Assembly: GCF_011405515.1 (NCBI RefSeq)
Contig: NZ_AP022671.1
Coordinates: forward strand, 372,001 to 436,000
DNA from: Nitrospira sp. KM1
Lineage (GTDB): Bacteria > Nitrospirota > Nitrospiria > Nitrospirales > Nitrospiraceae
Reading direction: 5' to 3'
DNA: 64,000 nucleotides
Part shown: positions 1 through 64,000 of the stretch, piece by piece
How the letters are laid out: each line of letters begins with the position of its first letter
Numbering within the stretch: position 1 is the stretch's first letter
Translations under genes and position numbers: made by a program
The notes under the pieces: model-generated
Told to the model about the DNA's origin: nothing
Seen by the model: only the letters and a program-made list of their open reading frames with translations
Databases searched by the model: none

Positions 1-64
1 CATTGAAGAACCCATTTGTCCACTCTCGCCGCCATACAAGGGATGCGACCCAGACGTTCGGCGT

Positions 65-847
65 TCAGTGGCATATGTGCTGTCCCACATTGTTTTGCTC
101 GTTAGTCTCCACCACCTGGTTGGCGGCATCCACTTGCACCGTCGAAGGCGGTTGGCCGTAATAATTACCGAATACCAACCCGTGCAGCTGGCCCGGCTGT
201 AGTGCCGGAACGGCCTGCGTATTGCCGCCGTTCTTTGCCTGACTGGGCCCTGCGGCGGCAGTGCCTTGATTCAAAACCCCGGTCATGAGAGTGCAAGTCG
301 TTCCTCCGAACGGCCCACCGAAACAGAACACTCTCCCACACGTCGGCACTAAGTCAGGGAGCGATTGAGGTTCAGCGGGCTGTATCGCCAGCATGTCAGC
401 CTTGAGAACCACCATCCCCTTCTGCGCACCGAAACCGCCACGCGAATGTACACCGCTCACCGACCCATAAGTCTCCATAGCAGTGCTGCCCGGCAAGAGG
501 AGAATCAGGTGATATACCTGTGACTCGTAGAGCGTCCCCATGGCAATCGGCTTCGGCACATCAGGTGTCGAGCGTGTTGTTTGTGCGCTGAGCAAGATAG
601 GCGAGATGGCCGCGGCCGAAACCAGACGAAGTTCTGAATCGGAAGCCTGTTGAAGCTGATATGTTCCAGATTGAACAACTACGTCGCGGCCATCCGGACC
701 GGAAAAGTACAGAGGCTGGTCAATCACGATTTTGGTCGAGTCTTGAGCCGAAGTATTCTTGTCTGTCCGCGGCGTATCCACAGAGCTGCAGGCCGATATA
801 AGGATCGCACTGACAGCACCGGCGGCGGCCTTGAGCATGGGGTTCAT
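65..847 (-). CDS. CARDB-type lipoprotein (paralogue A)
   Basis: Predicted exported lipoprotein of 260 residues. It starts at the ATG preceded by AAGGAGGG rather than at a GTG 15 bases upstream. The N-terminus is a signal peptide ending in an ISAC lipobox. A first domain (about residues 35-85) has the pattern ID..L.FS.PDG.DV.VQ.G.Y..QASDS.LRLVS. The C-terminal ~90 residues read like a CARDB adhesion-type domain: LVPTC, NQG.AAAG, LQPGQ, VVETNEQNNV. The gene at 1889-2659 is a clear paralogue with the same domain order. It probably sits in the outer membrane or periplasm. The ligand or partner is unknown. Presence as a real gene is well supported; the CARDB label comes from pattern recognition. 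Confidence 0.85.
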   Translation of the reverse strand: MNPMLKAAAGAVSAILISACSSVDTPRTDKNTSAQDSTKIVIDQPLYFSGPDGRDVVVQSGTYQLQQASDSELRLVSAAAISPILLSAQTTRSTPDVPKPIAMGTLYESQVYHLILLLPGSTAMETYGSVSGVHSRGGFGAQKGMVVLKADMLAIQPAEPQSLPDLVPTCGRVFCFGGPFGGTTCTLMTGVLNQGTAAAGPSQAKNGGNTQAVPALQPGQLHGLVFGNYYGQPPSTVQVDAANQVVETNEQNNVGQHICH

Positions 848-973
848 CGTTCCCTCCTTCACCCTGACGTCTCGCGTCCTCGAATGGTTCGATTGAGTGG
901 AGTGGCCTATGTCTGCTTATTTGGTGCGCATACTTCGGCTTCGGCACCGTCACCCGCCATTCCGATCGCCCGA

Positions 974-1309
974 TCACTTGAGTTCCTCCGTCGTCGTTTG
1001 TTCCGGAAATTCAGGAATCGGGCATTGTATTCCGCGTGATTTCATCTCAGAGCCCGCAAACCGGTCGAGCAGTGCTGTGATGGTGCCGTGCGTTGCTTCT
1101 TCACCTTCACAGTCAGGAAGGGCGGCCCGGCTGTCTCTCTGCGACTCTTCTGATACGGTCATGGAGGCTCGAGTTGTCCGTTCAATATTCCGATGAGTCC
1201 TCGCGTCGGCGCCAACGGACAATTCTACGGCCATAGCCGACGTCATAGAAAACGTGAACTGGACCAGTGCGAGAGAGAGGGAGAGCCGTATCGATAGAGG
1301 CTGCTGCAT
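974..1309 (-). CDS. small exported protein of unknown function
   Basis: A 111-residue protein with a clean signal peptide (hydrophobic stretch LSLALVQFTFSM, then SAMA as a likely cleavage site) and a polar mature part with two cysteines. The ATG follows AAAGGAGAG at good spacing, which supports a genuine gene. I recognise no domain. It lies between the two CARDB lipoprotein paralogues on the same strand, so it may belong to the same exported-protein cluster. Confidence 0.6.
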   Translation of the reverse strand: MQQPLSIRLSLSLALVQFTFSMTSAMAVELSVGADARTHRNIERTTRASMTVSEESQRDSRAALPDCEGEEATHGTITALLDRFAGSEMKSRGIQCPIPEFPEQTTTEELK

Positions 1310-1888
1310 TCGACTCTCCTTTCAGAAACGCCAAGCGCGCGATCGTGTTTCTTGTTGAGTGAGTCGAAGCGATGACCACCGAGGTTCGATGGTGCGGGAG
1401 ACACCTGCCTGGGAGAAACAACGTGCACCGATGGGTGGCCCGACTCTCAAGGCAAGCCTCCGTGCCGCCAGGGGCTTCGACCCGTGGCGATGGCCCATCC
1501 GACGAATCCGAAGGGGACGCAAGAATATGCGACAAAAGGGCACCGGGTCAATCACGGAATGGCAAATACCATATATTTATAATGGGCGTTCCGGGCTAGT
1601 CCGCAGGGTTCCGGGATCAGCCCTTAGGGATGCCTGTTGCAGCTGGTGTACGGCACGATGCGTTGGAGACAACCCTTCAAGAGAGGAGCGACTGATAGCC
1701 GTACATAGAATGGGACGCTCCCGCAACACGGGCAATCGAAACATGATGGAAACGTTGTATCACCTTTCCCATGTGGCGCTGAAGTGGGCTATCCAAGGGC
1801 CAGATGCCCATCAGAGGGTGCCTACGGTAGGGAAGGAAACCGGTTTAGATCCAGGCGGAGGCTTCGCTATATCCCGCACACCAGCCTA
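1310..1888. other. intergenic, no convincing gene
   Basis: About 580 bases between the small exported protein and the second CARDB lipoprotein. Open frames here are on the opposite strand, lack ribosome binding sites and have unnatural composition. A TATAAT hexamer occurs near 1578-1583 but has no matching -35 and no gene behind it. Nothing else supported. Confidence 0.5.
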
Positions 1889-2659
1889 CTAACATCTCTG
1901 TTGCGTGACGTTGTTTTGCTCGTTGCTTTCGACCACCTGACTTGCCGAATCTACTTGGACAGAAGAGGAAGGCGGCGATTGAACTCCAAATGAGAAAACG
2001 AGGGGTTGAAATTGTCCCGGCTGAAGTCCCGGCACAGGAGTTGTGACAGCTCCATAGGTTGCCTGACTCTGTCCGGCGGCAGCGGCGCCTTGATTCGAAA
2101 CTCCGGCATGAACGAAGTAGAGTTGCTGAAACACCAAGTTGATTTGTTCGACTCTCCAACATGTGGGCACCAAATCGGGGCGTGGCTGAGGTTGGGTTGG
2201 CTGCAGAACAAGTTTGTTGGCTCTCATGAATACGATGTTCTTATCGAACCCTCCGCGCGATTGGACTCCGCTGACTGTGCCGTGAGATTCAAGCGCGTGA
2301 TTTCCTGGCATGAGAAGAATCAGATGATACACTTCCGATTCGAACAATGTACCGAGGGCGATGGGCGACGGCACATCGGATGATGAGGTCGTCGCGTGGG
2401 CGCTCAATAGAATAGGCGGAGCATCTGCTCTTGAAACGAGGCGAAGCCGGGAATCGGAAGCTTGTTCGACCGTGTACTTTCCGGGTTGAACCGTCACATC
2501 AGTGCCGTCCGGTGATGAAAAGTGGAGCGCCTGATCAATTTGAACCTGAGTTGGTTCATGAGCTGCCGCCTTTGCTTGCTGCGGCGGACTAGGGGTGCTG
2601 CAGGCGCCTACGAACATCAAACAGGCAACCGATAAAGCGCACGTGAATAGGCGTTCCAT
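1889..2659 (-). CDS. CARDB-type lipoprotein (paralogue B)
   Basis: A 256-residue lipoprotein, paralogue of the gene at 65-847. The start is the ATG after AAGGAGGG; the open frame extends 15 codons upstream without a binding site. The signal peptide ends in VGAC. It shares with its paralogue the ID.AL.FSSPDG.DV.VQPG.Y domain, a middle segment LGTLFESEVYHLILLMPG.., and the C-terminal CARDB-like part with LQPGQ and VVESNEQNNV. Likely anchored in the envelope; role unknown. The pair probably arose by local duplication. Confidence 0.87.
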   Translation of the reverse strand: MERLFTCALSVACLMFVGACSTPSPPQQAKAAAHEPTQVQIDQALHFSSPDGTDVTVQPGKYTVEQASDSRLRLVSRADAPPILLSAHATTSSSDVPSPIALGTLFESEVYHLILLMPGNHALESHGTVSGVQSRGGFDKNIVFMRANKLVLQPTQPQPRPDLVPTCWRVEQINLVFQQLYFVHAGVSNQGAAAAGQSQATYGAVTTPVPGLQPGQFQPLVFSFGVQSPPSSSVQVDSASQVVESNEQNNVTQQRC

Positions 2660-2869
2660 TTTCCCTCCTTCTCCAAAGGTCCTCACGGTTGTCTCTTTTT
2701 CCACCGAGTGTTCACCGTCTGATTGCTCCGCCCACTGCTCTCAATCTAGAAGCGCGCCAGTAAAAGCTCCCTTGTAAGATAGGACATTTCTCAAATTCCC
2801 GCAGGGCCGCATGCGGTCAAGAAACTGTGCCTCGACCGGGATCGTCCAATGATGGAACGGTATGAAGAC

Positions 2870-3337
2870 TCAAAATCTTCCGACCGCTTTTTGAGCCAGC
2901 GTTTTCAGTTTGTCTTCGTCGCCTGCGCTTTCCTTGAGCGAAAGCTTCACCGTCACACCCTGTTTCTTGATGAAGAGATTTACATAATCGAGCCCATGCA
3001 TTCCGCGGTCCATGAATGCGTCGTCGCCGAGGCCTTTCACAGTGACGGGTTTTTTCGAGACTTTGCGTCCTCGATTGATGCCGTCCGCAGGGAACACCCA
3101 GACTTCCATCGCATCCTTCCCGTTGGCGAATTCATAGTTGCACCAGCCGGCCTCACCTTCCTTGTCGCCCGTCGGCGTGCCCTTGAGCTTACCGACAACT
3201 TGCTCGACTTCCGCGGTCGTGAGGACCTTGCAGGGATCGACGGCGGGCGGAGCGGCAAGTACGAATGGGGCCAAGGCGGCAGACCATGCTACGACCAGAC
3301 AGCACGCAAGAGCCCAGTAATTCTTCGGCGATACCAT
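2870..3337 (-). CDS. secreted protein with DPCKVLT motif
   Basis: A 155-residue exported protein. A Sec signal peptide (ACCLVVAWSAALAPFVLA) is followed by PAVDPCKVLTTAEVEQVVGK and a second cysteine in GWCNYEF. The DPC.LLT..EV...G opening and later cysteine resemble DUF3558-like secreted proteins, so a disulphide is likely. The ATG chosen has AGGAG five bases upstream; a GTG six bases earlier is too close to that site. Its stop lies 210 bases before the start of the CARDB paralogue B, and it follows the 3348-4247 gene by 10 bases, so those two are probably co-transcribed. Function unknown. Confidence 0.82.
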   Translation of the reverse strand: MVSPKNYWALACCLVVAWSAALAPFVLAAPPAVDPCKVLTTAEVEQVVGKLKGTPTGDKEGEAGWCNYEFANGKDAMEVWVFPADGINRGRKVSKKPVTVKGLGDDAFMDRGMHGLDYVNLFIKKQGVTVKLSLKESAGDEDKLKTLAQKAVGRF

Positions 3338-3347
3338 AGGCACTCCT

Positions 3348-4247
3348 TCACGGTTTCTTTTCGATTTCTGTCATTGGCTGCTGGGTCTTATTGCTATCCG
3401 AACCGGTTTCCTCTCCAATTCCACGCGGACGGACCATTCCAGAGAACGCACCGGAGCCTTGCGACTGCGTCGTAGGAGGACGCAACATTGGCGCGGCCGC
3501 GCTGTTGCCTTGCGAGGGGGGTGGTGCGACTGAGGACGGGGAGGATTGCGCTGGGGTCTTGGTCAGGGGGTTGACTTGCGTGTCAAAAGGCAGGGTTCGT
3601 TTCGGCGGGAAAGGGCCGCAGATGAGTCCCACGGCGTCGAGGAAGAGTCCGGCTCGCCCATGAATTCCTACCGCCGCTTCACCGACAGGACAGACCTGGT
3701 CGGGATTCGATAATCCAAAGGGCTCATTAAAAGGACGATTGCTTGGTGCACTTGACGATCCAAAGACGAAGGTGCCTGGGGGGCCCGGAGGTCCAAGTGC
3801 GACGCATTGGACCCCAAGCTTGTTGACAAAGGGCTTATCCGACCGGAGAACCGTGACAGACCAAGAGTGGATGGCGCGGTTCTTCACACTTCCATCATTA
3901 CAATTCCCAAATGTGGTACGGCCTCCACGGCTGTCTCCGAATGAGCCCACTACCGACGACGGGCCAAAGATCTGACCGGAGTGCATCCAGGAGGCACAGA
4001 GCATCTCGATGCGGTCTACCCAATCACCGGCCTTACCTTGAAGTCCAACAAGGTAGGATCCTCTGGGGCACTCAGCCCTGAACGCATTCCCTCCAGAGGA
4101 TCCATAAGGGCCCAAATCGGTTGTCGCACCAACGAGGACCGGGAGTGTGAGAGCGATCACGAATAGCAGCATGGCTAGGACGTGGTGGAATCGCAATGAC
4201 GAAAGCGTTTCACGCATGCCTCCTGCCCGTGTGGGTGTCTCAAACAT
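3348..4247 (-). CDS. exported protein with two lectin-like repeats
   Basis: About 299 residues from the ATG preceded by GGAG seven bases away. An alternative ATG 30 bases downstream has AGGAGG too close. The open frame runs further upstream to 4496 but without export signal or binding site. The signal peptide is MLLFVIALTLPVLVGA. Two repeats follow: AECPRGSYLVGLQGKAGDWVD.I..LC and VCPVGEAAVGIHGRAGLFLDAVGLIC. This CP.G..VG..G+AG..+D...L+C pattern resembles jacalin or vitelline-membrane (VMO-I)-like beta-prism repeats. A proline, serine and glutamine-rich tail completes the protein. It overlaps no neighbour and is 10 bases from the next gene. Carbohydrate binding is only an inference. Confidence 0.75.
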   Translation of the reverse strand: MFETPTRAGGMRETLSSLRFHHVLAMLLFVIALTLPVLVGATTDLGPYGSSGGNAFRAECPRGSYLVGLQGKAGDWVDRIEMLCASWMHSGQIFGPSSVVGSFGDSRGGRTTFGNCNDGSVKNRAIHSWSVTVLRSDKPFVNKLGVQCVALGPPGPPGTFVFGSSSAPSNRPFNEPFGLSNPDQVCPVGEAAVGIHGRAGLFLDAVGLICGPFPPKRTLPFDTQVNPLTKTPAQSSPSSVAPPPSQGNSAAAPMLRPPTTQSQGSGAFSGMVRPRGIGEETGSDSNKTQQPMTEIEKKP

Positions 4248-4516
4248 TAGTTTTCTCCATATGTCAACCATCTTTATGGACTCGGAACCTCGGCAGTCAA
4301 CGTCCGAGGGACGGAAACCCAACGTGGAACAATTTCTTGCTAGGTCTAGTTTAGATGTGTCGAAAAGATGGAGAGAACGACGCCGATGCAAGCACAATCC
4401 ATCTCGAAAAACTATCCACTCGTGATTCTGAATAATGACTAGTATGTTCGAATCGGTATCTTGCAACTTGTGCATCCGGCATGATGTCGATTGCATCGGC
4501 GTTGATTTCTTATCTG

Positions 4517-5584
4517 CTATTTGGAAAAACCTTTCGGTGCTTGAAGCGCGTTATTGGTGACAGGCGCTAGGACGACAAACTCGACCCAGTCGCTCCACCC
4601 CGTTTCCGTGGGTGAAGAGATTTGAGCGCTCAACCGCCAGGCACCTGGAGTAGTGATCCCGCTGGGAGGAACGCCAGCGCCGAATCCTGAGTATCCGGCC
4701 GGGGACTCAGCCTGAACGGCTCCAACAGGAATGGTGGTATGGGAGATCCAGTTACCGGCGGGATCTTTTCGCTCAAGGCGGACCATGTAGATTCTCCCAG
4801 CAATCATCGGCGTACCATCGAGATTGACTTGCGTCTCAATCCAACCTTTGGGGGTCATAAGTTTGATGGGAACAGGAGACTGATTGAGAAACCGTTGGCC
4901 GGCGGTCGGCGCGAGCACGACAGGAGATAAGGAAGTCCGGAAAGGGGTTTCCTGTTGAATCCCACCTTTAAGTCGCTTATCAGTGCGTCGTTTTTCTTCC
5001 CTGAGATCCGCGTCGCGTTTGGCGGCCAGAGCTTGGCGCTCAGCGATTGACAGCGTCCAGGCCGTCATGGGCTTGGCCGAACTCCAGAGCGCGAACAGTT
5101 GCCCAATGGTCGGTAAGGATTTCCCATCCGGGCCCTTTCTTGGTCCTTCTTGAGCCGGTGTCGGCCCTGTACGACTGACAACCGGACATTTCACTCGAAG
5201 GAGAGAAGCTTCGTATGGAGGGCCATCGGGAGTCAGCCAGGGATCGGATGCGCAGGAATATCGGGTCGTCCATTTCCCATAAGGATGACTTGGCTCGGAG
5301 GTCGAAGGCGGAGCGATCTCAATGGTTTCTTCTGCAATGCTGCCGGAGTACTTGCCGTTGACGGTATAGGGAAAGGTCCTCGGTGCACCGAGCGATCCAT
5401 ACGTGGTGCATTGTCCGCCAGCGGTGTATCGCGCTGCCGCCATCGAAAACTGGCCTTGAGGCGATGACCACTGGCTGCATGGTGCAGTGCTTGGCCCGTC
5501 GAATCCTGCGCCCATTGTATCGATCGGCATGATGAGGAGAGCCGGGACGAAAATACGGAGCGCGAGGGTTCGATGCCTATTCAT
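4517..5584 (-). CDS. exported protein of unknown function
   Basis: A 355-residue protein with an N-terminal signal sequence (LALRIFVPALLIMPIDTMG) and GGGGAG seven bases before the ATG. The middle holds a charged, possibly coiled segment (ALAAKRDADLREEKRRTDKR). The C-terminal 140 residues look like a beta-sandwich (repeated PV.IK, G.W, RI.MVRLERKD, GAWRLSAQISSP, EFVVLAP). No catalytic motif seen. It belongs to the minus-strand exported cluster, with a 269-base gap to the next gene and 250 bases to the FecR gene upstream. Confidence 0.8.
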   Translation of the reverse strand: MNRHRTLALRIFVPALLIMPIDTMGAGFDGPSTAPCSQWSSPQGQFSMAAARYTAGGQCTTYGSLGAPRTFPYTVNGKYSGSIAEETIEIAPPSTSEPSHPYGKWTTRYSCASDPWLTPDGPPYEASLLRVKCPVVSRTGPTPAQEGPRKGPDGKSLPTIGQLFALWSSAKPMTAWTLSIAERQALAAKRDADLREEKRRTDKRLKGGIQQETPFRTSLSPVVLAPTAGQRFLNQSPVPIKLMTPKGWIETQVNLDGTPMIAGRIYMVRLERKDPAGNWISHTTIPVGAVQAESPAGYSGFGAGVPPSGITTPGAWRLSAQISSPTETGWSDWVEFVVLAPVTNNALQAPKGFSK

Positions 5585-5834
5585 GTACCGCTCCCCTCGT
5601 CATGATTGAGATACCGGTGAAAGTCGTGGGAATCGGGAGGCGGGTGGAGCAGCGAGATGGAAAAGAACGATGTCCTCTCCAAGGCATACGATCTCCTTCT
5701 GATGAGGCGACAGCGCTGAATTGTCGCCCGCCGCGAGACGACCCCTCTCCTTCATCCCCTCGAGCGGGCGTTCATCGCTCGCTGCTCGGTCCTGTATCGC
5801 ACGGCGGACGGAGAGCGTTCATGTCTCGCACCGA

Positions 5835-6458
5835 TCACTTACCTGCCGCCCGTACAGTCTCCGTCCATGACTTTGCCGCTTTCACATCGGTCGGAGCCGG
5901 CTTTGTGCATTTCTTGCCGCGGACGCCATAGCTGATAGTTTCTGTCTTGATCGGGCAGGTCCCGAATGGCGTGCCGAATTGCACCACTCCTTCAATGACC
6001 GTGAGGATGCTTTGGCCATCCTCCTGCACTTTCAGATTGAACTCAGTTTCCTTCACGGATGCCGTGGCAACCGGCGTTTCTACCTCGAACAGTTTCGGTC
6101 CGCCGCTGGTCTTCGCCCAGACTTCGCCCTGTTTGAGCCTGAGGATGCGAGTGGTAGGTTTATCTTTTTCCCAACGAGATAGAAGCTTCAAGCTCGTACT
6201 TTCGTTGAGTGCGACCTGTATCCCTTCCTTGAACTCGATCAGCGCCTGACTGGTGCCGTCGGTCTGAATGATGTCTCCTTCATAGAGTGGCACATTGCCC
6301 TTTCCCTGCAATCGCTGCTGCACACCGTCCGTTCGAATGATCACGAGCGTACCGATGGCATTTGTGGCGGATCCAATTGCGACATTCTGCGCCTGGCTGA
6401 TTCCGGCCGAGCCGGCAACACACGCGATCATACAAACCGTGATGAGCCTAAGCCTCAT
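5835..6458 (-). CDS. FecR-domain periplasmic protein
   Basis: A 207-residue exported protein. The signal peptide is MRLRLITVCMIACVAGSAGISQAQ. The mature part is a FecR domain: IGTLVIIRTDG, PLYEGDIIQTDGTSQALIEFKEG, L.LKQGEVWAKT, FEVETPVATASVKETEF, and L.V.EG.V. It ends with a short two-Cys tail. Here it is a free-standing, secreted FecR domain without the membrane helix and sigma-factor neighbour of a classic FecIR pair, so a surface or envelope role is likelier than iron signalling. I chose the ATG with AAGGAG nine bases upstream; the open frame extends 24 codons further into the neighbour's 3' end. It follows the YVTN lipoprotein by 52 bases. Confidence 0.88.
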   Translation of the reverse strand: MRLRLITVCMIACVAGSAGISQAQNVAIGSATNAIGTLVIIRTDGVQQRLQGKGNVPLYEGDIIQTDGTSQALIEFKEGIQVALNESTSLKLLSRWEKDKPTTRILRLKQGEVWAKTSGGPKLFEVETPVATASVKETEFNLKVQEDGQSILTVIEGVVQFGTPFGTCPIKTETISYGVRGKKCTKPAPTDVKAAKSWTETVRAAGK

Positions 6459-6510
6459 GATTGGACGCTCCTTCTTCGCATCAACGAGTTGCTCGACTTG
6501 ACATTGTCGG

Positions 6511-7536
6511 TTACCGGGACACCACGACACGGATCGGTTTCCGGCCCACAGGAACCGTTGCCAGTGTTTGCCCGGTTCCGGTGTCGATCACTCGAATTTC
6601 GTTTCCCTTATCATGGGCGACGAACAGCCTCGTACCCTCCGGATTGGACCAGATACCGTTGGGACCTTCGCCGACTGCAATTTCATCTGCGACCTTGAGG
6701 TTGCCCGGGTCTCCGCTCAGACCTATGATTTTGTTTTGGCTGCCGACGGTCACATAGGCCAGCGGACCTTGGGTGCCTTTGTAGGCAAAGGTAATCTGCT
6801 GCGGTTTGTCTCCGACGGTGAACGTGCCGACCTTTTCGTGATTCTCAGGATCCAGGACATAGATATCGTTCTCACCGGTGTTGACCCCCCACACATGGCC
6901 GTCACGACTTACGACGAGGAAGTGGGGATTGGCTCCAACCGGGATCGTCTTGATGACCTGGTGAGAGGCCGTGTCGATGACCCCAACGGTCTTTTCTCCC
7001 TGGCTGCTCACGAACGCGAACCGACCATCATGTGAAAAGGCAAGCCCGGTCGGTCCCTTTCCCACCGGAATCGTACCGAGGATCCTGAATGTCGTGGTAT
7101 CGACGATGGATATGGTGTTTTCACCGATATTGGCGACCCAGAGTTGGCTGTCGTCGTTGCTCAATGTCACCACGTGACATCGGTCACCCGTATAGATCGA
7201 CGCGATGGTCTCCTGTTTGGCCGTATCGATCACGGACACCCGGCCGGAAGCCAGATTGCTCGCATAGACTCGGCGGCCATCGCGGCTCACCGCCAAGTCA
7301 TGGGTCGAATGATTTTTAGACGGAATCGTTCCGATGGACTGGAACGTGTTGGCATCGATGACGCTGATGTCGTTGCTGCTTTCATTGGCGACGTAGATGC
7401 GTTGCGGGATCGATCCCGACGGCGTTGCCTCCTGTTTGAGCGCGTAGGATCCGATTTTCGACGGCTCGAGCGCGCTGCACGCCGCCATGTGCAACACGAA
7501 CCCCGTGGCGAGACATGCTTGAATCATCCGACTCAT
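6511..7536 (-). CDS. YVTN-type beta-propeller lipoprotein
   Basis: A 341-residue lipoprotein. The signal peptide ends in MAAC. It is followed by about seven YVTN-type blades (IYVANESSNDISVID, VYASNLASGRVSVID, LWVANIGENTISIVD, AFVSSQGEKTVGVID, VWGVNTGENDIYVLD, LAYVTVGSQNKIIGL, LFVAHDKGNEIRVID), the pattern of surface-layer or YncE-like propellers. GGAGGAATT precedes the ATG. It is 35 bases downstream of the WD40-caspase gene and 52 bases upstream of the FecR gene, so these three form one operon. Role: probably a binding scaffold on the outer side of the inner or outer membrane. Confidence 0.92.
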   Translation of the reverse strand: MSRMIQACLATGFVLHMAACSALEPSKIGSYALKQEATPSGSIPQRIYVANESSNDISVIDANTFQSIGTIPSKNHSTHDLAVSRDGRRVYASNLASGRVSVIDTAKQETIASIYTGDRCHVVTLSNDDSQLWVANIGENTISIVDTTTFRILGTIPVGKGPTGLAFSHDGRFAFVSSQGEKTVGVIDTASHQVIKTIPVGANPHFLVVSRDGHVWGVNTGENDIYVLDPENHEKVGTFTVGDKPQQITFAYKGTQGPLAYVTVGSQNKIIGLSGDPGNLKVADEIAVGEGPNGIWSNPEGTRLFVAHDKGNEIRVIDTGTGQTLATVPVGRKPIRVVVSR

Positions 7537-7571
7537 AATTCCTCCATCGATAAAGTGGCCCGTATAAGTGG

Positions 7572-10500
7572 CTATCGAACCTGCCCCAGTACCAACTGAC
7601 CTTCGACCTCGCCCTTCTTCACCGGATGCTGATTCTGGCCGGTCACTTCCGGCACCCGCTTCGAAACATAGCCGTATGCCTCATCGACCGTGATGATGCC
7701 GTCTTTGTCGGAATCTGCCTTGCCGCGGAGTCCCTCAAGCAGATAGTACGTGAACACGCCGTGACCGAGATCCTCGCGTTCCTCGCTGACCTCACTGGCT
7801 TTGCTGGCGCTCAACACAATGCGCCCTTTCCCTTTGGACAGCCGCGCGAGAAAGTTCTCCGACACCATGGCCCGCCGCGAGGCGGTGGCGAAAGTCCGGC
7901 CGGCGGTTGCGCCGCTGTAACAGGAATCGCTGATAAAAATGACCCGCTCAGGCATCAGACGCTGAAAAATCGTTTCAATTTCGCGCATCGGAAGACCGGT
8001 CGTGTATAAATCACGAGGGTCTGCGTCGAACGGCACAATGTACTTCTCCAATCCGTCGTCGTCCCCCGCCGAGGCGTCCGCCTCTGGCGCGCCATGGCCG
8101 GCATAGTAGACGATCACGGTATCCTTTTCTCCGGCCTTCCTCCTGAGCTCGGTCCCCAAGGTTCGCTTGAGATTCATCAGCGTGGCCTGGTCGTTCAGGA
8201 GCAACATCGTTTGCTCTTGCGGGATGCCGATGTGATTGGCCAAGTATTCGTGAAACGCAAGCGCGTCTTTGTCCGCGTATCGAAGCGGTTGCACCGCCTT
8301 GTATTGTGAAATCCCGATGACCACCGCCCAGATTTTTCCACGGTCCGAGGTGCGGAGCACGCGCACGGCACGCGTCGCCGACAAGTTCTCCTGATCGACC
8401 GCCGTCACGACGATCTCGTTTTTGCCCTCGCGAAGGCTTAGGCGCTCCGCAAATTCCAGGTTGGTTTGCACATCGCTACTTCCGGGTTTGACCGCAATGC
8501 CGCGACTTTCACGCTGCGTGACGAGTTGTCCGTTCAGGCGGATCTCGATGCGGGAGATACCTTTTTCACTGGCCGCTGCACCGGCCAGATTGATCCTTTC
8601 ACTGCCAACTTCCATCCCGTCGTAGGGCGTCGCGAGCGCGATCAGCGGAGGAGCGTTTTGAAACAATTTGACCGGTGCGCCTGAAATTGCCGGAACCGGC
8701 ATGTCGGCCTTGCCCGCCTCTCTCATGTCGCGGACATCGGCCTTGGCCACCCAACCGGTTTCCGTCGGCGACAGATGCACGCGATACCATTCGTCGAGAT
8801 CGCCCGAAACCGCGAGTTCCTGCCCCTTCGCCCCAGACGCGATGACTGATGTCTCCGAACCGGCGCCGCTATGAATCTTGACGGAAGGTGATTCGATTAC
8901 CACGAGTTTGTTCGTCGCAATGATTTGTGGAATAGCCCGGTGATCGACGGCCAGTTTGAGGGTTTCATCCAACGTGACATTCGATCCACGTTCCCTGACG
9001 AAAAGACGAACCGAAATCTGTTCGTCGCGGATCTCTCTCCCCACGAAGAGGTTGGCCGTCGCTTGCTTGGCTTCATCGGCCTTCAGCGAGCCGTAATCCA
9101 GCAGGGATTTGTTCAACCGGAGATTGATGCTCGGCGGCACAGAGAGGTCGATCGACGCATGCTGGGCCGGAACTGTTCCGACATTCTTCAAGGTGACCAG
9201 CAGATCGACGGCCTCACCTTTTTGAATACGTCCATCCCCGTTGCCGACCGACCCGCCCCGGCCATCGTCGATGACCTGCAGCGTATACGCAAAGCGAGGA
9301 CGCGGAAGCCCCTTCATGACGACCAACGCTTTCATCTGGTCGGGAACAAAACCATTGTATTCCTCGAATTCCAGACGGATCGGAATGGTCCCGTCCGGAC
9401 GATCTCTCGGGATAGTTATCGCGATCACGTCCTCTGCCGATTGACCGCCTTCGACCTTCCCCAGATAAAACACGTGACCGTCCAATGCAGGATCGTCGCT
9501 CTTGACTCTGCCCTGAAACCGAAAGAGCGGACCCTTTCCTTTGTTTTTCAAAGTCAACGTGAGGTTCACTTCATGTCCTGCTTTCACTTCCATCGGACGG
9601 ATGGCAAGATCGGCTTCCGGTAATGGCGGTGGGGAGGGTGGGGCGCCGATTTCGTCTCCACGCCGTTGGATTTTCTCGGCCAACCTGGTGGTCAATGACG
9701 GTGGAGTAGGGGGTTGAAGACGAACGGCCCGGTCTCGTCCCCCGGATGCGACCAAACTATCGTCCGGCGCAAGGGCGATGGCATGGACAGGCCCTTTATG
9801 TCCTCCGAGCATGTGTCGTTCATTCCCCGACGGGACATCCCACACACGTACCGTGCCGTCCGCACCGGCGGAAATGATCGTGCGGCCATCGGACGAAAAA
9901 ACCAACGCAGATACCGCGCCCTTGTGGCCGCTCAACGTGAGGTGCTCCTGGCTGCTTTCAAGCTCCCAGATTCTGATCGTCCCGTCGGCGCCGGCGCTGG
10001 CAAGCAGTTGACCGTTGGGATGGTAGGCGACGCCGTGGATGGCTCCGGTATGGCCGGTTAGCGCTTGTCGCTGCCTGCCGGTGGCGACATCCCACACGTG
10101 AACCTGGGAATCGCTGCTGCCGGTGGCAATTGCTTTTCCGTCTGGCGAGAATCGGATGGCAAAGACAACGCCGAATTGGCCCCGCACGGATTTCAACTCC
10201 CGACCGGTTGCTGTGTCCCACAACCTGAAACTGCCGTCGTTGCCACCGGTCGCAATCGTTTTCCCATCTCCGGAAAACGTCACGGACCTCACCGTTCCAA
10301 ATGACGACGTAACGGCGTGAAGCTCGCGCCCGGTCGTCACGTCCCAAATTCGAATGGACGTATCGGCGCCTCCTGAAGCAAGCTGTTTGCTGTCAGGAGA
10401 AAACGCAAGGGCATGGACAGCTCCCATATGGCCGCGGAGCACGCGCAAGTCTCGCCCTGTGTCGGTTTCCCATAGGCGAATCGTTTGATCGGTTCCAGCC

Positions 10501-10682
10501 GACGCGACGAACCGACCGTCCGGGGAAAAGGTGACGGCAAGGACCTCATTCGTGTGACCGCTAAGAAGGCGGGTTGCTTGTTCGAGAGCCAGAGCGGAAT
10601 AGGGAAAGAAACAGAAGATGAAAACCGATAATCCGATGCCACCGGTTCGGCACATGACGCGGATCAACAGTTCTCCGCTCAC
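7572..10682 (-). CDS. secreted WD40 / SH3 / caspase-like protein
   Basis: A 1036-residue protein. It begins at a GTG with GAGGGAG upstream and an N-terminal signal or anchor segment (GIGLSVFIFCFFPYSALA). Seven or eight WD40 repeats (about 37-325; GH...V..V.FSPDG....SG..D.+I+LW) form a propeller. A proline-rich linker leads to two beta-sandwich segments (about 355-590) similar to CARDB-like domains. A bacterial SH3 (about 595-650; VKIHSGAGSETSVIASG, WYRVHL.ETGWV) and an Ig-like segment follow. The caspase (peptidase C14) domain spans about 784-1020, with the catalytic pair His863 in YYAGHG and Cys921 in SDSCYSG. An EF-hand-like loop (DSDKDGIITVDEAY) lies near the C-terminus. The fold implies Arg- or Lys-specific proteolysis, but the substrate is unknown. 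It heads an operon with the YVTN and FecR genes. Confidence 0.93.
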   Translation of the reverse strand: MSGELLIRVMCRTGGIGLSVFIFCFFPYSALALEQATRLLSGHTNEVLAVTFSPDGRFVASAGTDQTIRLWETDTGRDLRVLRGHMGAVHALAFSPDSKQLASGGADTSIRIWDVTTGRELHAVTSSFGTVRSVTFSGDGKTIATGGNDGSFRLWDTATGRELKSVRGQFGVVFAIRFSPDGKAIATGSSDSQVHVWDVATGRQRQALTGHTGAIHGVAYHPNGQLLASAGADGTIRIWELESSQEHLTLSGHKGAVSALVFSSDGRTIISAGADGTVRVWDVPSGNERHMLGGHKGPVHAIALAPDDSLVASGGRDRAVRLQPPTPPSLTTRLAEKIQRRGDEIGAPPSPPPLPEADLAIRPMEVKAGHEVNLTLTLKNKGKGPLFRFQGRVKSDDPALDGHVFYLGKVEGGQSAEDVIAITIPRDRPDGTIPIRLEFEEYNGFVPDQMKALVVMKGLPRPRFAYTLQVIDDGRGGSVGNGDGRIQKGEAVDLLVTLKNVGTVPAQHASIDLSVPPSINLRLNKSLLDYGSLKADEAKQATANLFVGREIRDEQISVRLFVRERGSNVTLDETLKLAVDHRAIPQIIATNKLVVIESPSVKIHSGAGSETSVIASGAKGQELAVSGDLDEWYRVHLSPTETGWVAKADVRDMREAGKADMPVPAISGAPVKLFQNAPPLIALATPYDGMEVGSERINLAGAAASEKGISRIEIRLNGQLVTQRESRGIAVKPGSSDVQTNLEFAERLSLREGKNEIVVTAVDQENLSATRAVRVLRTSDRGKIWAVVIGISQYKAVQPLRYADKDALAFHEYLANHIGIPQEQTMLLLNDQATLMNLKRTLGTELRRKAGEKDTVIVYYAGHGAPEADASAGDDDGLEKYIVPFDADPRDLYTTGLPMREIETIFQRLMPERVIFISDSCYSGATAGRTFATASRRAMVSENFLARLSKGKGRIVLSASKASEVSEEREDLGHGVFTYYLLEGLRGKADSDKDGIITVDEAYGYVSKRVPEVTGQNQHPVKKGEVEGQLVLGQVR

Positions 10683-11079
10683 GGCACTCTCCCTCTAGCG
10701 GACCTCATTGTGCGGTGCAAAGAACATCGAGCTAATCCTCTAGTTCAGGTCGGCATGCTCGATTCGCACTGCGGCGTCGCTCCATCTGTCGGATCAACAC
10801 TCGAAAAGGTTCAAGACGGGCGAGGGGTGCTAGTGTAGGGATGGGATTAGCGAGAAGTCAATGATTCAAGGACCTTGGGGGATACAAACACCTAGCTAAA
10901 GAAACACGGCTCCGATAAAACGGGGCTCCTTCGAGCCCTTCCTATCAGGTAAGTTCGTCAAAATATCATATACATGCAGGGCTCCATGTCCGGCACTCAA
11001 AGATACAGCGGATCTTTGAATGCATACTGTTCAAGAAGTCTGTCGGTTAGATGATAGGAATAAGTGAGTCAACGCCGGG
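10683..11079. other. intergenic region
   Basis: About 400 bases upstream of the WD40-caspase gene and downstream of the YtxH gene. It holds a hairpin that may terminate the YtxH transcript (listed separately). It should also contain the promoter of the caspase operon, but I see no clear -35/-10 pair. Confidence 0.5.
10914..10938 (-). terminator. possible rho-independent terminator
   Basis: Read on the minus strand, GGGCTC-GAAG-GAGCCC forms a six-pair stem with a tight four-base loop and is followed by CGTTTTATC. It lies about 140 bases beyond the stop of the YtxH gene. The U-run is short, so it is a modest candidate. Confidence 0.4.
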
Positions 11080-11388
11080 TCAGGTATCGACTTTTTTTCG
11101 TTTCCTCTTTTGCTTCCGCGACGCCCGTCCGGCCTCGAACGCTTCGCGCAACACTGATTCCTTGGCCTCTGCCAAGTCTTTTCCTTCGTCGACGAGATCT
11201 TCGAATACCTCGCCGGCACGGCCGGCTAACTCACGAAGCCCATCACCCGCACGGCGTGCATAGCGACGCAGACTTTTTCGCGATCGCCATCCCGACTGGG
11301 GGGCGAGCAGAAGAGCTCCAGTCGCTCCGAGTGCGATACCGCTGAATAGCAGCATGAGCATTGACGCGGCCGACCGATTGTCACTCAT
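11080..11388 (-). CDS. YtxH-domain protein
   Basis: A 102-residue protein. A single N-terminal membrane segment (MLMLLFSGIALGATGALLLAP) ends in the LLAPQSG..+R+ signature of YtxH-like general-stress proteins. An amphipathic charged helix and a lysine-rich tail (RKQKRKRKKVDT) follow. A strong AAGGAGG lies nine bases before the chosen ATG; an ATG six bases earlier is only three bases from it. Probably anchored in the inner membrane. Its helical part is typical of the family; biochemical role unknown. Confidence 0.85.
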   Translation of the reverse strand: MSDNRSAASMLMLLFSGIALGATGALLLAPQSGWRSRKSLRRYARRAGDGLRELAGRAGEVFEDLVDEGKDLAEAKESVLREAFEAGRASRKQKRKRKKVDT

Positions 11389-11435
11389 TGTCATGAACCT
11401 CCTTGAATGGTTCGTCTACGCGTGAATCCACCTTT

Positions 11436-12344
11436 TCAGGGACACCTATTCGGGTCTAGGAGGCTGCGGAAAAACCCCGTGGGTACGCCGGAATTGCACT
11501 GGCCGAGACGTCTGGGATAACAGGCGTACGCATGCAGGATGCTCAAAAAGGCCGTCCAGCAAGGCCGCAGCGAGGTCCGCGGCGCGAAGAATAATGAGCG
11601 CCACGTTTGCGGACGGGCGCGAGTCGGTGAGCGCCCAGTGTCTTCGAGGCGAGGCGTAATCTTTCTCACCCGCCCGCCCACCGACTGTGGGAACAGTCGT
11701 TTTCCCGGGCCGTACGTTGAGCCTCTGAGGTTCACGCCGTGCCGAATAAGGCACGGCACGCCTGTGAACGCCGCCGAGATGGTGAGGCGGCAGTGTCCCG
11801 TGAGAACGCCGCTGGCGGACTTTTTCAGCATCCTGCTAGAAGACGGACCGATAGCATGCAAGCTTGTGACAAGGCCCGCAGCGTCCACTTCGGCATTGAC
11901 TCGATCCCCCTGTTTGAACGTGCAAAACCCGATCTGGACATCTGCCGCCTCCGGTTCAGTCTTCACGTATTGTTCGTATTCTGGCCGGGTACCTTGCGGT
12001 CTCAGCGAAGAGCCTTCAGCGGAACCGCAATTTGGTCGGGTCCTGTCACTGACCAAGACATGGATATGTTCGCCATCTCCAGCCTTGCGAATAGTCAGTT
12101 TGTTTCCGTCAATCCTATGGATGTCGCCGTTGAGGATGACAGGCGATCCTTCAACCATGGACGGTTTTGGATACTGTTTTAGTTTCTCGTCAAATTCGCC
12201 GGCGTTGAGGAGATCCGGGAGGAGGAAAAGAAGTTGAAATAGAGTAACCAAAACAACCGGATGATATGTTTCGATAGAACAGTGAGAAGGCCGTTCTATT
12301 TTACGCCTTCGATTCAACCGTCTGACTTCATTCCATCTCATCAT
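11436..12344 (-). CDS. exported protein with repeat-derived C-terminus
   Basis: The first ~168 residues look like a genuine exported protein. There is a membrane or signal segment (VVLVTLFQLLFLLPDLLNAG), then GSPVILNGDIHRIDGNKLTI and a region with two cysteines and QGDRVNAEVDAAGLVTSLHAIG. That last part resembles small periplasmic proteins that end soon after a G..V..EVDA.G.V...+ strand. The remaining ~134 residues (from SSSRMLKKSASG) are read from the interspersed repeat at 11456-11839 and have unnatural composition. The repeat therefore replaced the native stop and the protein is chimeric. It starts seven bases after the DUF2630 stop, so it is probably translated in the same operon. No good SD is visible. 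Confidence 0.6.
   Translation of the reverse strand: MMRWNEVRRLNRRRKIERPSHCSIETYHPVVLVTLFQLLFLLPDLLNAGEFDEKLKQYPKPSMVEGSPVILNGDIHRIDGNKLTIRKAGDGEHIHVLVSDRTRPNCGSAEGSSLRPQGTRPEYEQYVKTEPEAADVQIGFCTFKQGDRVNAEVDAAGLVTSLHAIGPSSSRMLKKSASGVLTGHCRLTISAAFTGVPCLIRHGVNLRGSTYGPGKRLFPQSVGGRVRKITPRLEDTGRSPTRARPQTWRSLFFAPRTSLRPCWTAFLSILHAYACYPRRLGQCNSGVPTGFFRSLLDPNRCP
11456..11839. repeat. 384-bp interspersed repeat, MITE-like
   Basis: The two ends are imperfect inverted repeats. The left end reads CTAGGAGGCTGCGGAAAAAC; the reverse complement of the right end reads CTAGCAGGATGCTGAAAAAG. A second, closer copy of the right-end motif (GCAGGATGCTCAAAAAGGCC) lies inverted at 11534, so an inner unit of about 300 bp is also bounded by inverted repeats. 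Inside is a strong nested foldback: GTTCAC, GCCGTGCC, six-base loop, GGCACGGC, six bases, GTGAAC (11730-11769). No transposase is encoded. I recall similar sequence in many Nitrospira genomes, which suggests a non-autonomous element; that is memory, not a search. Confidence 0.65.
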
Positions 12345-12351
12345 CTATCAT

Positions 12352-12597
12352 TCATTGTACGTATTTCGCGACGATCTCTGGAGGGCGGACCTCCGCTTTG
12401 TCCGGATCCTGCCCAGTTTCACGGAGGGCACGCCTTTGACGGAGCCAATCCCAATATTGATCGCGCTCCACCTTGATGTCTTTCAGTCTCAGCTCCTCTT
12501 CTTGCGTGATGACCGCTGCAAAGCGGAGTTGCTGCTCTTGTTCAACGAGCTCTTGGATATGGTTGAGCAATGAACTATCGGTTGTAGGAAGTGACAT
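12352..12597 (-). CDS. DUF2630 family protein
   Basis: An 81-residue soluble helical protein. It opens with LLNHIQELVEQEQQLR and continues RLKDIKVERDQYWDWLRQRRALRETGQDPD.AEVRP...V.KYVQ, the full-length signature of DUF2630. The ATG has GGAGGT nine bases upstream; the open frame extends 32 codons further with no binding site. The downstream gene begins seven bases after its stop. Function unknown. Confidence 0.92.
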   Translation of the reverse strand: MSLPTTDSSLLNHIQELVEQEQQLRFAAVITQEEELRLKDIKVERDQYWDWLRQRRALRETGQDPDKAEVRPPEIVAKYVQ

Positions 12598-13053
12598 GGG
12601 GGGAAACCTCCGTCGTGAGTTCCAATGAACCGGCCGTACAATTTCCTGCAGAATGTTTTCGCTTTGAGCAAAACCGGTACCCAGTTCATCCATGTCTAAA
12701 CGGCTGAAACAATGTGCTTATTTAATAGATACCGTTCAATCCATTGGGGACAGTTCGTCTGCACGAGACACTCTGTCTCAGACAAGCCGTCAATCTCACC
12801 TAGATCATCAGGCAATCTACCTGTCAATCCGCAACTGGCAGGGAACCCGTGCCGGTCACACGGCTTGACCATGGGGACCGAAATAGCGAAAAAGTGGATT
12901 TCTAATTAGACTTAGAAGAGCAGATACTGGGGGGCTAAGAGGAGACGGCTACTGATCTATTCTAAATCTCACCAGGACTATGAGGCTGCCCAGGTTGCGC
13001 GAAAGCACGAAATGGGTCAAAACCCTGGATGACTATTCGCTGGCAAGGTCGAT
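12598..13053. other. intergenic, no gene seen
   Basis: About 456 bases between the DUF2630 gene and the small membrane protein. It contains short AT-rich stretches near the DUF2630 start that could hold its promoter, but no convincing hexamer pair, hairpin or open frame with a binding site. Confidence 0.45.
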
Positions 13054-13278
13054 CTATATTGATTGACCTGAAGCATGCCATCTCCTCCACAGATGATAGG
13101 GCCACCATTGCAGCACGACCCATTTATAGATGTCGCGAGGCGCTTTTTCTATCGAGGCAAATAACCGCACGTCATACGAAACTTCTGTCAGCCAAGCAGT
13201 CACGCAGGCTCCTAGAACGCCATTGACCGCAAAACCCAATGCCAACCAACCAAGAAATTCACTCATAATCTCGATCAT
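13054..13278 (-). CDS. small membrane protein coupled to alpha-CTD-like gene
   Basis: A 74-residue protein. Its ATG overlaps the stop of the upstream gene in an ATGA arrangement, which indicates translational coupling. A second ATG four codons in is also possible. One transmembrane helix (FLGWLALGFAVNGVLGACVTAWL) is followed by a short cytoplasmic or periplasmic tail rich in tryptophan and arginine (WVVLQWWPYHLWRRW). No known family recognised. Confidence 0.6.
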   Translation of the reverse strand: MIEIMSEFLGWLALGFAVNGVLGACVTAWLTEVSYDVRLFASIEKAPRDIYKWVVLQWWPYHLWRRWHASGQSI

Positions 13279-13670
13279 TGATTGTGAGATTGAGACGGTT
13301 CGATGACGGTATAGCCATGGCCTCGCAGGTAATGAATGCATTGCTTGAGATACACCGCATTAACCGGCTTGAATCGTCGTGCAGGATATTTGCCATCGCA
13401 CCTCACACCAAAATAGCGGCAGAGCTCCCGGTAGGTTTTCGTGCCGATGTTAGAGAGGTAACAGATCTCGCCCGACTGAACCAACTCGTACACCCTCGTC
13501 GACTGGCCGAGTAGGCCCGCTCTCGACAGAGCATTTCTGGCCCGCGGTGTCAGTTTATGAGGGTCGATATTCACAATATCGTAGCTTGAGTCCAGGCACT
13601 CAAGAAGTCCAGTCCAATGGGACCTAGCAGGATGGTCGATTTTGGCCCTGCTGTTCCGACCTTCCGTCAC
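13275..13670 (-). CDS. RNA polymerase alpha-CTD-like protein
   Basis: A 131-residue protein starting at a GTG; the start is uncertain because no clear binding site is seen. Residues about 40-90 read LTPRARNALSRAGL...VYELVQSGEICYLSNIGTKTYREL. This matches the helix-hairpin-helix fold of the RpoA C-terminal domain (L..RA.N.L..AGI.TV.EL......L..I.N.G.KS..E). No alpha N-terminal domain is present, so this is a free-standing version that could bind DNA or a sigma or activator surface. The tail (YLKQCIHYLRGHGYTVIEP) forms another small helix-strand unit. It is followed at once, with overlap, by a small membrane protein. Confidence 0.65.
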   Translation of the reverse strand: MTEGRNSRAKIDHPARSHWTGLLECLDSSYDIVNIDPHKLTPRARNALSRAGLLGQSTRVYELVQSGEICYLSNIGTKTYRELCRYFGVRCDGKYPARRFKPVNAVYLKQCIHYLRGHGYTVIEPSQSHNQ

Positions 13671-13946
13671 TCAAGCATTCACAGCTACCGACACATCAGC
13701 CGTTAGAGAACGCCTCGACCCGGTCCGTCTAAGATGGGTCGTTCAAGGGAACGGACTAATGAATGTCAGAGGCCGAATCCTGTGATTGGTCTCTCGATCC
13801 GACCGGTGTAAGGAGAAACTCAAGCGCCGTCCTTAGCAAGCCTGGCCAGAATCTGTTTCAGCTCTTGTTGCTCTCCTGCGGATAGATCGGCGGTCTAAGC
13901 ACGTTCGCAGGAGCGGACATGTTCCCGCGCCATTTACCAGCGGGCG

Positions 13947-14156
13947 TTATGAAAACCGAGGAAGGTGTCTGATGCCGCGTTTCTGCTTCCACCCGTTGAT
14001 GAATATCTGCAACGCCGACATGGTCAATGCGATTGATCGCAATTCGGAATCTGTCAGCGCTCCTCCGTCCATCAGATATTTTTCCAGGGGAACACTTGCG
14101 GAGACGAATTGAGAGACGAGACGCTTCGCGTTTCGACCATCGTCCTTTCGCGCCAT
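13947..14156 (-). CDS. DGG-LTD microprotein A
   Basis: A 69-residue protein, ATG preceded by GGAGGT. Its core LVSQFVSASVPLEKYLMDGG.LTDSEL....L....L...I..WKQK closely parallels the 61-residue protein at 25663-25848. The family is therefore conserved within this window: F......LE..L.DGG.LTD then a helix ending WK+K. Soluble and helical, with a basic tail. No function known. Confidence 0.65.
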   Translation of the reverse strand: MARKDDGRNAKRLVSQFVSASVPLEKYLMDGGALTDSELRSIALTMSALQIFINGWKQKRGIRHLPRFS

Positions 14157-14399
14157 GTGACCTCCGGTCCTAAGAGTACTGTACACCTGCCATCCGGCTC
14201 AGACAGCTAGAATCTCCACACATACGATGGTTTTTTGCACCTTGTCACGCGCAACCCGGAAGGTCGGGCGGTTGAAAAAGATATGGCAGTTTGACCCTAG
14301 GACAGATGCGTGTTCTTGATCCGTTCGGCCCTTGTGGTCCAGCGGACACCCATCTAATATCCCGACCGTTTTCAGACTGAAAATATCTTAGGGGACACC

Positions 14400-14603
14400 A
14401 TGAACTATGACTTGATGAAGGATCTGGTCGGGATGGGCGCCAACCTCACCATGAATACCACGGTGAACTACGATCAATTGATGGACCTGCTGGCAATTGC
14501 CAAAGTATCGGGTTCCCACATCACAATCGGGTTCGCGGTCTCCTATGACCATCTTCGGGAACTCGCAACTATCGGAGGAAATCAAATCACATTTGTATTG
14601 TGA
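14400..14603 (+). CDS. triple helix-strand repeat microprotein A
   Basis: A 67-residue protein built almost entirely of three repeats of ~22 residues: NYDLMKDLVGMGANLTMNTT, NYDQLMDLLAIAK..GSHITIGFA, SYDHLRELATIGGNQITFVL. Each has a short helix (YD.L..L) followed by a strand (.ITI or .ITF). The weak binding site AGGGGA precedes the ATG. The 74-residue protein at 30767-30991 has the same architecture. Stand-alone here. Confidence 0.6.
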   Translation: MNYDLMKDLVGMGANLTMNTTVNYDQLMDLLAIAKVSGSHITIGFAVSYDHLRELATIGGNQITFVL

Positions 14604-14974
14604 CCGCCTTTCTCCTGTTCGTTCTCAGTTCACTCCGTCAGCGCGTTTCAATTGCCACCTTCCTCCTTTTACAATGGCCCAGTGAAGAGAAGCGGGCGTC
14701 TTTCTGTCAGATCATCGTCGGCAACATCCTTATCAAGAAGAGGTGCCTCGTTCCGTAAAGTCCGGCCCACCGGCACCTTCGTCAAGAACCGACTTCTCCA
14801 CTCATACTACGTTCACAAGCAAAAGTTTTGGATCTGTTTTGGATCCGATCAACTTGTGTTTTGATACAGTCAGAACCCGGTTCGTCCCCTTCATATAACC
14901 CTAAGTACAAATCCATATCTAACATTTTCGTCCATAAGCAGCTATCCTAGAGTCATTTATACCTGGGGGTGCCT
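14604..14974. other. intergenic, no gene seen
   Basis: About 370 bases between two small plus-strand genes. The part next to the downstream gene is AT-rich and may hold its promoter. No terminator-like hairpin or open frame with a binding site is seen. Confidence 0.45.
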
Positions 14975-15370
14975 ATGGCCGAAATTCTTATCGTCATGAT
15001 CCCGGTCGCTCTCGTACTCATTGGAATCGCCGTCACCATCCATCCAGACAACGGTGCAAGAAACAAGATCCCCATCATCATGGTGCTTTCTGCTCTTGGC
15101 GCATTGGGAATTTGGCTCAACTACGTGGAACTGATAACCATCAAAGAAGAACGCACGAACCTGAGCATCGCCATCGATGACCTCCGAACAGTCAATGCCG
15201 GCCTCCGCGCAACCAATGCCGACCTGAAACAGCAGGCTGAAAACGTTGTCCGTGAAAAACATTCTACAGATCAGGTAACGGGCGAACACAAACCGCTCGT
15301 AGCGCCGCGAAAGGCTGATCAAGAGAAACGCAGCACTGAGACACCCCAAGGCCGTGTGACCGGTCTATGA
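14975..15370 (+). CDS. two-helix membrane protein with coiled-coil tail
   Basis: About 131 residues from the ATG (a GTG six bases upstream is the alternative). Two transmembrane segments (ILIVMIPVALVLIGIAVTI and IIMVLSALGALGIWLNYVEL) are followed by a predicted coiled coil (IKEERTNLSIAIDDLRTVNAGLRATNADLKQQ) and a charged, probably disordered tail. The binding site is a weak GGGGG. Function unknown. Confidence 0.65.
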   Translation: MAEILIVMIPVALVLIGIAVTIHPDNGARNKIPIIMVLSALGALGIWLNYVELITIKEERTNLSIAIDDLRTVNAGLRATNADLKQQAENVVREKHSTDQVTGEHKPLVAPRKADQEKRSTETPQGRVTGL

Positions 15371-16002
15371 CCTTGTAATCTCCGCCGTTATGTTTGCGGT
15401 TTGGAAACGGAATCGGCTCTCCTGTCACGAATACATGATTATTTAAAGGCATACTTTGACCGCCGTTTGCACTACGTCCCCACTCTACAGCGGATGAAGG
15501 CAGTGCACACCCACAATAGAACGGCGCGGTGGCTTGAACTTCATGCCCGGCGATCTTATCGTTGAGGCAGGTATAGATATCGAGGAGAAACCGGACGGGG
15601 TTTCATGTGGGTCAGTCTTTTTAAAGTGCTTTGCATCGCCACACTGATGTCAATGTTCAAGCGCCTGCTGCTACGAAAACGTTCCTCGCGACCATACCGA
15701 AGTCCCGAGGACAGAAGAATACGCCGTTCCTACCGGCCTCCCTCATAAACCTGCGGCGCTTTCCGGCGGTCTCGGAGCGCAGACCCCACACCGAATCATC
15801 GACGGCATCCTGTTCTGCCGCTCAGGGAATCATCATTCGCATCCTCACGGGTTGGGGATCAGTCAGGAATTCGCGTACGCTACGGCGGTGATCAGGCGTG
15901 TCGAAACCTCGTAGAAGAAGCTGACCCGGAGAACCATCTTAGAATGGCCGCCGCAGCGGTCGGTGCGCGAGAGCCGTCTAGGCACAAGCGGAAGGAGCGA
16001 TG
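15371..16002. other. intergenic, no supported gene
   Basis: About 630 bases. Short frames exist, including a plus-strand 47-codon frame from 15608 and an 86-codon frame from 15631, but neither has a binding site or protein-like composition. No hairpin terminator is evident. Confidence 0.45.
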
Positions 16003-16179
16003 TTACGAAGCACGATCGCGTGTCAGATCGATCGATACCTCGTGTCCGGATTCACGAGGATTGAGATTGCCTTCTTCTTCCCCGGTCATTTCGTGCGCCT
16101 TGGCAAGACGGTCGAGAAACCAGCCAAGAACGAGCGCATAGATCAGAACGAGGAAACCGATGATGAAGTATGTCAGCAT
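16003..16179 (-). CDS. small single-pass membrane protein
   Basis: A 58-residue frame. Its ATG comes directly after an in-frame TGA, so the start is fixed. One N-terminal transmembrane helix (MLTYFIIGFLVLIYALVLGWFL) is followed by a charged cytoplasmic tail (DRLAKAHEMTGEEEGNLNP). The composition is strongly protein-like, but the binding site is poor. It could be a small subunit or regulatory peptide; no family assigned. Confidence 0.45.
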   Translation of the reverse strand: MLTYFIIGFLVLIYALVLGWFLDRLAKAHEMTGEEEGNLNPRESGHEVSIDLTRDRAS

Positions 16180-16457
16180 GGATCATGCGCGCGGATTGTT
16201 TTCTCCCGAGTCTCTATCGTTACGGACAATAGATGTCCCGTCAACGAAAGGAGCATTTTTTATGGCCGGCATTCGGCCCTATTGCAGCAAGGTAAAAGAG
16301 CGTGAGGGATACCTTGGGTTGGGCCCTCAGCAGTGAGATTAAGAAGGCGCTACAGCGGACTGTTGTGGTCGAGGGGGGGCAATCCGGCAAGGTGATGTGA
16401 AGTGTCAGCCTCACCGGTGCCCGTTGAACCTCGCGGTCGATGGCTGGATCGTTTCGA

Positions 16458-16961
16458 TCAGAAGGATCGAAAACCGTACGCCGCGTTTTTTACCGGCTCT
16501 GATCGAGTGCCTTTGGAGGCTTCGAGCCGGCGGGCGATGACTCCATCCAGAGCCCACTTCCCTCCGCCGGCGATGACCAATGCCGCACTCATGGCAATGA
16601 CGAGAACATGAAACTCAAACCCTTCTCCTTGCTGCTGTCCGAACCAATTCATATAGAATCCGTGCGGCCAATGCACGGTGGCGATGGCGCCAAGCATGAT
16701 GAGGATATAACTCCCTGCAGTGAATCTCGTCAGCAGTCCGGCGGCCAACGCGAGACTTCCGATGGACTCTCCGACGATGACGAGAAAGGCCACCAGCCAT
16801 GGCAGTCCCATTTTCTGGGTCATGGCCGCCATCGTTCCCTCGAATCCAAATCCCCCGAACCAACCCAATAACTTTTGCGCACCATGTGCAAAGATCACGC
16901 TGGCAAGTCCGAGCCGAAGAATGATGCCCGCCCACGAATCATCTGTCTTGAAGAATGACAT
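16458..16961 (-). CDS. DoxX family membrane protein
   Basis: A 167-residue four-helix membrane protein. The opening WAGIILRLGLASVIFAHGAQKLLGWFGG is the DoxX signature (R...G.....HG..K). Later come FLVIVGESIGSLALAAGLLTRF and FEFHVLVIAMSAALVIAGGGKWALD. AGGAGGG lies before the ATG. DoxX-like proteins are linked to redox stress and thiol metabolism; here no partner enzyme is adjacent. It follows a 48-residue membrane microprotein by 12 bases and is probably co-transcribed with it. Confidence 0.92.
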   Translation of the reverse strand: MSFFKTDDSWAGIILRLGLASVIFAHGAQKLLGWFGGFGFEGTMAAMTQKMGLPWLVAFLVIVGESIGSLALAAGLLTRFTAGSYILIMLGAIATVHWPHGFYMNWFGQQQGEGFEFHVLVIAMSAALVIAGGGKWALDGVIARRLEASKGTRSEPVKNAAYGFRSF

Positions 16962-16973
16962 GTTTCCCTCCTA

Positions 16974-17120
16974 TTAGATGTATGGTTGATGGTTGATTGT
17001 CGAGAACCGTCGGCTGCTGGTAACGACTCTCATCAGTTGTTTGATCAGGAACCCTGTCACGATCAGAGGGACGGGTATGAGTAGCCCATACCCTGGAGCC
17101 CAAAGAATCATGTCGTTCAT
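16974..17120 (-). CDS. 48-residue membrane microprotein
   Basis: Starts at the ATG with GAGGTG six bases upstream; the longer frame to 17204 has no binding site. One transmembrane helix (YGLLIPVPLIVTGFLIKQLM) with a short basic tail. It lies 12 bases upstream of doxX on the same strand. Function unknown; it could be a small partner of DoxX. Confidence 0.5.
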   Translation of the reverse strand: MNDMILWAPGYGLLIPVPLIVTGFLIKQLMRVVTSSRRFSTINHQPYI

Positions 17121-17431
17121 GGCGTCACCTCTTGTTGAATCAGTGCCAATGCTACGACACTCAGTGGCAAGGGACGTTCCACTTGGACCATGACGGGATC
17201 GCAATGCTAACGCATTGAATTTGCGTGGAGTAATCTCTTCTGTCCCAACTCCATCGGGCGCGGACTTGTCGCGTGCCGAAGATCCAGAGACGAGGGATCG
17301 TCAGGTGACGAAGGAAGTTCGTCACCGAGGCGGTAAGACGGCCATGCGCAAATGAGTTGTGAAAGACGAAGGGAATGTGGGGATTCTGACGAAAAGCGGT
17401 GACGATGCTTCGTCATCTGACGAGCCTCACG
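17121..17431. other. intergenic upstream of doxX operon
   Basis: About 310 bases between the sigma-54 activator gene and the microprotein-doxX pair, all on the minus strand. It holds a cluster of TGACGA motifs described separately. A TTGGCAC sequence at 17143-17149 resembles a sigma-54 -24 element, but its -12 element does not match. Confidence 0.5.
17304..17415. promoter_or_regulatory. paired TGACGA inverted repeats
   Basis: Two dyads: GGTGACGAA-GGAAG-TTCGTCACC at 17304-17326 (nine-base perfect arms) and TGACGA-TGCT-TCGTCA at 17400-17415. Single TGACGA copies lie at 17388 and 17418. They sit about 180-300 bases upstream of the microprotein-doxX start and just past the 3' end of the sigma-54 activator gene. 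That is the usual distance for an enhancer-binding site. No U-run follows, so a terminator is unlikely. Confidence 0.35.
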
Positions 17432-18991
17432 TCACTGGATGGGACGGGTGATTCCCAGTCTCTTGATTTTGGAGGTGAGAGTGGTCCGCTTCATCCCGAG
17501 TCGGGCGGCAGCGCCATCAGAACCGCCGATGACCCATTTCACCTCACGAAGCGTTCGCACGATGAGGTCATGCTCGTTGTCCTTCAGGGTCGCGGGAGTC
17601 GCCGTCGCACGATGATCGTGACGATGAACTTCGATGAGCGGCATCTGCAAGTCGGTTCCCTGCGTCAGAATGACGGCACGCTCGACAAGGTTTTCCAGTT
17701 CGCGGATATTTCCCGGCCAGGCATAGCCCGACAACATCTCGAGCGTCTTGGTCGGGACCGTAAGAATGTCCTTGTTCATGCGTGTAGCATAGAGCTTGGT
17801 GAAATATTGAACCAACGCCGGAATGTCTTCACGACGCTCACGTAAAGGCGGCATGGTGACCGGAAAGACGTTCAGCCGATAGTACAAGTCGCTGCGAAAC
17901 TGATTGGTCTCGGCAAGACTCCCGAGGTCTCGATTGGTAGCTGCAATGAGTCGTACGTTGACGCGGAGCGTTTTTGTCCCGCCGAGGCGTTCGAATTCCT
18001 GTTCCTGCAACACCCGGAGCAGTTTTGACTGCAGTTCGAGCGGAATCTCTCCCACTTCATCCAGAAAAATCGTCCCCTTGTCTGCGAGTTCGAACCTTCC
18101 GACTTTTTGGGCCAGCGCTCCCGTGAATGCCCCGCGTTCATGGCCGAACAGCTCACTTTCTAACAGGCCGTTCGGAATGGCCGCGCAGTTGAGCTTCACG
18201 AACGTTCGTTCCTTGCGCCCGCTCAAACGGTGTATTGCACGGGCAACCAGTTCCTTTCCGGTTCCGGTCTCTCCTTGAATGAGCACCGTGGAATCGGTCG
18301 GCGCTACCACTTCGACCTGTCTAAGGACCTCTTTCAATGCGCTGCTGGAGCCGATGATGTCTTCGAATCCTGCAGTGGAGCGAAGTTCCTCCTCCAAATA
18401 GGTCTTCTCTTCGGTCAGCCTGTCTTTCAGCGCCGCGATCTGCTGGAAGGCTAGAACGTTTTCCACCGCGACGGCCACTTGCTTGGCCACTTGCTCGAGA
18501 AATTCGACATCGTGTTCGCCGTAGGCTCCGTCCTGCACGCTCAAAAATCCCATCGCACCCAGGCGTGCCCTGGCCGTCGTAAGCGGCACGAAGCAAAACG
18601 ACTGAGTTCCGTCCTCTTTCATGAGATCGATCACCGCCGGCCAGCGCTGTTCGTCCTGTATGGCAGGCACGATCAGCGGACGCTGACTTCGCCATACCAT
18701 GCCGGCAGGGCATTCGTCCGTCGGTGGTTCGTGACCGCCGACAAGTTGAGCCGGAGTGTTGGCCTGTATCGTGTGCAGACGCATCACGTCTTTCACTTCG
18801 TCATGAAGGGAAAGGTCAACGTAATTGACCTGGACAACTCGAGGAAGCCGGCGCGCGAGATCGCCGAAGAGGTCATCCAGGTTTCGATGAGCAGAAATCG
18901 CCTGGCCCACTTCCAACAGGGCTTGGTATCGTTCCGCAAGACTATCTTCAGCACATTCAGACCGCCTGTCCATTGGCGCACTATGGCGCAT
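17432..18991 (-). CDS. GAF-domain sigma-54-dependent activator
   Basis: A 519-residue bacterial enhancer-binding protein of the FhlA/NorR layout. An N-terminal GAF sensor domain (about 20-185) and a coiled linker precede the AAA+ core: Walker A GETGTGKE (240-247), the sigma-54-contacting GAFTGA loop (287-292) and Walker B TIFLDE (307-312). Later come RLIAATNRDL and RSDLYYRLNVFPV. A C-terminal Fis-type helix-turn-helix (GGSDGAAARLGMKRTTLTSKIKRLGI) ends the protein. It has no receiver domain, so it senses a small ligand or redox state through GAF. GAGG lies upstream of the ATG. The nearby TGACGA dyads are plausible binding sites, with the doxX operon as target; this is inference. Confidence 0.95.
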   Translation of the reverse strand: MRHSAPMDRRSECAEDSLAERYQALLEVGQAISAHRNLDDLFGDLARRLPRVVQVNYVDLSLHDEVKDVMRLHTIQANTPAQLVGGHEPPTDECPAGMVWRSQRPLIVPAIQDEQRWPAVIDLMKEDGTQSFCFVPLTTARARLGAMGFLSVQDGAYGEHDVEFLEQVAKQVAVAVENVLAFQQIAALKDRLTEEKTYLEEELRSTAGFEDIIGSSSALKEVLRQVEVVAPTDSTVLIQGETGTGKELVARAIHRLSGRKERTFVKLNCAAIPNGLLESELFGHERGAFTGALAQKVGRFELADKGTIFLDEVGEIPLELQSKLLRVLQEQEFERLGGTKTLRVNVRLIAATNRDLGSLAETNQFRSDLYYRLNVFPVTMPPLRERREDIPALVQYFTKLYATRMNKDILTVPTKTLEMLSGYAWPGNIRELENLVERAVILTQGTDLQMPLIEVHRHDHRATATPATLKDNEHDLIVRTLREVKWVIGGSDGAAARLGMKRTTLTSKIKRLGITRPIQ

Positions 18992-19489
18992 TGCATTGCA
19001 TTCCTCAAGATGAGGATCATGGCTGCCCCCATATAGAATAGAAGTCTGACTGCAAAGGTGAATTCACCGTTTCGGCATTTGCCCATGACCAAGTAGAGGC
19101 GATGGATCGTCCTCGGCACATTCGTACAGGAATGGAAATACCGCACAGCTTCGTAGGATGCTTCAAGTACCCACCGTGCACGCGAGGAAACATTTTTGTA
19201 ATGTGGCGATTCGGAAGCAGGATGATATGCTGATCGACCAGGTCAAGGTGATGGTCCCAGAATCACATTTTAATCGCAACCAGCACAGCCACTGCAGGAC
19301 GAATCGGTGTTTCGGCTCCTATGGCTGGCACGGACCGTACGACTTCGGAGATTGTTCGCAACCATTGCTTGGAGTTCCATTTCCACGATACAACCTCAGC
19401 ACTCTCTGTGCCGATAGACGTTCCTTGATCGTGCCGTGGCAAAGGTTGAATGCCGGCAGCACCATGAATCATGTTGTTGGGGAGGAGAC
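18992..19489. other. divergent intergenic region
   Basis: About 500 bases between the divergently transcribed sigma-54 activator and the tyrosine phosphatase. It must hold both promoters, but no clear hexamer pair or sigma-54 element is visible. Open frames on either strand lack binding sites. Confidence 0.45.
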
Positions 19490-20380
19490 ATGCGGACGCT
19501 TGCAGCGCTTGCTTTGATCATGATGACGAACGTGGCCATGGCAGATGATCTGTTGCACCTCGAGCCCGGAGCGAGCCTCGGTGAAGCGATCGGTTTGTCT
19601 GCCACTGGCAATCTACGCGATCTCGGTGGCTATGAAACGAGCGAAGACCGGACCGTCGTACGCGGGCTCCTCTACCGCTCCAACGTGTTCAATCCGATGA
19701 GTCAGGACGATATCGCCAAACTTCGGCTCCTCGCTTTGAAGACCGACTATGATTTGCGCACCGTTCAGGAGATCAAGATACAGCCGGATCAGATGCCTAT
19801 CAGAGTCCAGCAGGTCCACCTGAACGTCCTCGCCGACGGGCAGTCGGCGGCCTCCGCACAGCTCGAGGCCCTGCTGCATGACCCGAAGAAGGCAAACGCA
19901 GTCCTTGGTGGCGGACGGCTGGAAGTGCATATCAAGGAAGGATACCGCGAGTTCGTTTCTTTACCGAGCGCCCAGCGCGCGTACCAAGAGCTATTTCTTT
20001 CGCTGGCGGATAAATCCAACCTCCCGGCGGTCTTTCACTGTACGACGGGGAAGGACCGCACCGGTTGGGCTGCGGCCGCGCTGCTCACGCTTCTCGGCGT
20101 GCCTAGAGAAACGGTGATGGCCGACTACATGCGCAGCAATGAGTACCTCCTGCCTGATTACCGGAAGACCATCCAGGCATTTGCCGCCGGCGGCGGGGAG
20201 CGGGGCATTGCGCTCGCCATCTTCGGAGTGAAACGCGAGTATTTGGAGGCGGCATTCGACGAGATGCAGCGGAGCTACGGCACGATCGAAAACTACTTTT
20301 CAGATGGTCTGGGCATCGATGAAGACCAGCAGCAGGTTTTGCGCGAAATCTATTTGCAAGACAGTCCACGAGCCAAGTGA
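19490..20380 (+). CDS. secreted tyrosine phosphatase (IphP-like)
   Basis: A 296-residue exported phosphatase. The signal peptide is MRTLAALALIMMTNVAMA. The domain opens with NLRDLGGY, has LLYRSN and DYDLRTVQE (the usual DLR..E), and carries the catalytic P-loop HCTTGKDRTG with Cys184 as nucleophile and Arg190 binding phosphate. This is the Y_phosphatase3/IphP dual-specificity family, which hydrolyses phosphotyrosine or phosphoinositides. GGGGAGGAG precedes the ATG; the frame extends 18 codons upstream without export signal. It converges on the caspase lipoprotein gene with a 68-base gap. Confidence 0.92.
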   Translation: MRTLAALALIMMTNVAMADDLLHLEPGASLGEAIGLSATGNLRDLGGYETSEDRTVVRGLLYRSNVFNPMSQDDIAKLRLLALKTDYDLRTVQEIKIQPDQMPIRVQQVHLNVLADGQSAASAQLEALLHDPKKANAVLGGGRLEVHIKEGYREFVSLPSAQRAYQELFLSLADKSNLPAVFHCTTGKDRTGWAAAALLTLLGVPRETVMADYMRSNEYLLPDYRKTIQAFAAGGGERGIALAIFGVKREYLEAAFDEMQRSYGTIENYFSDGLGIDEDQQQVLREIYLQDSPRAK

Positions 20381-20448
20381 ACAAAACCCCGCGTGAACAG
20401 CACCCTACATTCGTTGAGTCATGGACGCCATTGCTAAAGGCCCGTCGA

Positions 20449-22935
20449 CTAGCTGCCGTGCCGGACGAAGATGAAATCGCCCAGACTCTCATGTCCGGCC
20501 ATATGGATGGGATCGTAGGTGGGAATCTGTTCGGCATTGAGTTTCTGCGATGTGCTGACTACTCTGGTACGGACGGCCCAGAACAGTCGCTCCGCTTCGA
20601 GCACGCTGCCGTTGTCCTCCAGTACGCCGAGAAACGCTTCAGCGAAGACGGAGTGCCCGCTTCCGCCTGCATCGAGCACCGGCTGAACACCGCCGGAAGT
20701 CATGGCCGTGCGGACGCGTTTCTGCGCCAGCGTCTTCAGGAGATCGAACCTCGCCTCATCGGTCAATCCCGGCTTCAGTTGTGCCAATGACGCACGCGTC
20801 AGTTTGCCTCCGAAGCAGGAATCCGCCACGACCATGACGTGCTTCGCCGAGATCAACTGCAGCATGTCCGTGATACCGGGGAGCAACACCCATTCGGAGT
20901 TGTCGTGGGTCTCCGCATCCACCGGAATCCAATAACCTCGATCGATTCCCTGATCGAGATGCCCGTGACCGGCATAATAAATCAAGAGATTGTCTTTCTC
21001 CGTGAGAATCTTGCGGTATTGATTGAGCGCCTTCATGATCTGCGCGCGAGTCGCATCCGTCAGCAGCGTGACTTGAAATCCGTAGTGGGCCTTGAGCACG
21101 TGTGCAACGGCAGTGGCGTCAGAGATGGCGTTCATAAGCTGCGGCCAGTGCTGGTAATGGTCGTTGCCGATGACCAGGGCGTGATAGCGGCCGAACGCCG
21201 TGAAGTCCGTGTCGGCGGCCCCTGCTGCTTTTCCTGAGGCCCGTGAATTCAGCGAAAATTTGAGCGTGGCCAGCTTGTTCTGAATATCGACCGCCAGAAT
21301 CTGGACGTCGACGTCCTCGTGACCCGATCGCAGGGCCGGCAGAGACGTCGTAAAGACCCCGTCGGCGTTCGGTGTAACCGGCACGCCATTGACCGTGAGC
21401 GTGCGGAGCCCCGCCGGAGCCAGCACGCGCCCCGTAATCGACTGTCTGGCATTGATCCTGACGGCAATAGCCGTCTGGTCTGTTGTCACCTGAATGCCTC
21501 GATGGAGCGCCGTCGGCGGATCGATGATTTCCAGCGAAGGACCGTCGAACCCCAAGTCTGTCACCGACGCGACCTGAAGCGCCTTGGCCTGTTTCTCCGC
21601 CTCGGCTTCCAGCGAAGCGATCTTCTCCCTCAGCAGGGTGACTTCTCTAGTACGATCGTCGGTTTCGCGCCTTGCCTGGCCCATGTCCTGCTGCAGAACT
21701 CTGATCGTGTCTTCGTACTTCGTCATCGCTGCAGCCTGGTCGGGGTTGGCGCGCAGCTGTTCTAATTCAATACGTGCCTGATCGTATCTCTCTTCGATTT
21801 CCCGGCTCTTGCGCTCTTGATCTGACGCAATCTGTTCGCGTTCGGCAAGTTGGCTGCTCAACTGCACGAGATTCTGATTTGCCGCCGTGAGCTTCGCCCG
21901 GAGGGCTTGAGTTTCACGATCCTTCGCAGCGACAGTGTGCTCCAACACCTGGATGCGCCCGGCGTTCTTCTCGAGCAGCTTTATGCGACCCTGGAGTTGA
22001 AGTACTTCGGAGTCTCGCTCCGCCAGACGCGTTCGGTCTTGTGTCATGGAAGATGCGAGGATTTGTAATCGGCGCTCGAGTGCAACAGCCTGCGGATCCT
22101 TTTCAGACTTTCCCTTCAATGCCGTCAGCTCAGTCTGCAGCCTATCCGATTGTTGCTCTCGCTGTTGCAGTTTCGCTCGGGCCTGCTGCGCCTGAGCGAC
22201 GCGATCGTTCAATTCGAGCCGCAGGACAACGACGTCGCCGTTCACCCGTTGTACCTCGCTGCTCAGTTTCTTGATTTCTTGATCCTTCCCAACAACGGCC
22301 CGTTCGAGTTCCTCGATGCGCTTGGCCGCTTGCCCGTCTGGCTGCCACGTTCTGGCCAGACCGGAGAGGGCCGATTCGCTCAGCCCGGAGGCGCGCGCAA
22401 ACCATTTGGAAGCCTCACTCGGATCTTTCGCCACACCGAGTCCTTGTTCATACAGGCGGCCCAGCCCGATCGCCGCACGCTTGTCCCCCTGATCGGCGGA
22501 CTTGCGATACCATTTCGCCGCCTGGTCATAATCCGGAATGCCGCCTTGGCCTCGTTCGTAGATCGTGGCAGCGTAATATTGTGCTTCAGCCGACCCTTTC
22601 TCCGCCTCGCCCAGCCAGATTTTCAGCGCCGATCGATAGTCGGCTCGATCGGCGGCGACATATTCGCCGCCGCGAATGGCACAGTCCTCTCGAGTCGTCC
22701 GAACCGGCCGTCGTTCCGTCACATAGGTGGACATGGTTCCGAGCTGGCGGATCTGTCCCGGCAGCAGGCAGTCGACGACTTCGTAGTCATCGGAATTCCC
22801 CGGCGCGCTGACGGCACTTGCGACCGAACTCGAGGAGTCGAGGGGAGGAGCCTCCGTTTTACAGGATGAGAGCAGCCCCACCATGACGGCGGGAAGGATG
22901 ATGCGTGCGGTTGATTTGACGGAAAGGAAGGTCAT
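20449..22935 (-). CDS. Sel1 / coiled-coil / caspase lipoprotein
   Basis: An 828-residue lipoprotein whose signal peptide ends in LSSC. Two Sel1-like repeats (about 105-180; A.YYAATIYERGQGG..DY..AAKWYRKSA and AIGLGRLYEQGLGV..D..EA.KWF) are followed by a long coiled coil (about 205-455) and a beta-rich linker. The caspase (peptidase C14) domain carries His657 in YYAGHG and Cys707 in ADSCFGG. It differs from the WD40-caspase at 7572-10682 in every domain but the peptidase. The catalytic pair is intact, so it is probably an active protease or regulated switch at the periplasmic face. Binding site weak. Divergent from the autotransporter gene. Confidence 0.93.
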   Translation of the reverse strand: MTFLSVKSTARIILPAVMVGLLSSCKTEAPPLDSSSSVASAVSAPGNSDDYEVVDCLLPGQIRQLGTMSTYVTERRPVRTTREDCAIRGGEYVAADRADYRSALKIWLGEAEKGSAEAQYYAATIYERGQGGIPDYDQAAKWYRKSADQGDKRAAIGLGRLYEQGLGVAKDPSEASKWFARASGLSESALSGLARTWQPDGQAAKRIEELERAVVGKDQEIKKLSSEVQRVNGDVVVLRLELNDRVAQAQQARAKLQQREQQSDRLQTELTALKGKSEKDPQAVALERRLQILASSMTQDRTRLAERDSEVLQLQGRIKLLEKNAGRIQVLEHTVAAKDRETQALRAKLTAANQNLVQLSSQLAEREQIASDQERKSREIEERYDQARIELEQLRANPDQAAAMTKYEDTIRVLQQDMGQARRETDDRTREVTLLREKIASLEAEAEKQAKALQVASVTDLGFDGPSLEIIDPPTALHRGIQVTTDQTAIAVRINARQSITGRVLAPAGLRTLTVNGVPVTPNADGVFTTSLPALRSGHEDVDVQILAVDIQNKLATLKFSLNSRASGKAAGAADTDFTAFGRYHALVIGNDHYQHWPQLMNAISDATAVAHVLKAHYGFQVTLLTDATRAQIMKALNQYRKILTEKDNLLIYYAGHGHLDQGIDRGYWIPVDAETHDNSEWVLLPGITDMLQLISAKHVMVVADSCFGGKLTRASLAQLKPGLTDEARFDLLKTLAQKRVRTAMTSGGVQPVLDAGGSGHSVFAEAFLGVLEDNGSVLEAERLFWAVRTRVVSTSQKLNAEQIPTYDPIHMAGHESLGDFIFVRHGS

Positions 22936-23016
22936 AGGAAGTCGCGCACAAACATGATCTCTTTTCGTGGCCCATACCCAGCACTTACATCCGGAACAGC
23001 GGTGATTCCAGCGCCA

Positions 23017-23045
23017 TTGCAGGGGGCAGATAGTCTACCTATAAT
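23017..23045 (+). promoter_or_regulatory. probable sigma-70 promoter of autotransporter gene
   Basis: A perfect TATAAT (23040-23045) lies 17 bases after TTGCAG, a weak -35. Transcription would begin near 23052, giving a leader of about 105 bases before the ATG at 23158. A GC-rich dyad GGCGC-CT-GCGCC (23048-23059) overlaps the predicted start point and could be an operator. Confidence 0.5.
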
Positions 23046-23157
23046 ACGGCGCCTGCGCCAGGGGGCTAGCGAGTGCGTGAGATCACGTCACCGTGAACGT
23101 TCAGCACCGTGGCATCGACTCACCGTGGGCACGCGTCACATTCAAAGGAGGAAGCAG

Positions 23158-24540
23158 ATGGATATCCCTCACCAGTGCGACAGCAGGATGACTCTGGCTG
23201 TATTGCGATCGTCCATCAGAGGAATCGCCTGCGCGCTTTGCCTCGGCCTTTTCTTTCCAATCACCGCACAGGCACAGGTACTGAACCAGCGCGTCAATCA
23301 ATTGCTGTCGAATAACTGTTCAGAACTGCTCAGAGGAGATTCCTCCAATGTATTGGGAACCAATCTCCAGGCAGCCTGTACGTCGGCGCCAGGTGTGACT
23401 GGTTCCGGCAATTCGAACGGAGGCGGGGCGGCGACCATCCAAACCGCGGCCATTTCGATTCTCAACCGCAACCTGATGTCCCGTCTCGACGACATCAGAA
23501 ATGAAAGCACCGCGACAGCCGCGCAACCTTCCCAAATGATGGCGATGAATCCGTTCGGGCTGCTGTCGCCGGGAATGATCCGCGGTTTCGGCGCCCTGGC
23601 TCCCGTCAATCCAAGCGGAGACTCATCCAGTGCTGGTTTTGCCACCGGCAGTCACGGTCGCATGAAAGGGCTCGGATTGTTCGCGTCGGGCCTGGTCGAA
23701 GCGTTGAACCGCGACGTCACGACGTTCCAAGACGGATACAAATCGATGATTCTCGGGGTGACGGCCGGTGCGGACTATCGGTTCAATCAACGGACGGTTG
23801 CCGGTGTGGCGCTGAATTATGCCAATACGCACGGCGACCTCAAGAACGGAGGCGATTTCAACACGAACAGTTTTGGAGCCACACTGTTCACTTCCTACAC
23901 GCCGACCGATCGGACCTTTATTCAGCTAACCGCCGGATACACCCACGACAACTATCTGGTGTCCCGCAACGCCCAGGCGTTCATCCCCGGATTGGCCGGC
24001 ACGCCGGATCGCAATCTCAACGGCGTGGCATCGAGTTCATCCAATGGCAATATCATCCGGGTAACCGGATTGACCGGCTACGATCATCCGATCGGCATGT
24101 TTACTCTCGGACCACGTCTCGGTTTCAACTACACCAACACGCATATCGGCGATCACGCCGAAACGAGCGGCGGAGGCCTCGGTCTGAAATATGACGACCA
24201 ATGGATCAACTCCGTGCAAAGTGTCGTCGGCATACAGGGTCAGGCGGCGGTGAGTACATCGGCGGGCGTTTTGGTGCCGCAAGTCAATGCGGACTACATC
24301 CATGAATTTGCCAACTCGCAACGTTTCATTACAGCCAACTTTGTCGAGGATCTGCGTCTGGACGCGACCCGGTTCACGTTCCAGAACGATGCACCAGTCC
24401 GAAATTACTTCAATGTCGGCACAGGTCTCATTATGGTCATGCGCAATGGCTGGCAACCCTTCATCAACTTCCGCGCCATGGTCGGAAACGAACAGTTCGA
24501 AAACTACGCCGGTACCGTTGGACTGAGAATGGAGCTGTAA
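23158..24540 (+). CDS. autotransporter-domain outer membrane protein
   Basis: A 460-residue protein. The signal region runs to CLGLFFPITAQAQ, followed by a Ser/Asn/Gly-rich part with two cysteines and a C-terminal ~280-residue beta-barrel. The barrel has alternating strands typical of an autotransporter beta domain: KGLGLFASGLVEAL, MILGVTAGADYRFNQRTVAGVALNYANT, GATLFTSYTPTDRTFIQLTAGYTHDNY, and NYAGTVGLRMEL at the end. The passenger is short, so it may act as a barrel or adhesin rather than secrete a large passenger. AAAGGAGG precedes the ATG; the frame opens 68 codons upstream but without a binding site. Confidence 0.85.
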   Translation: MDIPHQCDSRMTLAVLRSSIRGIACALCLGLFFPITAQAQVLNQRVNQLLSNNCSELLRGDSSNVLGTNLQAACTSAPGVTGSGNSNGGGAATIQTAAISILNRNLMSRLDDIRNESTATAAQPSQMMAMNPFGLLSPGMIRGFGALAPVNPSGDSSSAGFATGSHGRMKGLGLFASGLVEALNRDVTTFQDGYKSMILGVTAGADYRFNQRTVAGVALNYANTHGDLKNGGDFNTNSFGATLFTSYTPTDRTFIQLTAGYTHDNYLVSRNAQAFIPGLAGTPDRNLNGVASSSSNGNIIRVTGLTGYDHPIGMFTLGPRLGFNYTNTHIGDHAETSGGGLGLKYDDQWINSVQSVVGIQGQAAVSTSAGVLVPQVNADYIHEFANSQRFITANFVEDLRLDATRFTFQNDAPVRNYFNVGTGLIMVMRNGWQPFINFRAMVGNEQFENYAGTVGLRMEL

Positions 24541-24655
24541 GCACTATCCGCGGGCCTTCTTAGACCTCACGAACTATTGCCGGCATCGTCGGCTACCGGC
24601 TATAAGAATTCCTGCGCTGCCGCGCGTAAGCGGCTGATACACTGGAGGTGCTTCC

Positions 24656-25501
24656 ATGCCAAAGACCGATGCCGGCGATCGCCGCGCGCTCAACGTCAAA
24701 GCCTTCGAACAAATGGACGACGCCGCGAACGTCCAGGATTATATGCACATCCTCGACGTCTTCGACGCACTCGACGGCATTCAACGACTCAAGAAGACCG
24801 CGATCGAACGAAGCCGGATCCGCCCTGGGATGTCGGTGCTCGACAACGGCTGCGGTATTGGACTGGAAACAGTCAAACTTGCCAAGCTCGTGGCCCCTTC
24901 AGGCAAAGTCGTCGGCATCGATCGAAGCCGCAAGTTCTTGGATGAAGCCCGGCAACGGCTGGCCAACCTCAATCTGCCGATCACCTACCAGCAGGGGGAT
25001 GCGCAGCAACTGCCTTTCTCAGACCACACCTTCGATGTCTCAAGAAGCGAGCGTCTGTTTCCGTATCTCAGTGATCCGCAGCACGCGGCGAGTGAACTGG
25101 TCCGGGTGACGAAGCGGGAAGGATGTGTGTATCTGATCGAGCCGGACTTCGAGACGGTGACGATCAATTTGGCCGATCGAAGTCTGGTCCGGAAGATCCT
25201 TCACTTTGACTGTGACCACCATACTAGGAACGGCTGGATCGGTCGGGAACTGCCTAGGCTACTTACATCTTGCGGGCTGGTCGATGTCGCGGTCGAAGCC
25301 AGTGTCGTCGTATTCGAACCCAAGAGTTTCAGCGACTACTTCCTCGAGATCGGCCGTGCCGCCTTTCAAAACCAAGTCATCTCCGCTCAAGAGCTTAAAC
25401 GATGGGAAGATGACATTCATCGATTGCTCGACACGCATGAACTGTTTTGCACGATCAGTTACTTCATGGCCATCGGTCGCGTACGCAAACGATCCTCATA
25501 G
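24656..25501 (+). CDS. SAM-dependent methyltransferase
   Basis: A 281-residue class I methyltransferase. SAM-binding motif I is VLDNGCGIGLETVKLA (about 60-75), with GKVVGIDRS as the acidic strand, YQQGDAQQLPFSDHTFDV and YLSDPQHAASELVRVTKREGCVYLIEPDF. GGAGGT precedes the ATG. It resembles UbiE-type enzymes but the substrate cannot be told. The 40682 and 49250 genes are other members of this broad superfamily in the window. Confidence 0.9.
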   Translation: MPKTDAGDRRALNVKAFEQMDDAANVQDYMHILDVFDALDGIQRLKKTAIERSRIRPGMSVLDNGCGIGLETVKLAKLVAPSGKVVGIDRSRKFLDEARQRLANLNLPITYQQGDAQQLPFSDHTFDVSRSERLFPYLSDPQHAASELVRVTKREGCVYLIEPDFETVTINLADRSLVRKILHFDCDHHTRNGWIGRELPRLLTSCGLVDVAVEASVVVFEPKSFSDYFLEIGRAAFQNQVISAQELKRWEDDIHRLLDTHELFCTISYFMAIGRVRKRSS

Positions 25502-25662
25502 AGGAATCGAGTGCTGCGACATACGAAGCAGCATGTTGGCCCGTTTGTTCTGACGTGCAACGGTCTCGTACTCGTCCCGAGGGTAACGATAAGAACCAAG
25601 CTAACGGTCTAATCCGCGGGGAGATCGTCCTTGCCTGGTACCTACTGCCCGCAGGAGGCCCG

Positions 25663-25848
25663 TCAGGATTTCTTTTTTTTACGCTTCTTCCAAGCCATCC
25701 TTTTAAGAAGCTCCCGAGTGGCGATGAAGAGCGCAGCCTTCTGCGGATCGGTCAGCCTGCCTCCATCGTCTAAGAAGTGTTCAAGCGCTTCACTGGTCGT
25801 CAGGAAGGTTGAGACGAGTCCTTGTGGATCCGAACCGCTGCCTGCCAT
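25663..25848 (-). CDS. DGG-LTD microprotein B
   Basis: A 61-residue protein, ATG preceded by GGAG. The core LVSTFLTTSEALEHFLDDGGRLTD matches the 69-residue protein at 13947-14156 (LVS.F......LE..L.DGG.LTD). It ends in a helix and a very basic tail (WKKRKKKKS) that could touch nucleic acid or membrane. Family function unknown. Confidence 0.65.
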   Translation of the reverse strand: MAGSGSDPQGLVSTFLTTSEALEHFLDDGGRLTDPQKAALFIATRELLKRMAWKKRKKKKS

Positions 25849-25929
25849 AGACGCTCCGTGACTGTGGACTGTACAACGGAGCAGACCACTAATGGAATAT
25901 AAGTATTCCTAGGTAGTCAGAGCCATGGC

Positions 25930-26909
25930 TGCGCTTGAAATCCGAAGGTTGGAATTCGACGCCCCTTCATCTGACGATTCATCAACAGCAAGCTCCTTGC
26001 GGCGAACAGGCAACCGCGTCTCCCGTAGCCGGCTCGCCGGCGCGATTGATGATCGCAAAATGCCTGACGTACCCCTCTGAGGCGAGAACGGAGGTTGTTT
26101 TCGAACAGACTTCCATCATCCACCGCGTCACTGAACGGCCCGCTGAACGTCGCATAGCGCACCACTGGTAACGCGGCTATCGAAGCAGGGCTTGAACCCC
26201 GTCAGGGTGACCGAGAAGAAATGGATACTATGACCCGCCAGGGAGAACACTTGACGAGATGGACGCCGCGAAAGCCGGCCTCCGCGATTCCCGCAAGATA
26301 ATCCGCCAGCGTAAGCGCCCCGGACAGGCAGTCGCCCCATTTGGCAGAATCAAGAACAAGATACTGAGGAACGATCTGATCGGTGACGATGTCGGTATAG
26401 TAAAACGCCCTCAGGCTTTCACCACGCGGAACATCTCGTGAAAGACTCTCTTCTTGTCAGGAACGAGGTTGATGACGCAATTGGAAATGACCAACTCGAT
26501 CGTGCGTCATCGATCGGCATCGCGTCGGCCATCTCTTTTCGAAATTCTACGTTAGTGGACGCATGGCCGAGATTGGAGGCAACGGTCTGGGCGTGATGTC
26601 GTGCCACTGCCAACATGCTATCGGTTATATCGATGCTGATCACGCGGCCCGAAGGACCCACGAGGCGTAGAGCCTCGAAACAGTCGATGCCGCCTCCGGA
26701 TCCGATATCCAACACCGTTTCACCCGGCCGGACTGACTGCAACCCGGCCGGAGTTCCACAACCGTACGAGATGTTCAAGACGGCTTCGGGATAAACGATT
26801 TGAGATTGGCGAAGTCATAGTGGGTTGGACAGCACATCCGCTCGCCAACACTGACGGCTCTGGCATAACGTTCACTCACCGTTTTAACGATGGCTTCGGC
26901 CGGCGTCAT
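25930..26909 (-). pseudogene. arsenite-methyltransferase-like pseudogene
   Basis: Reading the minus strand from an ATG at 26909 gives an N-terminus (TPAEAIVKTVSERYARAVS, then CC) that breaks out of frame near 26788. It resumes as NISYGCGTPAGLQSV.PGETVLDIGSGGGIDCF.A, a methyltransferase motif I like ArsM-type enzymes. It shifts again near 26507, where the +1 frame restores [15 protein letters not shown], near 26412 (FYYTDIVTDQIVPQY) and near 26240 (FFSVTLTGFK). Four frameshifts in one gene make it inactive. Parts of the last third, down to about 25930, are only loosely recognisable. Confidence 0.75.
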
Positions 26910-27106
26910 AAAAGTAGGCCTCTCTCAAAATCGTATTGACCAACTTCCATGTGTCACCAGGTCGCCCCGAGGTCAATCATCGCTGCTCTGTTACCGGCCG
27001 TCACGCCAAGGAAGTTGAAATCGGAACGGCAATCGATGGAATCGAAGAAAACTTCGCGTCTTTACCTTCTTCTGATGACATGGAATGTGATCCGTTTGAA
27101 TCGTGG

Positions 27107-27670
27107 TTACTCAGTGTGATTTCCAAGAACCATATTCACTTGCTCTGTCGTTGGCAACATTCCTGAGACACGGATAATCGGGCAAGACAAAGTTCTCATC
27201 CATTGCTCGTGCCTGGCGCGTGTCCGCAGATCGAGACGATCAGACTCATAGGCCGTTGCCCATTCCATAAAGGCAAGGTGTGTTTGGTACATATCTCCCC
27301 CGAGGGCAATGCGGTCACCAAAACGGAAATGTTCCCGCTGTTTAAGCCTTGCGAGACGCTCTGATTGCTCCAACGTGAGAAAGATCGCGAGAGTCAGTCT
27401 GGGTACGACGGCATCAGTTCCCCACTGATCCAGAGAGCCGCCAAGAATCCATTTTGGTGCTTGGGAATCCCTCGTGAGCATGGCAACCCGACCTGCAAGA
27501 GGACGCTTGGTTTGATATGGCGGTTCTGTGGGCATCCATAAATAGTCGTCAGTGTCGCGGTAAGGCAGGCAGAGCGCTTCGGCCAGTGCCTTGCTCAATG
27601 TTGTGACACCTGAGCCTGAAGCTCCGAAGACATGAATCCGAACGAGGTCCTTGGAATGGTTCATCTGCAT
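27107..27670 (-). CDS. P-loop nucleotide kinase-like protein
   Basis: A 187-residue ATP-binding protein. Walker A is GASGSGVTTLS (residues about 16-26), followed by LCLPYRDTDDYLW and a lid-type REHFRFGDRIALGG segment. The layout fits adenylate-kinase or topology-modulation (FlaR-like) proteins of the AAA_17/AAA_18 group. These phosphorylate small substrates; the substrate is not known. No clear binding site is visible at the ATG. It is divergent from the nitrilase gene. Confidence 0.85.
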   Translation of the reverse strand: MQMNHSKDLVRIHVFGASGSGVTTLSKALAEALCLPYRDTDDYLWMPTEPPYQTKRPLAGRVAMLTRDSQAPKWILGGSLDQWGTDAVVPRLTLAIFLTLEQSERLARLKQREHFRFGDRIALGGDMYQTHLAFMEWATAYESDRLDLRTRARHEQWMRTLSCPIIRVSGMLPTTEQVNMVLGNHTE

Positions 27671-27848
27671 AGGGCGGGGTAGACTTTAGCATACATACTC
27701 GACCGTAGACGGCGTTTTCTAACCGAGCACGCTTGTAATTGGCTATAATCGCTTACTCGGTTCAGTTTTGAAGCACGTTCACGAAAATGATCTTTTCTGT
27801 CCGAGCTGATCCTCTTTCAGCTCGGCGCTGCTGCTTTAACGTCGTCTC

Positions 27849-28592
27849 ATGCGTATTGCGGCCTTTCAACGCCATGCGATTTTCGACAACCTTGATCAGG
27901 TGTGTGACGTACTGGAACATGATCTTCGCTGGGCGGGGGATGAGGGCATTCAGATCGCCTTATTTCCTGAGACCTTTTTGCTTGGGCATTCCTACGATCC
28001 ACTGATCATTGCCGCACGGGCCGAAAGATTGGTCAACGGTGGGCTGGAAACACTCTGCTCTCGTCTTGCTTTCGCAGATCCGACAGTCATTGTCGGAGCA
28101 TTTGAACGGCAGGGTGAGGTCGTTACCAACAGCGCGTTTGTGATTGAAGGGGGTCGCGTCATGGGGCGATACGCCAAGGCTTGCCCAAATGAACCCGGAG
28201 TTGTCGCCGGCGCCGATTACCCCGTCTTTTGGCACTCGGGACTCTGTTATGGAATCAATATCTGTAACGATGCCAACCGACCGGCGATTGCTCAACGCCT
28301 TGCTGATCAGGGAGCAAATCTGATTCTCTATCCGCTCAATAACATGCTTCCGTCCGAGACAGCGACTCAGTGGCGCACAAGGAGCATCGAAACCCTTCAA
28401 GCCCGTGCACGGCAGACAAGGTGTTGGGTCGCCTCGGCTGACGTGACTGGTCGTCAGGGCAAATTGATGAACTACGGCTGCACGGCCATCATCAGACCTG
28501 ACGGCGAGATTGTTTCGCGGGCGCGCGAAGAGTGCGAGGACGTGGTCGTGTTTACCCTGCCGCCCATAACAACCAACCTGTACAAGTCGTGA
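27849..28592 (+). CDS. carbon-nitrogen hydrolase (nitrilase family)
   Basis: A 247-residue enzyme with the catalytic triad Glu41 (LFPETF), Lys110 (GRYAKA) and Cys139 (GINICNDANRP). This is the carbon-nitrogen hydrolase fold, so it cleaves amides or nitriles. Close to the length of short amidase members (~250-270). A TATAAT hexamer lies at 27744-27749, but no matching -35 is obvious and no good SD is seen before the ATG. It converges on the secreted protein at 28664. Confidence 0.92.
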   Translation: MRIAAFQRHAIFDNLDQVCDVLEHDLRWAGDEGIQIALFPETFLLGHSYDPLIIAARAERLVNGGLETLCSRLAFADPTVIVGAFERQGEVVTNSAFVIEGGRVMGRYAKACPNEPGVVAGADYPVFWHSGLCYGINICNDANRPAIAQRLADQGANLILYPLNNMLPSETATQWRTRSIETLQARARQTRCWVASADVTGRQGKLMNYGCTAIIRPDGEIVSRAREECEDVVVFTLPPITTNLYKS

Positions 28593-28663
28593 CTGAGTCA
28601 GAAGCGATCCGATAGCAAGCTTGATTATCGAAGCTGGGGTTGATTCCCGCTATAGAGACTCGT

Positions 28664-29083
28664 TCATTGTAGTGGCGTTTGATGTGTGCTGGCAGAGGTA
28701 TCGGCGCATCCCTCTTTCACAAACGCGGCTGTCTTATCTCGGACCTGTCGGAGCCTGTTTTCCTCTTCCTCGTTTCCTTGATTCCGAGAACCGACTATGG
28801 CCGCATCGAATTTGGCTATATTCGCGATGGCCTCTTTGCACTTGCGCTCTTTTATCAATCGAACATACTGCTCCAGAAGCTCGTGCTGCCTTGCATGAGT
28901 GTCCTCCCGACTCGATTTCTGCCCTGCAGTGGCCTCTAAGTTTTTTGTGGCTTCTACCAACTCCTTGGGAATCGGTCCTCCCTCTAAGGTCTTCATCACT
29001 TCATCAGCGCTATGCGCCATAACGCGAGAGGGGACATCGAGCGAGTAGCCCAAGAGGAGATACAACATGCAGAGGATTTTCAT
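28664..29083 (-). CDS. secreted helical protein, unknown
   Basis: A 139-residue protein with a signal peptide (MKILCMLYLLLGYSLDVPSRVMA). The mature part is highly charged and helical, with ARQHELLEQYVRLIKERKCKEAI, NEEEENRLRQVRDK and two cysteines that could pair. GAGG precedes the ATG. No family assigned. Confidence 0.65.
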   Translation of the reverse strand: MKILCMLYLLLGYSLDVPSRVMAHSADEVMKTLEGGPIPKELVEATKNLEATAGQKSSREDTHARQHELLEQYVRLIKERKCKEAIANIAKFDAAIVGSRNQGNEEEENRLRQVRDKTAAFVKEGCADTSASTHQTPLQ

Positions 29084-29183
29084 ATATTAGCCTCTTCCCT
29101 TGTCATTTTGACCTCACCTCCAGCTTTCTTGTACTTGAACACCACGGACTTACACCGGAGAGCACTGGAGATGAGAGACGTCA

Positions 29184-30710
29184 CTAGTAGACGCCAAAAA
29201 AAGTCTTATCAGTCACGAATAGCATTGTGAGCGGGAGCAGCTTGCTGAACCGCTTTGGAATCGTCTTGGGATAGTAATTCATGATCAACTCGTTTCCCGG
29301 CTCAGTCGTGATCGGTTGCCAAATGCGATATTCATATCGAATCGGCGAATAGTTTAACGTCTTTGTTTTGTCGTCGTAGTCAAACTGCCAATCCCAGCCG
29401 TCCATGAACTCGTCCATCGTTTCGTAACCGGCCCGGACATACGCGGGAAACGGATGGCTCGGATCGAACAGCTTGATTGTTTTGCCCGGTAGGTACGGAT
29501 GCTTGTATGTGCCTTCCAGCCACTTGCGCACGGCCGCTTTCCAATCTGCGGGCTTGCCGGTGTTTTTGGGCAACGGCATCGACTGTTTCTTTGGTCCCTG
29601 GGTGAACGGATCCCTATAATATGGAAACTTCTCGTTAATGAGGAACCTCCGTCGTGCAGAGGCTTTGGTCTTGATCACGGGCAACATGACCGGCGAGGGC
29701 AACGTAGGCGGATCTTTCGGCAGTTTCTTGCCGAGCACCGAATAGCGATGCTTGCGCATATCGCGCGGCACCCATGCCGCCCACGAGGTGGTTGGAACGT
29801 GCTTGCCGCTGCGCAAAGTAAAGCGTGGATCTTTCTTTTTTTCCGCAGCCTTGCTTTTGGCATCGAATAGCCCCAGCAGGGTCTTCCGGTCTTTGGCAGG
29901 CATCGGACAGTGCAATGTAAAGTCATATCCGAGATAAGCAATCGGGCCAGGTGGTGAGGCAATTTTGTCAGGCATAGCGAGAAACTTCGGCGCGATCAAC
30001 GTAATCTTTCCCCCGAGGGCCTCTTTCAATTTCTGCATGTATGGCACCTGCGCACCGACCGAACACCCGAGCAGCCTGAGTTCCGCGGGGCCGGCGCCAG
30101 CCGGACGCGGCTGCATCAAGTCCATATCGACGACCAGATACTTTTTGGCCACAGCTTCTTCGAGTGCTTCATAGCTCACCGACGCATCGACGCTCGTTCC
30201 GGCCGAAATCGTAATACGGAACGCTCCGCTGCTGGACGCATGGCCGACCACCATCAAATAGCGGATCGGATAGATGAACTCATCGCTGGTTGCGATGCCG
30301 CTCAAAAATCCGTCGAGGGTCATCATCGACGCATTTTGAATCACGACAGTCTTCGGTCGGGCGCTGACATAGTCTGCCATCAGATCATCGAACGTCGGTT
30401 TATAGCCACGCTTTTTCTTATCCGCCGCCGGCGTGGCTCCGGGAACAATCGCGTAGTCACGACAGTTTGTATTGGCTTCCTTCTGCATGGCGTCGGCACA
30501 GGGTTTCGGCGGCGGCGTCACGACACGAACCGTGTCGCCGGCACTGACACGGGTCTTTAGACCATCGAGCGGCAATTCTCGCTTGGTTCCAGCCTGAAGA
30601 ACTTTGACCCCGCCATATTGGATTAAAATCGGAATGCGCCATTGCATGACGCGGTTTCGGAGCAGGAACCGCGTCAGACGCGTATCGGACTGAACCAAGA
30701 AATCGGGCAT
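29184..30710 (-). CDS. protein with clan CD-like His/Cys pair
   Basis: A 508-residue protein without signal peptide; AAGG precedes the ATG. Residues 100-245 have hydrophobic strands followed by YLMVVGHASSSGAF (His157) and, 59 residues on, ELRLLGCSVGA (Cys216). Hydrophobic strand-G-H...G and strand-GC+.G at this spacing match the catalytic layout of clan CD (caspase, CHAT, DUF4347-like) peptidases. I cannot name a family. The C-terminal half is rich in lysine and proline, then aromatic residues (EFMDGWDWQFDYDD). It is the last gene of a three-gene operon, 56 bases after the 74-residue repeat protein. Peptidase activity is inferred. Confidence 0.6.
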   Translation of the reverse strand: MPDFLVQSDTRLTRFLLRNRVMQWRIPILIQYGGVKVLQAGTKRELPLDGLKTRVSAGDTVRVVTPPPKPCADAMQKEANTNCRDYAIVPGATPAADKKKRGYKPTFDDLMADYVSARPKTVVIQNASMMTLDGFLSGIATSDEFIYPIRYLMVVGHASSSGAFRITISAGTSVDASVSYEALEEAVAKKYLVVDMDLMQPRPAGAGPAELRLLGCSVGAQVPYMQKLKEALGGKITLIAPKFLAMPDKIASPPGPIAYLGYDFTLHCPMPAKDRKTLLGLFDAKSKAAEKKKDPRFTLRSGKHVPTTSWAAWVPRDMRKHRYSVLGKKLPKDPPTLPSPVMLPVIKTKASARRRFLINEKFPYYRDPFTQGPKKQSMPLPKNTGKPADWKAAVRKWLEGTYKHPYLPGKTIKLFDPSHPFPAYVRAGYETMDEFMDGWDWQFDYDDKTKTLNYSPIRYEYRIWQPITTEPGNELIMNYYPKTIPKRFSKLLPLTMLFVTDKTFFGVY

Positions 30711-30766
30711 AGCGGCCTTGTGTGCGACGGTGCAAAACGGCGTTGCGCGGGTGAGAATCTATCGGC

Positions 30767-30991
30767 TCATCCGGTCAGATCGAAGGCTACCCGGCCGGGT
30801 GCAAGCGCCGCCAATTCCACGAGCAAGGCTGCGCTTAACGCCGAGCAATCCTTGATGGTCAGCGATCCGCCGCCGGCTGCGGCCGCCGTGCATAGCGCGC
30901 GCAATTGCACGACCGTCATCGATGGAGCTTCGACAACCAAGCCGCCACCGGCCGAGAGAATCGCCTTCAGTTGTTCGTGCGTGAGGATCAT
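30767..30991 (-). CDS. triple helix-strand repeat microprotein B
   Basis: A 74-residue protein, again three repeats of ~24 residues: LTHEQLKAILSAGGGLVVE, TVVQLRALCTAAAAGGGSLTI, and ALSAALLVELAALAPGRVAFDL. Each is helix-strand with the pattern L..L..I...GGGL.I. The same design is seen in the 67-residue protein at 14400-14603. Here it is the middle gene of an operon (53-base gap upstream, 56-base gap downstream), which ties the family to the large GspG-tailed protein. The binding site is a weak GGGG. Confidence 0.7.
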   Translation of the reverse strand: MILTHEQLKAILSAGGGLVVEAPSMTVVQLRALCTAAAAGGGSLTIKDCSALSAALLVELAALAPGRVAFDLTG

Positions 30992-31044
30992 CGAGCGCCC
31001 CGGCCGAGGTCACCGTATATCAATGAAGCGTGCGTCTGCCTCCT

Positions 31045-34000
31045 TCATGCGATCTCCGCGCTCGGCTGGGGCGGCACGATGTTCGGCGGATTGACCGTAA
31101 CGCCGATGTCCATCGCACCGGTTGGTGTGTACTCAAACCAGGTGGAGATCAGCGAGGCCTCGGCATTTGCCGAGATGTCGGCGTTTTTGTCCGCGCCCCC
31201 CGGCACCCCGTCAGCGCCAAAGCAAATCAGGTCGTAGTCCCCGCTGTCGCCTGGGCATTTGTAGTAGTAGTCATGCCCCCAGGTCACATCGGTGGCCGGT
31301 ACGCTCGTATAAGTCGACAGCAAGGCCTCTTGCGGTGTCGCCGGATCCAAGGCGAGTTGTTGATTGTTGGCCTGCGTGTTGTAGTCGTTGATGCCATTGT
31401 ACGTGGTGCCATTGATGACAACCGGACCGTCCAAGAAAGCCGTCAGCGCAGCCACTGGAATCGTGTTCCCGGTGAGTCCGGCTGGAAAACTTCCCGTCGC
31501 CGCCTTGCAGGCGTTCAGCAACTGAATCATATATTGCATCTCGCGCCAGACGCGGCGTTGTTCAAGAAAGAGCAGAGGGCGCGCGTTCTGCTCGGGGTTC
31601 GCCGGTGGAAACCCGGGGTAGTTGGTGTTGGCGAAATTCTGAATCTCCTGCGCGATCGTCACATAGGGGTGCGGCCCCGGCAGGGAACCGAATGAACCGG
31701 ATTCTATTAAGCTAGTAAAACTTGACTCAAAACCGGATCGAATCGTCAACACGACGCGTGCCGCGCCGGAGCGGAGAAACATGCGGTGTGTCGGATCGGG
31801 ATGATACAGAAACTTCTTGAAGTCCCACAGTTTGTTGTCATCCCAGAAGTAGGGATAGGTGAAGTACAGGACGTTCTCCCACTCGATCGCGTTATGCAAA
31901 TACTTGATGAATTCGCCGCGCTCCAGCACGCTTATCCACTCGGCTTCGGTCAGACGGTTGGGATCCAGCACATCGCCGACACCCGGATGGCTGGCATCGC
32001 TGCCGAACAGCCCTGACAGGTTGAACGGCACCAGATAAAATTGCGGTCCCAGCAGCCACCGCAATACCCCTTTCATGATTTCCTCGCGCTCCATGCGGCG
32101 CAAAGTCAATGCGTCGAAGTCGGCGATCTGCTGTGTCAGCTTCGCCTGCTCGTCACGGTAGTTTTGAAGATTTTTGTTGTACTGCTCTTCCGCAGCCTGA
32201 CGAATCTGCCCCCAAACTTGGAGCCGCCAGTCGAGCAGCACCTGCACCTTCGGCCGGCAAATGAACGTGATGTTGATCGCATAGTTGTAGACATACTGAT
32301 ACATGAAGTCGATCGACAGATGTCCGGACATGCCGATCAGCCTGTTTAAACCCGCGCTCAAAGTTTCGCTGCCGAGCATCAATAAAAACGAGCGTGTATC
32401 ACCCTCATTTCTTTGGTAGTTCAATTCGAACTGCACCGTATAGATGTAGTAGTTCTCGTCGATGTCGAAGTCGATCGAATCAAAGTGCACGTTGTCGTAG
32501 TCGTTGACCGGTTGTGTCTCTTTGTGCACGTTGACCCATTTGCGCGCTTCGGGCGGCGCGGTCACCGCGGCATTGTATTGGGCGGCGAGCGTGTCGTAGT
32601 TCGAAATCAAATGCGGGTCGGTCGCCAGCGAGTTGTAATAGATCGCCGTCAGCGGCAGCGTGAAGCTAAACGGTGTGCCGATCAATGCATCGAGCTTTTT
32701 GACGTCTTCAACCAGTCTGACGATGCCGGCTCCGGGGTTCGGAATGACGATGTCGTAGGTCATTCTCAGCCCGTAGCGCAAGAGATCGACCTTCCACTTG
32801 CGCGCCAACTGAAAATAATCGATGCGCATCGTGTCGGTTGCGCTTGGGTTCGAAATCACGCGCACCGACTGGTCTTCGCTGCCGACCACCGAGCTTACTT
32901 TAAACGTCACTTTGTGATCTTTTTTCGTACGGGCCGAAGCCTTCTTCGTAATCTCCATGCTGTGATTCCGGCTGTCCTTCTTCGACCGGGTATCGTTCGA
33001 TGTCGCCGAATAGCCGAAGTTGGTGCTCAGCGTGACCGCGCCATAACTGGCCGACAGCGAGGCGCCGACATTGAGCGCGGTCGCATGTTGCGACTGCGAG
33101 TCGGTCGACATCGCGATGTCATTCTTCTCGGCCACCCCCTGTTCGCTGTAGCCCTCGAAGAAATCTTGCACGATGTCTTCAAATTCGCGCTCCGTGATCG
33201 ACCATTCTTTATGACTGATATTGACCGTCTCGCCGGGCGCCAGCGGCACCGAATTCGCCAACTCGCCGCGCTCGACGCCGGCGGGGCACATCTCGACGCG
33301 CTCCAGATGAAGATTGCCGACCGGTTCCACCATCATGCGCGACTGGAAGCCGTTGATCGCCCCGCCCACCGAAGTGGGGTTGAGTACCGTCGCAAACACG
33401 CTCTGTAACGTGCCAAGCAGCGCAGGAACATTGCCGGCCGCGGCACGCTCATCGAGCGTGACACCGAGATACGGCTGCAGTTGTTGTGCAAGACTCGAAA
33501 ACAAGCGCGGATGCGCCTTTTCCGCCCATCCGATGGCGGCCGCATTCGATGGCTGATAACTTGCCCCTGCATCGGCCGCCAACGACGACGAGAACGCCTC
33601 GGGTAGGGGACGCGATTCGTCGATCGTGATCGAGACGGTTTGCCCGCGCAGTTCCAGCTTGCTCTTTGCGCCGGCAGTCTTGGTCCGTGCCGATGACGGT
33701 GCCTTGGCTGCGGCAAGCGGTGTGACGCTTGTGATGATCGGCAGGCCGTTGGCCGATTCGCCCGTTTGCACGGTCGCGCCCTTGGGATCCGCCGTCTTCC
33801 GTGCTGTCGGTGAACCGGTATTTCCCTCCGACGGCACAACCAGCGCGGCGCGATAGGCGACGACGATTTCTGCGACAGATTTCGTGATCGACTCCACCAT
33901 CTGCGCGCGATAAGCCGCCAGTTGTTGCGCGATCGCGATCAAGGTGGCCGGCGCAATCGCGGCGAACAGCGCGGCACTATTCAGTGTGGAAGTGCCGGTC

Positions 34001-34275
34001 TGATCGGCAATCAACCGAGCGATCGCCTTATACGCCTCGGGTAGTTGAGCCTGATGCTCAGCCGTGAGTGATGATGTGATTGCAGCTGATTGCCTGGGTA
34101 ATGCCGCCAATTCGGGTGCAACGATCCGCAGCGCCTGCACAAAAGCGGCTTTTTCAACTGCGCGGGTTAAATGAGCAGTCGGCGGTGCGCTGCGCACATC
34201 GCCGGTCTGTGCGGGACTGATCTGGCAATATGTTGCTTTATAACTCGTGCGCTGTGCATTTCTGAGCGGGGCCAT
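31045..34275 (-). CDS. 1076-residue protein with GspG-like C-terminus
   Basis: A very large protein with no signal peptide or transmembrane segment. Residues 1-200 are Ala-rich and partly disordered. Residues about 315-510 form a distinct region (NLHLERVEMCPAGVERGELA, NISHKEWSITEREFEDIV, then a Ser/Thr/Asn-rich beta part, then RKWKVDLLRYGLRMTYDI). The middle has coiled-coil (about 685-735) and aromatic segments. Residues 998-1034 read WGHDYYYKCPGDSGDYDLICFGADGVPGG..NADI. This is the hallmark of the GspG major pseudopilin C-terminal domain with its calcium-binding loop. No prepilin helix is present. GAGGAG lies before the ATG. First gene of the operon with the microprotein and clan CD-like gene. 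I do not recognise the rest of the protein. Confidence 0.75.
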   Translation of the reverse strand: MAPLRNAQRTSYKATYCQISPAQTGDVRSAPPTAHLTRAVEKAAFVQALRIVAPELAALPRQSAAITSSLTAEHQAQLPEAYKAIARLIADQTGTSTLNSAALFAAIAPATLIAIAQQLAAYRAQMVESITKSVAEIVVAYRAALVVPSEGNTGSPTARKTADPKGATVQTGESANGLPIITSVTPLAAAKAPSSARTKTAGAKSKLELRGQTVSITIDESRPLPEAFSSSLAADAGASYQPSNAAAIGWAEKAHPRLFSSLAQQLQPYLGVTLDERAAAGNVPALLGTLQSVFATVLNPTSVGGAINGFQSRMMVEPVGNLHLERVEMCPAGVERGELANSVPLAPGETVNISHKEWSITEREFEDIVQDFFEGYSEQGVAEKNDIAMSTDSQSQHATALNVGASLSASYGAVTLSTNFGYSATSNDTRSKKDSRNHSMEITKKASARTKKDHKVTFKVSSVVGSEDQSVRVISNPSATDTMRIDYFQLARKWKVDLLRYGLRMTYDIVIPNPGAGIVRLVEDVKKLDALIGTPFSFTLPLTAIYYNSLATDPHLISNYDTLAAQYNAAVTAPPEARKWVNVHKETQPVNDYDNVHFDSIDFDIDENYYIYTVQFELNYQRNEGDTRSFLLMLGSETLSAGLNRLIGMSGHLSIDFMYQYVYNYAINITFICRPKVQVLLDWRLQVWGQIRQAAEEQYNKNLQNYRDEQAKLTQQIADFDALTLRRMEREEIMKGVLRWLLGPQFYLVPFNLSGLFGSDASHPGVGDVLDPNRLTEAEWISVLERGEFIKYLHNAIEWENVLYFTYPYFWDDNKLWDFKKFLYHPDPTHRMFLRSGAARVVLTIRSGFESSFTSLIESGSFGSLPGPHPYVTIAQEIQNFANTNYPGFPPANPEQNARPLLFLEQRRVWREMQYMIQLLNACKAATGSFPAGLTGNTIPVAALTAFLDGPVVINGTTYNGINDYNTQANNQQLALDPATPQEALLSTYTSVPATDVTWGHDYYYKCPGDSGDYDLICFGADGVPGGADKNADISANAEASLISTWFEYTPTGAMDIGVTVNPPNIVPPQPSAEIA

Positions 34276-34632
34276 AAATCCAGTCTCCTCAAAAAACCGT
34301 ATCGACTTTTGTCGAGTATAGAGATGTCAGAGGCATCATGTCCGTCATGTTTGTAATAGGCCTGCGCAACGAATGGCAAGTCCGAAAATGGCCCTGGTGC
34401 ATCAAAGGGACAGATGTGCGATGGCGCTCAGAACTTCTTGGTGCAGGGGTAGAGATGTCGGGCACTTCGGTTCTAGATCCTCCCCCGGGATAGGAAGCTG
34501 AGATACAATTGCCATTCATTTGAAGCAATGTTCAGGTTGACGTAATACGGGTGTTCGTCATCGTGTGTCAAGCGAACAAGCCGTGCTATATTCCGTCGGA
34601 CGTCTGCCTTTGCGGCTGGAGTCACGGACTCA
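34276..34632. other. intergenic, no supported gene
   Basis: About 357 bases upstream of the large GspG-tailed protein and the divergent phosphotransferase gene. A 63-codon minus-strand frame (34473-34664) overlaps the start of the phosphotransferase and is not accepted. No promoter pair recognised. Confidence 0.5.
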
Positions 34633-35634
34633 TTGGCCAGGATCACCAAATACGTCCCGATCATTTCCTCGACGCTGGCCGGTCAGACGCTCCTTGATCG
34701 ATTGCTTCCTGATTATTCTATTGAGCGACCGGTTGAATGCACATTTCTGTATCAGGGCTGCAACGATACGTATGCCGTCAGGACCGCGAATGGTCCATCC
34801 TATGTGCTTCGAGTTTATCGCCATGGATGGCGAACTTTTCCGGACATTTCATATGAAATCGACGCGCTCCTCCACTTAGTCCGCAAAGGGGTATCAGTCT
34901 CACGGCCCATTCCGGCCACGGACGGACGGATCATTCGTGAGCTACCGACTCTCGAAGGAAATCGCTATGCCGTGCTGTTTACTTATGCAGCCGGACAAGA
35001 GTTGTCGTTCAAGAACCATGAGCCGCGACATTTGGGCCGGGCATTGGGAACGCTGCATCACTCTATGGATGATTTTTACAGTCCACATCGTCGTGCGATG
35101 ATCGACTGGGACCATCTCATCGACATCCCGCTGAAGCGCCTTGAACCACTATTCACTCATCGGCGCAAAGATTGGATGTATGTACGGAGGCTCTCTGAAA
35201 GATTGCGACATGAGATAGACGGCCTTGTTCTCAGGGATCAAGGGTTTTGTCATGGAGATGTTCATGAATGGAACGTCCATATTTCAAACTCGAAAGCCAT
35301 AACGTTTTTCGATTTCGATCTCTGCGGCATCGGATGGCGTGCCTATGATCTGGCTACACTTCGATGGAGCGCGAGATGGGCGGCACGAGAAACAAAAGTC
35401 TGGGGAACTTTTCTAAAAGGATATCGGGAAAGACGCGCACTCCCTCCCGCAGACCTCAGGGCTGTTCCGCTGTTCATCGGCATCCGTCATGTCTGGTTGA
35501 TGGGGCACCACGCAGGGGAAACACAATATCGAGGACAGGCAATATTCAGAGACCTTCACATTGATCGCCATCTCACTTTCCTGCGGGGCTGCGAGAAGGA
35601 CTATCTGCGACGCCGGACCGGCGCTCGCCGGTGA
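34633..35634 (+). CDS. APH/SrkA-type phosphotransferase
   Basis: A 333-residue kinase-fold protein. The P-loop region (LYQGCNDTYAVRT, SYVLRVYR) and catalytic loop FCHGDVHEWN (about 205-214; HGD.H..N, Brenner motif) lead to FFDFDLCG, the metal-binding DFD. This is the aminoglycoside/choline kinase-like superfamily, closest to SrkA (stress-response Ser/Thr kinase). It probably phosphorylates a protein or small molecule in the cytoplasm. Start is a TTG with GGAG eleven bases upstream; the next in-frame start would cut into the domain. Confidence 0.85.
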   Translation: MARITKYVPIISSTLAGQTLLDRLLPDYSIERPVECTFLYQGCNDTYAVRTANGPSYVLRVYRHGWRTFPDISYEIDALLHLVRKGVSVSRPIPATDGRIIRELPTLEGNRYAVLFTYAAGQELSFKNHEPRHLGRALGTLHHSMDDFYSPHRRAMIDWDHLIDIPLKRLEPLFTHRRKDWMYVRRLSERLRHEIDGLVLRDQGFCHGDVHEWNVHISNSKAITFFDFDLCGIGWRAYDLATLRWSARWAARETKVWGTFLKGYRERRALPPADLRAVPLFIGIRHVWLMGHHAGETQYRGQAIFRDLHIDRHLTFLRGCEKDYLRRRTGARR

Positions 35635-36137
35635 TGGAGAAACTCTCTTCGTTGGCCGACTAAATAGCTGTGCCGTCATGCTTATCCGGAAAGGTAAATC
35701 ACGACTGCACGGGGCAAAAAAGTGAGCGCTAGATCGTTTCATCCGCGGACGTGAATATCGGAGAGACTACGCCTGAATGACCCGCGGACTTGGAAGCTGT
35801 AACCCCAGATGCGCAGATTCGAAAAACGAGAAATACGACCAGTTAATCTTTATGATGATAGAGTGCTTATATCATAGTGTAATCACTGACAAATATTGAC
35901 TGCTGTATGCGATGGTTTAAGATCATGACACACTACGAATCCGCTACCAACCGTGACCCAAAATACTACCATCGAAGCCAATTCCTCCATTTAGACCGAT
36001 CTTCTCGGCGTCACCTACGATCTATTTCACCGAGTGATAGGTAGACGCCGTCGAACTCTCCTCTTGCCTGGCCTCTTGTCCTAGGGTATGAAACGCCGGA
36101 TGCATTGCAGGATTTTCTCGCCTGAGAGGTTCTCTGC
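35635..36137. other. intergenic with tRNA-Arg flank remnant
   Basis: About 500 bases, partly AT-rich, with no gene. It holds the degenerate copy of sequence flanking the tRNA-Arg gene described in the next entry. No other structure stands out. Confidence 0.5.
35751..35810 (-). repeat. degenerate tRNA-Arg 3' flank copy
   Basis: 35751-35787 matches the downstream flank of tRNA-Arg (48427-48463) at about 30 of 37 positions, including GGAGAG and CTACGCCT. 35788-35810 (ACTTGGAAGCTGTAACCCCAG) matches the tRNA's T-arm and variable region but lacks the intervening bases. It looks like a decayed attachment-site copy. Confidence 0.55.
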
Positions 36138-37433
36138 ATGAGAATGCTAGGATCATGGTTGCTGGTGTTCTCGGTTTTCTTCTCGGCGGCATCCCTCTCA
36201 GCTGAAGACAATGCTGCTCATACTTCAGGTAAACAACCCCGGTCAGCTACTGCAGAAGTCAATCATCCAAAGCATCGCAGAACGCCATTCGTACTTCTCG
36301 TTTCCCTCGATGGCTTTCGTGCCGATTATCTCGATCGATATGATCTCCCGAATTTTCGACGCCTCATGAGAGAGGGAGCGCGAGCCCAGGGCCTTATTCC
36401 TGTCTTTCCCTCTGTGACGCGTCCCAACCACTATTCCATTGTGACGGGACTCTATCCAGAGCGTCATGGGATCGTGGGGCATTGGTTCTATGATCCAGAT
36501 CGTGAAGAGGTCTTCGACAATCAAACACAGACCGATGCAACATGGTATCGGGGCGATCCCATCTGGGCCGTTGCGGAGCGCCACGGGATGCTGACCGCCT
36601 GCTATTTCTGGGTCGGCTGTGGTGCGAAAGCCATTAAGATTCCCCAAACTGTCCCAACCTCATTTGACTCAACCGCAGCAAATGAGGTGCGCGTAGATCA
36701 GGTCTTGTCGTGGTTACAATTGCCAGACGCTCAAAGACCGCATTTCCTGACGTTGTACATAGGTGACGTGGATGATGCAGGTCATGAGTTCGGCCCCGAT
36801 TCACCCGAACTGCAGATAGCGGTGGAAAAAGTGGATCGTGAGTTGGGCCGCCTCCTCAGTGGATTAGATACACTTGAGCATCGCCATCAGATCTATGTGA
36901 TTGTCGTCAGTGATCACGGAATGGCGCATGCCGATCCTAAAAACTTTGTTTGGATGGACGACCTTGGGTCTGAAGACGGGGTATTCAAGGATGGGGTATG
37001 GATGGGGACGCTGGCTACGGTTGCTAATCTCCATTTGATTCGAGGCAAGAGCGACGCTGTCACAGTTAGGGATCAGATTAATCGAAGGCTTAAACAGGGA
37101 AAGGCGTTTCTGAGAGAGGACACTCCAGCATCGTTACACTATCGGAAAGACCCCAGAATCGGCGACGTAGTTGTTCTCATGGACCGGCCGTATCTTATTT
37201 TCTGGAAGGGGAGTCAACCTGTCACCCTGCGGGGAGAACACGGATGGAATACGTCTGACCCAGACATGCACGGAATTTTTCTTGCAAGAGGTCCTGGTAT
37301 TAAACGAGGGAGCCAAATTTCCGCATTCGAGAATGTCGATATCTACCCATTTATTGCGGAACTACTGAACCTTAAGATTTCTCAGGACATCGATGGTCAT
37401 CCTCATCGATTGAAGCATTTGATCATGGAATGA
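36138..37433 (+). CDS. nucleotide pyrophosphatase/phosphodiesterase (ENPP-like)
   Basis: A 431-residue exported member of the alkaline phosphatase superfamily. Signal peptide MRMLGSWLLVFSVFFSAASLSA. The metal and nucleophile residues are visible: Asp58 in SLDGF, Thr94 in FPSVTRPNHYS, VDDAGHEFGP, VVSDHGM and a final GEHGWN with DMHG. This matches type I phosphodiesterases/nucleotide pyrophosphatases, which hydrolyse nucleotide or phospholipid phosphodiesters in the periplasm. AGAGG precedes the ATG. Confidence 0.92.
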   Translation: MRMLGSWLLVFSVFFSAASLSAEDNAAHTSGKQPRSATAEVNHPKHRRTPFVLLVSLDGFRADYLDRYDLPNFRRLMREGARAQGLIPVFPSVTRPNHYSIVTGLYPERHGIVGHWFYDPDREEVFDNQTQTDATWYRGDPIWAVAERHGMLTACYFWVGCGAKAIKIPQTVPTSFDSTAANEVRVDQVLSWLQLPDAQRPHFLTLYIGDVDDAGHEFGPDSPELQIAVEKVDRELGRLLSGLDTLEHRHQIYVIVVSDHGMAHADPKNFVWMDDLGSEDGVFKDGVWMGTLATVANLHLIRGKSDAVTVRDQINRRLKQGKAFLREDTPASLHYRKDPRIGDVVVLMDRPYLIFWKGSQPVTLRGEHGWNTSDPDMHGIFLARGPGIKRGSQISAFENVDIYPFIAELLNLKISQDIDGHPHRLKHLIME

Positions 37434-37625
37434 TTAAACTGCCGCTTTGTGCGGAAGCAGCGTCGTAGCAGATTCCTGAGATCAAAAAGGAGAATGAGTT
37501 GAGGTGATTTGAAGCGGAGGAAAGGCTTCGCGGATGTTTAAGACGATCCTCATCCTAGCTGCTTTTGTAATCATAAATTATCGAAGCGCAGAACCCCACG
37601 GTGACACAAGGAGGAGGTTTTATCG

Positions 37626-38337
37626 ATGACGTCAACTTACCTGAATGCCGGAGTGAACGTAGATACAGCAAACAGCGTGAAGGCGGGATTCGCGGAGCTT
37701 TTAGAGAAAAAGGGCGTAACACTCAGCCGGAAGAACGCCTTTGCCGCGATCATCGATCCCGGCTTTTCACGGTTTAAAGATCCTTTACTGGTGCTCAAAT
37801 CCGAGGAACCGGGGAGCAAGCAACTGCTCGCATTCGAGAACGATCGGATCGAATCCGTCTGTTTCGACATGATCAACTATTTAGTAATGACTGCGTCTGT
37901 TGTGGCGCAGAACCAGTGGCGATTCAAGATGTGATTATTTGCGGAATGCTTGAGGCAGATATTGTTACGCGCATCGTGAATGCAATTTCCGACGCGGCGA
38001 AGCAGCAAGGCTGCTTTCTTTCGGGAGGGGAAACATCCGAACAGCCGGGCGTGCTTTCAAAAGGGCGGTATGTACAATAATGTCGACGCGACCGTGTACC
38101 TTCAGAGATATTGTCCAGCAGCGATCTTTAATTTTCTTCGCGAAGCCGGGTCAGGCTCCGATGCCGATATGCTTCGCACCTTCAATCTCGGTGTCGGCAT
38201 GGCACTCGTTGTTTCACGTAGCACACTGGGCGTCACGATGAAAAGTCTTGAGCAGAGCCTGTCCCGCATTCGAGATCGGTTCGATCGTTCCCGGAGACGG
38301 CCGTGTTCGAATGAACGGCAACATCGGATGGCCGTAG
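37626..38337 (+). pseudogene. PurM/AIR-synthase-like pseudogene
   Basis: A strong AAGGAGGAGG precedes the ATG. The first 85 codons read like a PurM-type ATP-binding protein. Then a frameshift near 37886 breaks the frame; continuing in another frame gives IQDVIICGMLEADIVTRIV and GCFLSGGETSEQPGVLSKGRYV, a PurM signature. A further lesion near 38075 leads to PAAIFNFLREAGSGSDADMLRTFNLGVGMALVV. Another shift near 38245 restores ACPAFEIGSIVPGDGRVRM and a stop at 38335-38337. A 32-codon frame (37534-37629) overlaps the start and may be a remnant leader. The usual STDGVGTK motif reads KSEEPGSKQ, so this was probably a paralogue rather than the essential purM. Confidence 0.8.
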
Positions 38338-38611
38338 ATTCACTTTCACCCGGTCTACAGCACATCGTCCACACGGGAGGTGTATGGCCAGCTACGGTTA
38401 GTGCCATACTTTTAGCGATGCCGGCAGGAAACGGCCACGCACGAGATTTCCCCGCAGATTGCGCGCCTGTTCGAGCATGAACCCGTGCACAGTCCGCACA
38501 TGATGGTGGCAGCGTCAAGCCATGGCAAACCTGAGGACGCGGCCATCATTTTGCCATCTATAAGCCATTCAGGAAAGTATCGTGGACCAGCAGCCTAACG
38601 GAGGAGGCATA

Positions 38612-40570
38612 GTGCTAAAGGTCATACTTGCTCTTTTTCTTGTGTGTTGTTCTTCTACGGTGGAGGCACGAATGGAGCAGTTTAGCAGCGAAACCAGATA
38701 TACGTTTCCCTCCGGAAGCACTGCGACGTTCTCAGCGGGTTGGTCATTTGATTTCGAACGCAGTGTGCTCAGCAGTCCGGAAAGCGATCTCAATCTGTAT
38801 TTCTTTGAAGACGCGTTTGATGCAGACGTGGAAGCGTTAGCGTTGCGGTATTGGAAGAAGGTCAATCCAGATTTTGATTGGAAAGTGTATGAAAATGCCT
38901 CTTTTCCTGGCAGTGACGGGTGGAGTGTAATCCATCAGATTAGCTACGACGTGCCTGTAAGAGAGAGCCAATCCGTATTCGCAGTGGTTCGGGTTGTTGA
39001 TGAGAAAGCGTTCATCAGTTTGGCCGAAGGGTCTGCAGCCGCATTTGGACGGCGCGGCGCCCAATTTCAGACGGCGTTATACGGCTGGAAGCCAGCGGGA
39101 TTGAAGAAGGAAGCGTTGGGAGAACGCACCGCCAAACTATTCGATGACACGTTACAAAATGAGTTCACCGAACTGGTTAACAGGCTCATGACCGACCTTC
39201 AAATTCCAGGGGCGTCCATTGCAGTGATTTCTGATGGAAAAATCGTCTACGAGCGAGCGTTCGGCGTCAAACAGCTGGGTAGTCCCGATGAGGTCCAGAA
39301 CACGACGCCATTTATGATCGGCTCTATAACCAAACCGCTAACCACCTTAATGCTCGGCAAGCTCGTGGAGTTGGGAACGATCACGTGGGACACACCCGTT
39401 CAAACTTTGCTTCCGGACTTCACGCTGGCGGATAAGAATTTGACATCCAAAATGCTCATGAAGCACACCGCCTGTGCGTGCACCGGCATGCCACGGCGAG
39501 ATTTATTTGTCATTGGGCCCGAGGACGTTTCAGCGGAGGACATGATTGTGCAGATGGCTTCCTGGAAACCAACCACCGGATTTGGAGAAACCTTTCAGTA
39601 CTCCAATGAGCTGGTTGCCGTAGGGGGATATGCCGGCGCATCGGCCTACAGACGATCAAGCTCATTGTTTCGCAGCTATCAGCAGGCCATGAACGATCTC
39701 ATCTTTATGCCACTAGGGATGCACACGAGCTTTGTCAAACCTTCACCCGAACAGAATTCATCGCTGGCCGCTCCACATGCACAGGATTTCAATGGAACCA
39801 TGACCGCCATCCCTCAAGCGATCGACAACATGGTCTACAGTGTCGCGCCTGCCGGATCGATCTGGTCCACAGCTGGAGATTTGGCCAAGTACGTCTTGTT
39901 GGAGCTGAACGAGGGGAAAGGGGAAAACGGCCAACAGCTTGTGGCCTCAGACCAAATACAAAAGCGGCGTGCCCAGGGTGTGAAGATTAGTGATACCGCC
40001 TGGTATGGGTTGGGATTAGGTATCCTGGATGACAGGGGCCTTCAGGCGATCGGGCACAACGGGGGCACGTTTGGGTTCTCATCAGATCTCTGGTTCGTGC
40101 CGAAAGACCGGCTGGGAATGGTGGTGTTGACCAATGCGGGAATGTCCCATGCTTTTCACGACATCGTGAGACAGAAACTAATGGAGTTGTTGTATGACGC
40201 AGAGAAGAAGTCAGAGGAGCGAATCATCTCCGTACTTCGGCGGGAAGAAGATGGCTTGAAACAAGCACATGAGAGGGTCAAAACACAACCGACCGATATT
40301 GAATGGATCAAGGAGTATGTGGGGACCTATCACAATGGTGAACTTGGCGTGCTTGAAGTAAAAATGCTGAATAATGATATTGTCTTCGATGTTGGTCGAT
40401 GGAGTTCCACGATAGGGTCCGCTGTCGAACACGATGGAGACAAGTTGATCGCGCTCACTGCGGCTCCTTGGTCAGGGTCCTGGGAAATCATGGTAGTCAA
40501 CAAGCCGAAGAAACTGATCCTCGATTTTGGACAGCATAAGTATGAGTTCGTTGAGGCACAGAAAGACTGA
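38612..40570 (+). CDS. serine hydrolase, class C beta-lactamase fold
   Basis: A 652-residue exported enzyme. Its start is a GTG with GGAGGAGG just upstream (a GTG ten codons earlier has none). The signal peptide is LKVILALFLVCCSSTVEA. An N-terminal ~165-residue extension is followed by the hydrolase domain: S238-x-x-K241 in GSITK, YSN, and HNGGTFGF as the KTG equivalent. These are the beta-lactamase/PBP4* catalytic elements. A C-terminal small beta domain follows (YVGTYHNGELGVLEV). Probably a peptidase or esterase in the periplasm; true beta-lactamase activity is less likely. Confidence 0.92.
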   Translation: MLKVILALFLVCCSSTVEARMEQFSSETRYTFPSGSTATFSAGWSFDFERSVLSSPESDLNLYFFEDAFDADVEALALRYWKKVNPDFDWKVYENASFPGSDGWSVIHQISYDVPVRESQSVFAVVRVVDEKAFISLAEGSAAAFGRRGAQFQTALYGWKPAGLKKEALGERTAKLFDDTLQNEFTELVNRLMTDLQIPGASIAVISDGKIVYERAFGVKQLGSPDEVQNTTPFMIGSITKPLTTLMLGKLVELGTITWDTPVQTLLPDFTLADKNLTSKMLMKHTACACTGMPRRDLFVIGPEDVSAEDMIVQMASWKPTTGFGETFQYSNELVAVGGYAGASAYRRSSSLFRSYQQAMNDLIFMPLGMHTSFVKPSPEQNSSLAAPHAQDFNGTMTAIPQAIDNMVYSVAPAGSIWSTAGDLAKYVLLELNEGKGENGQQLVASDQIQKRRAQGVKISDTAWYGLGLGILDDRGLQAIGHNGGTFGFSSDLWFVPKDRLGMVVLTNAGMSHAFHDIVRQKLMELLYDAEKKSEERIISVLRREEDGLKQAHERVKTQPTDIEWIKEYVGTYHNGELGVLEVKMLNNDIVFDVGRWSSTIGSAVEHDGDKLIALTAAPWSGSWEIMVVNKPKKLILDFGQHKYEFVEAQKD

Positions 40571-40681
40571 TCAAAAGATAGAGATACGGATGAGCTGCCG
40601 AAGGATCGCTTCAGCTTCAGCAAACTGGAAGCATACTAGCGTCTCTAGGATGCTCGTTCATTCCTTGGTTGGGTAGAACTT

Positions 40682-41428
40682 TTGCACCGTTCAGATAAAA
40701 TACAGGTTTTCGATAAAGCACTCGCTGTGCTTGACCTTCGAGCAGGAGAGAAACAGGCGGTTCTCGACATCGGGTGCGGCACAGGAGAATTACTTGGCCG
40801 CCTTGCACAAGTGGTACGGAATGACTCCAAACTCATCGGCCTCGACGCGCTGGAACGATCCATTGCTCAGGCCAAGACAGACCATCCGAACGTGGAGTTT
40901 ATCTGTTACAAATTCGACGATCGATTGCCATTTCCGGATAAGCTCTTTGATGTGGTTGTGTCCATCGATACCATCGAATGTATTAAGAATAAACAAGCTT
41001 TGCTCAGTGAGATCCATCGGGTTCTCAAACCGTGTGGAAAGGTTCTCGCCATGCACTGGGACTGGGATACACAGACGTACAGCGTCAAAAATAAGAACCT
41101 CGCACGAAAAGCTGTTTGGGCATTCTCCGACTGGAAACAACCATGGATGGACGACTGCGACGGACAGATGGGCAGAAAACTTTGGGGCCTGTTTGAGGGA
41201 AGCAACAAATTCCACGGGCGTCCGGATACATTTTGCCTTCTCGAAACGAAATTTGAGCCCGGCCACTATGGCTTTGACCGCATGCAAGATCTAGCAGCGC
41301 TTGTCAGCCCGGCCAACGTTGATCAGGAAGACTATGAGGCGCTTAAGTCTGAATTGTCTGAGAGTCACGCCAACGGGCAATATCTTTATAGCGTGACGTC
41401 ATTTATCTATCTCGGACAAAAGATTTAG
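40682..41428 (+). CDS. SAM-dependent methyltransferase, start doubtful
   Basis: About 248 residues from a TTG with no binding site. Motif I is AVLDIGCGTGELL, then KLIGLDALERSI, PFPDKLFDVVVSIDTIEC and HRVLKPCGKVLAMHW. In-frame codons before the TTG read DARSFLGWVELL, which resembles the usual N-terminus of this family, but an in-frame TAG lies just before. The true start may have been lost, so it could be an N-terminally damaged gene. Its 3' part is intact. Confidence 0.7.
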   Translation: MHRSDKIQVFDKALAVLDLRAGEKQAVLDIGCGTGELLGRLAQVVRNDSKLIGLDALERSIAQAKTDHPNVEFICYKFDDRLPFPDKLFDVVVSIDTIECIKNKQALLSEIHRVLKPCGKVLAMHWDWDTQTYSVKNKNLARKAVWAFSDWKQPWMDDCDGQMGRKLWGLFEGSNKFHGRPDTFCLLETKFEPGHYGFDRMQDLAALVSPANVDQEDYEALKSELSESHANGQYLYSVTSFIYLGQKI

Positions 41429-41716
41429 CGGAAGCGTATCGTGGTAATTCGCACGCTTTAAGACCGACGAATGAGCAAGTCCTTTTACCGATCGCATCGT
41501 ATCTAGCCGAACGGAAGGATGCTCATGTGGGACTTGCCATCTACGGCACGGAGGACGTTCGGTGCATCGCAAAGTCCATCGAAGATTTCTCTCAACAGGA
41601 GCCTGAGTCTCCTCCGATCCAGTACGCACGGCCATACCTGACCTCCATATCGGAGTAAGACGGCTGAGGAGTCTCGAAATGGCACCGCGAAGAGCGCCCA
41701 ATTGAATCCCATCGCC

Positions 41717-41896
41717 TCAGAATATCGAATAAATGGCTGGAGCCATAACACTTCCTTCAAGGAAAAACGCCAGCGTCGCAAGCATCAGGATGGCAAAGAT
41801 GAGCGGAGCCAGCCAGTACGACCGTCGCTCCATTACGTACGCCTGCACGTCATGAATCAACTGTGAGTAGTCCCGAGCTCCCGATACAAGACTCAT
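41717..41896 (-). CDS. DUF5989-like small membrane protein
   Basis: A 59-residue protein with AAAGGAG before the ATG; the frame extends much further upstream without support. MERRSYWLAPLIFAILMLATLAFFLEGSVMAPAIYSIF matches the DUF5989 pattern (K.W.LPL...L......GS..APFIY..F). One transmembrane segment. It follows the NapH/CcoG-like ferredoxin by 67 bases and is probably in its operon. Confidence 0.8.
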   Translation of the reverse strand: MSLVSGARDYSQLIHDVQAYVMERRSYWLAPLIFAILMLATLAFFLEGSVMAPAIYSIF

Positions 41897-41963
41897 ACAT
41901 TCTCCTTTTGCAAGCCGTAAGAAAGAGACACCGAAACTATGATTGCCATGCCGGTCGATGAAT

Positions 41964-43229
41964 TCATATTTTGTGCTGGCCCTGCCATTTCGCGATCTGC
42001 CTGCTGCTTCGCAGGGCCGCATCACGAAACAGGATAAAGGCGAAGATCGCCCCCGGATAAAACCAGAACCCGCCGAAACGCGACGAGATGCCTCCTGCAA
42101 CCAATGCCACGATGATCGAGAGAAAATCGGTCACCGGTCCCAGGGGCTCGTACACCTGCATGTGCCTCGCATCAGTTCGATAGCCGTCTTTGCGAACCAG
42201 TTCCTGTTGCCACGGGCGCTTTTCATACGGCTTCAGTCTGTCGGTCTGTGCCACCGCCGGTGCTGACGTGTCCCTGAGCACATGATCATCACAGGCGTCG
42301 ATGCAGGCGTAACATTTGATGCATTCGCGGTTGATGACCTTGCCGTTGAAGTGAAAGATTTCCCGACTCACATCGATGCCCTGAGGACAGGCGTTGCTGC
42401 AGTCGCGGCAGCCGGTACATTGAGCGACACGAGTGATCTTCGACTGCACAGGCGAGATGTTCATCAGAGGCACCATCATCGTCGCATACGGGCAGAGAAT
42501 CCGACAGAAGGCGCCATGCCCGTAACGCAGATTCAGCACGACGCTCATCGTAAATTGGATGAAGACGGCCAACCCGAAGGCCAAGAGGAAATCGTGCCAA
42601 TTGGCTTGAATGGAGAAGTTGAACGGGGCGGTCTTGGCAAACGCCTGTCCTTCGTACCCGGGCAAGTCCGCCACCGGAGGCGGCGACATCACGTCCACCC
42701 GTGGAGTGAATCCAACGTTATGAACGAGAATGATGACGGGCAGCAGAAGCACAAATAGCGCACCGACACGGAGCAGCCATCGATGCTGCGTGTTCACGAG
42801 CACGTTTCGCTCGCGAACGTTCAGATACTGTTGCACCTTGAGTTTTCTCAAAATCCAATCTGCGAATTCGATCGCACCGCGCATGTGGCAGACCCATCCG
42901 CAGAATCCACGGCCGAATATGAAAATCGACAGGAGAATGAGGATCACCATGATTGACGCGGCATTGATCCAGCCCTTGGCGAGAGATGGCACCCCCATCA
43001 TGGCCGTCTTGCCCCAGATTTCGATCCCGAAGACATGCCAGGAAATGAGGTGAACGGCGATGTAGGCATGCACGGCCGCGAGCGAGATCATTCGCCACTT
43101 GTATCGAAATGAAACCGGTTGCGGGCGAGATGAGTGCGAGATGGAGCAGGAAGAATGAGTGTCCGATCTGAGCGAATCAATGCTGATCAACGGGAGGGAG
43201 GAGGAAGGTGTGTCGGTGAGATTCCCCAT
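41964..43229 (-). CDS. NapH/CcoG-like membrane ferredoxin
   Basis: About 421 residues. Several transmembrane helices, membrane cysteine motifs GFCGWVC and AFCRILCP, and two soluble 4Fe-4S binding sites (C..C..C...CP at about 272-283 and C..C..C...C at about 304-314). The layout is that of NapH/NosR/CcoG-type quinol-linked or copper-maturation ferredoxins. It probably passes electrons to a periplasmic enzyme or maturation factor. The ATG used follows AGGA at 12 bases; a TTG one codon earlier is the alternative. DUF5989 follows. Confidence 0.88.
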   Translation of the reverse strand: MGNLTDTPSSSLPLISIDSLRSDTHSSCSISHSSRPQPVSFRYKWRMISLAAVHAYIAVHLISWHVFGIEIWGKTAMMGVPSLAKGWINAASIMVILILLSIFIFGRGFCGWVCHMRGAIEFADWILRKLKVQQYLNVRERNVLVNTQHRWLLRVGALFVLLLPVIILVHNVGFTPRVDVMSPPPVADLPGYEGQAFAKTAPFNFSIQANWHDFLLAFGLAVFIQFTMSVVLNLRYGHGAFCRILCPYATMMVPLMNISPVQSKITRVAQCTGCRDCSNACPQGIDVSREIFHFNGKVINRECIKCYACIDACDDHVLRDTSAPAVAQTDRLKPYEKRPWQQELVRKDGYRTDARHMQVYEPLGPVTDFLSIIVALVAGGISSRFGGFWFYPGAIFAFILFRDAALRSSRQIAKWQGQHKI

Positions 43230-43593
43230 CAAAGTCGGATTCCTGATTAACGTGAGTGAAGGCTAGCATCGGTGTGAAGTGGCGACAATAAGGGTAAACA
43301 ACTAAGTTATTTAATACCCGCAACAGTAATGTAGCGTAATTTACAGGCGATTTAGCGTTTCGGGCACCTTTTAAGAAAAATGGCCTCACTCGTAGGAGGT
43401 ACGTGTGATAACGCTCAGACCGCACACAGCGGAACTGCTCACTTTCATCGAAATGACCGAAGATTGGTGCCTGGAAAGCTCGAAGTTTCTCCCGACGGGT
43501 GTTAGGCAAGACCTGAATGGATCAATTACGTGATTTAAACCGCGCTGCGCGACCTAAAAGGCCGGGGAGACAATGTTGTGAAAAGCGTTGTGA
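43230..43593. other. intergenic left of the IS3 element
   Basis: About 360 bases between the ferredoxin gene start and the IS3 element. It holds the 42-codon frame at 43405-43533 and otherwise only AT-rich sequence. The longer frame at 43177-43509 is a minus-strand shadow without a binding site. Confidence 0.45.
43405..43533 (+). CDS. small ORF with strong SD
   Basis: A 42-residue frame beginning at a GTG with TAGGAGGT four or five bases upstream. It reads MITLRPHTAELLTFIEMTED. It ends 60 bases before the IS3 element, so it may be a gene truncated by, or adjacent to, the insertion. No family recognised. Confidence 0.3.
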   Translation: MITLRPHTAELLTFIEMTEDWCLESSKFLPTGVRQDLNGSIT

Positions 43594-43676
43594 TGACGTC
43601 TCCCCCGAAAACGACGGCAACTTAAAACTGGAGTAGACTACCGGCTTCGACGGTCCTCGACGAAAGGAGTGGATCG

Positions 43677-43943
43677 ATGAAGCGGTCGAAGTTCTCCGAA
43701 GAGCAGATTGTCTACGCCCTGCGACAGGCCGAGTCGGGCACCCCGATTGGGGATGTCTGTCGGCAACTTGGGATAGCCGAGCAGACCTTCTACGCGTGGA
43801 AAAAGAAGTACGCCCACCTGGGAGTGAGCGAACTCCGACGGTTACGCCAGCTCGAGGAAGAAAATAGCCGGCTGAAACGGCTCGTGGCCGATCTCTCGCT
43901 GGATAAGCATATGCTGTCGGAGGCCTTGCGAAAAAAAGTCTGA
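43677..43943 (+). CDS. IS3 transposase OrfA
   Basis: An 88-residue DNA-binding subunit. The helix-turn-helix is KFSEEQIVYALRQAESG...GDVCRQLGI.EQTFYAWKKKY, and a leucine zipper region follows (RRLRQLEEENSRLKRLVADL). It ends at a TGA just past the run of seven A residues (43931-43937). A -1 slip there joins it to OrfB as the full transposase. GGAG precedes the ATG. Confidence 0.93.
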   Translation: MKRSKFSEEQIVYALRQAESGTPIGDVCRQLGIAEQTFYAWKKKYAHLGVSELRRLRQLEEENSRLKRLVADLSLDKHMLSEALRKKV

Positions 43944-43975
43944 GGCCCGCCCGCCGTCGAGAACTCGCGCACTGG

Positions 43976-44797
43976 TTGCACGAGACGTGCTCGGTGAGCT
44001 GTCTGCGGGCCTGTCGACTGGCGCAGTTTAGTCGCGCGGCCTGGTATCGAACAAGTCGGGCGAAAGATCAATCGGCACTACGGTTGCGTCTCCGTGATCT
44101 GGCTCACGCGCGACCCCGCTTTGGCTATCAGCGGATCTGGGTGCTGTTACGGCGTGAAGGGTGGGTGAGCAATCGCAAACGGGTGCGCCGCCTTTATCGC
44201 CTCGACGGTTTACAGCTGCGCATGCGGGTGCGGCGCCGCAAGCACATCGCGCTCCACCGGGGGCCGGCTCCGGTGGCGGTGGGTCCACACGAGCGCTGGA
44301 GCATGGACTTTGTGCATGATAGTCTCGCCGACGGCCGGCCGTTTCGGATTCTGACCGTCGTCGATAACTGGAGTCGCTCTAGCCCGGTGCTCGAGGTGGG
44401 ATTTCGCATGACCGGCATGCTAGTGAGTCAGGTTCTGGATCGGGTGCTCGGCACAGCGGCGGGGCCGCGCTCGATTACGGTGGATCATGGGACGGAATTT
44501 CAGTCTCGCGCCTTGGAAGATTGGGCCTACCGTCGCGGGGTACAACTGGACTTCATCCGACCGGGCAAGCCCGTGGAGAATGCCTTCATTGAGTCATTGA
44601 ATGGCCGTCTACGTGATGAGTGTTTGAATGTGCATCAGTTCGTCTCCTGGGCGGAGGCGCAAGCGATTGTCGAAGCCTGGCGGGTGGATTACAATCACCA
44701 CCGCCCCCACAGCTCACTCGGCCACCTGACACCGATGGAGTTTGTCAGTCAACGTCAGATCATGCAGACCGTCGAGGAAGTCGTCTGTTCTGGGTAA
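43976..44797 (+). CDS. IS3 transposase OrfB (DDE integrase core)
   Basis: Catalytic subunit in the -1 frame relative to OrfA. The fused product would run 43677-44797 and read KKSLRPARRRELAHWLHE across the slip. Catalytic residues: Asp in WSMDFVHD, Asp in ITVDHGTEF, Glu in ENAFIESLNGRLRDECL. All three are present. The TTG listed is only the first start codon; translation most likely comes from the frameshift. Confidence 0.92.
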   Translation: MHETCSVSCLRACRLAQFSRAAWYRTSRAKDQSALRLRLRDLAHARPRFGYQRIWVLLRREGWVSNRKRVRRLYRLDGLQLRMRVRRRKHIALHRGPAPVAVGPHERWSMDFVHDSLADGRPFRILTVVDNWSRSSPVLEVGFRMTGMLVSQVLDRVLGTAAGPRSITVDHGTEFQSRALEDWAYRRGVQLDFIRPGKPVENAFIESLNGRLRDECLNVHQFVSWAEAQAIVEAWRVDYNHHRPHSSLGHLTPMEFVSQRQIMQTVEEVVCSG

Positions 44798-44919
44798 GAG
44801 TTGTCTCCACACGGGGCCAACGTCAGTGAAATGAGTGGGGAAATCAGGGCTCGTCCTCGTGAGGGGGCCATTCTTTTGATGGGTTGTTTCCCTCTCTCAT
44901 CGAAGAATATGCTACATCC

Positions 44920-45306
44920 ATGTCCGATACATACGATAGTCACGGTTACGTGGAAAGTCTCAAGCGGGATAGTGTTTTAGAGGCTTCTCGCGACCTCGAA
45001 TATCTTTGTCACATTCGAACAAGCGTTGAGCAGGAATTCGACTTAACAGACCCGGAGATAATCGAGTACACAGTTCGCATAGTCCAAGAACTAATAGAAA
45101 AAGGCTATTGCAGCCTCGCCACGTGGGGAGAGGAGGGATATGGGAGTAAGAAAATTGAAATACTCAAAAAAAGTGTAGCAGAGCTGGAGGATATTATTAA
45201 GCAACATACAGGATATGTATCGACTTGCTTTGATTATTTTCTCGTCACAACGAGAACTGGGGAAGATTGGGTAGATCGATATAACAAGCTAGTGAGTGAG
45301 TTATGA
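44920..45306 (+). CDS. orphan low-GC gene
   Basis: A 128-residue protein from the ATG (a TTG twelve codons earlier is an alternative). Codon usage is visibly more AT-rich than its neighbours. Helical and acidic: SLKRDSVLEASRDLEYL, QEFDLTDPEIIEYTVRIVQELIEKGY, and ELEDIIKQHTGYVSTCFDYF. No family recognised. It sits between the IS3 element and the tRNA remnant, so horizontal origin is likely. Confidence 0.65.
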   Translation: MSDTYDSHGYVESLKRDSVLEASRDLEYLCHIRTSVEQEFDLTDPEIIEYTVRIVQELIEKGYCSLATWGEEGYGSKKIEILKKSVAELEDIIKQHTGYVSTCFDYFLVTTRTGEDWVDRYNKLVSEL

Positions 45307-45808
45307 AGCGATCCTGATTTCATGGCCAACTCATTGGCGCTTCCACCCCGTCTCCGCGTCGTCTACACGTCTGCCTTGACGCTTCTGAAGTAATCATAAG
45401 TCGTTGATTTGCGTTGATTTGATGGTGCGCCCGACAGGACTTGGACCTGTAACCCCAGATCCGTAGATGTACCCGACGATATTGAAACAGAGGAATAGCG
45501 AGCAATTGTCTAAGGAACTGTGACACGAAGGGACATAGAAAGGACAAGCGCTCGGCAATTCTGCAACACAGGCGCAATATGTTTCAGTTTCAGTTAGACA
45601 GTGAGCCCCTGCGTGGCCCCCGGGGATATCCTTGCGCCAGGGCACCCGGGGGGGTGCGGGTTCTATACCGCGACAAGTTTGGCCCGATTTGTTTTCTGAT
45701 CCTCTCAGAGAGGCTGGGGGTAGGCGTGTCCAGGTTTCTCTAGACTGATCAAACTAGGATTTTTCTAAAAATAAGAAAAGGGCATTACCTAAGTCGGAGG
45801 CAATTCCA
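45307..45808. other. intergenic with tRNA-Arg fragment
   Basis: About 500 bases. It contains a 44-base tRNA-Arg fragment (next entry), then AT- and GC-mixed sequence with no gene. It lies left of the DUF2934 remnant. Confidence 0.5.
45423..45466 (-). repeat. partial tRNA-Arg copy (att-like)
   Basis: 44 bases nearly identical to 48482-48526, the 3' half of tRNA-Arg with CCA (one substitution in TTGGACC versus TTGAACC, and one C missing). It reads from the anticodon stem to the 3' end. Such a direct repeat of a tRNA 3' half is the classic scar of site-specific integration. No integrase gene remains in the segment between the copies. Confidence 0.65.
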
Positions 45809-46045
45809 TTACTGCCCAAGCAATTCCCCTTCGGCTTGCAGCCAGTCATCTAGTGCGCCTTGATGAATACGCTGCTGATAAATGTCATACGCTCTATTGG
45901 CAATCTGCTCACGAAAGACCTCTACTCGCCGATTGCTATCTGCATCCGTGTCGTTCCCTGGAGCCATGAAAGGAGCCGATGTTGTGGCCCATAAATAAAA
46001 TGGACGATATGTGCCGAAGTACCATTGAGCAAACCACTGAGCCAT
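45809..46045 (-). CDS. DUF2934-like protein, 5' end possibly truncated
   Basis: About 78 residues from the chosen ATG. The C-terminal part, FREQIANRAYDIYQQRIHQGALDDWLQAEGELL, matches DUF2934 (IA.RAYE....RG...DDW..AE.E+). The upstream part of the frame runs into a transposase remnant (46085-46384), so the original 5' end may have been cut. GAGGAA is only one or two bases before the ATG, so the start is uncertain. Confidence 0.55.
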   Translation of the reverse strand: MAQWFAQWYFGTYRPFYLWATTSAPFMAPGNDTDADSNRRVEVFREQIANRAYDIYQQRIHQGALDDWLQAEGELLGQ

Positions 46046-46084
46046 TTCCTCACCATTAGGGAAGTATGCCTTCTGGATTGTTAC

Positions 46085-46384
46085 ATGACAGTCCTCGCCG
46101 AGCGCTTCCTCACCTGGTGTGCGGAGCGGGGAATCGAGTTGCGGTACATCCAACCCGGGAAACCGGATCAACATGCCTTTATTGAGCGCTTCAATCGGAC
46201 CTATCGGACCGAAGTGCTCGATGCCTATGTCTTCGAGTCGCTCGAGCAGGTGCGCGAGATCAGTTGCGAATGGTTACAGAGTTACAACGAGGAGCGGCCC
46301 CACGATGCGTTAGCGGGCATGCCGCCGGCCACGTACCGAGCCCAACTTGAAGCCCAAAGTTCTCCTTTGGTCGCGTCTCGTTGA
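46085..46384 (+). pseudogene. IS3-type transposase 3' remnant
   Basis: Reads AERFLTWCAERGIELRYIQPGKP and continues FIERFNRTYRTEVLDAY, then NEERPHDALAGMPPATYRAQLE. This is the C-terminal third of an IS3 OrfB, from the second Asp onward, without the rest. It is a different lineage from the intact element at 43594-44825. It abuts the DUF2934 frame, which suggests insertion followed by deletion. Confidence 0.85.
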
Positions 46385-46588
46385 CCGGGGAGCTTACAAT
46401 CCGACATGGCCGCGACTGACTGCCGGAGAAAGACCATTCCAATGGACCAGTCCACGACGGCCAGCGTACCGGGTGGACACTCAGGTAGTCGGTCAGCAGG
46501 CGAAGGTAGGCACCGTTAAGAGAGTGTCACGACAGAGTGTCATCGGTTGGGCTGGGCGTACTGTAATGATTGGGCTGGCTCAAGCATC

Positions 46589-48115
46589 CTAGCGAACAAG
46601 CCCTCCCTCGACATTTCCACCGCTAACTAGGGAGCCGTTGAGTTTGGTGCTCACACCTGGATTGGCGAATTCCACCCGGTAAAGCTCAGTCGTTCCCGGC
46701 GTGGTTTGGTTGGCTTGGTACAGGACGCCTGTGGAGTCGGGAGTGAGCTCCAGAGAGCCAAACGGGTACACGCCACCGCCTGCAACCGTTGATCCATTAA
46801 GGGTTGTGCTCAGCCCAGGGGTCGAAAACGGAACCATGTATAACTCGCTGGTGCTCACCTTCTCCCGTGCCACATAGACGGCAGCAAGGCCATTTCGAGT
46901 AATCTCGAAGGCCCCGTTGAACGGAAGCAATCCCAAGTTCCCTGCCAGTGGACCGTTCAGTTTGGTATTTGTCCCTGGCGTGGAAAAGGGCGCCAAATAT
47001 AGTTCGGTGGGAAAGGAAGGGCTGCTGACCGACACGCCAATGCCATTCCCGGCGAACACCGCTGCAGTACTGTCTGGAGTTACCCGATAGTGTAAGGCGT
47101 ACACGTCAGACCCGTGCAGTTTGTCCACCGTCCCGGGGCTTGCGAACCGAACACGAAAGAGTTGCCGCTGGTCACCACTACTATTCGCGGTGAGGTAGAC
47201 AACGCTTGAGCTGTCAGGCGTCACGCGGAATGAAAGAATATATGAGATCGCAAATGGCGCCAGCGGCGCATTCAGTTTAAATGCCCCCCCCGGCGTGGAG
47301 AAGGACACGAAGTACAACTCTGAGGTGAGAAAGGAGAACTGTGACCCCGGCGATGTGGGTAAAAACCGGCTCACGGTATATACAACGCCCGAGTTGTTGG
47401 GGAGTATCGACAGTGAGGAAACATCCGCATCAGTGGGCAGCAGACCGTTCAACTTGGTGCTCAATTCTGGGGTTGCCAAGAAGACACGGTACAACTCTAC
47501 CGTATTCGCGGTATCTTGAGCAGCGCTATAAACAACTGAAGCATTGTCTGGTGTGATACTAAATCCAAAAAATACATTGCCGCCTGGAGCAAGAGGGCCA
47601 TTCAATTTAGTGCTGATGCCAGGGGCTGCAAATGAGACTCGATAAAGTTCATGCACTTCGTCCGCAGCTTGGTCGGCCACGTAGATAACGGAGGAGCTAT
47701 CCGCCGCTATCTGGAATGCATTCACGTCGCCCCCCAACGGGAGCATAGGATTGAGCTTCTTACTCACTCCAGGCTGCGCAAACTCCACTCGATAGAGTTC
47801 AATCGCATCAGCGGTATCTTGATTCGCTCGATACACGACCGCTGATCTGTCTGGGGTGATGGCGAAATCGACCACGCTCTGTCCGGTCGGAAGTGGAGGG
47901 TTCAATTTAATCAAGGACCCCACAAGGTACAGTTCAAACACTTCATCAGTGTCCTGATCAGCTCGATAGACAATCCGCTCCGTAGGAGAAGCCACGCTAG
48001 GGGTGGAGGATGAAGGATTACTGCCACCTCCATCGCTTCTGCCACTGCACCCGCTCAGTGTGATAGCAGCGAGCAGTGAAATGATCGCAGATCTAAGAAG
48101 AAGAGGGATGAGCAT
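46589..48115 (-). CDS. TolB-like beta-propeller lipoprotein
   Basis: A 508-residue lipoprotein whose signal peptide ends in LSGC, followed by a Gly/Ser-rich linker. About nine repeats of ~50 residues follow, each with VVY.A.QDT...ELYRV.FA.PG...KLN..L and then ITPD.S. This pattern is a TolB/WD-like propeller. It could be a surface or periplasmic scaffold. It lies in the segment between the tRNA remnant and the intact tRNA-Arg. Confidence 0.85.
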   Translation of the reverse strand: MLIPLLLRSAIISLLAAITLSGCSGRSDGGGSNPSSSTPSVASPTERIVYRADQDTDEVFELYLVGSLIKLNPPLPTGQSVVDFAITPDRSAVVYRANQDTADAIELYRVEFAQPGVSKKLNPMLPLGGDVNAFQIAADSSSVIYVADQAADEVHELYRVSFAAPGISTKLNGPLAPGGNVFFGFSITPDNASVVYSAAQDTANTVELYRVFLATPELSTKLNGLLPTDADVSSLSILPNNSGVVYTVSRFLPTSPGSQFSFLTSELYFVSFSTPGGAFKLNAPLAPFAISYILSFRVTPDSSSVVYLTANSSGDQRQLFRVRFASPGTVDKLHGSDVYALHYRVTPDSTAAVFAGNGIGVSVSSPSFPTELYLAPFSTPGTNTKLNGPLAGNLGLLPFNGAFEITRNGLAAVYVAREKVSTSELYMVPFSTPGLSTTLNGSTVAGGGVYPFGSLELTPDSTGVLYQANQTTPGTTELYRVEFANPGVSTKLNGSLVSGGNVEGGLVR

Positions 48116-48484
48116 ATTACCTTATGTCAGGGTGAGTTGCGCGGAGGGAATCCTGTTCTACATCACCAATTCGATCAATACCCCATTTGAGGGGCACCCA
48201 GCATGGATTTATCTCTTAAAAAATACGTGTAATAGAATCCAAGATGGTTTGAATACTTTTCATAACTACTTCAATTGAGCATGATCTCGTCAGGTGTAAC
48301 CCGAGCTCAAACATTGGATTGCTGATGGTGTTAATCAGCTGCAGAATAGGCACAGGCCAGCGCCGACGAACAGCAACATAAGAAACGATCAAAAACTAGC
48401 AACGCTGGAAGCGTCTATCCCCGGGCGTCAATTTCGGAGAGGCTACGCCTAAATAGCCTGCGGCTCACACGAAGTGTGGTTTGG
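48116..48484. other. intergenic next to tRNA-Arg
   Basis: About 370 bases. Contains the immediate downstream region of tRNA-Arg with two small hairpins (CACAC-TTC-GTGTG at 48467-48479 and GGCTA-N8-TAGCC near 48440-48460), and upstream sequence of the propeller lipoprotein. The 48427-48463 part is what is duplicated at 35751. Confidence 0.55.
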
Positions 48485-48557
48485 TGCGCCCGACAGGACT
48501 TGAACCTGTAACCCCCAGATCCGTAGTCTGGTGCTCTATCCATTGAGCTACGGGCGC
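48485..48557 (-). tRNA. tRNA-Arg (ACG)
   Basis: Minus strand. Acceptor stem GCGCCCG with CGGGCGC, D-arm, anticodon stem CCAGA/TCTGG enclosing CTACGGA (anticodon ACG), T-arm ACAGG/CCTGT with TTCAAGT. Discriminator A is at 48485 and the encoded CCA is just beyond. Complete and unremarkable. Its 3' half is duplicated at 45423. Confidence 0.97.
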
Positions 48558-48740
48558 GTGAGAAGAAGTGCGGTTCTTGCGGTAGCGCACGTTATACAGG
48601 TCCTTGAGTTGGGCGGTCAAGTCGGCAGTGAGGAATACAGCGCCTAATCTGTGTTTCCCCCGGCCTAGTTGCTTGACGCAAGATTCCCGTCTTCTCTATA
48701 GTTGCCCCGCTTGCTTCAAAGTTAAATCAGGAGGCTGGAC

Positions 48741-49106
48741 ATGATGCGGAGGACGTGGACGATCTTCTGTCTTGGAGTGCTTGCAGGCTGCGCGGCGGTG
48801 GAGGTGGAATCCGGTGCTCGACAGGTGAGGATCGTCACCAGCGAACCCCAAGGCTGTGAATACCTCGGCGAGGTCACGGGCAATCAGGGTAACTTTCTCA
48901 CGGGTGGCTTCACGAGCAATGCGAATCTCGAGACCGGCGCGCGAAATGACATGAAGAACGAGGCCGCGAAGATGGGAGCCAATACGGTCCAAATGCTCAC
49001 GAACCGGGCAGGACAGACCGGAACCATGGGGCAGGGAAGCGGCAGCATGGAACAAACGAATGTGACATACACAGGAATTGCTTATAAATGCCCTCCCACC
49101 CATTGA
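48741..49106 (+). CDS. DUF4156-type lipoprotein
   Basis: A 121-residue lipoprotein; signal peptide ends in LAGC. The region QVRIVTSEPQGCEYLGEVTGNQGNF and then NDMKNEAAKMGANTVQML matches DUF4156 (GC.YLG.V.G......A...+.N.A...GAN.V). The final GIAYKCP closes the domain. AGGAGG before the ATG. Envelope-located; function unknown. Confidence 0.9.
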   Translation: MMRRTWTIFCLGVLAGCAAVEVESGARQVRIVTSEPQGCEYLGEVTGNQGNFLTGGFTSNANLETGARNDMKNEAAKMGANTVQMLTNRAGQTGTMGQGSGSMEQTNVTYTGIAYKCPPTH

Positions 49107-49249
49107 GGTAAAGAGCCGCATATAGACCGCACCCTAATCTCGCACTATCTGCTTGGATTTTTGTCCTGACAATCTCAACTACACAACCCTGAAAACATCC
49201 GTCGCGCCGTACGGGTGCAAGGTTTCTGCTCCTGATTCGAGTGAGTGAA

Positions 49250-50044
49250 TCAGCTGGGGACAGAGGCGATTGCCTCTACGAAGGCTTGTCCAAATAGGAC
49301 ACCCGGGCGGGTCGACCATTGCTCGGCCTCGGTCAAGAGCCGTGCGAGATTTCCATCCGATGACTGCCCATTGCCGGCATCACGATGTCTGCTCTTGAGA
49401 CGCTCGCCCATCAGCCGGATGATCAGGCTCGGATCTTCATAGCAATCGTAGCGTGCTGAGAGCCGTATGCCGGCGAAGCCTGCCGCGTCCAGCCACTCTC
49501 CAAGCCGGCTGCCGGCAAAGGGGTCTCCATGATTGTCTTGCTGCATCCGCGTGAACTGCTTGATGATCTCGTGGACGGATGCATCAGGCGGAGCGACGAG
49601 CGTGCCGTTCCAATCCGGACTTGAAATTGCCGCGATCCCACCAGGACGCAGGACCCGATAGATTTCTCGCAATCCCTTTAAAGGGTCGGCAAGGTGCTCG
49701 AACAAGGCGTGCGAAAATACGGCGTCGAAGGTGCGGTTCGCGAAGGGTAGGGCGTAGAGACTTGCCGTGCTCACCCATAGATTGCTCGTCGGCTCGTCCA
49801 CAATCGACCGTTGCGTCAGGTGCACCTGACGATGATCGCAATCAATGCCGACCACGGTTCCAGGAGAGAGCGTTCGCGCCAGTCCTCTGGTGATCGTTCC
49901 CGGTCCACAGCCGCAGTCCAACAACCTCATACCCGAATGGAGATTCGGAAGAACGAAAGCGGCATCCCGTTCGGCATGCCGCCGTCTCATGTATTGCACG
50001 GCGAGATCGCTATAGCCCGGCGTATATCGTTCAGTGGCCTGCAT
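49250..50044 (-). CDS. SAM-dependent methyltransferase (UbiE-like)
   Basis: A 264-residue class I enzyme. Motif I: LLDCGCGPGTITRGLA; acidic strand VVGIDCDH; motif around LPFANRTFDAVFSHALFEHLADPLKGLREIYRVLRPGG. The length and layout fit UbiE/COQ5-type enzymes; substrate unknown. Weak GGAT upstream of the ATG. Divergent from the small membrane protein at 50279. Confidence 0.9.
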   Translation of the reverse strand: MQATERYTPGYSDLAVQYMRRRHAERDAAFVLPNLHSGMRLLDCGCGPGTITRGLARTLSPGTVVGIDCDHRQVHLTQRSIVDEPTSNLWVSTASLYALPFANRTFDAVFSHALFEHLADPLKGLREIYRVLRPGGIAAISSPDWNGTLVAPPDASVHEIIKQFTRMQQDNHGDPFAGSRLGEWLDAAGFAGIRLSARYDCYEDPSLIIRLMGERLKSRHRDAGNGQSSDGNLARLLTEAEQWSTRPGVLFGQAFVEAIASVPS

Positions 50045-50278
50045 GATCCATCACAAACGCTGAGATTCCAATGCGTGAATGAACCTGATCCCTTTCGCGA
50101 GCTTGCTCTTATACCATCATCATTGGCTCCTGTAATAGCCCGCGTGCTCTACGCGCGACCCGGGAGGGGAGACCACCGGCATCAAAAGCCGTGCGAAATG
50201 CCAGAAAAGATTACCGCGAACCAGGACCTCTCCAGTAGCATGAGAGCCTGCATGGCCATTACCTAGTGGGGGCAAAAC

Positions 50279-50548
50279 ATGCGCAATCTTCAAGCCGTGG
50301 ATCGCGAACACATCGTAGAGTCTGAAGCGCCGGCCCGCTCGTCATCCCTCATTCGTCTGATCGTCCAGTGGACCTTAGGAATACTTGTAGCCTTCGCGCT
50401 GGGAACATGGTTAGTCTGGTGGGGCGCGCACCTCCACCGAACGTTTGCCATGGACGATATCCGCTCGGCCTGCCAACGCGTCATGCCGGAAACTTTCGAA
50501 CGTTGCGTTGATACCGTCATCATTCAGAGAGGAGGAGCCAGACGGTGA
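50279..50548 (+). CDS. small membrane protein
   Basis: An 89-residue protein with one transmembrane helix (LIVQWTLGILVAFALGTWLVWWG) and a short C-terminal domain with two cysteines (SACQRVMPETFERCVDTV). GGGGG precedes the ATG. Its stop overlaps the GTG start of the outer-membrane barrel gene (GTGA), so the two are translationally coupled. Confidence 0.75.
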   Translation: MRNLQAVDREHIVESEAPARSSSLIRLIVQWTLGILVAFALGTWLVWWGAHLHRTFAMDDIRSACQRVMPETFERCVDTVIIQRGGARR

Positions 50549-51528
50549 AACACACGGTGGTTCGGGTCTGTGGAGTGTTCTGGCTCTGCGTCGTCTCTCC
50601 TCTGTTCACGCCGTCGGCGAATGCCGATGAACCAGTCAAACCACGTGCAAAATTCGAATTGAGCCTCGGAACGTGGATCAGCGTCGGAGAAACGACCTGG
50701 GCCCACAACGCCTCATCAGTGCCCGGCCTTGGCAATCCGACTTCCAAACTTACCTATAAGGATGTCGGCACGAACGTTGTCGAATTGACCGGCAAACTGT
50801 GGGCATCGCGAAAAGTGTTCTTGCGGCTCAATGTCGGAGGCGCCGGCATCGGCGGAGGACGTCTCACCGATGACGACTACGGGACAGGACAGCGCTTGTT
50901 TTCACGCACCTACAGCGATATTTCAGGCGACAGCATGTGGTATTTGAACGCCGACGTCGGCATGCGCCTCAAAGAGTTCACGAATCAGCGCGGATATTTG
51001 GACTTCTTCGGCGGCTATCAGTTCTGGCATACGAGGTATCAGGCGGTGGGGGTTGCGCAGATTTTTTGCGATCCTTCTGCCATTCCAGGTGTCAGCTGTG
51101 CTCCTGCCGGGACGAACGTGCTTCCGGGAGTGACCGCCATCACGAATACGACCAACTGGCATTCGATTCGGGCAGGGCTCTCGACCGAATACCGGATCAC
51201 CAGGTGGTTCAGCGTCCATGGATCCGTCGCGCTGATTCCGGCAAGCTTTCTCAACAACAAGGACGTGCATCATCTGCGATCGGATCTTCAACAAAACCCA
51301 AGCTTCTCCATGGTCGGCTTCGGCGTTGGAGCGGACGCGGACGCAGGCATTCGAGTGACGTTCAACCGGTACGTGTCAGCCACCGCCGGGTACCGCCTGT
51401 ACTATAACCGCATGCTGAGCGGCCATCTGACGGTGCATCCGGTATCTTCTCCGTCGGATGAATTTCCTCTGACCGAGTTCCAGTCCTTGCGACACGGCCT
51501 GACCGCCGGCCTCAACTTCTCATTCTAA
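50545..51528 (+). CDS. outer membrane beta-barrel protein
   Basis: A 327-residue exported barrel with signal peptide ending PSANADE. Alternating strands (FELSLGTWISVGE, VVELTGKLWASRKVFLRLNVGG, YLDFFGGYQFWHTRYQAVG) end in TAGLNFSF, a good outer-membrane terminal strand with final Phe. GTG start overlaps the previous stop. Resembles OmpA/OprB-like small barrels, not a recognised porin. Converges on the helicase gene with nine bases between stops. Confidence 0.87.
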   Translation: MKHTVVRVCGVFWLCVVSPLFTPSANADEPVKPRAKFELSLGTWISVGETTWAHNASSVPGLGNPTSKLTYKDVGTNVVELTGKLWASRKVFLRLNVGGAGIGGGRLTDDDYGTGQRLFSRTYSDISGDSMWYLNADVGMRLKEFTNQRGYLDFFGGYQFWHTRYQAVGVAQIFCDPSAIPGVSCAPAGTNVLPGVTAITNTTNWHSIRAGLSTEYRITRWFSVHGSVALIPASFLNNKDVHHLRSDLQQNPSFSMVGFGVGADADAGIRVTFNRYVSATAGYRLYYNRMLSGHLTVHPVSSPSDEFPLTEFQSLRHGLTAGLNFSF

Positions 51529-51537
51529 GCAGAGCGC

Positions 51538-52602
51538 TCATCTTCGAGAACGCGGTGAGGACGTCTCGTCTTCGTAGCGGGTGAACAACCGCTTGGCCTC
51601 CGGGTGTAAATAGCCCGGATGACCGTGCGGGATACCGATCGTGCGGAAGAGCGGGGTCAGTTTGCCATCCGGGTGCAGGTACCCTGCGCGCAACGGCACC
51701 GTACGTTTGGTGTGCTTGATCAGATGGGCGGGTACGGATCGAATGGAGGTGAGCCAGTCCGCGATGTCGTGCGGGTTGCCGATCGAGGCCGACAATAACA
51801 GCAGCCGCGCCTGCGATGGACAGAAGATGATCGTCTCTTCCCATACCACTCCGCGTTCGGGATCGGCCAGATACTGCGATTCATCCATGATGACGAGCCC
51901 AAGCGTATCGAGCCGCAGGTCGATCTCGCCTCCCGCCGCATCGTACAGGAGATTGCGCAGAATCTCCGTCGTCATGATCAAGAGCGGAGCCTGGCTGTTG
52001 TCGCGGCGATCCCCCGTAAGAATCCCCACGCGTTCTTGACCGAAAATACGCGAGAACTCGGTGAATTTCGTATTGGACAGCGCCTTCAACGGCGACGTGT
52101 ATATGACGGTTCTGTTCTCCTCGATGGCACGCTTGGCCGCTTCCACCGCGACATAGGTCTTTCCGCTGCCGGTGGGCACGCTGACCACGACATCACCGGT
52201 CTGCAATTTTTCGAGCGCGTCCAGTTGCCATTCGTCCGGCACGAATGGTTGAGGAGGAGGGACGCCGATGCCGGAGAGCCAGTCGTTCAGCAATACCGAC
52301 GCTTCGTGCGACTCACCTTCATGGTGCGGATGAGTAGGCGGACGCGGCGCGTGCGCCGGAGCGGCCGGTCTTGGCGCATGACGTTCTCGCGGCGCCGCCG
52401 GAGGGCGCTGTTGGCGTTCCCCGATGAGCGCCATGAGATCGGATTCGAAGCCCGCGCGATTAGTCGCCGAATGGTGAAGCAACAGTTCGATCAGGCGGCG
52501 TTTTCCGGCACGGAAATGCCGATGCACGCGGCCGCGCGCGAGCCGGTGCAGCAATGCGATCGGTTGTTGCGCGAGCAGCCGTTCGAGTTCTTCCGTCGTC
52601 AT
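51538..52602 (-). CDS. Ski2-like helicase, N-terminal (RecA1) half
   Basis: A 354-residue protein with the first helicase core only: Walker A PTGSGKT (143-149), YTSPLKALSN, LIMTTEILRN, motif II MDESQ (239-243), motif III SAS (271-273). It then stops at HPGYLHPEAKRLFTRYEDETSS. It has an N-terminal helical part and a proline/His linker before the core. The missing second core lies in the gene just upstream in transcription (52703-54562). GAGGAA before the ATG. It can work only with that partner. Confidence 0.92.
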   Translation of the reverse strand: MTTEELERLLAQQPIALLHRLARGRVHRHFRAGKRRLIELLLHHSATNRAGFESDLMALIGERQQRPPAAPRERHAPRPAAPAHAPRPPTHPHHEGESHEASVLLNDWLSGIGVPPPQPFVPDEWQLDALEKLQTGDVVVSVPTGSGKTYVAVEAAKRAIEENRTVIYTSPLKALSNTKFTEFSRIFGQERVGILTGDRRDNSQAPLLIMTTEILRNLLYDAAGGEIDLRLDTLGLVIMDESQYLADPERGVVWEETIIFCPSQARLLLLSASIGNPHDIADWLTSIRSVPAHLIKHTKRTVPLRAGYLHPDGKLTPLFRTIGIPHGHPGYLHPEAKRLFTRYEDETSSPRSRR

Positions 52603-52702
52603 GCGGCTTTCCTCTTATCGAAGCTCGTCATATATTTCATCGTATCGAGCAGTGCCGACACCTCGGAGCCTGGGCGGTTTCGGCTACCGGTGCATACACG
52701 TC

Positions 52703-54562
52703 TCACGGCAATTCTTCCAGCACGCCGCGCCGGAGGAGCGCCATGGCTTTCGACGCAGTCTCAGCCAGCGTGGGATGCGTATCCTTGAGCGTATGGAGCT
52801 GAGAGAGAAATTCCAGCGTGCGTGCAAGCAGACGGTAGATGTCGCCCTCGGCCATCGTCGTCATTTTGCACAGGCCGATCCAGGTGAGCGCCGGATCGGC
52901 AATCCAGCGTTCGGTCACCGCCGCGATGTCCGCCCGCAAGAGCGGAGGCTCTTCGTACGGCGCCAGAGACTCCGCCAGTTTTCGCACCTGACTCAACGCA
53001 GACGCCAAACCGGAACTGATCCGGGGGAACATGCCGGGCCGGTCGTCGTCGTGGGCAATGCTCGACATGACGGCCGCGAGAAGAGACGGATCGGCTCCTG
53101 CGAAAGCTTCCGCGCGCAGGAGTTCCGTGATGAGCAGCGAATGGTCGATGCGGATCAGACGGGCCCACTCTCCGACTTCCGTCAATTGCGCCGTCGCCGT
53201 GAGATAGCCGAACTTCTGGAGCGCGTCCATCCGTTCCTGAAAACGATGCCAGAGGCTCGTGCGAAGCGCTTGAATGGACTTGATGTGCCGCTGTTGCTCC
53301 TGACGCAGTTTGGAGGCGTGGGCATGGTCTTTCTGGCATGCCGAACGCGACGGACAGGTCGGGCAGGAAAAATCTCCCAGTGTTTGGACAATGGAATCCG
53401 GAATCGGCTCGTCGTCCTTCGACACGAGAACGGGGAGGGCGGGCAGGCGGGTCGGCAGGTCCTCGAGTTGCTCCACCATCAGATCCAGACTCTCGGGGGT
53501 ACACCAGGGATACGACGGCGATTCGACGCAGTCGAGGACGCGATCGTACAGTTCGGTCACCACCGCAGCGGGACATTCGGTGATCGCGCCTCCGTCGCGC
53601 AGCATCGTCACCATGGGACTTTTTTGTCCCTTGCTTCGATATTGACGAAGCACGACGCCGCGCGTCTTCGACAAGCCGGCCACACGTCCCGGAGTCATGA
53701 AACGGAACCGCGCGGCGACTTCAGGCGGTTCATTGCGTTTAATCGGCGCACGGTGCGGGCGCTGTCTGCGGACCTGGTCGTACATGTGCCATTGGGAGAT
53801 CCAATCGGTACAGACGCGCGGACCATAGGGCTCAAGTTGACGATGGACCTCGTCGAGTTTTCGTTCGAGGACTTCCGCCCGCTGGTTGAGCTGGAACTGC
53901 GCGAAGCTCTTGGCGAGGATCGGTTGCATCTGGTCGAGCGGATGCGCCTTCAGAAGATTCAGCACCATCGGATAGCTGATGACGAACTGGCTGTTGATCG
54001 CTTCGGGATGGCCGGTGAATCCTTTCGTGAGAACTCCCAGATCGATGTAGGGAGACGGCGTGACGATCGCGAAGCCCACGAGATCTTTGCCTCGCCTGCC
54101 GGCGCGCCCGGCAATCTGCTGGACCTCGCCGATGGTCAGATCCGTAAAGTCCCGCGCCTTTCTGATGCTGGATTGCGTGATGATGACGGTGCGGGCGGGA
54201 AAGTCCACACCGGCCGCCAGCGTCGTCGTCGCGAACACGGCGTCCAAACACCCGTGCCGCATGAGTTCTTCCACCGCAATTTTCCACGAGGGCAGGTGAC
54301 CGGCATGGTGCGCGGCGACGCCGATCCGTTGCACCGTCGGAATCAGCGGATGTTCGGCCACGCTCGGGTACTGCGTGATGACTTTTTCCAGCACCGCGGC
54401 GATCGCTTCCTGGCGTGCGGGCGGCAGGACGGCGTTCATGTGGTCGAACGTCTGCATGGCTTCGTCGCAGGCCCGGCGGGAAGTCAGAAATACAATGGCG
54501 GGGGTGAGATGCTTGTGTCGAAGGGCCGTGATCAGGTCAACCGGATGTATCGAAGGCGGCAT
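52703..54562 (-). CDS. Ski2-like helicase, C-terminal (RecA2/DSHCT) half
   Basis: A 619-residue protein that begins directly with the second helicase core: PAIVFLTSRRACDEAM (motif IV region), ATTTLAAGVDFPAR (motif V) and QQIAGRAGRRG (motif VI, 148-158). The C-terminal part with winged-helix and DSHCT-like helices includes CPTCPSRSACQ and LIRIDHSLLITELLRAEAFAG. It has no Walker A. It is the half missing from 51538-52602. Its ATG overlaps the last 26 bases of glgC. In transcription order this half comes before the N-terminal half. Confidence 0.92.
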   Translation of the reverse strand: MPPSIHPVDLITALRHKHLTPAIVFLTSRRACDEAMQTFDHMNAVLPPARQEAIAAVLEKVITQYPSVAEHPLIPTVQRIGVAAHHAGHLPSWKIAVEELMRHGCLDAVFATTTLAAGVDFPARTVIITQSSIRKARDFTDLTIGEVQQIAGRAGRRGKDLVGFAIVTPSPYIDLGVLTKGFTGHPEAINSQFVISYPMVLNLLKAHPLDQMQPILAKSFAQFQLNQRAEVLERKLDEVHRQLEPYGPRVCTDWISQWHMYDQVRRQRPHRAPIKRNEPPEVAARFRFMTPGRVAGLSKTRGVVLRQYRSKGQKSPMVTMLRDGGAITECPAAVVTELYDRVLDCVESPSYPWCTPESLDLMVEQLEDLPTRLPALPVLVSKDDEPIPDSIVQTLGDFSCPTCPSRSACQKDHAHASKLRQEQQRHIKSIQALRTSLWHRFQERMDALQKFGYLTATAQLTEVGEWARLIRIDHSLLITELLRAEAFAGADPSLLAAVMSSIAHDDDRPGMFPRISSGLASALSQVRKLAESLAPYEEPPLLRADIAAVTERWIADPALTWIGLCKMTTMAEGDIYRLLARTLEFLSQLHTLKDTHPTLAETASKAMALLRRGVLEELP

Positions 54563-55775
54563 GCAGCTTCATTCCCTTGGAGATGACGACCAACCCGGAG
54601 TCCGTGACATGGAACCGCTCGGCATCGGCCTGACGGTCGTAGCCGATTTCGGTCTTCGACGGGAGGGTGACGTCCTTGTCGATAATGGCTCGCCGGATGC
54701 GGCAATGTTCCCCGATCACGACGTTTTCCATGATCACCGAATCGCGAACATCCGCATGGTCCAGCACACGCACGTTCGGTGACAGCACGGAGTTCTGCAC
54801 GCGCCCGCCCGAGATGATGCACCCGCCGCACACAATGGAGTCCAGCGCTACGCCCATTCGCCCGCCCTGGTAGTCTTGCGCGAAGACGAATTTGGCGGGA
54901 GGGAACTGTCCCTGGTACGTCCGGATAGGCCACTGCTGATCGTAAAGATTAAATTCCGGATCGACGGCTACCAGATCCAAATTCGCTTCCCAGTACGCAT
55001 CCAACGTTCCAATGTCACGCCAATACTTGACCGCTTTTCTATTCGCATCCTGGAACTTGAACGCGAAGACGCGCCGGTTTGCGATCATGCGGGGAATGAT
55101 GTTTTTCCCGAAGTCATGCGCGGTCCCTTCCTGTGCATCGGCCGCCAGCTCTTCCCGCAGGCTTTTCGTGCGGAACAGGTAGATGCCCATGGACGCAAAG
55201 GCTTTTGTGGGTTCATTCGGGATGGACGGAGGGGTTTTCGGCTTTTCGTCGAACCGGGTGACGCGGAAACTCTCGTCCACGGCGATCACGCCGAACCGGT
55301 GCGCCTCTTCGATCGGGATGTCGATCGCCCCCACCACGACGTCGGCATTGTTGGCGACCAGCCAATGGAGCATCTCCATATAGTCCATCTTATAGATGTG
55401 ATCGCCGGCAAGAATCAGCACATACTCCGACTGATCGTCGTCGAGGAGAAACAGATTCTGGTAAACGGCATCCGCCGTGCCGCGGTACCACTCTTCGCTG
55501 ATGCGCTGCTGAGGAGGCATGGACGCGATGTATTCGCCGAGCTCGACGTTGAGCACGTCCCACCCGGTGCGAATATGGCGATCCAATGAATGAGACTTGT
55601 ATTGGATGAGGACTGCAACCCTTCGCAAGCCGGAATTCAGACAGTTGCTCAACGTGAAGTCGATGATGCGATACTTTCCTCCGAACGGAACGGCGGGTTT
55701 GGCCCGATGTTCGGTCAACGGATGGAGCCGTTCGCCTCGTCCGCCGGCAAGGACCATGGTGAAAATATTTTTCAT
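54537..55775 (-). CDS. glgC: glucose-1-phosphate adenylyltransferase
   Basis: A 412-residue enzyme making ADP-glucose from ATP and glucose-1-phosphate for glycogen synthesis. The N-terminal nucleotidyltransferase has LAGGRGERLHPLT, KPAVPFGGKYRIIDFTLSNCLNSG, WYRGTADAVYQN and ILAGDHIYKMDY. The C-terminal part is the left-handed beta-helix (repeated hexapeptides such as VCGGCIISGG, SVLSPNVRVLDHA). Full length. No SD before the ATG and a plausible -10 ends eight bases away, so translation may be leaderless. Heads the operon with the split helicase. Confidence 0.96.
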   Translation of the reverse strand: MKNIFTMVLAGGRGERLHPLTEHRAKPAVPFGGKYRIIDFTLSNCLNSGLRRVAVLIQYKSHSLDRHIRTGWDVLNVELGEYIASMPPQQRISEEWYRGTADAVYQNLFLLDDDQSEYVLILAGDHIYKMDYMEMLHWLVANNADVVVGAIDIPIEEAHRFGVIAVDESFRVTRFDEKPKTPPSIPNEPTKAFASMGIYLFRTKSLREELAADAQEGTAHDFGKNIIPRMIANRRVFAFKFQDANRKAVKYWRDIGTLDAYWEANLDLVAVDPEFNLYDQQWPIRTYQGQFPPAKFVFAQDYQGGRMGVALDSIVCGGCIISGGRVQNSVLSPNVRVLDHADVRDSVIMENVVIGEHCRIRRAIIDKDVTLPSKTEIGYDRQADAERFHVTDSGLVVISKGMKLHAAFDTSG

Positions 55776-55782
55776 GGCGCAA

Positions 55783-55811
55783 ATTGTATCAGGACCGTCT
55801 CTAAATGGGAA
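55783..55811 (-). promoter_or_regulatory. possible glgC promoter close to start codon
   Basis: On the minus strand: TTCCCA (-35, weak), 17 bases, TACAAT (-10, one mismatch). The predicted start of transcription falls at or within a base of the glgC ATG at 55775. That matches the lack of an SD. Confidence 0.35.
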
Positions 55812-55824
55812 GAAAGCGAATTCG

Positions 55825-55853
55825 TTGACTTAGCATAACGGTCGGTTGATACT
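55825..55853 (+). promoter_or_regulatory. probable promoter of the 55890 gene
   Basis: TTGACT (one mismatch to the consensus -35), 17 bases, GATACT (-10, two mismatches). It lies 37 bases before the ATG at 55890. Confidence 0.45.
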
Positions 55854-55889
55854 ACGGCAACACATGATTTTCGATTTCCAAGGAGCCTT

Positions 55890-56189
55890 ATGAAACAAGA
55901 CGTCGTCATCTCTTCATTGGCCAAGCAGGGCCAAAGCAAAAAACAGAGCCGCCCCGATGCATTACAGAATGCGCTCTGGCGATTGGAGCGGCTGGAGACT
56001 CAACTCCAAAAACTATCCGAACTCGTTTTGGACCACGCGGAGGATGTGGACAGGCTCGTCCGGATCGTCGCAGAGGATCGAAACACGATCCGCCGGCAAC
56101 TTCTGAGAAAACATCACGAGCAGGTCAGGGTCCGAAAACATCTTCGGGCCACCAATGCGGCCACCTCGAGAAACGGCAGTAGTTCATAG
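55890..56189 (+). CDS. coiled-coil protein, unknown
   Basis: A 99-residue helical protein. The central coiled coil is NALWRLERLETQLQKLSELVLDHAEDVDRLVRIVAEDRNTI, with a basic tail (RQLLRKHHEQVRVRKHL). AAGGAG precedes the ATG. Probably a small cytoplasmic partner protein. Confidence 0.75.
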   Translation: MKQDVVISSLAKQGQSKKQSRPDALQNALWRLERLETQLQKLSELVLDHAEDVDRLVRIVAEDRNTIRRQLLRKHHEQVRVRKHLRATNAATSRNGSSS

Positions 56190-56364
56190 ACGACTCTTCC
56201 CGTAGATGTCCGATACCCTGCGGCGCATCTCGCGCACGAGCTATCCGGAATGGTGGCGATCCAAACCAGGGCAGAGAGATCGGCTCTGTTCGATATGCCA
56301 TATCGGTTCGTCCGGACATGCAATTTTCACTCAAGCTACTAAGTGACCGTTTATCCAAGCAATA

Positions 56365-56394
56365 TTGGCATCCGATTACATTACACGGTATAAT
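56365..56394 (+). promoter_or_regulatory. probable sigma-70 promoter of the efflux operon
   Basis: TTGGCA (one mismatch), 18 bases, TATAAT (perfect). Transcription would begin near 56401, 71 bases before the GTG at 56472. It is the best-matching promoter seen in the window. Confidence 0.6.
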
Positions 56395-56471
56395 GCATTG
56401 GTTTATGACTCTGGCCTATTCAATGGTCCTCATGCATCTCACAGCCACGTTTTCCTAGCAGGAGCATCCGA

Positions 56472-57794
56472 GTGCGCGTGGAATCTCCACGACTGTGGTT
56501 TTTCTTCACGGCTTCAAGCATTCTCTGCCTCCTTACAAGCCTTTCCGTGCTTGCCGATGCGGCACAGCCGCCTCTGCCGTCGGTCGATACGATCCGGGAA
56601 CCGCCTCCGTCCATACGCTTAAGCCTCGATGAGGCTATTGCCCTGTTCCTCAAGCAGAATTTTGACGTCCTGATCACCAGATACGGGATCGAGAGTAACA
56701 AGGGTCAGGAAATCACCGCTGCCTTGTTTCCGAATCCATTGATGACTGTCGGGACGCTGAGTTCGTACACACAGGGGCGGACGCTGTCCAACAGCGGGCA
56801 ACTCTTCGGGCAGATCCAGCAACTCTTCGAATTAGCCGGCAAACGCGGCTATCGTGTTGAGGCCGCCGGTTACGGCACGAGATCGGCGGAGGCCGCCTTC
56901 GAGGACGCGGTCAGGCAGCTTGGCTTTACCGTCAAAGACACCTATTATCGAATCCAATTGGCCCAGAGACGCCTGATCCTGGCAGAGGAGAACCGCGACC
57001 GGTTCTCCCGCATCCTTGAGATCAATACGATCCGTTTCAAGAAGGGTTACATTGCGGAAGTGGATCTCATCAGAATCCGGCTGCAAATGGTGGATTTTCA
57101 TGCACAGGTCATTCAATCGCTTCAGGATGCGGAGTCGGCGCGCGGCGATCTGCGCCAGCTCCTCCGCTTGTCGCCGAAGACCGCGGTCGAACTGACGACG
57201 GAGATGGATTTTCGCCGTATCGATCCCGACATCAACAAACTGAGGGTGGCTGCGCTGGATCTTCGACCCGATATCCGCGCCAAACGGTTCACCTATTCGC
57301 AGCGCGAGGCTGACTTGAAACTGGCCAAGGCCTATAGAATCCCGGATGTGACCATCGCCGGCGGCTACGCCATTCAAGGATCGAACGGGCCGGACAATCC
57401 CGGCCAGGTGGCCCTCAATGCGGGCATCCCCCTCCCGCTGTTCAATAGAAATCAGGGCGGAATCCGGCAGGCCGAGGTTGCCGTACAGTCTGCGGAGGCC
57501 GACTTGAATAAAACCGTCAATCAAGTCGAAAATGAAGTCGACGTCGCATACCGAAACCTCATCCAGAGCAGGCGTCTGGTCGAAGCGTACGTCGGCGGGG
57601 TGCTCGATGACGCCCGTTCGACGTTGAACATCGTGGAGCGCGCGTACGAGCGGGGAGGAGCCACCATCCTCGATCTTCTCGACGCCGCTCGGACCTCGCG
57701 AACCATCCAGCAGAACTACATTGAAGCACTCTACAGCTACCAACATAATCTGTTTCAACTCGAAAGCGCCGTAGGCCAGGAGATCCGATCATGA
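56472..57794 (+). CDS. czcC: outer membrane efflux protein (TolC/CzcC family)
   Basis: A 440-residue TolC-type channel. Signal peptide, then two OEP repeats: LSLDEAIALFLKQNFDVL... with FPNPLMTVG, and a later RPDIRAKRFTYSQREADLKLAKAYRIPDVTIAGGY with IPLPLFNRNQGGI. GTG start with AGGAG seven bases upstream. Its stop overlaps the ATG of the adaptor (ATGA). Forms the exit duct of the metal-efflux complex. Confidence 0.9.
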   Translation: MRVESPRLWFFFTASSILCLLTSLSVLADAAQPPLPSVDTIREPPPSIRLSLDEAIALFLKQNFDVLITRYGIESNKGQEITAALFPNPLMTVGTLSSYTQGRTLSNSGQLFGQIQQLFELAGKRGYRVEAAGYGTRSAEAAFEDAVRQLGFTVKDTYYRIQLAQRRLILAEENRDRFSRILEINTIRFKKGYIAEVDLIRIRLQMVDFHAQVIQSLQDAESARGDLRQLLRLSPKTAVELTTEMDFRRIDPDINKLRVAALDLRPDIRAKRFTYSQREADLKLAKAYRIPDVTIAGGYAIQGSNGPDNPGQVALNAGIPLPLFNRNQGGIRQAEVAVQSAEADLNKTVNQVENEVDVAYRNLIQSRRLVEAYVGGVLDDARSTLNIVERAYERGGATILDLLDAARTSRTIQQNYIEALYSYQHNLFQLESAVGQEIRS

Positions 57795-58930
57795 ATCGAC
57801 CGGGCGTTGTCATCTGTCTCGGATGTGCAATGGCTCTGTCGAGTGCCTGTGGGCGAGCCGACCAGCCGACGCAGTCGAATGCCGCCACGCCGAACCCTAT
57901 CCATAGCGCGATCGAAGCAAAACCGAGAATAGAAGTCGGCACGGTGGAAATGAAGTCCGGCGAGCACGATCTGACGCTTGCGGGGAAAGTGGCCTATGGA
58001 GAAGATCGTTACTCGAGGATTTCCTCTCCGCTGCAGGGGCGGGTCGTCGAAGTGCGGGCTCATCTCGGCGATCGCGTAAAAGCCGGAGACATTGTGTTGG
58101 TTGTCGACAGTCCCGACATCGCCCAGGCGTACTCGGAATACGTGAAGGAAGATTCCGATCTGCAATATGCGATCCGCTCGCGTGAACTGGCCAAGGATTT
58201 ATACGAAAACAAGGCGATGCCGTTGAAGGATTTGAAAATGGCGGAAAACGAACTGGTCAAGGCCAGGGCGGAATTTCGTCGAGCCAAGGAACGGCTGCTG
58301 TCACTGCGCGTCCCTCCAGAGGAATTACACAAGCCGCTCGATCAGCAAAAAATCACCTCGCGGTTTGAAATGAAAAGTCCGTTGACCGGGGTCGTCGTGG
58401 AACGGGCCGTGACCCCCGGCCAGTCCGTGGGCGGCGATCCGAGCCAGGTGCTCTTCACAGTTGCGGACCTGGACATGCTGCAGGTCGTGGCCGATGTGTA
58501 CGAGCGCGATCTGGCCATGGTCAAAGAAGGCCAGTATGCCAAGGTTGTCGTGGAGGCCTATCCGGGCGTCGCATTTCCGGCGACGGTGGCTGCGATCGGA
58601 GACGTGGTGGATCCTTCCAGCCGAACGATCAAGCTCCGCGCGTGGGTCAATAACCCGGAACACAAATTGAAACCCGAAATGTTCGCGCGCCTGCAGCTGC
58701 GGGTGGGCGAATCGACACCGTTGATGACCATTCCGCGGGAAGCCGTGGTCAACGTGGACGGGAAAGACTTCGTCTACGTCGTGGAAAGTCCCAACCATTA
58801 CCTCAAACGCGAGGTGACGGTGCTGCCGCTGTCGCTGGATTCCGTGCGGGTCGTGGATGGTTTGACATCCGGGCAGCAGATCGTCGTGAAGGGTGCCGTT
58901 CTGATCAAGGGCCAGGAAGCCAAAGGATAA
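57791..58930 (+). CDS. czcB: RND periplasmic adaptor (CzcB-like)
   Basis: A 379-residue lipoprotein (signal peptide ending in SSAC). Membrane-fusion protein layout: barrel-sandwich RISSPLQGRVVEVRAHLGDRVKAGDIVLVVDSP, helical hairpin (YVKEDSDLQYAIRSRELAKDLYENKAMPLKDLKMAENEL), then KSPLTGVVVERAVTPGQSV and a beta-barrel with TIKLRAWVNNPEHKLKPEMFARLQL. Links the RND pump to the outer duct. It overlaps the previous gene. Confidence 0.92.
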   Translation: MNRPGVVICLGCAMALSSACGRADQPTQSNAATPNPIHSAIEAKPRIEVGTVEMKSGEHDLTLAGKVAYGEDRYSRISSPLQGRVVEVRAHLGDRVKAGDIVLVVDSPDIAQAYSEYVKEDSDLQYAIRSRELAKDLYENKAMPLKDLKMAENELVKARAEFRRAKERLLSLRVPPEELHKPLDQQKITSRFEMKSPLTGVVVERAVTPGQSVGGDPSQVLFTVADLDMLQVVADVYERDLAMVKEGQYAKVVVEAYPGVAFPATVAAIGDVVDPSSRTIKLRAWVNNPEHKLKPEMFARLQLRVGESTPLMTIPREAVVNVDGKDFVYVVESPNHYLKREVTVLPLSLDSVRVVDGLTSGQQIVVKGAVLIKGQEAKG

Positions 58931-58979
58931 TGATCGGACCGTACCCGCGCGCTTCTTCCATCGGGAACCCATCCAATCG

Positions 58980-61900
58980 ATGATCGCCCGCCTCGTTGAG
59001 ATCTCTCTGGTCCAGCGCTTCCTGCTGTGCGCATTAGGGTTGGCGCTGTTGTTCGGCGGGCTCTACGCCTTTCACCTCCTCGACATCGTCGCCTATCCAG
59101 ACCCTTCGCCCCCGATGGTGGAGCTGATCACGCAGAATCCCGGCTGGTCGGCGGAGGAAATGGAACGCCAGATTACGATTCCCATGGAGGTCGCGCTGAC
59201 CGGCATGCCGGGACTCGTGGACATCCGCTCGCTGTCCATCTTTGGATTGAGCGACATCAAAGTCTATTTCCAGTTCGGTACGGACATCTTTAGGGACCGG
59301 CAGGAAGTCTTGAACCGCTTGAACTCGGTTCAATTGCCGAGCGGCGTTCAGCCCAGCCTGTCGCCCTGGTGGGCGATCGCGGAAATCTTCCGGTATGAAC
59401 TGACGGCCGAGAACGGCATGTCGCTGACCGACTTGAAGACGATCCAGGACTGGCAGGTGCGCCGTGAGTTCAGGCGGATTCCGGGGGTCATCGACGTCAC
59501 GGCGTTCGGCGGCACGACCAAGGAATATCACATCGACATCGACCCGGGAAAACTGCTGGCCTACGGCGTCAGCCTTTCACAGGTGATGGAAGCGCTGACG
59601 AACAGCAATGCGAACGTCGGCGGGAACTACCTCACGATCGGATCCCAAAACTACAATATTCGCGGGTTGGGTCTCATCGACGACATTCACGACATCGAAA
59701 ACGTCATGGTGTCGGCCAGGGACGGCACGCCGGTATTCGTGAAATCCCTCGGGACGGTGTCGGTCGGTCACCGCGTGCGGTTGGGCAAGGTCGGCATCGA
59801 CGACCGTGACGACGCCGTCGAAGGAGTGGTGCTGCTTCAACGCGGATATAAAGCGCTTCCGGTTCTCGATCAAGTGAGGGGGAAGGTGCAGGAACTCAAT
59901 GCCTGGAAGCTCCCCGCGGGAGTCAAAGTATCCACCTTCTACGACCGGACCGCGCTGATCCATACCACCGTCGAAACAGTGACCGACATTTTGATCAGCG
60001 GCATGGTGCTGGTATTCGTGATTCTGTTCGTCTTCCTGGGTCATTTCAGAGCGGCGCTGATCGTGGCCTTGACCATTCCGCTCTCGCTGCTGTTTACGTT
60101 CGGCATGATGGTGCTGGTCGGCCAGTCGGCGAATCTGATCTCGCTCGGCTCCATCGATTTCGGGATCATCGTCGATGCGACGCTGATCATGGTTGAAAGC
60201 ATCTTTTTCCATCTCGCACATGCCAAGTCGCACAATCTCACCGTCAATCAACACATCGTCCGGGCTGCCCGCCAGGTCGGCCGCCCGATCTTTTCGTCCA
60301 CCGCCATCATCGTTGTCGCCTTCATCCCGTTGTTCACCATGACCGGGGTGCCGGGGAAAATTTTTGCGCCGATGTCGGTCACCTATGGATTTGCACTGGC
60401 CGGCGCGCTGATCATGGCCTTTACGTTAGCGCCCGTACTCTGTTCATTTCTGCTGAGAGATCCGCTCAGCGAGGAGGACACCAAGCTGGTTCGTGCCATA
60501 CGCAGCGTGTATCACCGGATCCTCAAATATTCGCTCGACCACCAGCCGTTGGTGTTGGGGGTGGCGGCGGGTCTGCTGCTCCTCACCTTCGCCGCGCTAC
60601 AGTCGCTGGGAGGCGAATTCATGCCGGCGCTGGAGGAAGGGAATCTCTGGGTGCGAGCCACCATGCCGGTGGACATCTCGTTCGATCAAGCCGCGCGGTT
60701 GACCAGCGACATCCGGCGGATGTTCCGCGAGTCTCCAGAAATCACGACTATCGTGTCCCAATTAGGCCGGCCGGACGACGGAACGGATCCGACGAGTTTC
60801 TTCAACGCAGAATTTCTCGCCAACCTCAAACCGCAGAAGGAGTGGCGGCCGGGCATCGACAAGGATGCATTGATCGAGGAAATCGAAGGACGGCTGCATC
60901 AGATACCCGGGATCATCTTCAACTTTTCGCAGGTCATCCAGGACAACGTGGAAGAAGCCATGTCGGGGGTGAAAGGGGAAAACTCCATCAAGCTGTTCGG
61001 CACCGACCTCAAGACCATGGAAGCCAAGGCCGTCGAGATTGAAAGCGTGATGAGGACCATCAAAGGCGTCAAGGACCTCGGAGTGTTCCGCCTCGTCGGC
61101 CAGCCCAATCTCCTCATTCACATCGACCGGGAAGCGAGCGCGCGGTATGGACTCCAAGTGGCGGACGTGAATGCGGTCGTGCAGGCGGCGATCGGCGGGC
61201 AGGCGGTGACGCAGGTCTATGAGGGAGAGCGCCTGTTCGATCTCGTGGTGCGTTTTCTTCCGGAATTCCGTCAGGACGTCGAATCCATCGGCAACATTCT
61301 GGTCAGCACGCGGGACGGCGCCCGCATTCCGTTGAAGCAGCTCGCGAAAATCACCTCCCATACGGGAGCATTCATCATCTATCGCGAGAACAACGAACGC
61401 TACATTCCAATCAAGTTCAGCGTGAGGGACCGCGATCTTCAGAGTACCGTCGAAGAAGCCCAGACCCGGCTCAGCACACAGGTCACGCTTCCGGAGCGCT
61501 ACCGCATGGAATGGGCGGGACAATACGACCAGCTCAGAGACGAGCAGCGCCGATTGTTGACCATCGTGCCCATCAGCCTGGTGATCATCTTTCTCCTGCT
61601 CTATACGACCTTCAATTCGTTCAAGAACGCGCTGCTGGTCCTGTCAACCGTACCGTTCGCGCTGGTGGGCGGTGTCTTGTCTCTGGTGACGACGCAAACC
61701 AACTTCAGCATCTCAGCCGCGGTCGGCGTGATCTCGACGCTCGGGGTGGCGATCTTGGGAGGCGTGCTCCTGGTTTCCCGCATCGAAGAGTTCCGCCTGT
61801 CCGGACTGAGCCTGCGCGAAGCCGTGTTCCAGGGCGCCGATGTGCAAATGCGCCCCATTCTCATGGCCACGCTCGGTGCGGCTATCGGCTTGCTTCCCGC

Positions 61901-62051
61901 CGCGCTTGCGACGGGGATCGGATCGCAGGCCCAAAAACCTCTGGCTCGCGTCGTGGTGGGTGGAATGCTGACGGCGGCCTTTTTGATTCTGGTCGTGTTA
62001 CCTGTATTATATGAGTTAGTGCATCGCCGCTCGGCGGCGGACCAGGATTGA
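58980..62051 (+). CDS. czcA: heavy-metal efflux RND pump (CzcA family)
   Basis: A 1023-residue proton-driven RND transporter. The N-terminus (IARLVEISLVQRFLLCALGLALLFGGLYAF) and NPGWSAEEMERQITIPME are typical. The TM4 segment SIDFGIIVDATLIMVES contains the acidic relay of the HME subgroup (CzcA-like DFG.IVD), pointing to Zn/Co/Ni rather than Cu/Ag. FMPALEEGNLWVRATMP and the final MTM helices are intact. Start 49 bases after the adaptor stop, weak SD. Expelled ion is an inference. Confidence 0.94.
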   Translation: MIARLVEISLVQRFLLCALGLALLFGGLYAFHLLDIVAYPDPSPPMVELITQNPGWSAEEMERQITIPMEVALTGMPGLVDIRSLSIFGLSDIKVYFQFGTDIFRDRQEVLNRLNSVQLPSGVQPSLSPWWAIAEIFRYELTAENGMSLTDLKTIQDWQVRREFRRIPGVIDVTAFGGTTKEYHIDIDPGKLLAYGVSLSQVMEALTNSNANVGGNYLTIGSQNYNIRGLGLIDDIHDIENVMVSARDGTPVFVKSLGTVSVGHRVRLGKVGIDDRDDAVEGVVLLQRGYKALPVLDQVRGKVQELNAWKLPAGVKVSTFYDRTALIHTTVETVTDILISGMVLVFVILFVFLGHFRAALIVALTIPLSLLFTFGMMVLVGQSANLISLGSIDFGIIVDATLIMVESIFFHLAHAKSHNLTVNQHIVRAARQVGRPIFSSTAIIVVAFIPLFTMTGVPGKIFAPMSVTYGFALAGALIMAFTLAPVLCSFLLRDPLSEEDTKLVRAIRSVYHRILKYSLDHQPLVLGVAAGLLLLTFAALQSLGGEFMPALEEGNLWVRATMPVDISFDQAARLTSDIRRMFRESPEITTIVSQLGRPDDGTDPTSFFNAEFLANLKPQKEWRPGIDKDALIEEIEGRLHQIPGIIFNFSQVIQDNVEEAMSGVKGENSIKLFGTDLKTMEAKAVEIESVMRTIKGVKDLGVFRLVGQPNLLIHIDREASARYGLQVADVNAVVQAAIGGQAVTQVYEGERLFDLVVRFLPEFRQDVESIGNILVSTRDGARIPLKQLAKITSHTGAFIIYRENNERYIPIKFSVRDRDLQSTVEEAQTRLSTQVTLPERYRMEWAGQYDQLRDEQRRLLTIVPISLVIIFLLLYTTFNSFKNALLVLSTVPFALVGGVLSLVTTQTNFSISAAVGVISTLGVAILGGVLLVSRIEEFRLSGLSLREAVFQGADVQMRPILMATLGAAIGLLPAALATGIGSQAQKPLARVVVGGMLTAAFLILVVLPVLYELVHRRSAADQD

Positions 62052-62078
62052 CTATTTACTTACCGAAAGGGGATTCCC

Positions 62079-62873
62079 GTGCGCGTCAAAGGACTCCGAG
62101 AGCTCGCCGTATTCGTTTCTCTCGCGTCGCTGTTCAGTGTTGGGCAAACCTTTGCGTCCCAGGTGAACACGATTCCTGTTCAAATGCAGTACGACATGCC
62201 TCCCAAGGGGGACGACGGGGCGGCTGTTACCGTTCCGCCCAATACGAATCCGCTCACTCCGGAAGAGATTCAGCGCGCAGAAGCTCTGCTGCCGCTCCTT
62301 GAAGGGAAGCAGGAATTTTGGGCGATGGGAGAATTCGTCCATTTGGGAGAACACTCCGTACCCGTGCTCATCAAGGCGCTGTCCATGCCGAGCCCCCGCA
62401 TTCGTTACAATGCCATCGAAACGATTTCGATGCTGAACGCACCCTCGGCGGTACCCGCGCTCGTGACGACGGCGAAAGAGGTGAATGAGATTCCGCGAGT
62501 GCGCGAACATGCCCTGAGGGTGGCCATCCGGCTCGACCCCGCCAAGACGCCGGAGGCAATTCACGTGATGTCGAAGGATCCCAATTCGGCGATCCGCAAG
62601 GCCGCGGCATTTCACTCCAGGTACGTACGGGACAAAGCCGTCGTTCCCACCCTTATCGAGATGATTCCCGATGAGGAACGATACGTGGCCATGTCGGCGG
62701 TGCAATCGTTGTGGATCCTCACCCGACATGAAACGGAGTTCCATGATTGGGACATCTCGACCAAGGAAGACCGCCAGGCATGGGTGGCCGAGTGGACGGA
62801 CTGGTGGAACACCCAGAAGGATTCGTTCGAGTTGCCCGAGCCGCGAAAGTCACGGCAGCAGCGCCAGGGCTAG
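62079..62873 (+). CDS. exported HEAT-repeat protein
   Basis: A 264-residue protein with signal peptide (ELAVFVSLASLFSVGQTFA). The mature part has HEAT-like pairs: VPVLIKALSMPSPRIRYNAIETISML, VPALVTTAKEVNEIPRVREHALRVAIRL, AVVPTLIEMIPDEERYVAMSAVQSLWIL. AAGGGG precedes the GTG start, 27 bases after the pump stop, so it is probably the fourth gene of the operon. Such proteins usually act as binding scaffolds. Confidence 0.85.
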   Translation: MRVKGLRELAVFVSLASLFSVGQTFASQVNTIPVQMQYDMPPKGDDGAAVTVPPNTNPLTPEEIQRAEALLPLLEGKQEFWAMGEFVHLGEHSVPVLIKALSMPSPRIRYNAIETISMLNAPSAVPALVTTAKEVNEIPRVREHALRVAIRLDPAKTPEAIHVMSKDPNSAIRKAAAFHSRYVRDKAVVPTLIEMIPDEERYVAMSAVQSLWILTRHETEFHDWDISTKEDRQAWVAEWTDWWNTQKDSFELPEPRKSRQQRQG

Positions 62874-62967
62874 CCTCGTGCCTTGCAGCATGTAAAAAAT
62901 CTGTGATATATCATGATGATAAATATGCGTACTTCAGTACAGTTTGAAAGGATATTTGGAACGAACC

Positions 62968-63498
62968 ATGGCTGTCCTTCCCATCGCCAAGCTCGGTAAT
63001 CCGATCCTCCGGCAACAAGCCACCCCGATCGATACCCGCGACATTCGGACCAAGGAATTTCAGCAGCTGATCGACGACATGTTCGAGACGATGCTGGACG
63101 AGCCAGGAATCGGCCTGGCGGCTCCGCAGATCTCGCGTTCCATCCAACTGGTCGTGATGGGCTGCGAGGGGGAGGGAGGATTTCCTCAGACGACCCTCAT
63201 CAATCCGAAGATCGTCTATTACGGCCCCCAGCAGGTTGAGAACTGGGAAGGGTGCCTGAGCGTCGACGGTCTGCGCGGCAAAGTCATCCGACCGTCCGTG
63301 ATCCGTGTGCAGGCGTTGAATCGGGACGGCCGTCCAGTCGATATCGAAGCCGACGCGTTGTACTCAGTCTGTATTCAGCATGAAATGGATCATCTCATCG
63401 GCAAATTGTTTGTCGACCGGATGACGGACATGTCCACTCTGACCCAGCTCCCTGAGTTCGAGAAGTATTGGCGAAAGGAACCGACCCCCGTCATTTAG
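62968..63498 (+). CDS. def: peptide deformylase
   Basis: A 176-residue metalloenzyme that removes the formyl group from new proteins. All three motifs are present: GIGLAAPQ (47-54), EGCLS with metal-ligand Cys96, and HEMDH (His138, Glu139, His142). The ATG was chosen over a TTG eight codons upstream because it matches the usual N-terminus (AVLPIAKLGNPILRQ). SD weak. A short palindrome (TGATATATCA, 62904-62913) lies in its upstream region. Confidence 0.96.
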   Translation: MAVLPIAKLGNPILRQQATPIDTRDIRTKEFQQLIDDMFETMLDEPGIGLAAPQISRSIQLVVMGCEGEGGFPQTTLINPKIVYYGPQQVENWEGCLSVDGLRGKVIRPSVIRVQALNRDGRPVDIEADALYSVCIQHEMDHLIGKLFVDRMTDMSTLTQLPEFEKYWRKEPTPVI

Positions 63499-63520
63499 CC
63501 CCGCCTCACCGGAACGCTTT

Positions 63521-64000
63521 GTGAAAACGCTTCTTCGAGTGCTCCAATACTTGCGTCCGTACCGGCTTATGGTCGTCGGCACGTTTCTGTTTGCCAGCCT
63601 GACCACGGCCTTCGAACTGATTCCACCCTGGCTCATCAAAGTTGTCATCGACGACGTGATTCAAGGCGGCAAGATCCGATTGCTCACCTGGGTGTTCGTT
63701 GGATTGTGCGCCGCCTATGTCATGCGAAACATTTGCGGATCAATGCGGATCCGCCTGAACAACAGCCTCGAGCAGCAGGTGGTGCACGATCTGCACGTTC
63801 AAGTTTTTTCCACACTTCAGCGGCTCTCGATCAGCTTTTTCGAGAATCGCCCGACGGGCGAGATCATGTCGCGGGTCTTGAACGATACCGAGCATATGCA
63901 ACGCATTTTCGTCGATGGACTGGAAGAGATCATTACGGCCGGCCTGACACTGGTCGGCATCATGATTGCCCTGTTCTGGCTTAATTGGAAACTGGCACTC
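63521..64000 (+). CDS. ABC exporter (MsbA-like), 3' end outside window
   Basis: The first 160 codons of a larger gene that continues past the window edge. GTG start with GGAA upstream. LLRVLQYLRPYRLMVVGTFLFASLTTAFELIPPWLIKVVIDDVI is a typical first membrane pair, and SISFFENRPTGEIMSRVLNDTEHMQ matches the coupling helix of type I ABC exporters such as MsbA. The nucleotide-binding domain is not in view. It follows peptide deformylase by 22 bases. Confidence 0.9.
   Translation, partial: MKTLLRVLQYLRPYRLMVVGTFLFASLTTAFELIPPWLIKVVIDDVIQGGKIRLLTWVFVGLCAAYVMRNICGSMRIRLNNSLEQQVVHDLHVQVFSTLQRLSISFFENRPTGEIMSRVLNDTEHMQRIFVDGLEEIITAGLTLVGIMIALFWLNWKLAL

What the first reader, a model, noticed from the sequence alone, without database searches (positions are those of the whole stretch)
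29184..30710. Candidate clan CD peptidase in an unknown family
The 508-residue protein has VVGHASSSG (His157) and ELRLLGCSVG (Cys216), 59 residues apart, each after a hydrophobic strand. This is the spacing and context of caspase, CHAT and DUF4347-like catalytic pairs. In the same operon as the giant protein, it could process or sense it.
Basis: partly seen in the sequence, partly recalled or inferred. Interest (0 to 1): 0.6.

Follow-up and report, generated by a model that had tools for sequence, protein, structure and literature searches.

The report
Caspase-like enzyme in a swappable cassette
A Nitrospira-family bacterium carries an undescribed, probably caspase-like cysteine enzyme next to a very large protein that in other microbes is followed by many unrelated enzymes, so the enzyme looks like one exchangeable payload of an uncharacterised cassette rather than a protease dedicated to its neighbour.

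Summary
The 508-aa protein is real (minus strand, 29184-30710), with His157 and Cys216 where stated; no Pfam, PHROGs or NCBIfam family matches it. Full-length homologues were found in two Nitrospira genomes and a Lysobacteraceae MAG (30-33% identity). Its central domain recurs in two eCIS_core (DUF4157) proteins, the type that carries injected effectors. His157 and Cys216 are the only invariant His and Cys of that domain. A confident AlphaFold2 model of a homologue's domain (pLDDT 75, pTM 0.74) has the caspase/haemoglobinase element order, with His after strand 3 and Cys after strand 4. Profile similarity to C14 and DUF4347 is weak but beats shuffles and decoys. Foldseek against the PDB returned flavodoxin-like folds, not peptidases, and the usual His-Gly is absent. 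So 'clan CD-like' is supported; membership and proteolysis are not shown. Processing of the giant is not favoured: the giant's relatives occur in many bacteria and an archaeon, followed by unrelated enzymes (trypsin-like, phospholipase D, patatin, L,D-transpeptidase-like, metallophosphatase, glycosidase-like). P0001 most likely fills this variable enzyme slot. The giant also carries a GspG pseudopilin domain that some relatives replace.

The parts
29184..30710 (-). P0001, 508-aa protein carrying the His/Cys enzyme domain
   Evidence: Translation; full-length homologues in Nitrospira UBA5698 and RBC100 and in a Lysobacteraceae MAG
30501..30710 (-). N-terminal small domain (residues 1-70), conserved in full-length homologues only
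   Evidence: Best-modelled part of the first AlphaFold2 job, pLDDT about 64-86; alignment A3
29904..30461 (-). Central caspase-like His/Cys domain (residues 84-269), shared with eCIS_core proteins
   Evidence: Profile A3 matched this region in G708 (E 9.7e-12) and G619 (E 1.6e-5); alignment A4; model of the homologous domain
30240..30242 (-). His157 codon, predicted general base
   Evidence: Invariant in A4; equivalent His69 follows strand 61-67 in the model
30063..30065 (-). Cys216 codon, predicted nucleophile
   Evidence: Invariant in A4; equivalent Cys123 follows strand 117-121 in the model
29187..29843 (-). C-terminal region (residues 290-508), no family match, conserved in full-length homologues
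   Evidence: Alignment A3; no Pfam match
31045..34275 (-). P0002, 1076-aa giant protein; relatives are followed by variable enzymes
31171..31356 (-). T2SSG (GspG pseudopilin) domain near the C-terminus of the giant, residues 974-1035
   Evidence: Pfam PF08334, 41.1 bits against cut-off 21; profile A2 hits solved GspG structures, E 1.5e-13
30767..30991 (-). 74-aa ORF between the giant and P0001
   Evidence: Sequence; not tested for homologues
28664..29083 (-). 139-aa ORF with a hydrophobic N-terminus, 100 bp downstream of P0001; possible partner or immunity protein
   Evidence: ORF list; no Pfam match; role is inference only

Best explanation
P0001 is the exchangeable enzyme (payload) of a two-gene cassette whose constant part is the giant protein P0002. 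Its central domain is a caspase/haemoglobinase-like cysteine hydrolase: His157, at the end of strand 3, would activate Cys216, at the end of strand 4, to attack a peptide or similar bond in a target molecule. The flanking N- and C-terminal parts would serve docking or specificity. Shown: the gene, the invariant His/Cys pair, the element order in a modelled homologous domain, use of the same domain in eCIS_core proteins, and the variability of the gene next to the giant. Inferred: peptidase chemistry, physical association with or delivery by the giant, and the target.
For: His157 and Cys216 are invariant across five lineages, and no other His or Cys of the domain is. Model of the homologous domain, pLDDT 75 and pTM 0.74: order b1-a1-b2-a2-b3(His)-short strands-a3-b4(Cys)-a4-b5, as defined for clan CD in PMC4357240. 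Profile-profile alignments with C14 (E 0.002, 157 columns) and DUF4347 (E 0.005, 139 columns) are collinear over the domain and bring the His and Cys positions together. They score above all 200 column shuffles and above 19 decoy families; CHAT does not. The same domain is part of two eCIS_core proteins, one in a cluster with two more eCIS_core genes and a DUF6519 gene; eCIS_core/DUF4157 marks eCIS toxins (PMC8213781, PMC11297309). The gene after giant relatives is variable: Trypsin_2, PLDc, Patatin, Rv2525c-type glycosidase-like, Metallophos, YkuD (below cut-off) and several unnamed families. In the Lysobacteraceae MAG the P0001 homologue is followed by an ORF that resembles, by eye, another slot family.
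Against: The window protein itself modelled poorly in this domain (pLDDT about 24-36); the good model is of a homologue with 23% identity. Foldseek against the PDB put flavodoxin-like folds first and no clan CD peptidase in the top 50; the viral library gave one caspase-domain protein third, at TM 0.38. No curated family matches. The His-Gly of clan CD is His-Ala here in most members. P0001 lacks an eCIS_core domain, no eCIS was looked for in this genome, and no experiment ties the giant to delivery.
Confidence: 0.58

Rival explanations
1. P0001 is a dedicated protease that cleaves or senses the giant protein, as a processing or activating enzyme.
For: Adjacent, same strand, next to the giant in the three genomes where both can be seen, 9 bp apart in two Nitrospira genomes.
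Against: Most giant relatives have no P0001-like neighbour; the position is held by lipase-, glycosidase- and phosphatase-like proteins that would not process a protein. The catalytic domain occurs in eCIS_core proteins with no giant in the fetched neighbourhood.
Confidence: 0.12
2. The domain has a flavodoxin-like or other three-layer alpha/beta fold and is a non-peptidase enzyme, or a binding protein with a structural His/Cys pair.
For: Foldseek PDB hits are flavodoxins, azoreductases and receiver domains; no peptidase family matches by sequence.
Against: TM-scores to those hits are only 0.3-0.4. Flavodoxin-like and caspase-like sheets share the order of the first strands (established knowledge), so such hits are expected. 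The invariant His and Cys sit at the two catalytic positions of clan CD, and the best profile matches among families tested are C14 and DUF4347.
Confidence: 0.22
3. The domain has lost activity and serves as a scaffold or sensor, as some CHAT-type and pseudo-caspase domains do.
For: Clan CD's conserved His-Gly is His-Ala in most members.
Against: Both catalytic residues are kept in every member despite 20-40% identity elsewhere in the domain.
Confidence: 0.08

Closest known systems
Clan CD cysteine peptidases (caspase/haemoglobinase fold; C14, C11, C13, C25, C80)
   Same: His before Cys, at the ends of strands 3 and 4; same order of secondary elements in the modelled homologue; short strands between b3 and a3
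   Different: No sequence-level family match; His-Gly not conserved; His-Cys spacing 54-61 against 42-49 in the examples of PMC4357240; activity untested; no clan CD hit in the PDB fold-search top 50
DUF4347 (PF14252)
   Same: b3-His, hairpin, helix, b4 with GC motif, helix, b5; collinear profile alignment bringing both residues together
   Different: Not matched by the Pfam model; different protein architecture (DUF4347 sits in open frames of 566-3736 aa)
eCIS-associated toxins with an eCIS_core (DUF4157) domain
   Same: Two such proteins carry the same His/Cys domain after eCIS_core
   Different: P0001 has no eCIS_core domain and sits with a giant protein instead; no eCIS shown in this locus
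Type II secretion pseudopilin GspG (domain in the giant)
   Same: C-terminal pseudopilin domain with the DxWG...GADGxxGG...DADI motif
   Different: At the end of a roughly 1000-aa protein without the N-terminal pilin helix; also in Gram-positive bacteria; replaced by another domain in some relatives

Membership tests
Clan CD (caspase/haemoglobinase fold) | Catalytic His/Cys dyad in the order His then Cys | tested here: met
   His157 and Cys216 invariant in 6 sequences from 5 lineages; catalysis itself not tested
Clan CD (caspase/haemoglobinase fold) | His at the C-terminal end of strand 3, Cys at the end of strand 4 | tested here: met
   Model of the homologous domain: strand 61-67 then His69, strand 117-121 then Cys123; inferred for P0001 by alignment
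Clan CD (caspase/haemoglobinase fold) | Sheet order 2-1-3-4(-5-6), last strand antiparallel | not testable with these tools
   Model coordinates are not exposed; only the linear order of elements is known
Clan CD (caspase/haemoglobinase fold) | Glycine adjacent to the catalytic His, conserved in all families (PMC4357240) | tested here: not met
   Residue after His is Ala in P0001 and most members, Gly only in L157; a Gly precedes His only in P0001
Clan CD (caspase/haemoglobinase fold) | Structural similarity to a solved clan CD peptidase | tested here: inconclusive
   No clan CD entry in the 50 best PDB hits; one caspase-domain protein in the viral library, prob 0.97, TM 0.38
Clan CD (caspase/haemoglobinase fold) | Peptide-bond hydrolysis | not testable with these tools
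   Needs an assay
Peptidase C14 (PF00656), CHAT (PF12770), DUF4347 (PF14252) | Match to the Pfam model | tested here: not met
   No Pfam family up to E 10; weak profile-profile similarity for C14 and DUF4347, none for CHAT
eCIS-associated toxin with eCIS_core | eCIS_core (PF13699) domain in the protein | tested here: not met
   Absent from P0001; present in homologues L156 and L157
GspG pseudopilin (for the giant) | T2SSG domain plus N-terminal prepilin helix in a small protein | tested here: not met
   Domain met (41.1 bits), but it is C-terminal in a 1076-aa protein; NCBIfam GspG score 35.3 is below cut-off 88.85

The most novel reading that the evidence does not exclude
The giant protein, with its exchangeable C-terminal domain (pseudopilin type or another), plus the variable enzyme gene behind it form an undescribed payload system spread over Bacteria and at least one archaeon, and P0001 founds a new caspase-like enzyme family used both there and in contractile injection system effectors.
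Probability: 0.4. Interest if true: 0.8.

Novelty: new variant of a known kind. Interest (0 to 1): 0.52.

Why it matters
A caspase-like domain without a curated family model that appears both in eCIS effector-type proteins and in a separate giant-protein cassette would link two payload systems. The giant with swappable partners is, as far as the searches here reach, undescribed, and gives a ready route to new secreted or injected enzymes in environmental bacteria.

Tried and rejected
Single-protein scan of genome contigs for P0001 gave nothing. Viral contigs, plasmids and phages gave no homologue. 195 genomes of the Myxococcus phylum gave none with the domain profile. The first structure job on full P0001 was unusable in the catalytic region. 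HMM scores of P0001 against DUF4347, CHAT and C14 were no better than shuffles, and hhalign with three sequences found nothing; only the five-lineage alignment gave a signal. A weak N-terminal hit in L051 was a chance match to a nucleotidyltransferase-like ORF. PDB sequence searches with P0001 profiles gave only chance hits. GH5-like and GH18-like names for some slot proteins rest on motifs read by eye; Pfam and PDB did not confirm them. In high-GC loci several 'downstream ORFs' are wrong-frame and were not counted as families.

Full report
What is there. The minus-strand ORF 29184-30710 encodes P0001, 508 aa, with His157 and Cys216 as described. The + strand of the same stretch has stops. No Pfam, PHROGs or NCBIfam model matches (a single PHROGs hit at E 0.73 is noise). 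The genome belongs to the Nitrospira family: the hits in G061 and G128 lie on contigs of the same length as those that the named collection labels Nitrospira sp. UBA5698 and RBC100.

Homologues. In 396 genomes drawn from the phylum only these two other genomes had a homologue. Searching the genomes that hold relatives of the giant gave a third, in a Lysobacteraceae MAG (E 5.4e-94; 30% identity). Its giant lies on another contig (L038) that ends with the giant, so adjacency is likely but not shown. A profile of these four then found two distant members among 280 genomes of the order of that MAG, G708 (E 9.7e-12) and G619 (E 1.6e-5), matching only the central region. Both are eCIS_core (DUF4157) proteins. 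The G619 gene lies between two other eCIS_core genes and downstream of a DUF6519 gene. His157 and Cys216 are invariant in all, along with Asp85, Gly162, Gly215, Gly219 and a few small or hydrophobic positions.

Fold. AlphaFold2 on full P0001 with three sequences was poor in the centre. With the five-lineage alignment and the G708 domain as target it gave pLDDT 75 and pTM 0.74. The order is strand 7-12, helix 22-34, strand 39-41, helix 47-56, strand 61-67, His69, short strands, helix 92-101, strand 117-121, Cys123, helix 129-138, strand 144-146. This is the element order of the caspase/haemoglobinase fold, with His and Cys on the loops after strands 3 and 4 (PMC4357240). Foldseek did not name a clan CD protein in the PDB top 50; hits were flavodoxin-like at TM 0.3-0.4, and in the viral library a caspase-domain protein ranked third. 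By established knowledge the two folds share the order of their first strands, so this is ambiguous rather than contrary. Profile-profile scores to C14 (27.8) and DUF4347 (24.3) exceed all 200 column shuffles (best 19.9 and 19.5) and 19 decoy families (best 21.4), while CHAT (13.8) does not. The reversed profile scored 20.9 against C14, so the margin is modest.

Surroundings. The gene before P0001 encodes P0002, 1076 aa, with a T2SSG domain at 974-1035; the profile of four giants matches solved GspG structures. Relatives occur in Burkholderia, Myxococcus, Moraxellaceae, Streptomyces, Micromonospora, Nonomuraea, Paenibacillus, Desulfobacterales, Gemmatimonadetes, a cyanobacterial plasmid and a haloarchaeal plasmid. 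Near the C-terminus some have the T2SSG domain, others a different insert, before a shared end motif like SLIxEWFEYTPxSGxDI. The next gene varies: Trypsin_2 (L039), PLDc (L060, L064, L066), Patatin (L073; annotated in L147), Rv2525c_GlyHyd-like (L071), Metallophos (L051), YkuD below cut-off (L058), and unnamed families including one of seven members with glycosidase-like motifs and one of five members. P0001-like proteins fill this slot in three genomes. In the Lysobacteraceae MAG an ORF that resembles the glycosidase-like family by eye follows the P0001 homologue.

Interpretation. The invariant pair, the modelled element order and the profile signal make a caspase-like cysteine hydrolase the best reading (about 0.75 for fold and dyad). 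Catalysis and substrate are inferred. The variable slot and the recurrence in eCIS_core proteins argue for a payload or effector role over a processing enzyme for the giant (inference; about 0.55). Membership of clan CD is not claimed, because the conserved glycine beside His is absent and fold search was ambiguous. The paper library gave no description of such a family or cassette, but it holds open-licence papers only.

Noticed in passing
31171-31356 (-), within giant 31045-34275: GspG pseudopilin domain detached from the pilin helix at the end of a 1076-aa protein; in relatives (L029, L060-L066, L145) the slot holds a different domain.
   Followed up: partly
7572-10682 (-) and 20449-22935 (-): Two genuine Peptidase_C14 (caspase) genes in the same window, one with WD40 repeats (1036 aa), one with Sel1 repeats (828 aa).
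   Followed up: partly
30767-30991 (-): 74-aa ORF in the 334-bp gap between giant and P0001; the Nitrospira relatives have only a 9-bp gap there.
   Followed up: no
28664-29083 (-): 139-aa ORF with a hydrophobic N-terminus just downstream of P0001; candidate secreted partner or immunity protein, no Pfam match.
   Followed up: no
L147 (Natronorubrum bangense plasmid) 3324-6767 and 6931-8379: An archaeal giant relative followed by a patatin-like phospholipase gene.
   Followed up: partly
L048, L056, L057, L059, L068 downstream of the giant: Unnamed 615-669-aa family with a YEIKPR-type motif, possibly nuclease-like; next gene after the giant in five actinobacterial or Paenibacillus loci.
   Followed up: no
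43976-44797 (+): IS3-type transposase (DDE integrase) by sequence reading; a mobile element about 10 kb from the cassette.
   Followed up: no
L034, L072, L073: A second, distant giant subfamily with IPTxLVML-type C-terminal ends instead of the EWFEYTP motif.
   Followed up: no
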